Below, piece after piece: positions 1 through 37,417 of a DNA stretch of 37,417 nucleotides (position 1 is its first letter; each line of letters opens with the position of its first letter). This stretch comes from an uncultured Clostridia bacterium (GTDB lineage: Bacteria; Bacillota; Clostridia; Christensenellales; Aristaeellaceae): positions 1 through 37,417 of the forward strand of contig CAMVFE010000021.1 of NCBI GenBank assembly GCA_947166705.1. Direction: 5' to 3'. The notes beneath the pieces were generated by a model. That model saw only the letters and a list, made by a program, of their open reading frames with translations, searched no databases and was not told the DNA's origin. Position numbers and translations under genes: made by a program.

Positions 1-886
1 TCTCGGCGTACTCCGTGTCCATGCGGCGCAGGGGCTGGGTCAGGTTGAAGCAGATCTTCTCCGGGTCGTTGATGTAGCACACGAGCCGGTCGGTCGAGCT
101 CTGGCCCGCGCCGGAGCACCACTTGCTGGGGGAGATCACCAGATGTCCGCCCTGCTGGTTCGTCAGGTTGTTCTCCAGCACGTAGGTCAGGATGCTGCGC
201 TCGGAGTCGTCCGAAACCTTCCGCGTCACCAGCAGGCCGAACTGCTCCACCGGCACCAGGATGTGGTTCGGCAGCGCGTCCCCGGAGCAGTCGCAGGCCT
301 TCCAGATCCCCGCGATGACCGTGTTGATGTCGTCCAGGATCTGGTCGGCGGTCTTGTCCTTCCACCGGGCGCTGTTTCCCGTGCCGGTCGCCGGGCTGGA
401 TACCCGCGTCACGTTCCGGCTGTTGACCAGGCCGGTCGAGTTCACCTTGTCGAAACCCCGGTACACGGAGCGGTCGACGGCCTTGTCGCAGTGCAGGCGG
501 ATGCCCTTGTTCAGGAAGGTTTCCGGATCCCGCCCGACGCTCATCATCTTCTCACGCTCCAGAATGCTGAAGCTGAGGACCTCGCCGAAGTTGAAGCACC
601 TCGCGACGCTCTGGCTCATGTCCGCCTGGACGACGGGAATGTCGTTGGTGGCGTCGAAGATCAGGTTATCCTCGTCCCGGCCGGAGGAGGCGTACGTCAC
701 GTCGACGGAGACGATGCTTTCCAGCAGGCCTCCGCCGGTGATGACGGGCATGTCCCGGGGCCAGTCGGTGCCGGTCAGCGGCTCGAGGATCTTCTCGTCC
801 ACCTTTTCCAGCTCCTTCATCAGGAAGGTGTAGCTGTCATTGGCCCGCAGCGGGCCCGGAGTCCGAAGGGTATTGTATTTCGCCAA
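1..886 (-). CDS. Phage major capsid protein, DUF2184-like (C-terminus cut by window edge)
   Basis: An open frame runs from 886 to the left edge with no stop, giving 295 residues. The chosen start is a TTG at 886-884, preceded by AGGAG with a 9-base gap; the protein begins MAKYNTLRTPGPLRANDSY. There is no nearby ATG. The sequence resembles major capsid proteins of the DUF2184 type, which form the icosahedral shell. Characteristic stretches are the acidic N-terminal arm, an IPVVQADMSQS segment followed by FNFGEVLSFSILEREKMM, and a region with ALPNHILVPVEQFGLL. It is the last visible gene of the head module, downstream of the cement protein, which is the usual order. Family assignment is by recognition of the pattern and gene order, not by search. 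The end of the protein, and tail genes if any, lie outside the window. Confidence 0.72.
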   Translation of the reverse strand, partial: MAKYNTLRTPGPLRANDSYTFLMKELEKVDEKILEPLTGTDWPRDMPVITGGGLLESIVSVDVTYASSGRDEDNLIFDATNDIPVVQADMSQSVARCFNFGEVLSFSILEREKMMSVGRDPETFLNKGIRLHCDKAVDRSVYRGFDKVNSTGLVNSRNVTRVSSPATGTGNSARWKDKTADQILDDINTVIAGIWKACDCSGDALPNHILVPVEQFGLLVTRKVSDDSERSILTYVLENNLTNQQGGHLVISPSKWCSGAGQSSTDRLVCYINDPEKICFNLTQPLRRMDTEYAE

Positions 887-928
887 TGGGTTCAGCTCCT
901 TTCAAATTCACATTGAACGTCAGCGGGA

Positions 929-942
929 GCGTCCGCGGACGC
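929..942. other. Perfect 14-bp palindrome between cement and capsid genes
   Basis: The sequence GCGTCCGCGGACGC lies in the 98-base gap between the cement stop (985) and the capsid TTG start (886). There is no T-run after it on the minus strand, so it is not an obvious terminator. It may be an RNA hairpin that separates expression of the two genes; that role is inference. Confidence 0.4.
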
Positions 943-984
943 AGGCAGCCCTGCAGGTGGCAGCGTCTCTGCCCCTGCCGGCCG

Positions 985-1458
985 TTACACCAGGTTGCGG
1001 GTATTTAGCACGATCTCCGCCATGCCGCCGTCCGGCGCGCCGGAAACATGCGCATTGGTCAGCTGCACCATGGTGTCCGCCGTGCCGACGGAGAACGCCC
1101 CGGTGGCCTTCACGATGGACACCGCGTCCCCGACCCCGGCGGCGGTGGACGCCATCGGCACCACGATATGGCCCCGCACCAGCACGTCCACCAGGTCGTT
1201 CGCGGCATAGCTTCCGACGCTTTCGCCGTAGGCGTCCGGCGTCTTGGAGGGATTCCGCACCGTGACGCCGACGAACTTCGCGGCGGTATGGCTCGCCCCG
1301 AAGGGCACCACCCCGTCCTTGCTGTCGCTCAGCGCCACCGGCACGCCGAAGCCGATCTCCGCGCCGGATTTGTTCGCCATCGCCACCACCACGTCGTCCA
1401 GGCCCCGGGCGATGGCGCCCGCGAAGCCGTGGGTAAAATTCTTCAGTACCTTTCCCAT
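985..1458 (-). CDS. Phage structural cement protein (Gp24-like)
   Basis: This 157-residue protein starts at ATG 1458 after a GAGGT ribosome binding site. It is a small beta-rich protein with regular glycine turns (GFGVPVALSDSKDGVVPFG, then a VRGHIVVPMASTAAGVGDAV segment). This is the profile of decoration or cement proteins that clamp neighbouring capsid subunits and stabilise the expanded head. It sits directly upstream of the major capsid gene and downstream of the protease/scaffold gene, which fits. Known of the family: cement proteins are often encoded next to the capsid gene. I infer function from position and general pattern; there are no catalytic residues to test. Confidence 0.65.
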   Translation of the reverse strand: MGKVLKNFTHGFAGAIARGLDDVVVAMANKSGAEIGFGVPVALSDSKDGVVPFGASHTAAKFVGVTVRNPSKTPDAYGESVGSYAANDLVDVLVRGHIVVPMASTAAGVGDAVSIVKATGAFSVGTADTMVQLTNAHVSGAPDGGMAEIVLNTRNLV

Positions 1459-1485
1459 GGATTTACCTCGCTTTCAGTCAGATTT

Positions 1486-1545
1486 TCGGGGAAACAGCAT
1501 TCGGAGGAACAGCATTCGGGGAAGCAGCATACGGAGGAACGCCGG
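1486..1545. repeat. Tandem 15/30-bp repeat in intergenic spacer
   Basis: Three 15-base units (1486-1500, 1501-1515, 1516-1530), each of the form TCGGRGAARCAGCAT, are followed by a decayed fourth unit (1531-1545). Units 1 and 3 are most alike, as are 2 and 4, so it can also be read as two 30-base units. It fills the gap between the protease/scaffold stop (1552) and the cement gene start (1458). Confidence 0.85.
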
Positions 1546-1551
1546 AATGCC

Positions 1552-2550
1552 TTACCTTTTCATGTTGACGTTCCTGCCGGCCATGATCTTCCGGCCCAGG
1601 CTCCGGCCGGACTCATCCCGGGCCCCGGCCTTCCGCAGCGCCTCGTAGGCATTGGCCTTTCCGGCCTTCGCCGCGCGGCGGCTCAGCTTCTGCATCCGGG
1701 CCGCGACGTCGGCGTTGAACCGCTGCCGCTCCCTGGGCGTCATGCGCTTCAGCTGCGGCCGGAAGGAAGCCAGGGCAGCGCGCAGCGCGTCCGCGGTCCG
1801 CGCGGCTTCCTCCGGGTCCTCCTCGTCCTCGCCGTCCAGGGGCTCCAGGATGCCGGAAAGGATTTCATCCTCATCATCCGCGGCAGGGTCTTCGTTTTCC
1901 GGGCCGCGGGCCTCCGGGTCTTCATCTCCGCCGGCCTCCAGGATTTCCGCCACAAGCGTTTCCACCGGATCGCCTTCCGCGTCCCCGAGGGCGCCGGCTC
2001 CGGCCCCCAGCGCTTCCGCGGCAGCCTGAGCGGCGGCCCCCGCCAGGTTCTCCGCCGCGGCCTGCGCCGCGCCCTGAACAACTCCCTGAGTCGCAGCTTC
2101 CGCCAGGCCTTCCGCCGCGGCTTCGGCGACCGCCGGGATCACCGCCGGGCCGCCTTCCTCATCCCCGGTCTTCTGCGCCGGGCCGCAGTCCGCCGCGCCG
2201 CCAAGCAGGGCGATAATCCGTCGCAGGGCCTCCAGGATCTCCGGACCGCAGTCGGTCCCGGGGTGTTCCGGTTCCCCGCCGGCGGTCAGCTCCGCAGGAA
2301 TGTCCGTGTCCGCGGGCAGCGCCGCCTCGGGGGAGATTTCCCGCGCCGCGGCTTCCAGATTCTCCGCCACCGCGCCGGCCACCGCGTTCACTAGCGGATC
2401 CCCCGCCGCCGGGGCAGCTTCCTCCGCGGCCGCCGCGGCCGCGGCGGGCGCCTCCATCACCTCGGTGATGAGTTCGGCCAAGCCGTCCACATCCCCGTCC
2501 CGAGCCATCCGGGCCATCAGCTTCGCGCGCCAGAGACTTTTCTTCTTCAT
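1552..2550 (-). CDS. Nested scaffold protein from internal in-frame start
   Basis: Inside the protease reading frame, at codon 208, an ATG (2550-2548) is preceded by AAAGGAG with seven bases between, a near ideal ribosome binding site in the middle of an open frame. The product would be 332 residues starting MKKKSLWRAKLMARMARD. It is alanine-rich with many acidic residues and few aromatics, and ends in a basic segment (KRMTPRERQRFNADVAARM onward). This is typical of phage scaffold proteins, whose C-terminus binds capsid protein. Separate translation from the internal site would give excess scaffold over protease-scaffold fusion. Seen: the ribosome binding site and composition. Inferred: actual use of the start. 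Confidence 0.68.
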   Translation of the reverse strand: MKKKSLWRAKLMARMARDGDVDGLAELITEVMEAPAAAAAAAEEAAPAAGDPLVNAVAGAVAENLEAAAREISPEAALPADTDIPAELTAGGEPEHPGTDCGPEILEALRRIIALLGGAADCGPAQKTGDEEGGPAVIPAVAEAAAEGLAEAATQGVVQGAAQAAAENLAGAAAQAAAEALGAGAGALGDAEGDPVETLVAEILEAGGDEDPEARGPENEDPAADDEDEILSGILEPLDGEDEEDPEEAARTADALRAALASFRPQLKRMTPRERQRFNADVAARMQKLSRRAAKAGKANAYEALRKAGARDESGRSLGRKIMAGRNVNMKR

Positions 2551-3171
2551 GTGTTTGCTCCTTTCAGCATGATCGTTTGAGTCCGCCGGGAGTTTTACGG
2601 GCCGCGGCGCCTTCGCCGCCGCCCGGTCCGGTTCCCGGTCCCGGATGGAAACGCGGGGCCCCGCCCGGCCGGAATCGACGACCGCGACATGGTTCCCGCG
2701 GATTTCCCGCTGAATGAAATGCCCCTCCTCCTCGCAGAGGGTGTAGGTATAGCCGCAGGAGATCTCCCGCTTCCCGCCCAGAATCTCTTCGATCAGGGCG
2801 GGGTCGTGAATCATCAGGTCCGCCAGCAGCAGGTCGGATTCTGCGCCGGCTCCGCGGCGGACGTGCTGGGCGTGACCCCGGTGCAGCCAGCGGCTGTTCT
2901 CCGCCGTCACCCCGTCGGGCGCGGACGGATGATCGTTCGTCACGGGCATGCCCTCGAAGGACGCGATACAGGCGGGGGAAAAGACCTCCTCCTCCGGGCG
3001 GAGCACCGGGATCAGCCGGTCGTCCGGCCCGGGCAGCCCCAGCTCCGAGGGCAGGTATTCCTGGACGCCCGTCCGCGCCACCGGCACGTTCAGGCAGATG
3101 AGGTAGCCCTCCGGCTCCCGTCGGGAGATGTTTTCGGAGAGGCGGGTTCCGAAATAGGTCAGGATGATCAC
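1552..3171 (-). CDS. Phage prohead protease-like protein (DUF2213) fused to scaffold
   Basis: The open frame gives 539 residues. Residues 1-180 match the DUF2213 type seen in phage head modules (FGTRLSENISRREPEGYLIC near the N-terminus, then FEGMPVTNDHPS, and EILGGKREISCGYTYTL), a group thought to mature the prohead. Residues 208-539 are a separate scaffold-like part, strongly alanine and glutamate rich, ending in a basic tail. The GTG at 3171 lies inside the Shine-Dalgarno stretch AAAGAGGTGATC, so translation may really begin at CTG 3162, eight bases after GAGG. Neighbours are the portal upstream and cement downstream. The protease plus nested scaffold layout is known from lambda-type phages (C and Nu3). 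No catalytic residue can be assigned with confidence. Confidence 0.7.
   Translation of the reverse strand: MIILTYFGTRLSENISRREPEGYLICLNVPVARTGVQEYLPSELGLPGPDDRLIPVLRPEEEVFSPACIASFEGMPVTNDHPSAPDGVTAENSRWLHRGHAQHVRRGAGAESDLLLADLMIHDPALIEEILGGKREISCGYTYTLCEEEGHFIQREIRGNHVAVVDSGRAGPRVSIRDREPDRAAAKAPRPVKLPADSNDHAERSKHMKKKSLWRAKLMARMARDGDVDGLAELITEVMEAPAAAAAAAEEAAPAAGDPLVNAVAGAVAENLEAAAREISPEAALPADTDIPAELTAGGEPEHPGTDCGPEILEALRRIIALLGGAADCGPAQKTGDEEGGPAVIPAVAEAAAEGLAEAATQGVVQGAAQAAAENLAGAAAQAAAEALGAGAGALGDAEGDPVETLVAEILEAGGDEDPEARGPENEDPAADDEDEILSGILEPLDGEDEEDPEEAARTADALRAALASFRPQLKRMTPRERQRFNADVAARMQKLSRRAAKAGKANAYEALRKAGARDESGRSLGRKIMAGRNVNMKR
2548..2566 (-). promoter_or_regulatory. Internal ribosome binding site for nested scaffold
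   Basis: The minus strand reads GAAAGGAGCAAACACATG here, within an uninterrupted frame. The match to the anti-Shine-Dalgarno sequence and the seven-base spacing decide the nested start. Confidence 0.7.
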
Positions 3172-3187
3172 CTCTTTCTGATGGTTG

Positions 3188-3213
3188 GGAACGATAGGGA
3201 CGGTCCTTTTCGT
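3188..3213 (-). repeat. REP-like hairpin element, subfamily 1
   Basis: This copy carries GGAACGATA then the core GGGACGGTCCTTTT then CGT on the plus strand. It lies between the portal stop (3281) and the DUF2213 gene (3171), both on the minus strand; the minus strand reads AAAAGGACCGTCCC. Confidence 0.85.
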
Positions 3214-3280
3214 GCCCCCGCGGCTCCGGTGGGAGCAGGGCGCCGATGGGAAACGTCTCCGGGACTGACGTCCCGGCGGC

Positions 3281-4678
3281 TCACAGGAGCTCCAGCAGGC
3301 GGGAGCGGGCCTCGGCCGGGGTCAGGAGGCCGGCCTGCAGGGCCCGGATCAGCGTGTCCGCGCCGCGGGCGCGGATTTCCGCCTCCTCCCCGGGGGAGAC
3401 GGGCATGAGCGAAGGAAACTGGATCTTCATCTGTTCCGGGACGAAGCCCCAGCAGCTCAGCGCCATGACGGGCAGCAGCTTCTCCAGCGCGGGGCGCAGG
3501 TGCCGCTCCCGCATCTGGCCGATGAGCTCGTAGTAGTTCTTCAGGTCCGATTCGCCGGTGGCGTTCATGCCCTGGGGGCTGCGCCCGAAGAGCCGCGTCG
3601 CGGGAATGCCGGCGGCGCCGGCCATGTCCATCATGAAGGCCTCGTAGATTTCCGAGAGGCCGGCGAAGGAATAGGGGTGATTCTCGTAGGTATCCCCGGC
3701 GGAGAGCAGCTGCAGCCCGAAGGAGGTGCGCATCCGGTTCTGCTCCGCGACGGCCTCCAGCACCTGGCGGCGCTGGCCTTCCGTTCCCAGAGCCAGCATC
3801 TCCCCGAAATCGCTCATCTTCAGCGTCGTCACGTTCGCCTGGAAAACCAGCCGCGCGATGTTCGCGGAGGTGGCGGAGCGCTTCTCCAGCTCTTCACAGA
3901 TATGCTCCAGCTCGCTGGCGCCCCAGTACCGCGCGGCCTCCTCCTGGGCGCCGGGCAGGTCCCGCCCGGTGAAGCGGAGGACGCGGCTGTGGTGCACCCG
4001 CAGGAGCGCGCCGTCCCCGGTCCGGAAGCTGTAGTACATCGGCAGGCCGAAATCCGGATCGTCCAGGTCGGTCTCCGTCTCCAGCCCCGGCTCCACACCG
4101 TCCACCCGGTCCCGCACCAGCAGGCCCCGGAAGTCCCCGGGGGCGATGCGCTCCATGTCCAGCGGCTCGTCCAGCCGGTCCTCCTGGCCGCGCAGCACCA
4201 TCAGCGCGCAGGCGCCGCCGTAAAGCCGGGCCCAGCGGATGGCCGCGGTGATCTCCCGCCGGATGTCGTGGCGGGCCTCCAGCCGCTCCAGCGCCTCCAG
4301 GTCCTCGGCCGGCGGGCCGGGGGAAAGGGTGTACCAGCTCCGGGTCATGTCCTCGCTGGGCATGTCGATGATCCGCTTCGCCAGCCAGGATTCCCGGTAC
4401 AGGGAGGTCAGCAGGGCGGGGCAGTCCGTCAGGTACGCGGGAAACCCCTCCCGGGCGGGGAAGCCGTCCCGGGCGGAAAAGTCCGCCGGCAGAAAACCGG
4501 AAAAGCCGTCCCTGGCGGAGAAGCCGCCCGGATACGCCGGCGCGCCGCGTCCGGCGGGGACGGAACGGCCGGGCTTCTCCGCGGAACCGCCGATACCGCC
4601 GCTTCCGCTCTTTATGCCGATACCGCCGCGCCCGCTCCTTCCGGCGGTCTTTCGGGGCGCCGGCCCCCGGCGCCGGCT
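3281..4678 (-). CDS. Phage portal protein, DUF1073 type (start uncertain)
   Basis: The conserved part begins with LYRESWLAKRIIDMPSEDM and continues through IRWARLYGGACALMVL, ERIAPGDFRGLLVRDRVDG, SRVLRFTGRDLP, and a C-terminal half with AAGIPATRLFGRSPQGMNAT. This is the DUF1073 pattern of portal proteins, the ring through which DNA enters the head. The frame is open up to a GTG at 4858, but codons above 4678 merely overlie the terminase C-terminus. Between 4678 and about 4420 there is no ATG, GTG or TTG. A GGAAGGAG lies at 4635-4642, but only ATC and ATA codons follow in frame. I therefore give the frame from the terminase stop down. The N-terminal 80 or so residues are Gly/Arg/Ser rich with repeated FSARDGF-like units, unlike usual portals. 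The family name sometimes carries an anti-CBASS label; nothing here supports that role. Confidence 0.78.
   Translation of the reverse strand, partial: SRRRGPAPRKTAGRSGRGGIGIKSGSGGIGGSAEKPGRSVPAGRGAPAYPGGFSARDGFSGFLPADFSARDGFPAREGFPAYLTDCPALLTSLYRESWLAKRIIDMPSEDMTRSWYTLSPGPPAEDLEALERLEARHDIRREITAAIRWARLYGGACALMVLRGQEDRLDEPLDMERIAPGDFRGLLVRDRVDGVEPGLETETDLDDPDFGLPMYYSFRTGDGALLRVHHSRVLRFTGRDLPGAQEEAARYWGASELEHICEELEKRSATSANIARLVFQANVTTLKMSDFGEMLALGTEGQRRQVLEAVAEQNRMRTSFGLQLLSAGDTYENHPYSFAGLSEIYEAFMMDMAGAAGIPATRLFGRSPQGMNATGESDLKNYYELIGQMRERHLRPALEKLLPVMALSCWGFVPEQMKIQFPSLMPVSPGEEAEIRARGADTLIRALQAGLLTPAEARSRLLELL
4435..4530 (-). repeat. Degenerate in-frame repeat in portal N-terminus
   Basis: On the minus strand this segment encodes FSARDGF twice, followed by FPAREGF, with related GCCCGGGANGG-like DNA units about 18-45 bases apart. 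A second small pair, GGCGGTATCGGC, lies upstream (about 4590-4630). The repeats sit exactly where a start codon would be expected. Confidence 0.55.
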
Positions 4679-5943
4679 CAAGCGCGGCCTCCGGCGGGCA
4701 GGCCGCCCATGCGCCGGAAGCGCCCGGTCTTCGTCTGGCAGAGATAGCGCAGGGCGTCCATCGCGTGGTCCCTCTCCTTCAGGGGGCGCTCCTCGCCGCG
4801 CAGCCGCGCCCGGTCGTCCCAGACGTAGGTCTGAATCTCCCGCAGCAGCGCCGGGCACCGGTTCCGCTCCGCCAGCACCTGGCGGTTTCCGATCAGGGTG
4901 GCGGTGGTGGCGATGCCCCCGCGCACGTCATTGTCCGCGTCGGTGATCCGGAAGCCCCGGTTCCGCAGCTCCGCCTTGAAGGAGGCGGCGCTGGGGTCCA
5001 CGATGATCACCGTGTTCCGGTCCCCGCCCAGGAATTCCGCCAGGTCGTCGGCGTACTCTGCGTCCGTCTTCTGGCGGCGGGAGGCGGCGGAGTCCCAGTA
5101 ATATTCCCGGGCGATCCGGAACACCCGCCCGTCGTCCCGGACATCCAGGAAGACGCAGGGGTTTACGGTGCCGTAATCGATGGCGCAGTATCTGCGCATG
5201 CCCTCGTACATCTGCGGATCCTTCTCCTCGTAGGTGTTTTTTTCGGCGTCCCACATGGGGTAGACCGCGCCCTCGGCGCTGACCCATTCGCCGAGGATAT
5301 ACTGGCGGTAGAAGACCCCCTGGAAAGCCAGGGCGTAGCTTTCCCGGATCTCAGGGGCCAGGGTCAGGTTGTCCGCCATGGTGAAGTGCAGCCGGTACAG
5401 GCCGATCTGCTCCGCCCGGTCGATGAAGTCCGTCTTCAGATAATGGAAGGCCCCGGCAGGATTGCAGTTCAGGAAGATGCGGCTGCCGGGCACGGAGCAG
5501 CGGCCGATCATCTGGTCGATGAAGCTGCGGGGAAACAGCGCCGCCTCATCGGCGAAGGCGCCGGCGGCGGTCATGCCCTGCAGCTTGTCCTGGGCGCTGT
5601 CGTTGTCCGCGCCGAAGAGGTGGTAGCGGTTGGTCCCGACGGCGACCACCCCTGCGGACCGCCGGTGCTCCCAAGGCAGCTCCAGCGCCTCGAGCATCTG
5701 GAACAGCGGGGCGAGCACGTTGCGCGTCAGGGCGCCGGCGGTGACCCCGGCCAGGATGAAATCCTGATCGGAGAAGGTCGCCTGGCTCCAGCGCAGGAAG
5801 GACAGGATCATCGCGACCGTCTTGCCGCTGCGGATGGCGCCGTCGGCCAGCATCATGCGGCAGCGCTCCCGGCCGGAGCCCGGATGCCACCAGTACAGGG
5901 CCTGCAGCTGCTTCCAGCTGAAGGGCTGAAAATGAAACGCCAG
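4678..5943 (-). CDS. Phage terminase large subunit (CTG start)
   Basis: This is the motor ATPase and nuclease that packages DNA. With a CTG start at 5943 it has 421 residues: LAFHFQPFSWKQLQALYWW, then Walker A GAIRSGKT at about residues 35-42, then Walker B GAFADEAAL with D-E at about 132-133. The C-terminal nuclease has the acidic motifs CAIDYGTVNP, VIIVDPSA and DHAMDALRY. The CTG is seven bases after GGAAGGGAGG. The first ATG (5856) would begin only a few residues before Walker A and lose the glutamine-containing adenine-binding segment, so the upstream start is preferred. It follows the small terminase by 52 bases and ends at the portal. The layout is that of PBSX/Terminase_6-type enzymes. 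Confidence 0.9.
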   Translation of the reverse strand: MAFHFQPFSWKQLQALYWWHPGSGRERCRMMLADGAIRSGKTVAMILSFLRWSQATFSDQDFILAGVTAGALTRNVLAPLFQMLEALELPWEHRRSAGVVAVGTNRYHLFGADNDSAQDKLQGMTAAGAFADEAALFPRSFIDQMIGRCSVPGSRIFLNCNPAGAFHYLKTDFIDRAEQIGLYRLHFTMADNLTLAPEIRESYALAFQGVFYRQYILGEWVSAEGAVYPMWDAEKNTYEEKDPQMYEGMRRYCAIDYGTVNPCVFLDVRDDGRVFRIAREYYWDSAASRRQKTDAEYADDLAEFLGGDRNTVIIVDPSAASFKAELRNRGFRITDADNDVRGGIATTATLIGNRQVLAERNRCPALLREIQTYVWDDRARLRGEERPLKERDHAMDALRYLCQTKTGRFRRMGGLPAGGRA

Positions 5944-5960
5944 TCGGATCCCTCCCTTCC
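5941..5960 (-). promoter_or_regulatory. Shine-Dalgarno supporting a CTG start
   Basis: The minus strand reads GGAAGGGAGG, seven bases, then CTG. No ATG, GTG or TTG is in frame between this site and the ATG at 5856, and the intervening codons are conserved terminase sequence. Confidence 0.65.
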
Positions 5961-5995
5961 CGTCCCGGCAGGCTCCGGTTTTTCCCGGTCGCCGC

Positions 5996-6427
5996 TCAGC
6001 ACTCTTCCTCGGGCGTCTCTGGCGCCCCGGATGCCTCCGGCTCCTCCCCGAACAGCGCCCGGACCGCCGGGACGTCCGCCTCCCCGATGGAGAAGATCTC
6101 CCGGGCCAGGCGCTTCGCCGCCTCGCCGCGGTTGTCCGGCGGCGCGGAGAGGAAGCGGTTGATCTGGTGCTGGATCAGCGTCGCGGATTTCTTCAGCTGG
6201 TCGAAGCTGGCCCGGCGGATCTCGATCAGCCCGTCCTGCCGCAGCATGAACAGGGTCTCCGCCAGCGGCAGGCGGTAGTTCCGCCGGCACCAGCGGGCCA
6301 GCTTCTCCTCCGTGGTGCCGATATAGCCCAGGATTTCCGGAATCTCGCACTGCAGCGCGGCGAGCTCCTCAAACGTCTGCCGGGTCAGCTCCCGGCGGAG
6401 GCCCTTCAGGGGCGGAAAATCGTTCAT
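5996..6427 (-). CDS. Phage terminase small subunit / packaging HTH protein
   Basis: The protein has 143 residues from ATG 6427 (MNDFPPLKG), which has AAAGGAG four bases upstream; an upstream in-frame ATG at 6466 has no comparable site. The middle contains a helix-turn-helix-like stretch (IPEILGYIGTTEEKLARWCR, followed by a long helix ending LIQHQINRFL). The tail is acidic (EASGAPETPEEEC). Small terminases bind the packaging site and recruit the large subunit. Its place directly before the large terminase is the main support. It is the first gene of the minus-strand phage module; nothing phage-like is visible upstream of it. Confidence 0.7.
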   Translation of the reverse strand: MNDFPPLKGLRRELTRQTFEELAALQCEIPEILGYIGTTEEKLARWCRRNYRLPLAETLFMLRQDGLIEIRRASFDQLKKSATLIQHQINRFLSAPPDNRGEAAKRLAREIFSIGEADVPAVRALFGEEPEASGAPETPEEEC

Positions 6428-6624
6428 GCGGCTCCTTTCGTCCCGTGGAAAACCTTTCATCTCCAAGGATACACATTTCCGGCGGACGGTTCGGGACGCC
6501 GACGGATTTCCCCGGACGAATTTCAGGGAAGAAATGCAGGAAAATCAACGCTCGCGGGACTTTTTCCGGGCGATTTCCGGATGGACTTTTTTGAGGCGTA
6601 AATGATGATCCGGAACACCAAAAA

Positions 6625-6655
6625 GGAAACGAAAAGGACCGTCCCTATCGTTTCC
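6625..6655 (+). repeat. REP-like hairpin element, subfamily 1
   Basis: Outer arms GGAAACGA and TCGTTTCC enclose the core AAAAGGACCGTCCC on the plus strand. It lies upstream of the acyltransferase gene and about 200 bases from the phage module start. Confidence 0.9.
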
Positions 6656-6675
6656 GTCGTTTCCTTATTCCCAAA

Positions 6676-6704
6676 TGGACAGGCATGGGGATTTATGCTA
6701 AGAT
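6676..6704 (+). promoter_or_regulatory. Putative promoter for acyltransferase gene
   Basis: A -35 TGGACA (6676-6681), a 17-base spacer and a -10 TAAGAT (6699-6704) with an extended TG motif are present. The second REP-like hairpin would lie in the transcribed leader. Confidence 0.5.
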
Positions 6705-6757
6705 TGCGGTAGCTGAATCTTCTCCCCTGACGCTTCATGACAGGGAAGGATGGTAAG

Positions 6758-6787
6758 GGAACGAAAAGGACCGTCCCTATCGTTTCC
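6758..6787 (+). repeat. REP-like hairpin element, subfamily 1
   Basis: This is a second copy, about 130 bases from the first and in the same orientation (AAAAGGACCGTCCC on the plus strand). It ends 16 bases before the acyltransferase start and abuts its ribosome binding site GGAAGGG. Confidence 0.9.
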
Positions 6788-6803
6788 GGAAGGGAAAAAT
6801 GCC

Positions 6804-7925
6804 ATGACAGCATCTGTCGCCAAGGCACATGATGAACGTAATGTTCAAAGAAACTCCAGCATCGAGTTGTGCAGAATACTGTCAATGATCATGATCGTAT
6901 CCTGCCATTTTGCGACTCACGGCGGTTTTACATTTGAAAGACCATCGCTAAGCGTTCCGAGGCTTTGGTGGCTGTTTATCGAAATGGGCGGAAATTTCGG
7001 CGTTGATGTTTTTGTCCTGATTTCCGGATATTTCCTGATTAACAACACAAAGCTGACGGTCAATCTGAGAAAATGCCTTAAGCTTTGGGGACAGATCTTT
7101 TTTTATTCGATTTGTATTTTTGTATTTGGGCTGGTGACCGGTATTATCAAGTTTTCCACTGCGCATCTTACCAAAGCTCTCTTTCCCATTATTACTGAGA
7201 ACTGGTGGTTTCCCACCACCTATTTTGTGCTGTTTCTGATTCATCCGTATCTGAACAGGCTGCTGACAGGTCTGGAAAAGCATCAATATCAGCGCTTATT
7301 GGTTTTATTGCTGACGATCTGGTGTATTGTCCCAACCGTCACATCTTTCCCTTTAGCTTCCAACCCCCTGCTGGAGTTTGTCCTTTTCTATGTGATTGCC
7401 GGATATATCAGGCTTTTCGGGTTCGGAGCAAAACTGAAGAGCAAGCATTTCTTATATCTTTGGCTGCTGGCTACCGCCTTCACGTATCTATCAAGTATCG
7501 TGCTTATAAAAGTGGGGAGAAGAATACCTTTTTTCTCGGAACACGTTCTCTTCTTTTACGGCCGGCGTAATTTGCCGACACTCTTAAGAGCAGTATTCTT
7601 CTTCATGATTTTTGAACGAATGATGATCCCGTACAGTAAACGCATTAACTTAATTTCTTCTGCGACATTCGGCGTTTATCTTATTCATGACAGCTATATC
7701 ATCCATTTCTGGCTTTGGAGGAAAGTATTCGTTAATAATCAATATCAGGACTCGCTGAAGATCATCCCTTATTCCCTGGCAGTGGTTATCATCGTATATG
7801 CAATCTGCACTGTCATTGATCTGATAAGGAGCCATACAATCGAACCTGTTTATATGAGAGTGGTAAACCGCCATGCGGATAAGCTTCTATATCCCATAAA
7901 AAAGATCATGCTGCGATTGAAATAA
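6804..7925 (+). CDS. Membrane acyltransferase family 3 (OafA-like)
   Basis: This 373-residue multi-spanning membrane protein transfers acyl groups such as acetyl onto surface sugars. The family motif R-x10-H is present (R25 and H35 in ELCRILSMIMIVSCHF). It is followed by the typical second helix NFGVDVFVLISGYFL and about nine further hydrophobic segments, with a late FGVYLIHDSYIIHFW helix. The start ATG 6804 follows GGAAGGG at nine bases; an earlier in-frame ATG at 6750 would translate the REP element and is rejected. Codon use is clearly more AT-rich than the flanking phage and glycan genes, suggesting transfer. It is followed by a hairpin and then YfhO on the same strand. The substrate is probably a residue of the cell-surface polysaccharide made by the next genes (inference). 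Confidence 0.9.
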   Translation: MTASVAKAHDERNVQRNSSIELCRILSMIMIVSCHFATHGGFTFERPSLSVPRLWWLFIEMGGNFGVDVFVLISGYFLINNTKLTVNLRKCLKLWGQIFFYSICIFVFGLVTGIIKFSTAHLTKALFPIITENWWFPTTYFVLFLIHPYLNRLLTGLEKHQYQRLLVLLLTIWCIVPTVTSFPLASNPLLEFVLFYVIAGYIRLFGFGAKLKSKHFLYLWLLATAFTYLSSIVLIKVGRRIPFFSEHVLFFYGRRNLPTLLRAVFFFMIFERMMIPYSKRINLISSATFGVYLIHDSYIIHFWLWRKVFVNNQYQDSLKIIPYSLAVVIIVYAICTVIDLIRSHTIEPVYMRVVNRHADKLLYPIKKIMLRLK

Positions 7926-7950
7926 TCCTTGGTATATTTGCATAATAAAA

Positions 7951-7980
7951 TACAGGAACGAGATCCCTATCGTTCCTGTA
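7951..7980 (+). repeat. Deletion variant of REP-like element forming a perfect hairpin
   Basis: An 11-bp perfect stem (TACAGGAACGA with TCGTTCCTGTA) has the 8-base loop GATCCCTA. It aligns with the REP family if the bases AAAGGACC are reduced to GA. It sits 26 bases after the acyltransferase stop and just before the YfhO frame. There is no T-run, so termination is doubtful. Confidence 0.65.
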
Positions 7981-7983
7981 TGG

Positions 7984-10656
7984 TTGCGCCGACAGTTTCG
8001 AAATGATAGAATCCGGATGGTTGCCGTCTGTTATTCAAAGAGGGCCGCTTTCAGAGCGAAAGCTAAGAAAGACAAGGATAGCTTCCAGGGAAGGGAAAAG
8101 GGGGCAGGGCAAAGATTGTTTCAGGGAAAAACGAGGACGAGGTCTTTATCTCTTCTTCTCGCTCCATGTCTTGTTGTATTTGTTCTGGCCATTGTTTTCC
8201 TTGTAAACGGAATCCTGCCCTTCGGCTCCGCGTCCCTGATGACGAAAGATGCCCGTTTCCAGTACCGGTATCTGTTTGGGTATTATCGCGATGTGCTTCT
8301 TGGAAAAAGCAGCTTGGACTATTCCCTGACCCTTGGCCTCGGCCAGACCGGGATCGGCGTTTTTGCCTATTATCTGATGTCCCCCCTGAACCTGCTTGTC
8401 CTGTTGTTCCCGAAATCAAACATTAATATCGCTTTCAGCATCCTGGTGGTAATCAAATTAGCCCTGGCCGCTTTTTCTATGGCCTTCTATCTGGAAAATA
8501 GATTCCGGAAAAAGATTCCCGAATCCATTACAACACTCCTGGCTTTCTCCTGGGGTTTGATGCAGTACAGCCTGGAGCAATGCGATAATATCATGTGGCT
8601 GGACGGCGTGATCCTTCTGCCGCTGATGCTCTGGGGCGTTTATCGGGTCGTCAGCTCTCGTAAAATCGCCTTCCTCAGCCTCATTACAGGCTTCAGCATT
8701 GCTGTTCAATGGTATACAGCCGGCATCAACTGCGTGTTTTCCTGCTTCTGGATTGTCGCGGAAATCCTGCTCGGAAGCAGCGGGAAAAAATGGACGGATG
8801 TAATGAAGGGTATCGGCTGTTTTGTGACAGCCATGGCCCTGGGGGTCATGATCAGCGGTGCGGTGTTTTTTCCCGCGGTCCGGGCGCTGCAGACCGGCAA
8901 GGGTGGCCGTCTGGACTGGGGCCTGCTGGTGAGCCGGATGAGGGGGAATCCTCTGAGCGCCATTGCAGGTTATGCAATCGGGGCAAACAGCAGTGAACAG
9001 AGCGTATCGTTGTTCGCCGGCAGCGTTTGCCTGTGCGGGCTCCTTTCCGCTGTTTTTCATGCCGGGAAAGAAAAGGCGAAATGGATCTATGGCGGGATTC
9101 TCATTTTCTCAGTAGCTCTGTTTTACTGGCAGCCTTTCTTTGGGCTTTTCAGTCTGATGAAAAACGCGACAAGCTATTGGTACCGCTATGCTTATGTGGG
9201 TATTTTTGCCCTGGTTTTTATCGCCGCGTCAGGCTTCGCGGAAAAGCGCTCCGCTGGATTCCCTCTGATCCTTAAAACGCTTGTCTTCGTTACGATTGCT
9301 TATGTGGTCCGGGTCGTGTTCATTTTCAAAGATGACGGGAATCCCGCGTATACGGCGCTTGCCGCCCTGTTGATGTCCTCCTGCCTTGTCTGGTGCTTCC
9401 GGAGCGCCGGGCGGAGCCGTCGCCTGGCTCTGTGCCTGCTGGCCTGTCTGGCTACCGCAGAGGGATACATGAATGCGGACATCATTCTGAAAAGAAACCT
9501 CTCTTCAGACGCGGATCAGTATCAGAATTACACGGAGCAGCTTGAAGACCGGCTTGAGCAGCTCCATGCGTGGGATCCTGACGAATTCAGGATCAGCTCA
9601 ACCATGCCTTTTACAGAAGAGCGGGGAGTGATAACTCCCTATTATCTGGAGCTCACAGGCTTTGGAGAAAAGGGTGTATCGACATACTCTTCCTGCCCGG
9701 ATTATACCTACATGAACTTCCTGCATTTATTGGGATATCGCCTCGAAGGTTACTGCGCCCAGATCGTCAACACCTCCATCGTGCCGACAGACTCCCTGCT
9801 TGGCGTAAAGTATATCCTCAGCAAATATGAAATCCCGGGATATATTCCGGTGGAGAATATTCAGGAGTTTTATGGGAAGAGGGTTTATTACAATCCATAT
9901 CACCTTCCGCTTGCGGTCAAATTCCGCGAGCTGGATTCTCCGAAGTATACCAATACCTTTGATTACGTGAATCAGCTTTACAGGCAGCTCTCCGGCAAAT
10001 CTCAGCCCGTGTTCGTGCCGATGATTGTCAGCACGGAAGAAACCCCGGAGGGCATCCGGTGGAACCTGACAAGAACGAAAACCAGTGGTGCTGTCTACGG
10101 CGACCTTCGCTGGCAAAAGCAGGACCAGGTCTCGCTGAATGTCAACGATCAGGTAAAGCAGGCCTACTGCCGCTGGCTTTCCCCATCCGTTTTTGATATT
10201 CCCATGGACGGCGGGACCGGGTTCGTTGAACTGAAAACGGAAGCGCCTGAAAGATATCAAAGCCCTCAGTTTTATGAGTGCGACCCGGAAGCGCTGGAAC
10301 AGGCTGTGCAGGCTGTCCGGAGAAATTCCGAAGCCGTGTCAACAGAGCTCTTTTCGTCCGGGCACATGGAATTCAGCGTCACGGCGGAAGCCGGTGAGCA
10401 GCTGCTCGTCTCCGTTCCCGCAAATGAAGGCTGGCGCGCATTCCTCAACGACGAGGAAGTCGGCGTTGATAAGTTTGAAAAAGCGCTGATTCAGATCCGG
10501 CTGAAGGAAGGGGAAAACCGCGTTGTCCTGAAATACAGCATGCCTGGAAAGAAAAAGGGACTTGCTTTATCATTCCTCGGGCTGTCGGGCCTGCTGATGT
10601 TCTGCTTCCTGCAGCGCTTTTTCAGGCGTTCCGGCCGGAAATCGTTTCCGAGTTAA
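7984..10656 (+). CDS. YfhO family membrane glycosylation protein
   Basis: This large polytopic protein has up to 890 residues. A basic N-terminus is followed by a first helix (LLLAPCLVVFVLAIVFLVNG), then the family motif ILPFGSASLMTKDARFQYRY. About a dozen membrane segments reach to residue 500. An extracellular region follows, with a C-terminal beta domain (LLVSVPANEGWRAFLNDEEV) and a last helix near 870. YfhO proteins of Bacillus and Listeria act in sugar decoration of teichoic acids, probably as GT-C-type transferases. The start is uncertain: TTG 7984 has no ribosome binding site, ATG 8017 is weak, and TTG 8116 follows a purine run (AAAAGGGGGCAGG). Its stop overlaps the stop of the convergent sugar transferase in the four bases TTAA. 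Confidence 0.85.
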   Translation: MRRQFRNDRIRMVAVCYSKRAAFRAKAKKDKDSFQGREKGAGQRLFQGKTRTRSLSLLLAPCLVVFVLAIVFLVNGILPFGSASLMTKDARFQYRYLFGYYRDVLLGKSSLDYSLTLGLGQTGIGVFAYYLMSPLNLLVLLFPKSNINIAFSILVVIKLALAAFSMAFYLENRFRKKIPESITTLLAFSWGLMQYSLEQCDNIMWLDGVILLPLMLWGVYRVVSSRKIAFLSLITGFSIAVQWYTAGINCVFSCFWIVAEILLGSSGKKWTDVMKGIGCFVTAMALGVMISGAVFFPAVRALQTGKGGRLDWGLLVSRMRGNPLSAIAGYAIGANSSEQSVSLFAGSVCLCGLLSAVFHAGKEKAKWIYGGILIFSVALFYWQPFFGLFSLMKNATSYWYRYAYVGIFALVFIAASGFAEKRSAGFPLILKTLVFVTIAYVVRVVFIFKDDGNPAYTALAALLMSSCLVWCFRSAGRSRRLALCLLACLATAEGYMNADIILKRNLSSDADQYQNYTEQLEDRLEQLHAWDPDEFRISSTMPFTEERGVITPYYLELTGFGEKGVSTYSSCPDYTYMNFLHLLGYRLEGYCAQIVNTSIVPTDSLLGVKYILSKYEIPGYIPVENIQEFYGKRVYYNPYHLPLAVKFRELDSPKYTNTFDYVNQLYRQLSGKSQPVFVPMIVSTEETPEGIRWNLTRTKTSGAVYGDLRWQKQDQVSLNVNDQVKQAYCRWLSPSVFDIPMDGGTGFVELKTEAPERYQSPQFYECDPEALEQAVQAVRRNSEAVSTELFSSGHMEFSVTAEAGEQLLVSVPANEGWRAFLNDEEVGVDKFEKALIQIRLKEGENRVVLKYSMPGKKKGLALSFLGLSGLLMFCFLQRFFRRSGRKSFPS

Positions 10657-12128
10657 TTCATGCTTTCTTCCCCGGCTTCGCCCGGTCCGGGCTTCCTCCG
10701 GTTTACCTTTTCCTCATTCACCATCCCGCCGAAAACCGTGCGCCAGAGGATGCGGAGATCGAAGCCGATGGTCCAGTTCTCGATATAATCGATATCATAC
10801 CTTACGCGCTCGGTGATGCTGGTGTCTCCCCGGAAGCCGTTCACCTGCGCCCAGCCGGTGATGCCGGGGCGGACCTGCTGGCGGACGAGGTAGCGGGGGA
10901 TTTCTTCCTTGAAATGGCTCACATGGAAGGGAATCTCCGGACGGGGGCCGATAACGCTCATGTCCCCCTTCAGGACGTTGAAGAACTGGGGCAGCTCGTC
11001 CAGGCTGAATTTCCGGATGAAGCTGCCGAAGCGCGTTTTTCGGGGATCCCGGTCCCGGCTCCAGCCGGTCTCCTCCGTGCCGGTGACCCGCATGCTGCGG
11101 AACTTGTACATCGTGAAGGGCTTCCGGTTCCGGCCGACGCGCTCCTGCCGGAAGATCACGGGGCCGGGGCTAGAAAGCCGAACGCCCACAGCGATGGCCG
11201 CCAGCAGCGGGCTGAGCAGGATCAGCACCAGGAGCGAAAAGAGAATATCAAAGGTCCGTTTTATTCCTGCGTTCCAGGGCTGGTTCAGGGGCGTCGCCCG
11301 CAGGTCGATCAGCTTCGAGGAACCCACGCTGTCAAAGGTCGGGAAGGACGGGTAATAATCGTTGAAGAAGGGGATCAGCTCCGTCTGGATGCCCTCCCGG
11401 TCCGCGGCCTGGAGAATATCCGGCATATGGGAGATCTCCCCCGGCTCAATGGCGATGACCATGCCGTCGTACGGCTTTGCCTCCAGCGCGGCGGACAGGT
11501 CCGCATAGGAGCCCAGATATTTCCCGAGTTCCTTCGGGGAATCCTCCGGGCTGCTGTTTTCATCGGTTTTTGTGCTTTCCGCGGCTTCCTCGCCGAAATA
11601 TCCGTCAATCTGGATCCCGGTGAAGGTGTTTTCCCGGACGTTCCGGGCATACTGGCGGGCCAGGTGCCCGCTGCCGATGACCACATAGTGGCGCAGGTTG
11701 TAGCCCTTCATCCGCAGGCGGTGGAGGAAAGCATGAAGGACGATATGCTTCGCGCTGATCAGCAGGCTGGAGGCCAGCCAGCTCAGGCCGATGGCCAGAC
11801 GGGGCACGTCGATGACCTTCGCCACAAAGAGGACGGTCATCAGCGCCGCGGAGCAGATGCCGTTGGCGGCGAAGATCCGCACCGTGTTGCTGCCGGCCTT
11901 GCGAAGGCGCTGGGGGGAATAGATGTTGAAGAGGTGCAGGACGACGATATTCACCAGGCTGAAGAGGATCGTCAGCAGGACGAGGGTGCTGCCCGAGGCG
12001 TCCAGCCGGTTGACGCCGTTCATCACGTCAAACCGGAAGCGCCACGCGAAAAAGCAGGACAGCAGCACGATCAGCATATCGCTGAGCATGTTCGCCAGCT
12101 TCAGCCCCGCCTGGTTTCTCCGCAGCAT
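10653..12128 (-). CDS. Polyprenyl-phosphate sugar phosphotransferase (WbaP/CpsE type)
   Basis: This 491-residue enzyme starts lipid-linked glycan synthesis by moving a sugar-1-phosphate from a nucleotide sugar to undecaprenyl phosphate. Four N-terminal helices (to about residue 135) and a Rossmann-like CoA_binding_3 region (HYVVIGSGHLARQYARNV) come first. The catalytic bacterial sugar transferase domain begins at KRTFDILFSLL (about 290). It has SPGPVIFRQERVGRN, YKFRSM, the D-E pair in KFSLDELPQFFN (about residues 377-378) and GPRPEIP. The start ATG 12128 follows AGGGAGGAG. It is the third gene of a minus-strand operon after the dehydratase and the DUF4422 transferase. Which sugar is used cannot be told from sequence; the upstream dehydratase suggests a dideoxy or diacetamido sugar. 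Confidence 0.92.
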   Translation of the reverse strand: MLRRNQAGLKLANMLSDMLIVLLSCFFAWRFRFDVMNGVNRLDASGSTLVLLTILFSLVNIVVLHLFNIYSPQRLRKAGSNTVRIFAANGICSAALMTVLFVAKVIDVPRLAIGLSWLASSLLISAKHIVLHAFLHRLRMKGYNLRHYVVIGSGHLARQYARNVRENTFTGIQIDGYFGEEAAESTKTDENSSPEDSPKELGKYLGSYADLSAALEAKPYDGMVIAIEPGEISHMPDILQAADREGIQTELIPFFNDYYPSFPTFDSVGSSKLIDLRATPLNQPWNAGIKRTFDILFSLLVLILLSPLLAAIAVGVRLSSPGPVIFRQERVGRNRKPFTMYKFRSMRVTGTEETGWSRDRDPRKTRFGSFIRKFSLDELPQFFNVLKGDMSVIGPRPEIPFHVSHFKEEIPRYLVRQQVRPGITGWAQVNGFRGDTSITERVRYDIDYIENWTIGFDLRILWRTVFGGMVNEEKVNRRKPGPGEAGEESMN

Positions 12129-12160
12129 CCGCGTCTCCTCCCTTCAGATGATTTCATGGG

Positions 12161-12949
12161 TTACAGTGCCTGCTCCCGCGCCTTTCCCCGCAGCTTGCGC
12201 CGCAGGAACGCCGCGCCCTTATGCAGCCAGCGCTGCTTTTCCAGGTTCACGACCGGCGTCTCCGCGAAGGTGAGGCCGTTCTTCTCCACCCACACATCCA
12301 GCAGCCGCTCGCCCAGGAAACCGAAGACCCGCCGGTCCTGGGCGGAATAGCCCGAGATGTCCAGCCGGCGCTCCGCCTCGAAGAGGATCTCGAAGAGCCA
12401 GGCGCAGTAGGGGTCGAAGAGCCGGCGCGGCATGACGAACATATTGCAGATATGCCCGCTTCGGGTGGAAAGCATATGCTTCCACGCGGGCAGGTATTCC
12501 GGATACCGCTCCGCCAGGATGCCCTCCACGCACCGCAGGTCCTCCGCGTGGTGGGCGTGAGCGTACTGGCTTTCCCGGGTCTCGATCCAGTAATGCCGCT
12601 TCTTCGGCAGGATCAGGTCATATTTCGAAAGGAGGCGCTCCGCGTCCTCCCGCGTGAGGAAGCGCTTCTCCTCCCCGCGGGCGGGCAGCCGGAGCCCCGG
12701 CCGGCCCGGATACCGGCGGTAATGGCACAGGCCTGCCGCCTCCGCATCCAGGTTTTTCCACGCCCAGTACAGCCCCGTCAGCTCGCAGAAGCTGACATTT
12801 TTTTCGCTGATATTCTCCCCCGCGTCGTCCCGCGCCCAGGCGGGATCGATCGGGGGCTTACCCGCCGCGCCCACCTGCACCGGCAGGTAGAGCGGGTCCT
12901 CCGGCATCGGGTACGGCTTATGCGCCGCGACCAGGATTCTGATGTCCAT
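12161..12949 (-). CDS. DUF4422 glycosyltransferase
   Basis: The protein has 262 residues from ATG 12949 (GGAGA upstream), 15 bases after the dehydratase stop. It shows the DUF4422 pattern: IRILVAAHKPYPMP at the N-terminus, then YLPVQVGAAG, ELTGLYWAWKN with GLCHYRRY (about residues 90-100), and the later HICNMFVMPRRLFD and YSAQDRRVFGFLGERLLDVW. Proteins of this group occur in capsule and O-antigen loci and are thought to be glycosyltransferases of GT-A-like fold with no membrane segment, acting in the cytosol on a lipid-linked acceptor. No experimental substrate can be deduced. Its position between dehydratase and initiating transferase fits repeat-unit assembly. Confidence 0.85.
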   Translation of the reverse strand: MDIRILVAAHKPYPMPEDPLYLPVQVGAAGKPPIDPAWARDDAGENISEKNVSFCELTGLYWAWKNLDAEAAGLCHYRRYPGRPGLRLPARGEEKRFLTREDAERLLSKYDLILPKKRHYWIETRESQYAHAHHAEDLRCVEGILAERYPEYLPAWKHMLSTRSGHICNMFVMPRRLFDPYCAWLFEILFEAERRLDISGYSAQDRRVFGFLGERLLDVWVEKNGLTFAETPVVNLEKQRWLHKGAAFLRRKLRGKAREQAL

Positions 12950-12964
12950 GCTTCTCTCCAGCGC

Positions 12965-14704
12965 TCAGCTGATATGATAGGTCGGCACGACCTCGGCCAG
13001 GCTCTTCCGGATATCCCCGTGCCGGTCCAGGTCGGCCTCCAGCCGCGCCAGGATCTTCGCGATCTCCTCACGGCCGGTCTTCTCCTGCCGGGTGATGTAG
13101 ATCCGGTCCTTCTCCGTCGCCACGTCGTTTTCCTCGTCCCGCAGCAGCTCCTCGTACAGCTTTTCGCCGGGGCGCAGGCCTGTGTAGACGATCTGCTCCT
13201 CCCCGGTGCCGTAGAGCCGGATCATGCGCTCCGCCAGGTCCCGGATGCGGACGGGCTCGCCCATATCCAGCACGTAGAGCTCGCCGCCGTGGGCCATGCT
13301 GGCCGCCTGGAGCACGAGGCTCGCGGCCTCCGGGATGGTCATGAAGTAGCGGATGATATCCGGGTGCGTCAGGGTCACCGGGCCGCCGGCGCGGATCTGG
13401 CGCTCGAAGATCGGGACGACGGAGCCGTGGCTGCCCAGCACGTTGCCGAAGCGGACCGCCATGAACTGGGTCTTTCCGCCGTTCATCGAGTTGATGATCA
13501 TCTCCGCCAGGCGCTTGGAAGCGCCCATGACGTTGGTGGGATTGACAGCCTTGTCCGTGCTGATGAGCACGAAGCGCTCCACGCCGCACGCCTCGGCGAC
13601 CCGGGCGGTCTTCTCCGTGCCGAAGACGTTGTTCAGCACCGCCTGCTCCGGGCTGTCCTCCATAAGGGGCACGTGCTTGTGGGCTGCGGCATGGAGGACG
13701 ATGTCCGGCTTGTAACGGCCCATCACGCGCCAGAGGCTGTCCTCATCCCGGACGCTGCCGACCTCCAGCCGCACGGTGTTGTTCACCAGCTCCCCGTAGC
13801 GCTCGCGCAGCTCGAAAAGGAGGTCGTACATATAGTTTTCGGAAATATCGTAAATAACCAGCTTGCGCGGGGTGAAGGCGAGGATCTGCCGGCACAGCTC
13901 CGACCCGATGCTGCCGCCGCCCCCCGTGACCAGCACAGTTTTCCCCTGGAAGTACTCCCGGGCCTCCGCCATGTCCAGGTGGGTTTCCGGCCGGCCCAGC
14001 AGGTCCGCGACGTTCAGCTCGCGGACGATGCCGCGGGCGCCGGAGAAGACGCGCACCTTCGCGCCGCTCTCCAGGCAGGCGGCGATCAGCTCCTGGGAGG
14101 GCTTGCCGACGGTGACGATGATCTCGTCCGCCCGGTAACGCTCCACGGCGGGCCCGACCTCCTCGTCCACCACCGGGACGCGGCTGATGGAGCTGCCGGT
14201 CTTCGCCGGATCCGTGTCCAGCGCGGCCACGGCCACGGCGTCCCCGTAGCGGCCGGACTGGATATCCCGGATCACCGTCGCGCCCGCGTATCCGGCGCCG
14301 ACGATCAGGATGCGCCGGCCCCCGGCCCGGCGCCGCGGGCGGAAGCGCACCTTGCCCGCGAAGCGGCTCCAGGAGATGAGGAAGATGGCCATCAGCCACT
14401 GGATCAGGTAGACCGGGCGGGGCATGAGGAAGATGTTCGGGCCCTCGCCCCGGGTCAGGTAAAAGACCAGGCTGACCAGGTAGGCCGCGCCGGTTCCGGC
14501 CAGCGTCCCGAAGATAATCTGCAGCAGGGTATCCATGGAGGCAAAGCGGACGATGCCCCGGTACAGGCCGGAGAACCGCAGCGCCAGCACGGAAAAGAGG
14601 CACAGCAGGGGCAGGCTCCGGAGCGCGTGGATCACGTGGGCCTCCGGGGGCCGCATATCAAAATAGAACACCAGGGCCAGCAGCAGGCTGGCCGCCAGCA
14701 GCAC
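12965..14704 (-). CDS. Membrane nucleotide-sugar 4,6-dehydratase (PglF/WbpM/CapD family)
   Basis: An N-terminal part with four helices is followed by a first Rossmann segment (RILIVGAGYAGATVIRDIQ, about residue 131) and the catalytic SDR domain with TGGGGSIGSEL (about 260). The active-site stretch STDKAVNPTNVMGASK (about 383-397) has Met in place of the usual Tyr of YxxxK, as normal for this large-SDR group. The enzyme converts UDP-GlcNAc-like sugars to 4-keto-6-deoxy forms, a first step to bacillosamine or amino-dideoxy sugars. The start is unclear. GTG 14704 lacks a ribosome binding site, while the frame continues upstream as IKRFLWILLDI, completing the first helix and beginning at an ATC (14737) seven bases after AGAAGG. 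First gene of a three-gene operon with its own promoter. Confidence 0.92.
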   Translation of the reverse strand: MLLAASLLLALVFYFDMRPPEAHVIHALRSLPLLCLFSVLALRFSGLYRGIVRFASMDTLLQIIFGTLAGTGAAYLVSLVFYLTRGEGPNIFLMPRPVYLIQWLMAIFLISWSRFAGKVRFRPRRRAGGRRILIVGAGYAGATVIRDIQSGRYGDAVAVAALDTDPAKTGSSISRVPVVDEEVGPAVERYRADEIIVTVGKPSQELIAACLESGAKVRVFSGARGIVRELNVADLLGRPETHLDMAEAREYFQGKTVLVTGGGGSIGSELCRQILAFTPRKLVIYDISENYMYDLLFELRERYGELVNNTVRLEVGSVRDEDSLWRVMGRYKPDIVLHAAAHKHVPLMEDSPEQAVLNNVFGTEKTARVAEACGVERFVLISTDKAVNPTNVMGASKRLAEMIINSMNGGKTQFMAVRFGNVLGSHGSVVPIFERQIRAGGPVTLTHPDIIRYFMTIPEAASLVLQAASMAHGGELYVLDMGEPVRIRDLAERMIRLYGTGEEQIVYTGLRPGEKLYEELLRDEENDVATEKDRIYITRQEKTGREEIAKILARLEADLDRHGDIRKSLAEVVPTYHIS

Positions 14705-14758
14705 GATGTCCAGAAGGATCCAGAGGAAGCGTTTGATGGGCGCACCTTCTTCCGCTCC

Positions 14759-14774
14759 GCGCTCCGCGGAGCGC
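14759..14774. other. Perfect 16-bp palindrome in dehydratase leader
   Basis: The sequence GCGCTCCGCGGAGCGC lies between the minus-strand promoter (14791-14819) and the gene. A T-run follows on the plus strand, but no plus-strand gene needs terminating here. On the minus strand it would form a hairpin near the 5' end of the transcript. Confidence 0.5.
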
Positions 14775-14790
14775 CTTTTTTATCCTTCGG

Positions 14791-14819
14791 ATCATAGCAT
14801 ATCCGCATGAAAAAGTCCA
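14791..14819 (-). promoter_or_regulatory. Promoter of the dehydratase-DUF4422-sugar transferase operon
   Basis: On the minus strand, -35 TGGACT (14814-14819), a 17-base spacer and -10 TATGAT (14791-14796) with the extended TGC motif are seen. It lies immediately downstream of the hairpin that closes the DUF2142 gene. Confidence 0.65.
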
Positions 14820-14825
14820 GATGAA

Positions 14826-14853
14826 AACGCCCGAAAGAAGGCTTTCGGGCGTT
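14826..14853 (-). terminator. Hairpin terminator after DUF2142 gene
   Basis: A 12-bp stem (AACGCCCGAAAG paired with CTTTCGGGCGTT, four-base loop) is followed on the minus strand by a short T-rich tail (TTTTC overlapping the stem end). It lies 36 bases after the DUF2142 stop. Confidence 0.65.
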
Positions 14854-14888
14854 GATTTTCCTGCTTTTCCGCGGTTCGTCCGCGGGGG

Positions 14889-16937
14889 TCAGATCCCGTG
14901 GAAGGTCTGGATCAGGATCTGGTCCAGCGTGATGGCGTGCAGGAGCGCCAGCCCCCAGAGCAGCTTCCGGTCGTCGGCGGCGTCCCTTCTCTGGATGCTC
15001 CGGGTCTCCAGCGCCAGGAACAGCGCCGGAATCAGGGGGATGAAGTACCGCCCCTGGATGCCCATGACCCGGTCCGCGCCGACGGGCGTCCAGATGAGCA
15101 CCTCCACCATCTCCAGCAGGACGACGCCCAGGAGGGAAATCCCCAGGAACACGGCCCGGTTCAGCGGCCGGCTGCCCAGCTCCGGCTCGCACGCCTTCTT
15201 CTGGGACAGGACCGCCAGCAGGACCAGGTAAGCGACGGGAATAAAGACCTCGATCCACAGGCTGTAGCCGCAGAAGACGAAGCCGACGGCTTCGGCCAGC
15301 CACTCCAGGATGTTCTCCTCCGCGGAGAAGAACAGCATCCGGAGGACCTGGAGCGGTTGCCGCAGGACGGCCTCCGGGGTATAGACGTCCGCGCCGCCCT
15401 TCAGCACAGCGGTCCCGTTCCGGGCGGACGGGATCCAGAACGCTGCCATGACGGCGGCCATTGTCAGCAGGATGACGCCGATGAAAACCTTCTTGTTCGG
15501 CCGCGTGAACCGCTCCTTCGGGATGAGGAACAGGAGCGCCGTCAGGATGACGTACACGACCTTGGAAGGCGCCATCAGGGCGCCGACGACGATCAGGGAG
15601 ATGAACTCCTTCTTCTCCATCGGCGTCCGCCTGAGCATCGCGCGGACCGCCAGCGCCGTCCACAGCAGGGCCAGGCTGTTGGTGAACGCGTCGTAGGAAT
15701 AGGACGCCGCCTGGTGCAGGGCCATGGGCAGCAGGGCGATTCCGAAGAAGAGCTCCTTCTTCCGCGGCACCGCGCGGACCGCCAGGAAGACGCAGCACGC
15801 GTAGAAGAGCAGGTTGAAGAAACGGCCGAAGTAATACAGCCACAGCGGGTTGACCCGCAGGAGCCTGCCGAGCGCCAGCCCGGCCGCCTGCGGCAGGAAC
15901 ATCAGCGGATAGGAGAAGGAGGTGGGCACCCAGCCGACCTTCTCCGTGTCCGGCGCCCGGCCTTCGGCCAGGCCGCGGACGATCTGCGCGTATTTCTGCG
16001 GGGAGTTGAAATTCTCCGCCCATTTGCCCGTCAGGTCGAAGTCCGCGGCGTTTCCCTCCGCCTTGTTTCCCTGAAGGAGCAGGTAGTTGGACACGCCGTA
16101 GGCATTGTCGTAATGGGAGGATTCGTCCGGGCCGGCGTTCGGCGTGATCGCGACCATGAAGAGGACGCCGAGCATCAGCGCCCCGATCCCCGCCTTCCAT
16201 TCCAGGGCCAGCTCCGTCCCGAAGAGCAGCCAGCCCATCACGCCCAGGTAAAGCCAGGCCGCGTAATGCAGGCACCAGGCCAGGACCACGGATTCATCCA
16301 TGCGCCAGGCCAGGGGAAGGCCCATCGCCTGGACGAACCACAGGACGGAGAGCAGGATCAGCGCGCCCAGGGCCAGCAGCAGCGGGCCGCGCCGCTTGCC
16401 GCCCTTCCGGGCCGGGAGGGGGAGAATCGCAATCAGGAGGAACGCCGCCGCCAGGTACAGCATCGTGCCGTACCTGTTCAGCGTGGCTTTTTTCCACTTG
16501 ACGGACGGGCTGAAGACGCCGTTCTCCTCCGCGCCGCCGAAGCGGACGCTGTCCGGGCCGTGGGCAGTGACTGTCATGCGGTACGTCTTCCCGGCCGAAA
16601 AGGCGCCCGGAAGGTTCCACCGGCCGTCCTCGCCCAGCTCCGAAACGGCGGCCGAGGAGGCCAGGACCTTTTCCCCGGCGCTTTCGATTTCGATATCCAG
16701 GGTCATCTCCTGCGACTTTTTGACGCTGCGGAGCCAGAGCGCGATCTCCGTGATCCCGTCCTCCTCCGGGGTCCATTCCCAGGCCGCGGTCTCCCCGTCC
16801 TTCAGCTCATACTTGCCCCGGCCGTCGTTCACGGAACCGTAAACGGCCGTTTCCTCGCCGGTCGGCAAGGCGAAGAACAGAACCAGCAGCACAAGCGCCG
16901 CCGCGCCCGCGGCGCAGCGGACCATCCATTCCTTCAT
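14889..16937 (-). CDS. DUF2142 polytopic membrane protein
   Basis: This 682-residue protein has a first helix at residues 8-25, then an extracytoplasmic beta-rich region (about 30-150, with WEWTPEEDGITEIALWLRS), then about ten more helices. DUF2142 members are predicted GT-C-like membrane proteins found in polysaccharide loci. The motif region after the second helix (FMVAITPNAGPDESSHYDNAYGVSNYL, about residue 260) contains the acidic residues expected in a GT-C loop. The start ATG 16937 follows GGAAGGG at ten bases. Two REP-like hairpins lie just upstream. It probably adds a sugar to, or otherwise handles, a lipid-linked surface glycan; no substrate can be named. It is separated from the following operon by a hairpin and a new promoter. 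Confidence 0.82.
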   Translation of the reverse strand: MKEWMVRCAAGAAALVLLVLFFALPTGEETAVYGSVNDGRGKYELKDGETAAWEWTPEEDGITEIALWLRSVKKSQEMTLDIEIESAGEKVLASSAAVSELGEDGRWNLPGAFSAGKTYRMTVTAHGPDSVRFGGAEENGVFSPSVKWKKATLNRYGTMLYLAAAFLLIAILPLPARKGGKRRGPLLLALGALILLSVLWFVQAMGLPLAWRMDESVVLAWCLHYAAWLYLGVMGWLLFGTELALEWKAGIGALMLGVLFMVAITPNAGPDESSHYDNAYGVSNYLLLQGNKAEGNAADFDLTGKWAENFNSPQKYAQIVRGLAEGRAPDTEKVGWVPTSFSYPLMFLPQAAGLALGRLLRVNPLWLYYFGRFFNLLFYACCVFLAVRAVPRKKELFFGIALLPMALHQAASYSYDAFTNSLALLWTALAVRAMLRRTPMEKKEFISLIVVGALMAPSKVVYVILTALLFLIPKERFTRPNKKVFIGVILLTMAAVMAAFWIPSARNGTAVLKGGADVYTPEAVLRQPLQVLRMLFFSAEENILEWLAEAVGFVFCGYSLWIEVFIPVAYLVLLAVLSQKKACEPELGSRPLNRAVFLGISLLGVVLLEMVEVLIWTPVGADRVMGIQGRYFIPLIPALFLALETRSIQRRDAADDRKLLWGLALLHAITLDQILIQTFHGI

Positions 16938-16953
16938 CGGTTCATATCCCTTC

Positions 16954-16984
16954 CGGAAACGACAGGGACGGTCCTTTTCGTCTC
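16954..16984 (-). repeat. REP-like hairpin element, subfamily 1
   Basis: Arms GGAAACGA and TCGTCTCC surround the core GGGACGGTCCTTTT on the plus strand, so the minus (coding) strand reads AAAAGGACCGTCCC. It begins 17 bases upstream of the DUF2142 start. Confidence 0.9.
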
Positions 16985-16991
16985 CTCTTTT

Positions 16992-17021
16992 GGAACGACG
17001 GGGACGGTCCTTTTCGTTTCC
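16992..17021 (-). repeat. REP-like hairpin element, subfamily 1
   Basis: This is a second copy in tandem with the previous one (seven bases between), in the same orientation. It lies 29 bases after the leucine-rich-repeat gene stop. Confidence 0.9.
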
Positions 17022-17049
17022 TCTTTTAACTCTTCTTTGTCAGGACTTT

Positions 17050-20000
17050 TTACCGGATAGAGAGATTCCTGATTTCGACCAGCTGTTCCTGCAGCCAGGC
17101 CCTGCGGTCTGAAGCCGGATCCTCATCCCTGATCATGAGCTCATACAGATCCTTCAGGATGCTTTTGGTCGCTTCAAAGGTGTAATAAACGTTATTGATC
17201 GAATCGGTGGTGCTGTCTCCGGCGTTTACCTTGTCAAACGCGTCCCTGTAGTTCGAGTGGGTCTGGATGGCGAGGTTCATCATGGTCAGGAAATCGTAAT
17301 CCTTTTTCGCCAGATCCTGTACGCCGGTCAGCTCCAGGGATTTATCGAGCACAAAGCGGGAGACCTTATAGGTCAGCACATTCGATTCGCCGACCAGGGC
17401 TTCCACCACAAAATCCTCGATTTCGCCGTATGCTTCATTGTAAGCTTCATTAATGATGGCGTTGAAAGACTGGGTGAGAATCTGGATGCCCATGTTCTGA
17501 TATTCCATCATGATCTCATCCAGGGCTTCGCGGACCTCGGCCGGAGGATCGTCGCCGTATGCGTCCAGCAGGGAAGCGATCGCTCTCAGGCCCTTTTCAT
17601 GGTCCTGCATCGCGTCCGAAAAAATGCCGATGGCCTGCATCGTATATTTTTCGATTTTAATCACGGAGCCGACGCGCTTCAGATTATCCTTGACGCCATC
17701 CAGATAATCGATTTCGTCCTTGTAGACGCGGTACATCGGATCCGTTTTTTCAATTGTTTCCAGCTGCGACTGATAATTTTCTCCGTAAATATCCAGGCAA
17801 TACTGCACGAAGAGGTCTTCCATCTGATTGTTGGCGTAATCGACTGCAAATCCAACGGTCTTCGTATCGTCCTTCAAGGTGGATTCAACCAGCTTCTCAA
17901 AGCTGCCGAGTTCGGGCGGATCCTCGTAGTCTTCCTCAAAGGAACGCATGATTTTCAGGAAATACTGCTTATACAGCTCCTTCACATGGCCGTCGCCGCT
18001 TTCGCCGCTCAGGAAGCCGAGCACATTGTCCACCACAATATCCTGGAAATTGCATACAAGCATCGCCGCCCCGTCCTTAAAGCCGATATCGCTCATGTTA
18101 TCCACATAGTCCCGGTACGGGTAGAAGACAGAGCGGTTATTCCCGTCCTGGCAGAAGCGGATGATGGTCTGCACGGTATTTTCGCCCAGCGCTCCGCTGT
18201 AGCTGTAAATCCTGAAGGCGGAACCGGCCAGGGGGAGTTCTTCCTCACCGAGGAAGATGTTCATCTCATAATTGTACAGCCCGGGCTCCAGGCGCTGCAT
18301 CTCGAATCCGTCCAGCGCCTCGGCCACAGAAACCTGGTTGACGCTTCCCTCCAGCGTTTTAGTGAAATGCGGGTACCCGTCCTGCCCGGTAACGCTGACC
18401 GTGATCCGATCCACATACCGGTTCATCCGGACGGAACCGCCCGGCGTGAAGATCCGGCCCTGGGGATAGATGCCGGAGGGAACCCTGTAATCATCCGAAA
18501 CCCATGCCCGGGCGATCGTTTTCGTGATTCTGAAGGAGGAGTAGCCCACCAGGAGGTACTCGGTCTTCCCGTTGAGCAGCACCTCAATCTCCATCTGATA
18601 ATTCCCGACGGGGAGATCCTCAACGCCCAGCAGATCGTTCAGCGCGCTGAAATACGCGATTTTGCCGCCGACCTCGGTTTCCGCGCGCTTCACCAGCTCG
18701 TAATCCTCCGCGGTGTAGACGGAGGCGCGCAGCATGCTGATGGTCACATCGCTGCGATAGAAGCCGTTCAGGTTCAGGGGTTCGCCCAGCGGATACGTTT
18801 TTTCCGGCAGCGCTCCGCTCAACCCGTCCGAATAGATATACTCGCACCTGATACCATGGCGGCTGCACTTCCACGCGGTGTCGGACCCTTCCGGGCAATA
18901 GACGGTGAAATCCGCACTGCATTCTTCAAAAGTATAGGGCCAATCATCATTGTCAAAGGCGGTTCCGGAAAGAATGGCGCCGGACAGCCCGGTACAGCCG
19001 TAGAACTGCCTCAGGGAGCCGGAATAGCCCGCGTAAAAATTCTCCACCCCAGACAGGTCAATGACGCCCCGCAGGTTTGAACAGTTATAGAATGCAAAAG
19101 ACTGGATATATTTGATAGTGGTGGGGAAATCAATCCATATCAGATTGGTACATTCGTAAAAAGCACTGCGGGAAATCAGTTCCACCGTATCCGGAAGCTT
19201 CACCCGGCGAAGGCCGGTGCATTCGCTGAACATGCTGTTCGGAATTCGTTTGAGCCCGTCCCTGAAGGTCACGCTTTCAAGCCCGGTACAGTACGCGAAG
19301 CTGCCCTCGAACCAGTCAGCTTCGTCAAAACGGTATTCCTGTTCCGGGATCTCCTCGCTCCCTCTGCCCAGCCTGGACGGCACGGTGACGCCGGTCAGAT
19401 TCGGGCATTTGGAAAAAGCAAAGGCGCCGAGATCCGTGAGGCTTTCCGGAAGCGTCAGGGCGCCGCTGAAATTCAGCTCGGAGAACGCATACTTCCCGAT
19501 CCGCTGCAGGCGGTTTCCAAATGTCAGCGTTCCGGTAAAGCCGGTACATCCCGCAAAGGCGTACTCCCCGATTCCGGTTACGCGGTTCGGAATATACAGG
19601 GATCCGCTCAGGCCGCTGATTCCCCGGAACGCGTAACCCCCGATCGAGGTGAGCGCTGCAGGAAGCTGCAGGGCGCCGGAGAAGCCGTTTCCGTCAAACG
19701 CGTGATTTCCGATGGCGGCGACGCCGGACGGAATATTCAGCGCCCCGGTAAAATGCGCGCCCTGGAAAACTTCGGCGCCGATATGGGTCAGGCCTCCCGG
19801 CAGCGTCAGGCCGCCGGTGAAGGGATCATCGTAAAACACGCCGTTCTCCAGGCGGCTGAGCGCGGAAGAAAGCGTCAGCGTCCCACCGAAGGAGCATCCG
19901 CTGAATGCGCGCTCGCCGATCGTGAGGACGGAATCCGGAATAATCAGGTTCCCGGTCAGCCCTCCGCACCCGTTAAAAGCGGATTTGCCAATCTGCGTGA

Positions 20001-21009
20001 CAGAAGACGGGATACTGAGGCTGCCGCTCAGGCCGGAGCATTGATTAAACGCGTAATCGCCGATTGCTTCCAGTCCGGCAGGGAGCTGAAGCGCCGTGAG
20101 TCCGGAGCATTTCATGAATGCGCTTTCCTCGATCCGGGTTATCCCCGAGGGGAGAACCAGCTCTCCGCTCAGGCCGTCGCAGTATTCGAATGCCTTTTTC
20201 CCGATGCTTGTCAGCGTTTCCGGAAGCTGAAGGCTTCCTGTTAATCCGCAGCTTGCAAATGCTTCATCCCCGATGCTTTCGAGACGGGAAGGCAGATGAA
20301 GCTGACCCTGGAGACAGTAGCAGCCGTAGAACGCCCGGTTCCCGATTCGGGTGACACAGTCCGGAAGCGTCAGGGAATAAGGGTCGGCTGAATTCGCTGC
20401 CCAATTCTCGAAGGCGTTGTCTTCGATCCGGATTTCATCAATTTCCGAGCCCTGAAGCGTCGGGGGGATGACCAGATCATAGACCAGAAAAGGCTTCATT
20501 CCTTTGATCCGAACAAGAAGGCGGCCGTCCGACAGACGTTCTTCCTCATAATTAAGGTACGACCAGGCATACTCATCCGGCGCGCCGATCACATTCAGCG
20601 TGCAGGAAAGATCGGCGTTCTTGAGCGCATAGTAAGCGGGGCTGCCGTAATAGACCGAGATAACGGCGTCGCTGTCCAGCCCGTCAAAAGCTTCGGCGCC
20701 GATTTCCTGAACGCTTTCGGGGATCAGCAGTTCCTGCAGGGCGCTGTCGGCGAAGGCCTGCTTCCCGATTGAAACGACGCTGTCCGGGATATACACGGAT
20801 GTGAGAGAGCTGCCTGCGAAGGCCCTCTCGCCGATTGAAGCCACCCCGTAGGGAATATAGACATAGGTGTAATCCCCTGTGTTTTCAAAGGCTTGCGCAC
20901 CGATTTCTGTCAGGTCCCGCGGAAGATAAAGCTGTCCTTCCGCTTCCGCCGCGCCGAAGGCAAGCAAAACCAGCAAACTCAGCAGTACGACCCCTATCGC
21001 CCTTTTCAT
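17050..21009 (-). CDS. Secreted BspA-type leucine-rich-repeat protein with helical C-terminus
   Basis: The protein has 1319 residues. A signal peptide (MKRAIGVVLLSLLVLLAFG, cleavage near AEA-EG at about 24) is followed by about 22 LRR_5 repeats to residue 700, each of the type LPxxLTxIGxxAFxxCxxL. A break at 115-200 carries an extra beta segment. Residues 730-940 contain two similar beta domains (PLNLNGFYRSDVTISMLRA and GGSVRMNRYVDRITVSVTG), each ending with a YQMEIEVLLNG- or YNYEMNIFLGE-like strand. Residues 945-1319 are mostly helical and of unknown family. No sortase or dockerin motif is visible at the C-terminus (ends LVEIRNLSIR), so it is probably released or held non-covalently. BspA-type repeats mediate binding to host or other cells in known cases; here that is inference. 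Confidence 0.88.
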   Translation of the reverse strand: MKRAIGVVLLSLLVLLAFGAAEAEGQLYLPRDLTEIGAQAFENTGDYTYVYIPYGVASIGERAFAGSSLTSVYIPDSVVSIGKQAFADSALQELLIPESVQEIGAEAFDGLDSDAVISVYYGSPAYYALKNADLSCTLNVIGAPDEYAWSYLNYEEERLSDGRLLVRIKGMKPFLVYDLVIPPTLQGSEIDEIRIEDNAFENWAANSADPYSLTLPDCVTRIGNRAFYGCYCLQGQLHLPSRLESIGDEAFASCGLTGSLQLPETLTSIGKKAFEYCDGLSGELVLPSGITRIEESAFMKCSGLTALQLPAGLEAIGDYAFNQCSGLSGSLSIPSSVTQIGKSAFNGCGGLTGNLIIPDSVLTIGERAFSGCSFGGTLTLSSALSRLENGVFYDDPFTGGLTLPGGLTHIGAEVFQGAHFTGALNIPSGVAAIGNHAFDGNGFSGALQLPAALTSIGGYAFRGISGLSGSLYIPNRVTGIGEYAFAGCTGFTGTLTFGNRLQRIGKYAFSELNFSGALTLPESLTDLGAFAFSKCPNLTGVTVPSRLGRGSEEIPEQEYRFDEADWFEGSFAYCTGLESVTFRDGLKRIPNSMFSECTGLRRVKLPDTVELISRSAFYECTNLIWIDFPTTIKYIQSFAFYNCSNLRGVIDLSGVENFYAGYSGSLRQFYGCTGLSGAILSGTAFDNDDWPYTFEECSADFTVYCPEGSDTAWKCSRHGIRCEYIYSDGLSGALPEKTYPLGEPLNLNGFYRSDVTISMLRASVYTAEDYELVKRAETEVGGKIAYFSALNDLLGVEDLPVGNYQMEIEVLLNGKTEYLLVGYSSFRITKTIARAWVSDDYRVPSGIYPQGRIFTPGGSVRMNRYVDRITVSVTGQDGYPHFTKTLEGSVNQVSVAEALDGFEMQRLEPGLYNYEMNIFLGEEELPLAGSAFRIYSYSGALGENTVQTIIRFCQDGNNRSVFYPYRDYVDNMSDIGFKDGAAMLVCNFQDIVVDNVLGFLSGESGDGHVKELYKQYFLKIMRSFEEDYEDPPELGSFEKLVESTLKDDTKTVGFAVDYANNQMEDLFVQYCLDIYGENYQSQLETIEKTDPMYRVYKDEIDYLDGVKDNLKRVGSVIKIEKYTMQAIGIFSDAMQDHEKGLRAIASLLDAYGDDPPAEVREALDEIMMEYQNMGIQILTQSFNAIINEAYNEAYGEIEDFVVEALVGESNVLTYKVSRFVLDKSLELTGVQDLAKKDYDFLTMMNLAIQTHSNYRDAFDKVNAGDSTTDSINNVYYTFEATKSILKDLYELMIRDEDPASDRRAWLQEQLVEIRNLSIR

Positions 21010-21061
21010 GAAACATCCTCCCGCCGGAGTTTTCTCTTTCCCGATCGCGGCTGTCTCCCCT

Positions 21062-21073
21062 GCAGGTACCTGC
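21062..21073. other. Perfect 12-bp palindrome in LRR gene leader
   Basis: The sequence GCAGGTACCTGC lies in the roughly 120-base 5' leader between the promoter at 21135-21163 and the ATG at 21009. It could be an operator or a leader hairpin; nothing else supports a role. Confidence 0.35.
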
Positions 21074-21134
21074 CCGGACCTTCCCGCAATGAAATGTACA
21101 GACCGCCTTTCCCGGTGCCGTAAGATTTGAGCGA

Positions 21135-21163
21135 ATTATATCATTTTCCCCACCCTCCGTCTA
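21135..21163 (-). promoter_or_regulatory. Promoter of the leucine-rich-repeat gene
   Basis: On the minus strand, -10 TATAAT (21135-21140) with an extended TGA motif lies 17 bases from a weak -35 TAGACG (21158-21163). A REP-like pair lies directly upstream. Confidence 0.6.
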
Positions 21164-21164
21164 C

Positions 21165-21212
21165 CGGAAACGATAGGGACCGGAAACGATAGGGACGGTC
21201 CTTTTCGTTCCC
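21165..21212 (-). repeat. REP-like hairpin, subfamily 1, with a partly duplicated left arm
   Basis: The plus strand carries CGGAAACGATAGGGAC twice in a row (21166-21181 and 21182-21197); only the second continues into the full core GGGACGGTCCTTTT and right arm. The minus strand reads AAAAGGACCGTCCC, matching the minus-strand genes on both sides. Confidence 0.88.
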
Positions 21213-21399
21213 TTTTCCCTTTTCCCTTTAGATACGATCCGTATATATGTGGATGGTGAAAAATATGGAATAGGGTTTTGTATCAGGAAGATGCGAAACA
21301 TGTCCTAGCATTGCATAATGAAAAGATAATGATTAAGGTACTGGGAAGAACAGATTTATTCAATCATTGTCTAAACCAGTGATGTGGTTAGGTTCGTTT
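21213..21399. other. AT-rich spacer with no visible gene
   Basis: This 187-base spacer separates the PDZ gene stop from the REP element before the LRR promoter. The full gap between the two genes is about 390 bases. Apart from the REP, promoter and palindrome already listed, I see no open frame or clear terminator. Composition is AT-rich, as in the PDZ gene itself. Confidence 0.5.
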
Positions 21400-23574
21400 T
21401 TATCTTAGTACAACCTCAATTTCATTGAGTTCCTTACGATGGATATACTGTATTCTTATAGGTGTACCAGCTTCAACAAGACCTTTTGCAACTAGTAAGC
21501 TTTCTTCATCGGTTGTCCAGACATCCCCGATCCTGACAATAATATCGCCTTCTACAAGCCCTTCATACTTTATAGGTGAGTCATATGCGAAACTGTCAAT
21601 ATATACTCCTCCCATCGGTACCCCTATAACTTCTGCAAAGAAATTGTCAATGAAGGAATAGTAGATGCCGAGACTGTAGCTGTTGGCAGTTGCATCGATT
21701 TCTTTTGTAACCTTTGGCGATGCTGATACCCGATTTTCAAAAGTCCATTTTTTAACGCTCCCATCTGTGCCATACCACAGTTGGGCATTCTCAGGAATAT
21801 TTATAATTCTGCCTGAATCTGTCTGATACCCTACGATCGCAATATATGCTGTATTAGTATCCGAAGCGGAGAATTGGGAGGGCTTAATCGTTTTTTGCCC
21901 GGTCAGCTGCATCCTTTTCCTCGGATTCAAATTTAACCCATTCACTTCCAAAGTACTGTACTCCAGATTGTAGTTCTGTGCCTCTCCATGACTCTTTATG
22001 TCATCGATATCAAGAACTCGATAAACCACGCGCTGTCCTGAATAATTGTATGCTTTCATTCTTAACCTGACAGACGTGATTTTCTGATCCGTATTATTCA
22101 TTAGTGTCGGGCGCAGGATGAGTGAACTATATCTGAGAGAAAGCCCAACATCCAGGATTTCCAGATCTGGGATTTTGATCTCACTGGTCGGGTATGAGAA
22201 AAGAATCGCCTGCATCTTCGGTGAAGCATCATCATAAACGGGGAGCTGGTTGTATAGCTGGAATTTATGTACGGCATTGATGGTGTTCCGGTCATATGTT
22301 CCTGTAGCCTTCGCTAGGTATCCAAGGCTCACCAGCTTTTCCTGCATTTTTCTAACATTTTCACTCTTCATATTCGGGCTGAGTACAGAATACCTGGACA
22401 AATTGAGGGTGGGAGTTGGAGCAGGCGTAGTAGTCGGTTTGGAAGTGGAATTCTGTTCTTTATTATTTTCGGTCACAGAATACCGGCTGATAAAATCTGC
22501 GACATACTTCACGGGATCCTGCGGAATAGAAAGATAGCCTGTCGTCAAAAAGTCTACTAAAACATTCTGATATTTTTGATCAATGACTACCTTGTAACAA
22601 CTGTTTAGCAAATAAAGCAGCGTCGCTCGAACGTTGTAGCCATCATTAGTCCAAAGCTTTTCATACTTTACAGTGCCATAATAATTCTCGATGCCGTTCT
22701 TTTGATTCAGCAAAGCTAATATATAGCCATGAGCCAGGAAATCCAGTAACGGGTCTGTTAATTGAATCTCTTTATATTTTTCAATATATTTCAATTCTGC
22801 ATCAACCATTTTTGAATATGCATTCTTGGTCTGTTCATCGCTCATATTAGTAGGCGCGTTTTCTGAAAGTAACCATCTTGCCTCCAATCCGGAAGCATAA
22901 TCAATCAAAAATTGCTGATCGTCCAGCTTTCCTGAACTGGTTCCCGTTTTATATGACGAATCTTTCACATAGACCTCAAAATCGCTGGAGCTGTTCGCCA
23001 CTAATTCTTCGTATCTGGCTCGTATTTCTTCTAGATTATAATTGTATTGATATGTCGCTCCTTCAACTGTATTTTCATTGTCAGAATTTGCGATTTCGGG
23101 AACTGGAGTAGCAGGAGTGGATTCGTTAGCTGTGCCATCAAGATAATTCAAAGATACTGTCAAATTCACGTATTTACCTTCAGGAATCTGAATTGCTTTA
23201 CTGAGATCAACACCTGTACGGTATACCATCAGATTAACTTTATCTCCAGAATTCAGTGTGCTAATGAGTGATGTCAGATCTTCAGCGCTCATAATAGTAC
23301 GATTATTTGCTATCACAATAATATCATAAGGTTGTAGCCCTGCAGCAGCAGCTGGCGAATCTTGTTCCACTTCCATCACGTAAACACCGGAAGGCAAAAG
23401 CCCTTTATCAACAGCTTCTCCTGATATTGTTGTTATTGTAACTCCCATCCGAGGTTTACCTGTAAGGTCTTTTTCGGAAGCTATTGCTGTCCCTATAAAA
23501 GCTTCAGAAAACAACATTATTGACAATAAGCAGCAAATCAAACAACTAAGACGGGAAAAGCTGTTTTGCTTCAT
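21400..23574 (-). CDS. Secreted PDZ - peptidoglycan-binding - PDZ protein
   Basis: The protein has 724 residues. A signal peptide covers residues 1-32. A first PDZ domain covers about 40-125 (RMGVTITTISGEA, then PAAAAGLQPYDIIVIANNRTI). A region of unknown fold with NYNLEEIRARYEELV and helices spans 175-365, followed by a Thr/Pro linker (TTTPAPTPT). A peptidoglycan_binding_1 domain covers about 402-455 (SENVRKMQEKLVSLGYL). A beta-rich region spans 470-640, and a second PDZ-like domain 645-720 (SPIKYEGLVEGDIIVRIGDV). No serine-protease triad or lytic domain is seen, so it is probably a wall-bound scaffold or adaptor. The start ATG 23574 follows GGAGGG at eight bases. The gene is AT-rich compared with the GC-rich neighbours, a sign of different origin. 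Confidence 0.85.
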   Translation of the reverse strand: MKQNSFSRLSCLICCLLSIMLFSEAFIGTAIASEKDLTGKPRMGVTITTISGEAVDKGLLPSGVYVMEVEQDSPAAAAGLQPYDIIVIANNRTIMSAEDLTSLISTLNSGDKVNLMVYRTGVDLSKAIQIPEGKYVNLTVSLNYLDGTANESTPATPVPEIANSDNENTVEGATYQYNYNLEEIRARYEELVANSSSDFEVYVKDSSYKTGTSSGKLDDQQFLIDYASGLEARWLLSENAPTNMSDEQTKNAYSKMVDAELKYIEKYKEIQLTDPLLDFLAHGYILALLNQKNGIENYYGTVKYEKLWTNDGYNVRATLLYLLNSCYKVVIDQKYQNVLVDFLTTGYLSIPQDPVKYVADFISRYSVTENNKEQNSTSKPTTTPAPTPTLNLSRYSVLSPNMKSENVRKMQEKLVSLGYLAKATGTYDRNTINAVHKFQLYNQLPVYDDASPKMQAILFSYPTSEIKIPDLEILDVGLSLRYSSLILRPTLMNNTDQKITSVRLRMKAYNYSGQRVVYRVLDIDDIKSHGEAQNYNLEYSTLEVNGLNLNPRKRMQLTGQKTIKPSQFSASDTNTAYIAIVGYQTDSGRIINIPENAQLWYGTDGSVKKWTFENRVSASPKVTKEIDATANSYSLGIYYSFIDNFFAEVIGVPMGGVYIDSFAYDSPIKYEGLVEGDIIVRIGDVWTTDEESLLVAKGLVEAGTPIRIQYIHRKELNEIEVVLR

Positions 23575-23607
23575 TTTCCAAATCCCTCCCTATTTTGTTA
23601 CTCCAAA

Positions 23608-23637
23608 ATAATATCACAGGACTGTCATTTTTGTCAC
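23608..23637 (-). promoter_or_regulatory. Promoter of the PDZ gene
   Basis: On the minus strand, -35 GTGACA (23632-23637), an 18-base spacer and -10 TATTAT (23608-23613) with the extended TGA motif lie about 35 bases before the ATG. Confidence 0.65.
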
Positions 23638-23685
23638 GACACTTTTTATGATAGTCCGTGTCAAGTAGTTATGGAGTTTTTGTCA

Positions 23686-23780
23686 GGCGACGAGTCGTTC
23701 GAGGGATTGCCGGGAACCCAAGGATTTACGAAGCAAGCAGATCCAATCGACCTTTCCCTGAGAGGTAGATTCATGCTATA
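23686..23780 (-). pseudogene. Short remnant of an unidentified coding element
   Basis: On the minus strand one frame reads ESTSQGKVDWICLLRKSLG and about ten more residues before a stop, and is preceded by a stop three codons upstream. Another frame over the same DNA reads MNLPLRERSIGSACF. GC content is higher than the AT-rich DNA around it. It looks like the worn end of a mobile gene, but I cannot name the family. It sits in the 351-base gap between the PDZ gene and the toxin-antitoxin pair, which holds no other gene. Confidence 0.3.
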
Positions 23781-23873
23781 ACCGATTGTCGCTTACCTTG
23801 CTTTCTTTTTTCCATCTGTCCAAGATGTATTGTAATCCTATATTGTATCTCATATCTTTCCCAAAATTCACCA

Positions 23874-23907
23874 TTGAATTCACCGTTAAACTTAGGTACA
23901 ATATTGT
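23874..23907 (+). promoter_or_regulatory. Promoter and probable operator of the toxin-antitoxin pair
   Basis: The -35 TTGAAT (23874-23879) is separated by 17 bases from -10 TACAAT (23897-23902). The perfect palindrome ACAATATTGT (23898-23907) overlaps the -10. Phd/YefM antitoxins bind palindromes at their own promoters, so this is a good operator candidate. Confidence 0.6.
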
Positions 23908-23925
23908 CGAAAGGAGGGGTGCATC

Positions 23926-24171
23926 ATGACAAACATTGTCCCAATCTCTGATTTGAAAAACTATTCTGAAGTTCTTGGACATTGTGATGATGGATCCGTT
24001 GTTTATCTCACCAAAAACGGCCGCGGCAAATATGTCGTTCAGACCCTCGAATCGTATGAAAAAGCGCAGGCCACGATTAAGCTGCTGGCAGAGCTGTCTA
24101 AAGGATTAGAATCCATTCGTGCGGAAGGAATCCTCTCCATCGACGAAGCTTTCGACGGCCTGGAGGGGTAA
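23926..24171 (+). CDS. Type II antitoxin, Phd/YefM family
   Basis: This is an 81-residue protein with ribosome binding site AAGGAGGGG seven bases upstream of ATG 23926. The N-terminal part (NIVPISDLKNYSEVLGHCDD, then VVYLTKNGRGKYVVQTLESYEK) is the Phd/YefM fold: a short DNA-binding N-terminus followed by two strands and a helix. The C-terminal 30 residues, with EGILSIDEAFDGLEG, would be the flexible toxin-wrapping segment. It neutralises the ParE/RelE-type toxin encoded one base downstream and represses the shared promoter. Order antitoxin then toxin, the tight spacing and the overlapping palindrome all agree. Confidence 0.88.
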   Translation: MTNIVPISDLKNYSEVLGHCDDGSVVYLTKNGRGKYVVQTLESYEKAQATIKLLAELSKGLESIRAEGILSIDEAFDGLEG

Positions 24172-24172
24172 A

Positions 24173-24484
24173 ATGATCAAAGCAGCTGTTTCCAGGGAAG
24201 CACGAAAAGACCTGGTCAATATTCACCGATATATTTCCGAAGAACTGGAAAACCCTCAGGCAGCAAAACGGATTATTCATGAGCTGCGCTCAGCCATTGA
24301 AAGTTTACAATTATTCCCCCGAAGAGGAAGGCCTCTCGATGCCCTGATCTCTGTACACACCGAGTATCGTTATCTTCCCTGTGAAAATTACTGTATTTTC
24401 TACCTGGAAGACGAGGAAAATGTTGTGATTGTTCGGATTCTTCATCAGCGCCAGGACTATTTGCGCGCGCTGTTTAACCTGTAA
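24173..24484 (+). CDS. Type II toxin, ParE/RelE superfamily
   Basis: The 103-residue product starts at ATG 24173, one base after the antitoxin stop, with GGAGGGG overlapping the antitoxin end. Family features are AAVSREARKDLVNIHRYISE at the N-terminus (two-helix hairpin), FPRRGRPLD near residue 50, and the C-terminal strand pair RYLPCENYCIFYLEDEE and VVIVRILHQRQDYLRALF. The pattern is closer to ParE-like gyrase poisons than to ribosome-dependent RelE, but the distinction cannot be made firmly. The pair sits in an AT-rich segment beside a gene remnant, typical of mobile accessory DNA. Confidence 0.87.
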   Translation: MIKAAVSREARKDLVNIHRYISEELENPQAAKRIIHELRSAIESLQLFPRRGRPLDALISVHTEYRYLPCENYCIFYLEDEENVVIVRILHQRQDYLRALFNL

Positions 24485-24551
24485 ATGCATATGGCCTATG
24501 CCCGGCCGGACTTCGGGAAGTGAAGAGCCTGTTGGAAAGAAGTGAAGAACA

Positions 24552-25778
24552 ATGATGGAACTGCTGGCGCCGGCGGGCGGCATGGCGCAGCTGCGGGCGG
24601 CGCTGCGCTTCGGGGCGGACGCGGTTTACGGCGGGTTGAAGCGTTTTGGGCTGCGGGCCTCGGCGGATAATTTCTCCCCGGAAGAGCTCCGGACGGTGCT
24701 GGAGACGGTGCATGGAGCCGGGAAGCGCTTCTATCTGACGCTGAACATTCTGCCCCATGAAGAGGAACTGGAGGCCCTGGTTTCAGAGGGCAGAAAAGCC
24801 TGGAAGATGGGTGTGGATGCGGCGATCGTCAGCGATCTGGGGGCCTTTTCCCTGCTGCGCCGGCACGTGCCGGAGCTGCCGCTGCATGTAAGCACCCAGG
24901 CCAATATCATGAACTCTGCCGCCGCCGAGGTCTTTTCGGAAATGGGCGCGGAGCGGATCGTGCTGTCGCGGGAGCTCTCCCTGCGGGAGATTTCGGCGCT
25001 GCGGAGCAAGCTGCCGGAGAAGGTGGAACTGGAGGCCTTTGTGCATGGGGCCATGTGCATGTCCCATTCCGGCAGGTGCATGCTCAGCGACTACCTGACA
25101 GGCCGGGGCGCAAACCGGGGCTCCTGCACGCAGCCCTGCAGATGGGAATACACGGTGCTGGAAGCAAAACGCCCGGATCAGCCCATGCCCGTGATGGAGG
25201 ATGAGCGGGGAACTTACATTTTTTCAGCCTTTGATCTGAACATGCTGAGCCATCTGCCGGAGATGCGGGACGCCGGGATACATTCTCTGAAAATCGAAGG
25301 GAGAATGAAAACGGATTACTATGTGGCAACGGTTACCCGGGCGTACCGCCGGGCCCTGGATCTGATGGCGGAGAGCGAAGCTGCCTACAGGGGCGCGCTG
25401 CCGGAGCTCGAAGAGGAGCTTTGCAAGGTCAGCCACCGCCAAAGCAATACCGGCTTTTATTTCGGACCGCCCCTGCCGGCCTCCGGCGCAGGGCAGACTA
25501 CCCAGACGATGGTTTTTACCGGGCGGGTGCTGGGCATGCGGGGAAATATGCTGCGCGTCGAGGTCAAGAACCGCATGGAGGCAGGAGATCGGCTCGAAAT
25601 CCTGACGCCGGAGGGTGTCCTTTCCTTTACGGCGGAGAAATTCATTCCCGAGGATACGGGAGAAGAGGTCGGCGTTGTCACGGTGGCCGGACAAAGGGTG
25701 ATGATTCCCGCACCCTGCAGCGCAGAGGCGGGAGACTACCTGCGGAAACCGTTTGCTATCAAAGATCACCGCGATTGA
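24552..25778 (+). CDS. U32 family protein, probable tRNA/rRNA hydroxylation enzyme (TrhP/RlhA-like)
   Basis: This 408-residue protein opens with ELLAPAGGMAQLRAALRFGADAVYGG, the beginning of the TIM-barrel U32 domain. It carries the family signature around residues 158-200: EAFVHGAMCMSHSGRCMLSDYL then GANRGSCTQPCRWEY, with four cysteines placed to hold an iron-sulfur cluster. A later FDLNMLSHLPEM and SLKIEGRMKTDYYVA follow, and a small C-terminal beta domain (TGRVLGMRGNMLRVEV) ends it. Though classed as peptidases, members such as TrhP and RlhA hydroxylate uridine or cytidine in tRNA or rRNA using prephenate-linked chemistry. The barrel plus small C-terminal domain fits TrhP best. GC-rich, unlike the toxin-antitoxin pair before it. 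The last five codons and the following DNA are duplicated 98 bases downstream. Confidence 0.85.
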   Translation: MMELLAPAGGMAQLRAALRFGADAVYGGLKRFGLRASADNFSPEELRTVLETVHGAGKRFYLTLNILPHEEELEALVSEGRKAWKMGVDAAIVSDLGAFSLLRRHVPELPLHVSTQANIMNSAAAEVFSEMGAERIVLSRELSLREISALRSKLPEKVELEAFVHGAMCMSHSGRCMLSDYLTGRGANRGSCTQPCRWEYTVLEAKRPDQPMPVMEDERGTYIFSAFDLNMLSHLPEMRDAGIHSLKIEGRMKTDYYVATVTRAYRRALDLMAESEAAYRGALPELEEELCKVSHRQSNTGFYFGPPLPASGAGQTTQTMVFTGRVLGMRGNMLRVEVKNRMEAGDRLEILTPEGVLSFTAEKFIPEDTGEEVGVVTVAGQRVMIPAPCSAEAGDYLRKPFAIKDHRD

Positions 25779-25886
25779 AACCTGATGCCGCAAGGAATCG
25801 GAAGGAAAAACCGCGGAGATACTGCAGACAAAAGAACCGTCCCCGTGTCTTCACAGCCAAAGATCACCGCGATTGAAACCTGATGC
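25761..25886 (+). repeat. Direct duplication of the U32 gene end flanking a REP element
   Basis: A perfect 28-base repeat starting AAAGATCACCGCGATTG occurs at 25761-25788 and 25859-25886. Copy 1 is the last codons, the stop and ten further bases of the U32 gene; copy 2 is non-coding. Similarity continues, weaker, for about 30 more bases after each. Between them lies a subfamily 2 REP element. Confidence 0.85.
25827..25851 (+). repeat. REP-like hairpin element, subfamily 2
   Basis: The plus strand reads GACAAAAGAACCGTCCCC then GTGTCTT; the arms GACA and TGTC pair. It lies downstream of the plus-strand U32 gene, oriented with it. Confidence 0.85.
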
Positions 25887-25910
25887 GGTAAAGAACGGGA
25901 AAGAAAAAAG

Positions 25911-25931
25911 CGGGGAGAAATCTTCTCCCCG
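25911..25931. terminator. Bidirectional terminator between U32 and PAP2 genes
   Basis: A 9-bp stem (CGGGGAGAA with TTCTCCCCG, loop ATC) has TTTTC after it on the plus strand and CTTTTTTCTTTC after it on the minus strand. It serves both convergent genes. Confidence 0.85.
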
Positions 25932-25943
25932 TTTTCAGCCGGA

Positions 25944-26909
25944 TCACTGCGCCTCCTGCTGCTGTAGTTTCCTTCCGGCCAGCTTCAGGATCAGCGGGAA
26001 CAGCGCGATGTAGTAGACCGCGTGGATCACGGAGAAAGCCAGCTTGCCCCAGTTGGCGCCCAGCCACCCGGTCAGCACCGGCCGCAGGAAGTCCTTCAGC
26101 ATCACCATGACGACCAGCCCGGCGCAGCAGAGCAGCGCCATGACCGGGCCCCGGCCCGCCGGCCGGAACCGGATCCACTTCTTTTCGATGAAGCGGCCGG
26201 CGATGAAGCCGATCACCTTGCCGATATCCCCGTAGCCGTCGTTCATCATCTTCTGCGGATCGACGAGCAGCTTTCCCTCCGCGTTCAGGTCCATGGGATA
26301 GGGCTTGACGGTGATGTACAGGATCGCGGCCCAGCAGAAGATGAAGCCGCCCAGCAGGAACCGGTCCTCCTTCTCCGGATGCGCGTCCAGATACGCGAAA
26401 AGCTTCGCCGTCAGGATCAGGCTGAGCACCGTCAGCACGATTGCCGTGAAAACATCCTGCGGGGTGTGCACGCCCAGATAGTTCCGGGAAAAGGCCGTCA
26501 GCAGGACGAAGGCGAACAGCAGGAACGAGAGCCAGCGGGTGCGCCGGTTATCCCAGGCGCCGACCGCCGTGCCGGCCGCCAGCGGGCCCGCCGTGGTCGT
26601 ATGTCCGCTCGGGAAGGAATAGCTCGTCGCCGTCGTGATGGAATCCCCGGCGGGCAGGATCCGGGTGTCCCGGATCCAGGGGCGGTAGACGCAGGCCGTC
26701 AGCTTGATCAGCGGCGTCCACAGCATGCAGAAGTAATAGGACACCAGGGTGTAGAGGCCCTTGCGCTTATCCAGGAACCAGTAGACAAAGACCGGAATCA
26801 GGATCAGGTACGTGGTGGCGAACATGGACACGAATTCCATGAAGGGCGTCAGCACGTCCTGAATGCCGTTCCTGAAATCCTGCAGCCAGAGCAGATACTG
26901 GATATCCAT
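25944..26909 (-). CDS. PAP2-family membrane phosphatase
   Basis: The protein has 321 residues from ATG 26909 (MDIQYLLWLQDF), which follows GGAGG at ten bases; an ATG at 26930 adds seven residues but lacks a site. About seven to eight hydrophobic segments are seen. The three catalytic motifs are present: KLTACVYRPW (K-x6-RP), SFPSGHTT, and SRNYLGVHTPQD (SR-x5-H-x3-D). PAP2 enzymes remove phosphate from lipid phosphates or diphosphates outside the membrane, for example recycling undecaprenyl diphosphate. As the last gene of the phosphonate/glycan operon it may recycle carrier lipid or act on a phospholipid by-product (inference). A repeat-filled 157-base gap separates it from the PEP mutase fusion gene. 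Confidence 0.88.
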   Translation of the reverse strand: MDIQYLLWLQDFRNGIQDVLTPFMEFVSMFATTYLILIPVFVYWFLDKRKGLYTLVSYYFCMLWTPLIKLTACVYRPWIRDTRILPAGDSITTATSYSFPSGHTTTAGPLAAGTAVGAWDNRRTRWLSFLLFAFVLLTAFSRNYLGVHTPQDVFTAIVLTVLSLILTAKLFAYLDAHPEKEDRFLLGGFIFCWAAILYITVKPYPMDLNAEGKLLVDPQKMMNDGYGDIGKVIGFIAGRFIEKKWIRFRPAGRGPVMALLCCAGLVVMVMLKDFLRPVLTGWLGANWGKLAFSVIHAVYYIALFPLILKLAGRKLQQQEAQ

Positions 26910-26934
26910 ATTTCCGGATCCTCCGTTCATCCCC

Positions 26935-26967
26935 GGGAAGCCCCGTCATCGGCGGCTTCCCTTTTTT
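26935..26967 (+). terminator. Plus-strand hairpin with T-run
   Basis: An 8-bp stem (GGGAAGCC with GGCTTCCC) is followed by six T on the plus strand. No plus-strand gene ends nearby. On the minus strand the hairpin is preceded by A residues and lies between two operon genes, so its role is unclear. Confidence 0.4.
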
Positions 26968-26981
26968 ATTATCCTGTTCCT

Positions 26982-27072
26982 CCGGGTTTGGATTCCTTAT
27001 TTCCCCCGGGGTTGATTTCCCATGCCTCCGGGGAAGGAATCCCCGTTTCCCCCGGGGTTGGATTCCTTATTC
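26982..27072. repeat. Interleaved short direct repeats after the PEP mutase gene
   Basis: GGATTCCTTATT occurs twice (about 26990 and 27060) and TTCCCCCGGGGTTG twice (about 27001 and 27047), with a further GGGGAAGGAATCCCC. The upstream copy overlaps the stop codon of the PEP mutase fusion gene. The pattern resembles the tandem spacer at 1486-1545. Confidence 0.7.
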
Positions 27073-29076
27073 CTCCGGAATCAGCCGGATGATCTCCCGG
27101 AAGGGCATGCACGCCGCGTCCGCCTCCAGCGCCCGGTGGTTCCGCAGGATGGTCTCCGCGGTCTGCTCCATCGCCGGGAAGGCCGAGCGCGTCAGCTGGT
27201 TGGCGTAGATGATGATGTTCACGCCCCGGGCGCGGAACTCCTCCTCGGTCACGGCGTTGAAGCTGGTGGGCACGACCACCAGCGGCGTCGCCGCGTCCCG
27301 GGCCCGGAAGGCCTCCACGAAGGCGAAGATCTCCGCGGGATCCTTCTTCCGGGAATGGATCATGATGGCGTCCGCTCCCGCCGCCGTGAAGGCGAAGGCC
27401 CGGGCGAGGGCGTCGTCCATGCCCCGCTCAAGGATCAGGCTTTCGATCCGCGCGCAGATCATGAAATCCTTCGTCCGCTGCGCGCGCTTTCCGGCGGCGA
27501 TCTTCTCCGCGAAATGCTCAATGCTGTCCTGGGTCTGCCGCACCTCCGTGCCGAAGAGGGAGTTCTTCTTCAGCCCGGTCTTGTCCTCGATGATCACCAT
27601 GGACACGCCCATGCGCTCCAGGGACCGCACCGTGTACACGAAGTGCTCCGTCAGCCCGCCGGTGTCCCCGTCGAAGATGATGGGCTTCGTCGTCACCTCG
27701 CAGATCTCGTCCACCGTGCGGAAGCGGGAGGTCATGTCCACCAGCTCGATATCCGGCTTGCCGCGGGAGGTCGAATCGCACAGGGAGGAAATCCACATGG
27801 CGTCGAACTGGCGGTATCCGCCGCCCTCCGGCACCTTCGCGTTCTCCACGATCAGGCCCGTCAGCCCGCTGTGGGCCTCCATGGCGGTGACCGTGCCCTT
27901 CAGGGTCAGCAGCTTGCGCAGGCGGCCGCGGCGCATGTCCGGCGTGCCCGCCTCCAGCCGCGCCCGCTTCTCCATCTCGGCGAGGCCCTCGTCCCGGGCG
28001 TAGGGGAATTCCACCAGGTGGCCGCCCCAGCCCGCCAGCACCTCCTGCACCTCCTGCCGGATCGGCGCCTGGACGCCGGTGACCCAGTCGTCCCCGTGGA
28101 CAACGTAGTCCGGCCGGTATTTCTCCAGGTTTTCCCGGTAGCTGAGGGTCCGCTGCTCCACGACCTGATCCACCAGCGCCAGGGAGCGCATCAGCGCCGC
28201 CCGCTCGGGGAAGGGCACCAACGGATAGCGCTTGTAGCCGGCCACCGCCTCGTCGCTCAGCACGCCCACGATCAGCCGGCCCAGCCGCCGCGCCCGCCGC
28301 AGCAGGGCGATGTGCCCGCTGTGCAGCAGGTCCGCGGAGAAGCAGAGGTAGACCGTGCGGTTTTCCAGCGCCGCGAGGCGCTTCGACACGTTCTCCAGGT
28401 CCTCCGGGGTGTCGATCTCGGCGCAGAGCCGGTCGCCCACGTCCAGCGCGCGGATGCGGCAGGCGCCCTCCAGCCGGTTCAGCGCCTCCTCGGCGTAGCA
28501 GGAGGTCTCCCCGGCCTCGCACAGCTCCCCGATCTTCGAAAGCCACCGGTCCCAGTCCTCCGCCTTCAGGTGGTACAGCGCCTGGGCCTCCAGGGCGTCG
28601 TCAAAGCAGTCCACGCCCACCCGGAGCACCCGGCCGTCCCGCACCACCGCCTTGAAATCCTTCTCCGGCAGGGGCAGCGTGGAGGAAACCTTCATGCAGC
28701 TGTCCTCCGAGGCGGCCGCCTCCTCCAGCACGGAGGGCTCGAAGACCAGGTCCCCGTGCATCAGCAGGATTTCCTCTCCCCGCAGCAGGTCCCGCGCGCA
28801 CCAGATGGAGTAGATGTAGTTCGTCTCCGCGTACCGCGGGTTGCGCACGAAGGCGATGTCCAGCCCGGTGTTCAGGGACTTGCAGTAGTCCATCAGCACC
28901 TGATCATAATACCCGGTGGTAATCACGACCTGGCGGATGCCCGCCTCGGCCAGCAGCCGCAGCTGGCGGGAGAGGATCGTCTCCCGGGGCGAAATCTCCG
29001 TCATGCATTTGGGATGCTCCCGGGTCAGGTCCCCCATCCGGTGGCCCAGGCCTGAATTCAGGATCAGCGCTTTCAT
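27067..29076 (-). CDS. Three-domain fusion: NTP transferase + cytidylyltransferase-like + PEP mutase
   Basis: The protein has 669 residues from ATG 29076 (GGAG upstream). Domain 1 (1-235) is a nucleotidyltransferase: LNSGLGHRMGDLTREHPKCM, then MHGDLVF (D109 likely metal ligand). Domain 2 (238-370) is a cytidylyltransferase-like fold with HSGH at 252-255 and VVHGDDW near 326. Domain 3 (385-669) is phosphoenolpyruvate mutase: SSLCDSTSRGKPDIELVD, FDGDTGG, and the diagnostic EDKTGLKKNS (about 497-506). PEP mutase makes phosphonopyruvate, the entry to nearly all natural C-P compounds. Nucleotidyltransferase domains joined to it are known to activate the phosphonate, usually as CMP-2-aminoethylphosphonate, for transfer to glycans or lipids. 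Two such domains of different folds in one chain are unusual. No decarboxylase gene is near. Confidence 0.92.
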   Translation of the reverse strand: MKALILNSGLGHRMGDLTREHPKCMTEISPRETILSRQLRLLAEAGIRQVVITTGYYDQVLMDYCKSLNTGLDIAFVRNPRYAETNYIYSIWCARDLLRGEEILLMHGDLVFEPSVLEEAAASEDSCMKVSSTLPLPEKDFKAVVRDGRVLRVGVDCFDDALEAQALYHLKAEDWDRWLSKIGELCEAGETSCYAEEALNRLEGACRIRALDVGDRLCAEIDTPEDLENVSKRLAALENRTVYLCFSADLLHSGHIALLRRARRLGRLIVGVLSDEAVAGYKRYPLVPFPERAALMRSLALVDQVVEQRTLSYRENLEKYRPDYVVHGDDWVTGVQAPIRQEVQEVLAGWGGHLVEFPYARDEGLAEMEKRARLEAGTPDMRRGRLRKLLTLKGTVTAMEAHSGLTGLIVENAKVPEGGGYRQFDAMWISSLCDSTSRGKPDIELVDMTSRFRTVDEICEVTTKPIIFDGDTGGLTEHFVYTVRSLERMGVSMVIIEDKTGLKKNSLFGTEVRQTQDSIEHFAEKIAAGKRAQRTKDFMICARIESLILERGMDDALARAFAFTAAGADAIMIHSRKKDPAEIFAFVEAFRARDAATPLVVVPTSFNAVTEEEFRARGVNIIIYANQLTRSAFPAMEQTAETILRNHRALEADAACMPFREIIRLIPEE

Positions 29077-29147
29077 GCTTTCATGCTCCGTTCTGTCTGA
29101 TTTCTCAGTTCTTCTCTTTTTCCCGTCCGCGGTCCGCGGCGCACTGC

Positions 29148-30269
29148 TTACCCGAGGGGCCCGAGATCCACCAGGTAGCAGCCCGCGCGGGTCGCGCTGT
29201 CCGACGCCTGGCCGATCCGCTCCGGATGCAGCTCCTCCTCCCGGAGGATGCGCTCCGGGTACGTCCGCCGCATCTCCTCCAGGGCCGCCAGGTCCGCCTG
29301 CGTCAGGATGAACCGGACCTCCGTCCGCCGCGGCGCGCGCACCGGGCGCAGATCCGGCTCCCGGCCGACCGCGGTATCGATCACCGCGGCCACGAAATCC
29401 ACCCCCGTGGAGCGGAGCACCAGGTCGCTGCCAATGCAGTCCCCGCCCATGCGCGCGCCGATCTCGATCAGCCTGATCCGGCCCTCCGCGTCGATCTTCA
29501 GCTCCGTATGCGAGGCGCCGTTTTCGATCTCCAGCGTGTCCAGGGCGTGCTCCGTCACCGCCCGCACCCGCGCCAGGGTTTCCGCGTCGACGGGCGCCGG
29601 CTCCAGGTGCCCGGTTTCGATGAAGCCGGGCGCGCCGGTGGTGTACTTCAGCGTCAGGGCCAGGAAATGATGCCGCCCGCGGAAGGAGATGTATTCCACG
29701 CTGTACTCCTGCCCCTCGGCAAACTCCTCCGCCAGCGCCTTTCCCTCGAAGCTCTGCGCCTGCGCGCGGGCCACCGCCGCAGGCAGTTCCGCGGGATCCT
29801 CCACCTTCGTGATGCCCCGGCTGCCGCTGCGGTCGGTGGGCTTGACGATGGCCGGCATGGGAAGCAGGGCCTTCAGCGTCTCCAGGTCCGCGTCCTTCCC
29901 GACGAGGAAGCTGCGGGGGCAGGGATCCCCCCGGCGGAAAAAGGCCTCCCGCATCCGGTGCTTGTTGGTGCTCATCTCCGTGCTGCGCAGGGAGTTGCCC
30001 GGAAGCCCCAGCCGGTCCGCCACGTAATTCACCGTCACCACGGCCAGGTCCGAGGCGATGCTGCAGATCCCGCAGATGCCGATCTCCCGGCACTTCTCCA
30101 GGATATTCTCCTTTTCCACGATGCTGATGGGATAAAAGAAATCCGCCGCCTTCTCCCCGGGATCCCCCGCCGCCCAGGCGAAGACATGGGTGGTGAAGCC
30201 CATTTCCCGGGCCCTGAGGATCAGCGGCAGCTGGAGATAGCTGGCTCCGATGATGGCAAGATGCTGCAT
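29148..30269 (-). CDS. ATP-grasp ligase of the phosphonate/glycan operon
   Basis: The protein has 373 residues from ATG 30269, with CAGGAGG eight bases before. A pre-ATP-grasp Rossmann part (1-95, HLAIIGASYLQLPLILRARE) is followed by the ATP-grasp fold. That fold shows AIVKPTDRSGSRGI (nucleotide-binding loop, about 140-155), LAEEFAEGQEYSVEYI (about 185), and the metal-binding segment RLIEIGARMGGDCIGSD (about 270). The family joins a carboxylate to an amine or other nucleophile through an acyl phosphate. Between the PEP mutase fusion and two glycosyltransferases, it may ligate an amino acid or a phosphonate carrying a carboxylate, such as phosphonoalanine, to another group; this is inference. 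The spacer to the fusion gene is 71 bases. The substrate cannot be read from sequence. Confidence 0.87.
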   Translation of the reverse strand: MQHLAIIGASYLQLPLILRAREMGFTTHVFAWAAGDPGEKAADFFYPISIVEKENILEKCREIGICGICSIASDLAVVTVNYVADRLGLPGNSLRSTEMSTNKHRMREAFFRRGDPCPRSFLVGKDADLETLKALLPMPAIVKPTDRSGSRGITKVEDPAELPAAVARAQAQSFEGKALAEEFAEGQEYSVEYISFRGRHHFLALTLKYTTGAPGFIETGHLEPAPVDAETLARVRAVTEHALDTLEIENGASHTELKIDAEGRIRLIEIGARMGGDCIGSDLVLRSTGVDFVAAVIDTAVGREPDLRPVRAPRRTEVRFILTQADLAALEEMRRTYPERILREEELHPERIGQASDSATRAGCYLVDLGPLG

Positions 30270-30366
30270 GGTTCCGGTTCCGGCCTCCTGTTCCTTTCCC
30301 GTTTTCCCGGCCTGTTTTCCCGCTTTCGCGGCTTTTTCCGCTGCCCCGGCCTTCCGCCGCGGGGGC

Positions 30367-31356
30367 TCAGGCCTTCGCCGCCGGATCGTCCTCCGCCCCG
30401 GGGGCGCCGGGGGTCCGCTCGCTGACGATGTAGCGCGGGCGGCGCTTGGTTTCCAGGAAGATCTTTCCGACGTATTCCCCGATCACGCCCAGGGAGATCA
30501 GCTGGATGCCGCCCAGCAGCGCCACGGCGATCAGGGTGCTGGCCCAGCCGGCCACCGCGCTGCCCGCGATCCAGGCGATCAGGGCGTAGAGGATCAGCCC
30601 GAAGGAGATGACCGAAATGGCGACGCCCAGCCCGGTGATGATCCGGATGGGCTTGACGGAGAGGCTTGTGATGCCGTCGAAGGCCAGCGCCAGCATCTTC
30701 TTCAGCGGGTAGTGGCTCTTTCCGGCCATGCGCTCGCTCCGCTCGTAGTAGACGCTGGTGCTCTTGAACCCCACCAGGGGGAACATGCCCCGCAGGAAGA
30801 TGTTGACCTCCCGGAAGTTCGCGAATTCCTTCAGCACCCGGGCGGACACCAGGCGGTAGTCCGCGTGGTTGTAGACCGTGTCGGCGCCCATCCGGTTCAG
30901 CAGGCGGTAGAAGCTCTGGGCCGTGAAGCGCTTGAAGAAGGTGTCCGTCGCCCGGCTGGAGCGCACGCCGTAGACAATCTCCGCGCCGGAGAGGTATTCG
31001 TCCACCATGCTATCCATGGCGCGGATGTCGTCCTGGCCGTCGCAGTCGATGGAAATCGTGATGTCGCAGTGCTCCCGGGCCTCGAGCAGCCCGCAGAGCA
31101 GGGCGTTCTGGTGCCCCCGGTTCCGGCTGAGGCACAGCCCCTGGAAATGGGGATCCTGCCGGCTCAGCTCCGTGATGATCTCCCAGGTGCCGTCCCGGCT
31201 GCCGTCGTTGACGAACAGGATCCGGCTTTCGGGATCGATCTTTCCCGCGTCCGCCATCCGCGCGATCTGCTCCCGGAAAAGGGGCGCCGTCAGGGGCAGC
31301 ACCTCCTCCTCGTTGTAGCAGGGGATAACAATATACAGTACAGGCCTTTTATCCAT
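30367..31356 (-). CDS. GT2 glycosyltransferase, GtrB/DPM1-like
   Basis: The protein has 329 residues from ATG 31356, preceded by AAAGGA. The GT-A domain begins YIVIPCYNEEEVLPLTAPLF, with the metal-binding ISIDCDGQDD (about residue 110), FVNDGSRDGTW and LSRNRGHQNALLCG. Two C-terminal membrane helices (about 235-290) are followed by the GEYVGKIFLETKRRPRYIV tail. Such enzymes move a sugar from a nucleotide to polyprenyl phosphate on the cytosolic face, to be flipped and used outside by GT-C transferases. The neighbouring gene encodes a second member, so two different lipid-linked sugars may be made. An upstream start is rejected because it would translate the REP element at 31378-31409. Confidence 0.9.
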   Translation of the reverse strand: MDKRPVLYIVIPCYNEEEVLPLTAPLFREQIARMADAGKIDPESRILFVNDGSRDGTWEIITELSRQDPHFQGLCLSRNRGHQNALLCGLLEAREHCDITISIDCDGQDDIRAMDSMVDEYLSGAEIVYGVRSSRATDTFFKRFTAQSFYRLLNRMGADTVYNHADYRLVSARVLKEFANFREVNIFLRGMFPLVGFKSTSVYYERSERMAGKSHYPLKKMLALAFDGITSLSVKPIRIITGLGVAISVISFGLILYALIAWIAGSAVAGWASTLIAVALLGGIQLISLGVIGEYVGKIFLETKRRPRYIVSERTPGAPGAEDDPAAKA

Positions 31357-31377
31357 GCTGATTATCCTTTCTCCGGG

Positions 31378-31409
31378 GAAGACACGGGGACGGTTCTTTT
31401 GTCTCTTCC
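31378..31409 (-). repeat. REP-like hairpin element, subfamily 2
   Basis: The plus strand carries GAAGACACGGGGACGGTTC then TTTTGTCTCTTCC; arms GAAGACA and TGTCTCTTC nearly pair. It fills the gap between the two GT2 genes. The minus strand reads AAAAGAACCGTCCCC, matching those genes. Confidence 0.88.
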
Positions 31410-31468
31410 CCCGCTCCGTTCCCGCGCGCGGCACTTTCAGGCGGAGCCTCCGCGCCCCGCATCCCGGC

Positions 31469-32413
31469 TCAGGCCCAGGGGTCGTCCTTCCGCTCCGTGT
31501 CCAGCTCGATCACGTACTGGGGCTTCCGGTTCATGCTGATGAAGATCCGCCCCACGTACTCCCCGACCAGCCCCATGACGATCATCAGGATGCCGAAGAG
31601 CAGCAGGAGCAGGGCCATCATGCTGGTCCAGCCGGCGTCGATCTGCTCCCGCAGGATCAGCTTCCGGACGACCAGCACCAGGCCGACAGCCAGCCCGCCC
31701 AGCGCGGTCCCCGAGCCCAGGAAGGTGGCGATCCGCAGGGGCTTGACGGAAAAGGAGGTGAAGGCGTTCATCCACAGCCGGAAGAGGGAAAAGACCGTGT
31801 AGCCGCTCTCCCCTTCCGCGCGCTCCAGGTGGTCCACCGGCACGTTGATGATCCGGGTCGTGGCCTGCAGCGCCAGCCCGTCCACAAAGGGGAAGGGGCT
31901 TTCGCAGCGGATCATCTGGTCGATGACGAAGCGCTTGGCCGCCCAGTAGCTGGCCATGTACAGGTCCTTCGGCTTGTCCAGCATCCAGGTGAACATCCGG
32001 TTGGTCATCTTCGAGCCCAGGTTCCGGAAGCGGGAGTGCCGCTTCCGGGGATAGTCCGCGTAGACGATGTCGTGCCGCGCGTCGACGGCGTCGATCAGGC
32101 GGAACATCTCCGAGGGCGGATTCTGCCCGTCGTCGTCCAGGGAGACGACGATGTCGCCCGTCACCTGGCGGTATCCCGCCATCAGGGCGGCGTGCTGGCC
32201 GAAATTCCGGCTGAAGCAGATCCCGTGGATATGGGGATCCGCCTCCCGCAGCCGGCGGATCAGCTCCCAGGTTTCATCCGGAGGATTGTCGTTCACCAGG
32301 ATGATCTCGTAATCCAGCTCCGGCCGCTCCGCCAGGGTCCTTCCGATATCCGCCACCACGGGGCCCAGCGTCCTTTCGCTGTGGTAGCAGGGAATCACGC
32401 AGCTGATCTTCAT
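31469..32413 (-). CDS. GT2 glycosyltransferase, ArnC/GtrB-like
   Basis: The protein has 314 residues from ATG 32413, whose first bases overlap the aminotransferase stop (ATGA), indicating translational coupling. The GT-A domain carries SCVIPCYHSERTLGPVV, ILVNDNPPDETWELI, CFSRNFGQHAALMAGY and VVSLDDDGQNPPSEM (about residue 93). The C-terminal helix pair (about 225-290) ends in MGLVGEYVGRIFISMNRKPQ. Coupling to an RffA-type aminotransferase resembles ArnC working with amino-sugars: the enzyme probably loads the aminotransferase-derived sugar onto undecaprenyl phosphate (inference). It is related to, but clearly diverged from, the next gene. Confidence 0.9.
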   Translation of the reverse strand: MKISCVIPCYHSERTLGPVVADIGRTLAERPELDYEIILVNDNPPDETWELIRRLREADPHIHGICFSRNFGQHAALMAGYRQVTGDIVVSLDDDGQNPPSEMFRLIDAVDARHDIVYADYPRKRHSRFRNLGSKMTNRMFTWMLDKPKDLYMASYWAAKRFVIDQMIRCESPFPFVDGLALQATTRIINVPVDHLERAEGESGYTVFSLFRLWMNAFTSFSVKPLRIATFLGSGTALGGLAVGLVLVVRKLILREQIDAGWTSMMALLLLLFGILMIVMGLVGEYVGRIFISMNRKPQYVIELDTERKDDPWA

Positions 32414-33561
32414 TTCCTTCGCCCGCTTTCCGACTGATCAAAGAATGCCCGGACGCCCTCCGTGACCCGCGCCTGGTCCTCCGCGGTGATGCTGTCGTAC
32501 ATCGGCAGGCGCACCAGCCGCTCGCTCTCCCGGGTGGTGAACTCGTCCTCCCCGTGGAACCGGCCGTATTTCAGCCCGGCGGGGGAGGAATGCAGGGGGA
32601 TGTAGTGGAACACGCACTGGACGCCGCGGTCCTTCATGAAGGCGATGAACGCCGTCCGCTCCGCCAGGTCCCGGCATTTCAGGTAGTACATATGCGCGTT
32701 GTGCACGCAGCCCTCGGGGATGTGCGGGACCTCGAAGCGCCCCTCCTCCGCCAGGGGGCGGAAAGCCGCGTCGTAGCGGTTCCAGGCAGCCAGGCGCCGG
32801 GCGTTCATCTCGTCCGCCGCCTCCAGCTGCGCCCAGAGGTAGGCGGCGTTCAGCTCGGAGGGCAGGTAGCTGTCCCCGAAATCGACCCAGGTGTATTTGT
32901 CCACCTGCCCGCGGAAGAACCGGGACCGGTTCGTCCCCTTCTCCCGCAGGATTTCCGCCCGCTCGATATATTTCGGGTCGCGGATCAGCAGCGCGCCGCC
33001 CTCGCCCATGGAAAAATTCTTCGTTTCATGAAAGGAATAGGCCCCGAAATCCCCGATCGTGCCCAGCGGCCGGCCGTGCCAGGAGGACATGACGCCCTGG
33101 GCCGCGTCCTCCACGACCTTCAGACCGTGCTTCTCCGCAACCGCGAGGATCGCATCCATTTCGCAGGCGACGCCGGCATAGTGCACCGGCACGACGACCC
33201 GGGTCCGGTCCGTGACCGCGTCCTCGATTTTCCGCTCGTCCAGGTTCATGGTGTCCGGCCGGATATCCGTGAACACCAGTTTCGCCCCCGCCAGCACGAA
33301 GGCCGTCGCGGTGGAGGAGAAGGTGTAGGAGGGCAGGATGACCTCGTCCCCCGGCTCCAGGCCGCACAGCAGCGCGGCCATATCCAGCGCCGTCGTGCCG
33401 CTGGTGGTCAGCAGGGCCTTGGCCGTGCCGAAGCGGCGCTCCAGCCACTCGGCGCATTTTTTCGTGAAGGCGCCGTCGCCGCAGATCCTGTGCGACGCCA
33501 CGGCCTCCGCCATATACGCCATCTCCCGGCCTGTATAGGGCGGGATGTTGAACTCCACCAT
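32410..33561 (-). CDS. DegT/RffA-type nucleotide-sugar 4-aminotransferase
   Basis: The protein has 383 residues from ATG 33561 after GGAGGGG. This PLP enzyme shows the WecE/RffA pattern: MVEFNIPPYTGREMAYM at the N-terminus, LLTTSGTTALDMAALL, EVILPSYTFSSTATAFVLAG, VVEDAAQGVMSSW, and the lysine of SFHETKNFSMGEGGAL (about 187) that binds the cofactor. RffA makes dTDP-4-amino-4,6-dideoxygalactose from the 4-keto-6-deoxy sugar. First gene of the operon, downstream of a strong promoter (33661-33690). It is not of the class V type usually making 2-aminoethylphosphonate, so it more likely serves the sugar part of the product. Matching 4-keto donors could come from a dTDP-glucose dehydratase elsewhere. 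Confidence 0.9.
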   Translation of the reverse strand: MVEFNIPPYTGREMAYMAEAVASHRICGDGAFTKKCAEWLERRFGTAKALLTTSGTTALDMAALLCGLEPGDEVILPSYTFSSTATAFVLAGAKLVFTDIRPDTMNLDERKIEDAVTDRTRVVVPVHYAGVACEMDAILAVAEKHGLKVVEDAAQGVMSSWHGRPLGTIGDFGAYSFHETKNFSMGEGGALLIRDPKYIERAEILREKGTNRSRFFRGQVDKYTWVDFGDSYLPSELNAAYLWAQLEAADEMNARRLAAWNRYDAAFRPLAEEGRFEVPHIPEGCVHNAHMYYLKCRDLAERTAFIAFMKDRGVQCVFHYIPLHSSPAGLKYGRFHGEDEFTTRESERLVRLPMYDSITAEDQARVTEGVRAFFDQSESGRRK

Positions 33562-33660
33562 CGCGGTCCCCTCCGTTTCCGCTTTCCGGGTTTTGAAAAG
33601 CGCTGCGCCGGACGCGCGGCAAACAGACCGCAGCGCGGCATGCGCGTCCCGTCGATGCTG

Positions 33661-33690
33661 ATTATACACGGAACCGGCGTCCCCTGACAA
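33661..33690 (-). promoter_or_regulatory. Promoter of the phosphonate/glycan operon
   Basis: On the minus strand, -35 TTGTCA (33685-33690), an 18-base spacer and a consensus -10 TATAAT (33661-33666) are seen. The leader would be about 90 bases. Confidence 0.75.
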
Positions 33691-33705
33691 GTTTTCCCCG
33701 TCTCC

Positions 33706-33734
33706 TTGTAAAAGTTTTTGGAATATGGTATGAT
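33706..33734 (+). promoter_or_regulatory. Promoter of asnS
   Basis: A -35 TTGTAA (33706-33711), a 17-base spacer and -10 TATGAT (33729-33734) with extended TGG are present. It is divergent from the operon promoter, with only 15 bases between the two -35 boxes. Confidence 0.72.
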
Positions 33735-33773
33735 TTCGCGGATATACGGACTACAGAAGGGGAGGAAAAACCG

Positions 33774-35153
33774 ATGGATATCATCACCACCCGGGAGCTT
33801 AAGGAGCGCCTTTCGGAGCTGCAGGGGCAGCAGGTCTGCCTGCAGGGCTGGATCCGCAATCACCGGAAGCAGAAGGGCATCAGCTTTATCGACTTCTACG
33901 ACGGCACCTGCTTTAAGAACCCGCAGGTGGTGTACGACGCCTCCCTTCCGGATTACGAGGCCGTGCAGGCCTTCCATATCGGCAGCGCCGTGAAGGTCAC
34001 GGGAAAGGTGGTTCCCAGCTACAGGGATCCCTCGACCCCCGAAATCCAGGCCTCCGAAATCACGCTGGAGGGCGACTGTCCCGAGGATTATCCCCTGCAG
34101 CCGAAGAAGCACTCCCTGGAGTTCCTGCGGGAGATCGCGTACCTCCGGCCCCGGACCCGCCTGTTCCAGGCGGTGTTCCGCGTCCGCAGCGTCGCCTCCA
34201 TGGCGATCCACACCTATTTCCAGGACCGGGGCTACCTATACGTGCATACGCCCCTGATCACCGGGAACGACGCGGAGGGCGCCGGGAACACCTTCACCGT
34301 CACCACCCTGCCCCTGGGCGAGAAGCCGGACTACAGCAAGGATTTCTTCGGCAAGCCCGCCTCCCTGGCCGTAACGGGCCAGCTGGAGGGCGAGACCTTC
34401 GCCCTGGCGTTCAGCAATATCTACACCTTCGGCCCCACCTTCCGCGCGGAGAACAGCAACACCAAGACCCACGCGGCGGAGTTCTGGATGATCGAGCCGG
34501 AGATCGCCTTCTGCGACCTGAACCGGCTGATGGACATCGAGGAGGATTTCCTGAAGTTCCTGGTGCAGACCGTGCTGGACAAATGCCCGGACGAGCTGGA
34601 GTTCCTGGACAAATTCAACGGCGGCGGGCTGATTGAAAAGCTGACTGCCCTGGCCGGCAGCACCTGCGCCCGCGTGACCCACGAGGAGGCCATCACCATC
34701 CTGCGCCAGGCCATGGACAAGGGCGTGAAATTCCAGTTCGAGCCGAAGTACGGCGAGGACACCGCCAAGGAGCACGAGAAGTACCTGACCGAGGAATATT
34801 TCCACAGCCCGGTCTTCGTCTACAACTGGCCGAAGGACATCAAGGCCTTCTACATGTACCAGAACGACGACGGGAAGACCGTCGCCGCCGTGGACCTGCT
34901 GGTTCCCGGCGCGGGCGAGCTGATGGGCGGCAGCCAGAGGGAGGACCGGTACGACCTGCTGGCCGCCCGCATGGACGAGCTGGGCATCAGCAGGGAGCAG
35001 ATGTACTGGTACGTGAACCTGCGTAAATTCGGCGGCTGCACCCACGCCGGCTTCGGCATGGGCTTCGAGCGCCTGCTGATCTACCTCACCGGGGTGGAGA
35101 ACATCCGGGACGTGATCCCCTATTTCCGCACCCCCATGAACTGCGATTTCTGA
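33774..35153 (+). CDS. asnS: Asparagine--tRNA ligase
   Basis: This is a class II aminoacyl-tRNA synthetase of 459 residues, the usual length. An N-terminal OB-fold anticodon-binding domain (VCLQGWIRNHRKQKGISFID) is followed by the catalytic core. Motif 2 is FRAENSNTKTHAAEFWMIEP (about residue 222), followed by EIAFCDL, and motif 3 is GGCTHAGFGMGFERLL (about 423). The Asn-type EPEIAF and the absence of the long insertion of AspRS support AsnRS. It charges tRNA-Asn in the cytosol. Start ATG 33774 follows GGGGAGG. A promoter lies upstream and the RCC1-like gene follows 20 bases after its stop, probably co-transcribed. No T-box leader is visible: the leader is only about 30-35 bases. Confidence 0.97.
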   Translation: MDIITTRELKERLSELQGQQVCLQGWIRNHRKQKGISFIDFYDGTCFKNPQVVYDASLPDYEAVQAFHIGSAVKVTGKVVPSYRDPSTPEIQASEITLEGDCPEDYPLQPKKHSLEFLREIAYLRPRTRLFQAVFRVRSVASMAIHTYFQDRGYLYVHTPLITGNDAEGAGNTFTVTTLPLGEKPDYSKDFFGKPASLAVTGQLEGETFALAFSNIYTFGPTFRAENSNTKTHAAEFWMIEPEIAFCDLNRLMDIEEDFLKFLVQTVLDKCPDELEFLDKFNGGGLIEKLTALAGSTCARVTHEEAITILRQAMDKGVKFQFEPKYGEDTAKEHEKYLTEEYFHSPVFVYNWPKDIKAFYMYQNDDGKTVAAVDLLVPGAGELMGGSQREDRYDLLAARMDELGISREQMYWYVNLRKFGGCTHAGFGMGFERLLIYLTGVENIRDVIPYFRTPMNCDF

Positions 35154-35175
35154 CCGGAGGGGGAGGAACCAGGTG

Positions 35176-36537
35176 ATGAAGCATCGCGCTGTCCTGCCGC
35201 TCTGCCTGCTGCTGGCCGCGGCGCTGGCGGGCTTCCCGCTTTCCGCCCCCGCGGAGGGGGCGCCCCCCGCTTCCGCGGAATCCGCGGCGGAAGCCTCCGG
35301 GACCCCGGGCGCCGAGAGCGCAGACGGGCCGGAGACCGCGGCGGAAGCCGCTTCGGGGCCTGAATCCCCGGGCGCGGAATCCCCGGCGCCGGCCGAATCC
35401 CCGGTGATGCTGCGCAACGGCGGCAGCTTTCTCCTCGCCGTGCGGGAGGACGGCTCCATCATCGGCTGGGGCGACAACCGCCGGGGCCAGCTGGGGATGA
35501 GCGCGGCGCGGGTCCATACCCGCCCCGTGGCCGCCGCCGAGGGAATCGACGGAAACGCGCTGAAGGACATCCAGTGCGGCAACAACAACACCCTGTTCCT
35601 GATGAAGGACGGCACGGTCTACACCTGCGGCACCTACTCCCACGGCACCCAGGGGCTGGGAAAGCTGGACCGGATCGTGAAGACGCCGACCCGGATCCCC
35701 GCCCTCTCCCGGATTGTTCAGGTCTCCTGCGGCTTCGGCCACAACGCGGCGCTGGATGGGGACGGGCATATCTGGGTCTGGGGGCGGAACGACCTGGGCC
35801 AGCTGGGCACCGGAAACCGGAAATCCCTGGATGAGCCGGTGATGCTGGAGCTGGAAAACATCGTGGACGTGACCTGCGGGGGAAAATTCACCCTCGCCCG
35901 GGACGCCGAAGGCCGGGAATACGGCTGGGGCTCCAACGCCTACCGGGTGCTGGAGGACAGCAGCCGGAAGGAGATCCTCTCCCCCGTCCCGCTGACGGGG
36001 CTGGAGGGCCTCCGGGTGGTCTCCTTCGCCGGGGGCTCGGACATGGCCTTCTGGCTGGACGATCAGGGCGGCCTCTGGAGCCGGGGGCGGAACGAGCTGA
36101 AGCAGTGCGGCAGCCGGGAGGCGGCCTGGAAGACCTCCCCGAACCTGACCCGGGTGGATATCCCGGAGAAGGTCGCGGCCATCATCGGCTACTCCTCGGT
36201 GCCCATCGCCCTGACGGAGGACGGAAACGCGTACATCTGGGGCTGCACCACCAACGGGCAGATCGGCAAAGGCAATAATCCCGGCGCCTCCTTTCCGGAG
36301 AAGGGCTGGGATACCGGGGACTGCGTCCAGGTTGCCGCGGGGAGCATCTTCACCTCCCTGATGGACGCGGACGGCCGGATCTGGGTCACGGGCTACAACA
36401 GCTACGGCCAGCTGGGCAACGGCACCACCTCGGCCACCTTCCACTGGACCTGGAACGGCACGAACGTCCGCCAGACGGGCGATCCCGCGGAGGAGGCGAA
36501 GGCCGCCCTGGAGGCGGAAAAAGCCGGCGGGAAATAA
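35176..36537 (+). CDS. Secreted RCC1-like seven-bladed beta-propeller
   Basis: The protein has 453 residues from ATG 35176 (GGGAGG nine bases upstream; a GTG at 35173 is also possible). A signal peptide (MKHRAVLPLCLLLAAALAG) precedes a 45-residue Ala/Glu/Ser/Pro linker. Seven RCC1 repeats follow, for example GSIIGWGDNRRGQLG, GTVYTCGTYSHGTQGLG, GHIWVWGRNDLGQLG, NAYIWGCTTNGQIG and GRIWVTGYNSYGQLG. The chain ends in an Ala/Glu/Lys helix without an anchor. RCC1 propellers bind proteins or ligands; bacterial secreted forms are common in some Clostridia but have no settled function. Position 20 bases after asnS suggests shared transcription without an evident functional link. Confidence 0.88.
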   Translation: MKHRAVLPLCLLLAAALAGFPLSAPAEGAPPASAESAAEASGTPGAESADGPETAAEAASGPESPGAESPAPAESPVMLRNGGSFLLAVREDGSIIGWGDNRRGQLGMSAARVHTRPVAAAEGIDGNALKDIQCGNNNTLFLMKDGTVYTCGTYSHGTQGLGKLDRIVKTPTRIPALSRIVQVSCGFGHNAALDGDGHIWVWGRNDLGQLGTGNRKSLDEPVMLELENIVDVTCGGKFTLARDAEGREYGWGSNAYRVLEDSSRKEILSPVPLTGLEGLRVVSFAGGSDMAFWLDDQGGLWSRGRNELKQCGSREAAWKTSPNLTRVDIPEKVAAIIGYSSVPIALTEDGNAYIWGCTTNGQIGKGNNPGASFPEKGWDTGDCVQVAAGSIFTSLMDADGRIWVTGYNSYGQLGNGTTSATFHWTWNGTNVRQTGDPAEEAKAALEAEKAGGK

Positions 36538-36641
36538 ATCCGGGCCGCCGGAAGCGGCCGCGCAGGGACGCGGCGCCGGAAGAAAGCATATCGAATACGG
36601 AATACGGGCCCGGCGGCCGGAAAGCCCCGGGCATGGAAAAA

Positions 36642-36680
36642 GGAGCCGCGGAAAAGGGGATTTCCCTCTTCCGCGGCTCC
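36642..36680. terminator. Bidirectional terminator between RCC1-like and rny genes
   Basis: A 12-bp stem (GGAGCCGCGGAA with TTCCGCGGCTCC) has TTT after it on the plus strand and TTTTT after it on the minus strand. It ends both convergent genes. Confidence 0.85.
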
Positions 36681-36707
36681 TTTGCGTATCGGGCTTTGCC
36701 GGCCCGC

Positions 36708-37417
36708 TTACTTGGCGTATTCGGTGCTGCGGGTCTCGCGGATCACGTTCACGCGGATCTGGCCCGGATACTCCATCTGCTCCTCGATGGTCTTGGCGAT
36801 TTCCTTCGCCAGGATGCGGATACCCTCGTCGTTGACGTCCTCGGGCTTGACCATGATCCGCACCTCGCGGCCGCTCTGGATGGCGTAGCACTTCTCCACG
36901 CCCTCGAAGCTGTTGGCGATCTCCTCGAGCTTCTCCAGCCGCTTGATGTAGTTCTCCAGGCTCTCGCGCCGGGCGCCGGGACGGGCCGCGGAAATCGCGT
37001 CCGCCGCCTGCACCAGCACGGCCTCGACCGTCTGGGGCTCCACGTCGTTGTGGTGCGCCATGATGCAGTGCACCACCGCGTCGCTCTCGTGATACTTCTT
37101 CGCCAGCTCGGCGCCCAGGGTCACGTGGGTTCCTTCGCTCTCGTGATCCACGGCCTTGCCGATGTCATGCAGCAGGCCGGCGCGCTTGGCCAGCTGGACG
37201 TCCGCGCCCAGCTCCGCAGCCATGAGCCCCGCCAGATGGCTGACCTCGATGGAGTGCTTCAGCACGTTCTGGCCGTAGCTGGTGCGGTACTTCAGGCGGC
37301 CCAGGATCTTGACCAGCTCGTGGTGAATGCCGTGCTGGTTCGTCTCGAAGACCGCGTTCTCCCCGGCCTCGCGGATCTGGTTTTCCACCTCGCGGCGGGC
37401 CTTCTCCACGGTCTCCT
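36708..37417 (-). CDS. rny: Ribonuclease Y, C-terminal part (cut by right edge)
   Basis: About 236 residues of the C-terminal half are visible, and the frame continues past the window edge. Seen are the end of the coiled-coil/KH linker ([15 protein letters not shown]), then the HD phosphodiesterase domain: [23 protein letters not shown], the metal-binding [45 protein letters not shown] and [16 protein letters not shown]. It finishes with the conserved [22 protein letters not shown]-type tail. RNase Y is the membrane-bound endoribonuclease that starts mRNA decay in Bacillota. The N-terminal membrane anchor lies outside the window. Terminated by the hairpin at 36642-36680. Confidence 0.96.

Follow-up and report, generated by a model that had tools for sequence, protein, structure and literature searches.

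A PEP mutase fused to two nucleotidyltransferase domains in an uncultured Clostridia bacterium: a candidate enzyme of a 2-hydroxyethylphosphonate surface pathway

Introduction

Fusions of PEP mutase (Ppm) with nucleotidyltransferase domains have already been described. Among 1485 Ppm proteins with the motif EDKX5NS, about 33% are fused to PF12804 and 23.6% to PF01467, and 42 (2.8% of the 1485) carry both, according to the part of Rice et al. 2019 (PMC6697681) used here. In that part, the triple fusions are counted without assignment of a pathway or a substrate. The phrase "alcohol dehydrogenase" is absent from the main text of that paper, and no pathway for triple fusions was found in the open-access literature searched, subscription papers lying mostly outside that search.

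The same part of Rice et al. 2019 (PMC6697681) also covers the closest characterized enzymes. Two PF12804 proteins (PntC) have AEP-preferring activity, and Glu104 and Glu196 of the T. denticola enzyme are positioned to contact the AEP amine; in LicC (CTP:phosphocholine cytidylyltransferase, 1jyk), the acidic amine contacts are Asp105 and Asp192. Fom1, of fosfomycin biosynthesis, is a CyTase-Ppm protein whose PF01467 domain acts on 2-hydroxyethylphosphonate (HEP), as cited there. Here, we analyze a triple fusion encoded on contig CAMVFE010000021.1 of an uncultured Clostridia bacterium, the window being the whole stretch of 37,417 nucleotides, and compare it with its relatives and with other PEP mutases.

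Results

The preliminary description of this DNA had proposed a single 669-residue chain with a sugar-type nucleotidyltransferase, an HxGH cytidylyltransferase, and a PEP mutase, which was borne out by three Pfam domains above cut-off and by structure matches (Table 1). NTP_transf_3 (PF12804) matched residues 3-122 with 36.4 bits (cut-off 27; 109 of 160 model positions), CTP_transf_like (PF01467) residues 248-346 with 53.8 bits (cut-off 21; 96 of 133), and PEP_mutase (PF13714) residues 386-644 with 192.7 bits (cut-off 31.5; 240 of 240). The NCBIfam PEP mutase model TIGR02320 gave 397.5 bits, above its equivalog cut-off of 319.55. EDKTGLKKNS occupies residues 497-506 and HSGH residues 252-255, and the HxGH cytidylyltransferase lies directly N-terminal to the PEP mutase, as in the Fom1-type CyTase-Ppm. 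All three Pfam domains and EDKX5NS are found in one chain, which is how a triple-fusion Ppm is defined in the part of Rice et al. 2019 (PMC6697681) used here (PF13714, PF12804, and PF01467 over the gathering score, at least 60% of each model aligned, and EDKX5NS). The earlier premise that PEP mutase was known with only one such domain fails, since 42 triple fusions were already in print there; novelty of the architecture is therefore rejected, while the recognition of two domains of different fold, with the motifs of both intact, stands.

Table 1. Features of the window around the triple-fusion gene.
Feature	Position	Strand	Basis
Frames resembling phage head and packaging genes	~985-6466	(-)	Resemblance judged by eye
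Triple-fusion protein, 669 aa + stop, ATG start	27067..29076	(-)	Pfam, NCBIfam, AlphaFold2 model, structure matches
Domain 3 (residues 386-669): PEP mutase with EDKTGLKKNS	27070..27921	(-)	PF13714, TIGR02320
Domain 2 (residues 238-375): Fom1-type HxGH cytidylyltransferase	27952..28365	(-)	PF01467; 5x3d match
Domain 1 (residues 1-232): PntC/LicC-type nucleotidyltransferase, H-G-D at 107-109	28381..29076	(-)	
ATP-grasp ligase-like gene, directly upstream of the triple fusion	29148..30269	(-)	PF13535
Family 2 glycosyltransferase b (PgfS-like)	30367..31434	(-)	Pfam, NCBIfam; kept beside the triple fusion in L002-L004
Family 2 glycosyltransferase a (ArnC-like)	31469..32413	(-)	Pfam, NCBIfam; kept in L002-L004
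WecE-type amino-sugar transaminase	32410..33690	(-)	NF008687 613.4 bits, cut-off 375; kept in L002, L004

The frame remains open upstream of the ATG (a start at the GTG at 30093 would give 1008 aa), and the ATG was taken as the start because alignments of the best 80 of at least 582 relatives begin at residue 1 in 79 cases and at residue 3 in one. A chance or mis-called frame is ruled out, as these best 80 relatives match the whole length or nearly so at 66-85% identity. The AlphaFold2 model of the protein (mean pLDDT 84.2, pTM 0.61), which covers domains 1 and 2 as the preliminary description had suggested, resembles solved structures of PntC, the Fom1 CyTase, and PEP mutase. The 669-residue protein is thus real, intact, and of already known architecture.

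The scan of species genomes for the full-length domain order returned at least 582 relatives, and the triple fusion was present in all of the best 80, which, judging by their record titles, come mostly from rumen and gut Clostridia and Bacteroidales; this sample favors close relatives, and several of its contigs stop close to the triple-fusion gene. Cultured carriers include Segatella copri DSM 18205, Xylanibacter ruminicola D31d, Ruminococcus flavefaciens ND2009, and [Clostridium] symbiosum ATCC 14940, and one of 237 plasmid records with a match carries the triple fusion. A PEP mutase over the TIGR02320 cut-off occurred in 16 of 398 genomes of the window's phylum and in 32 of 391 of its class, three genomes being common to both sets.

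Loss of the metal or HxGH residues in most homologues, or plain degeneracy of one domain, had been raised in the preliminary description as grounds against its reading, and the alignments gave neither. Across 81 sequences, there is no variation at R13, P22, K23, H107, D109, C218, D222, H252, or any of the EDK and NS positions; H255 is invariant in 33, and all 46 domain 2 rows, five duplicates among them, retain HxGH. Over nine pairs, counting comparisons with an estimable dS, omega was 0.02-0.38 in the two transferases and 0.005-0.24 in the mutase; 8 of 27 values were saturated. Mean identity among 19 proteins was 67.5% for domain 1, 68.6% for domain 2, and 83.8% for the mutase. A degenerate transferase domain was rejected on the invariant active-site residues, the complete retention of HxGH, and the low omega, and neither transferase domain looks degenerate from its sequence.

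Around the triple fusions, profile searches of the best 80 of at least 582 relatives found Ppd in 70 loci, an iron alcohol dehydrogenase in 71, both in 67, LicD in 32, and an AEP transaminase in none. A phosphonate pathway with Ppd and a phosphonoacetaldehyde-reducing dehydrogenase and without an AEP transaminase yields HEP. Since the first two are present and the last is absent, the product of the triple-fusion loci is probably HEP, and AEP as their product was rejected on the count of 0 in these best 80. Ppd, the dehydrogenase, or both were absent nearby in 13 of the best 80 loci, in some because the contig ends. Ppd was not nearby in ten, and nine of these were followed through their whole genomes, where Ppd lay elsewhere above cut-off in seven, was partial and below cut-off in L004, and was missing from L002. 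The cluster dehydrogenases score below the cut-off of TIGR03405, the model of phosphonate-linked Fe-ADH, and one protein tested scored no better with it than with other Fe-ADH models. In Segatella copri, the gene order is triple fusion, Ppd, reductase (named phosphonoacetaldehyde reductase in RefSeq), CDP-glycerol glycerophosphotransferase-family protein, O-antigen polymerase, and flippase. The CDP-glycerol glycerophosphotransferase profile matched in 10 of the best 80 loci, with at least 294 bits in seven.

At the window's own locus, the profile search found neither Ppd nor the dehydrogenase. The WecE transaminase, the two family 2 glycosyltransferases, the triple fusion, and a nearby ATP-grasp gene form a cassette conserved in L002 and L004, where the ATP-grasp gene sits in a different place; the short contig L003 conserves the two glycosyltransferases. 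The WecE transaminase was considered as an AEP transaminase and rejected on its NF008687 score (Table 1). Elsewhere in the genome, which has one PEP mutase, a candidate Ppd is split between the ends of contigs C47 and C27, and LicD is on C13. A candidate Fe-ADH at C22:12066-13112 is 39% identical to a cluster member and scores 308.9 bits against the cluster profile; with the TIGR03405 model, it stays below the cut-off. No AEP transaminase exceeded the cut-off in this assembly, which is 71% complete, so absences from it are weak evidence.

The control consisted of 45 mutases over the TIGR02320 cut-off, the window's own excluded, from two draws around the window's genome; phyla other than the window's are represented only by the 80 loci and one plasmid. 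L134 (a match under the cut-off) and L135-L139 (duplicates) were left out before counting, and some loci of the 80-locus and control sets (e.g., L029/L160, L014/L166, and L077/L162) are perhaps identical contigs, judging by their equal lengths, so that the sets are not independent. Surrounding DNA was scored with profiles built from triple fusions, their neighbors, and 14 AEP transaminases, neighbors beyond the fetched stretch being missed. A domain-1-type nucleotidyltransferase (at least 120 bits, in the mutase chain or within 6 kb) accompanied 21 of the 45 mutases, fused in 11 and as a separate protein in 10, together with the dehydrogenase in 19 of the 21 (missing from L142 and L143), Ppd in 17, and an AEP transaminase in none. 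A PntC-like, only weakly similar nucleotidyltransferase accompanied 18 mutases, with an AEP transaminase in 16, Ppd in 17, and the dehydrogenase in none. Fisher p values for the association of nucleotidyltransferase type with pathway gene were 3e-9 and 4e-9, inflated by relatedness. Domain 2 was found on 42 of the 45 mutases, a LicC-like match standing in its place on three (L128, L129, and L131). The type of domain 1 thus changes with the pathway (HEP or AEP), and domain 2 accompanies the mutase in clusters of either kind.

Six of the 45 mutases (L121, L145, L147, L153, L156, and L158) had no nucleotidyltransferase match within 6 kb; L147 had a weak match in another profile search. L158 is a domain 2/mutase fusion whose neighbors, named by eye, are an aldolase-like protein, another TPP-enzyme-like protein, and, at some distance, a dehydrogenase; it possibly makes a different phosphonate. 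L147, L152, and L155 show a third cluster type, in which the domain 2/mutase protein is accompanied by Ppd, a nucleotidyltransferase that reads E-G-D, and a protein about 395 residues long, with AEP transaminase and dehydrogenase both absent nearby by profile; in L147 the last protein had no Pfam or NCBIfam match at the limits used. This type, too, possibly makes another phosphonate. In L128, L129, and L131, the mutase chains with the LicC-like match are without an HxGH domain and adjoin a second LicC-like nucleotidyltransferase, Ppd, and an AEP transaminase. In L140 (G528:C49), a HEP-type triple-fusion cluster, whose Ppd is in split frames, adjoins an AEP-type cluster in one genome. Genes of these two clusters were assigned by hand; otherwise, one HEP-type mutase gains an AEP transaminase and one AEP-type mutase a dehydrogenase within 6 kb.

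Domain 1 has the LicC/PntC fold, and its best transferase structure match is PntC. The AEP cytidylyltransferase PntC (T. denticola Tde1415, A. rimae Ari1348) is about 20% identical to it and has the amine-contacting Glu104, whereas domain 1 has His107 opposite that residue (HMMER alignment) and the triple-fusion loci are without an AEP transaminase (0 of the best 80 of at least 582); the acidic amine contacts of LicC likewise differ from the His at this aligned position. His107 is present in 81 of 81 rows of the triple-fusion alignment. H-G-D occupies positions 107-109 in 21 of 21 HEP-type rows covering the site (20 loci and the window), E-x-D the aligned positions in 16 of 16 AEP-type rows, E-G-D those of the three third-type rows, and Y/F-G-D those of the three further LicC-like domains of L128, L129, and L131. 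The PntC consensus GXG(T/S)RX4-8PK, as given in the part of PMC6697681 used here, differs from the window sequence, GLGHR..PK, in which His takes the T/S position; across 81 rows, this position is Ser in 32, His in 28, Thr in 10, Arg in 6, Gln in 3, and otherwise in two. Domain 1 is not classed here as an AEP-specific PntC, its Glu104 equivalent being His107. In the domain 1 tree, whose group labels were set by profile score, the HEP type forms one clade (SH-aLRT 100, with a long-branch warning), which makes the change between His and Glu a single evolutionary event. A domain-1-type nucleotidyltransferase is fused to an iron alcohol dehydrogenase in L168:11010-12710, and the two share one long frame in L167. 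The best-supported new reading of these sequences is that domain 1 would be a HEP-type relative of PntC, probably working like the AEP-specific enzyme on another substrate.

Domain 2 matched the HEP-CMP-bound Fom1 CyTase structure 5x3d with 52% identity and rmsd 1.0 in the Foldseek list, the VIA-align list having no row over this domain. Its arrangement with the mutase is that of Fom1, which is described with a CyTase and without a PntC-type domain, whereas the triple fusion adds a PntC-type domain in a surface-polymer gene setting. Four AEP-type domain 2 sequences are equally near Fom1 (52-55%), so similarity to Fom1 was rejected as proof of HEP use by domain 2; nine other AEP-type rows are 35-41% identical to Fom1, and the HEP-type L157 is 31% identical. 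Fom1 groups with four AEP-type and three HEP-type rows. The tree of domain 2/mutase sequences gathers the triple fusions in a single clade (96/93), and the HEP/AEP label, partly set by profile score on the HEP side, needs at least three changes on it. L157, which has a domain-1-type nucleotidyltransferase and a dehydrogenase, is placed within a group that has full support and whose other rows are AEP-type or untyped. These label changes and this placement indicate that the mutase/domain 2 unit has paired with either pathway.

Discussion

The computation gives the domain make-up, the intactness of the active-site motifs, the gene associations, the patterns of the trees, and the His/Glu difference; all of the catalytic activities, HEP as the product, and the surface transfer step are what we infer. 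With moderate confidence, we propose that the single polypeptide joins the first and activating steps of a HEP surface-phosphonate pathway, domain 1 making CMP-HEP. The PEP mutase domain would make phosphonopyruvate, the separate Ppd and iron alcohol dehydrogenase would convert it to HEP, and domain 1 would transfer CMP from CTP onto HEP, which LicD-like or CDP-glycerol-type transferases may pass to a surface glycan. Domain 2 appears to be an intact Fom1-type cytidylyltransferase whose substrate may be HEP or something common to both routes. Against this explanation, the Ppd, dehydrogenase, and LicD candidates of the window's genome lie on other contigs than the triple fusion, 13 of the best 80 loci do not have both pathway genes nearby, and the dehydrogenase is missing from L142 and L143. 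The single origin of the HEP-type domain 1 and the action of Fom1 on HEP also count against it.

The preliminary description had offered two activations (for example, of a phosphonate and of an alcohol or polyol phosphate) or a changed role for one domain; the results are compatible with either and neutral on a polyol phosphate. The roles may be reversed: domain 2 would cytidylylate HEP, like its counterpart in Fom1, and domain 1 would activate another polymer compound, such as an alcohol, polyol, or sugar phosphate, a possibility we regard as real but unlikely. It is argued for because Fom1, 52% identical and close in its HEP-CMP-bound structure, acts on HEP (PMC6697681, in the part used here). 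The NCBIfam model that domain 1 matches best, alongside sugar-phosphate families, is that of an inositol-1-phosphate cytidylyltransferase, with a score far under its cut-off, and the CDP-glycerol glycerophosphotransferase matches in 10 of the best 80 of at least 582 loci point the same way. However, domain 2 is also on the mutase in AEP clusters, including the four AEP-type sequences as near Fom1; it is domain 1, not domain 2, that goes together with the dehydrogenase and in L168 shares a chain with it; and the best structural match of domain 1 among transferases is PntC.

It is doubtful that both transferase domains act on the same phosphonate, partly redundantly or for different growth conditions or acceptors. 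Each is kin to a known phosphonate cytidylyltransferase, and 39 of the 45 control mutases have a fused transferase and a nucleotidyltransferase match in the same chain or within 6 kb; however, purifying selection maintains both domains within a single clade, and the two occur together again in each pathway, a pattern that separate tasks explain better than redundancy does. The constant fusion of domain 2 to PEP mutase, irrespective of the product, would also suit a mainly CTP-binding regulatory or scaffolding module with catalysis lost, which is very improbable given HxGH in all 46 rows, a mean identity equal to that of domain 1, and the close structural match to an active relative. A two-transferase rule, which we offer as a speculative and rather improbable extension, would have domain 2 cytidylylate a compound that the two routes, AEP and HEP, share (e.g., phosphonopyruvate or phosphonoacetaldehyde), with early steps on CMP-tethered intermediates and CTP pulling PEP mutase forward; domain 1 or PntC would then make the pathway-specific CMP-phosphonate, the triple fusion being the fully fused pair.

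What is new here is the pathway proposal for triple fusions; their architecture is common and has been published before. A directly testable question, well framed by the unfused and mosaic clusters, is the job of the second, mutase-fused transferase. If our preferred reading of domain 1 as the HEP-activating enzyme is true, PntC-type enzymes would have a second substrate class, and the residue at 107 of the PntC-type domain (His or Glu) would predict HEP versus AEP surface activation from sequence.
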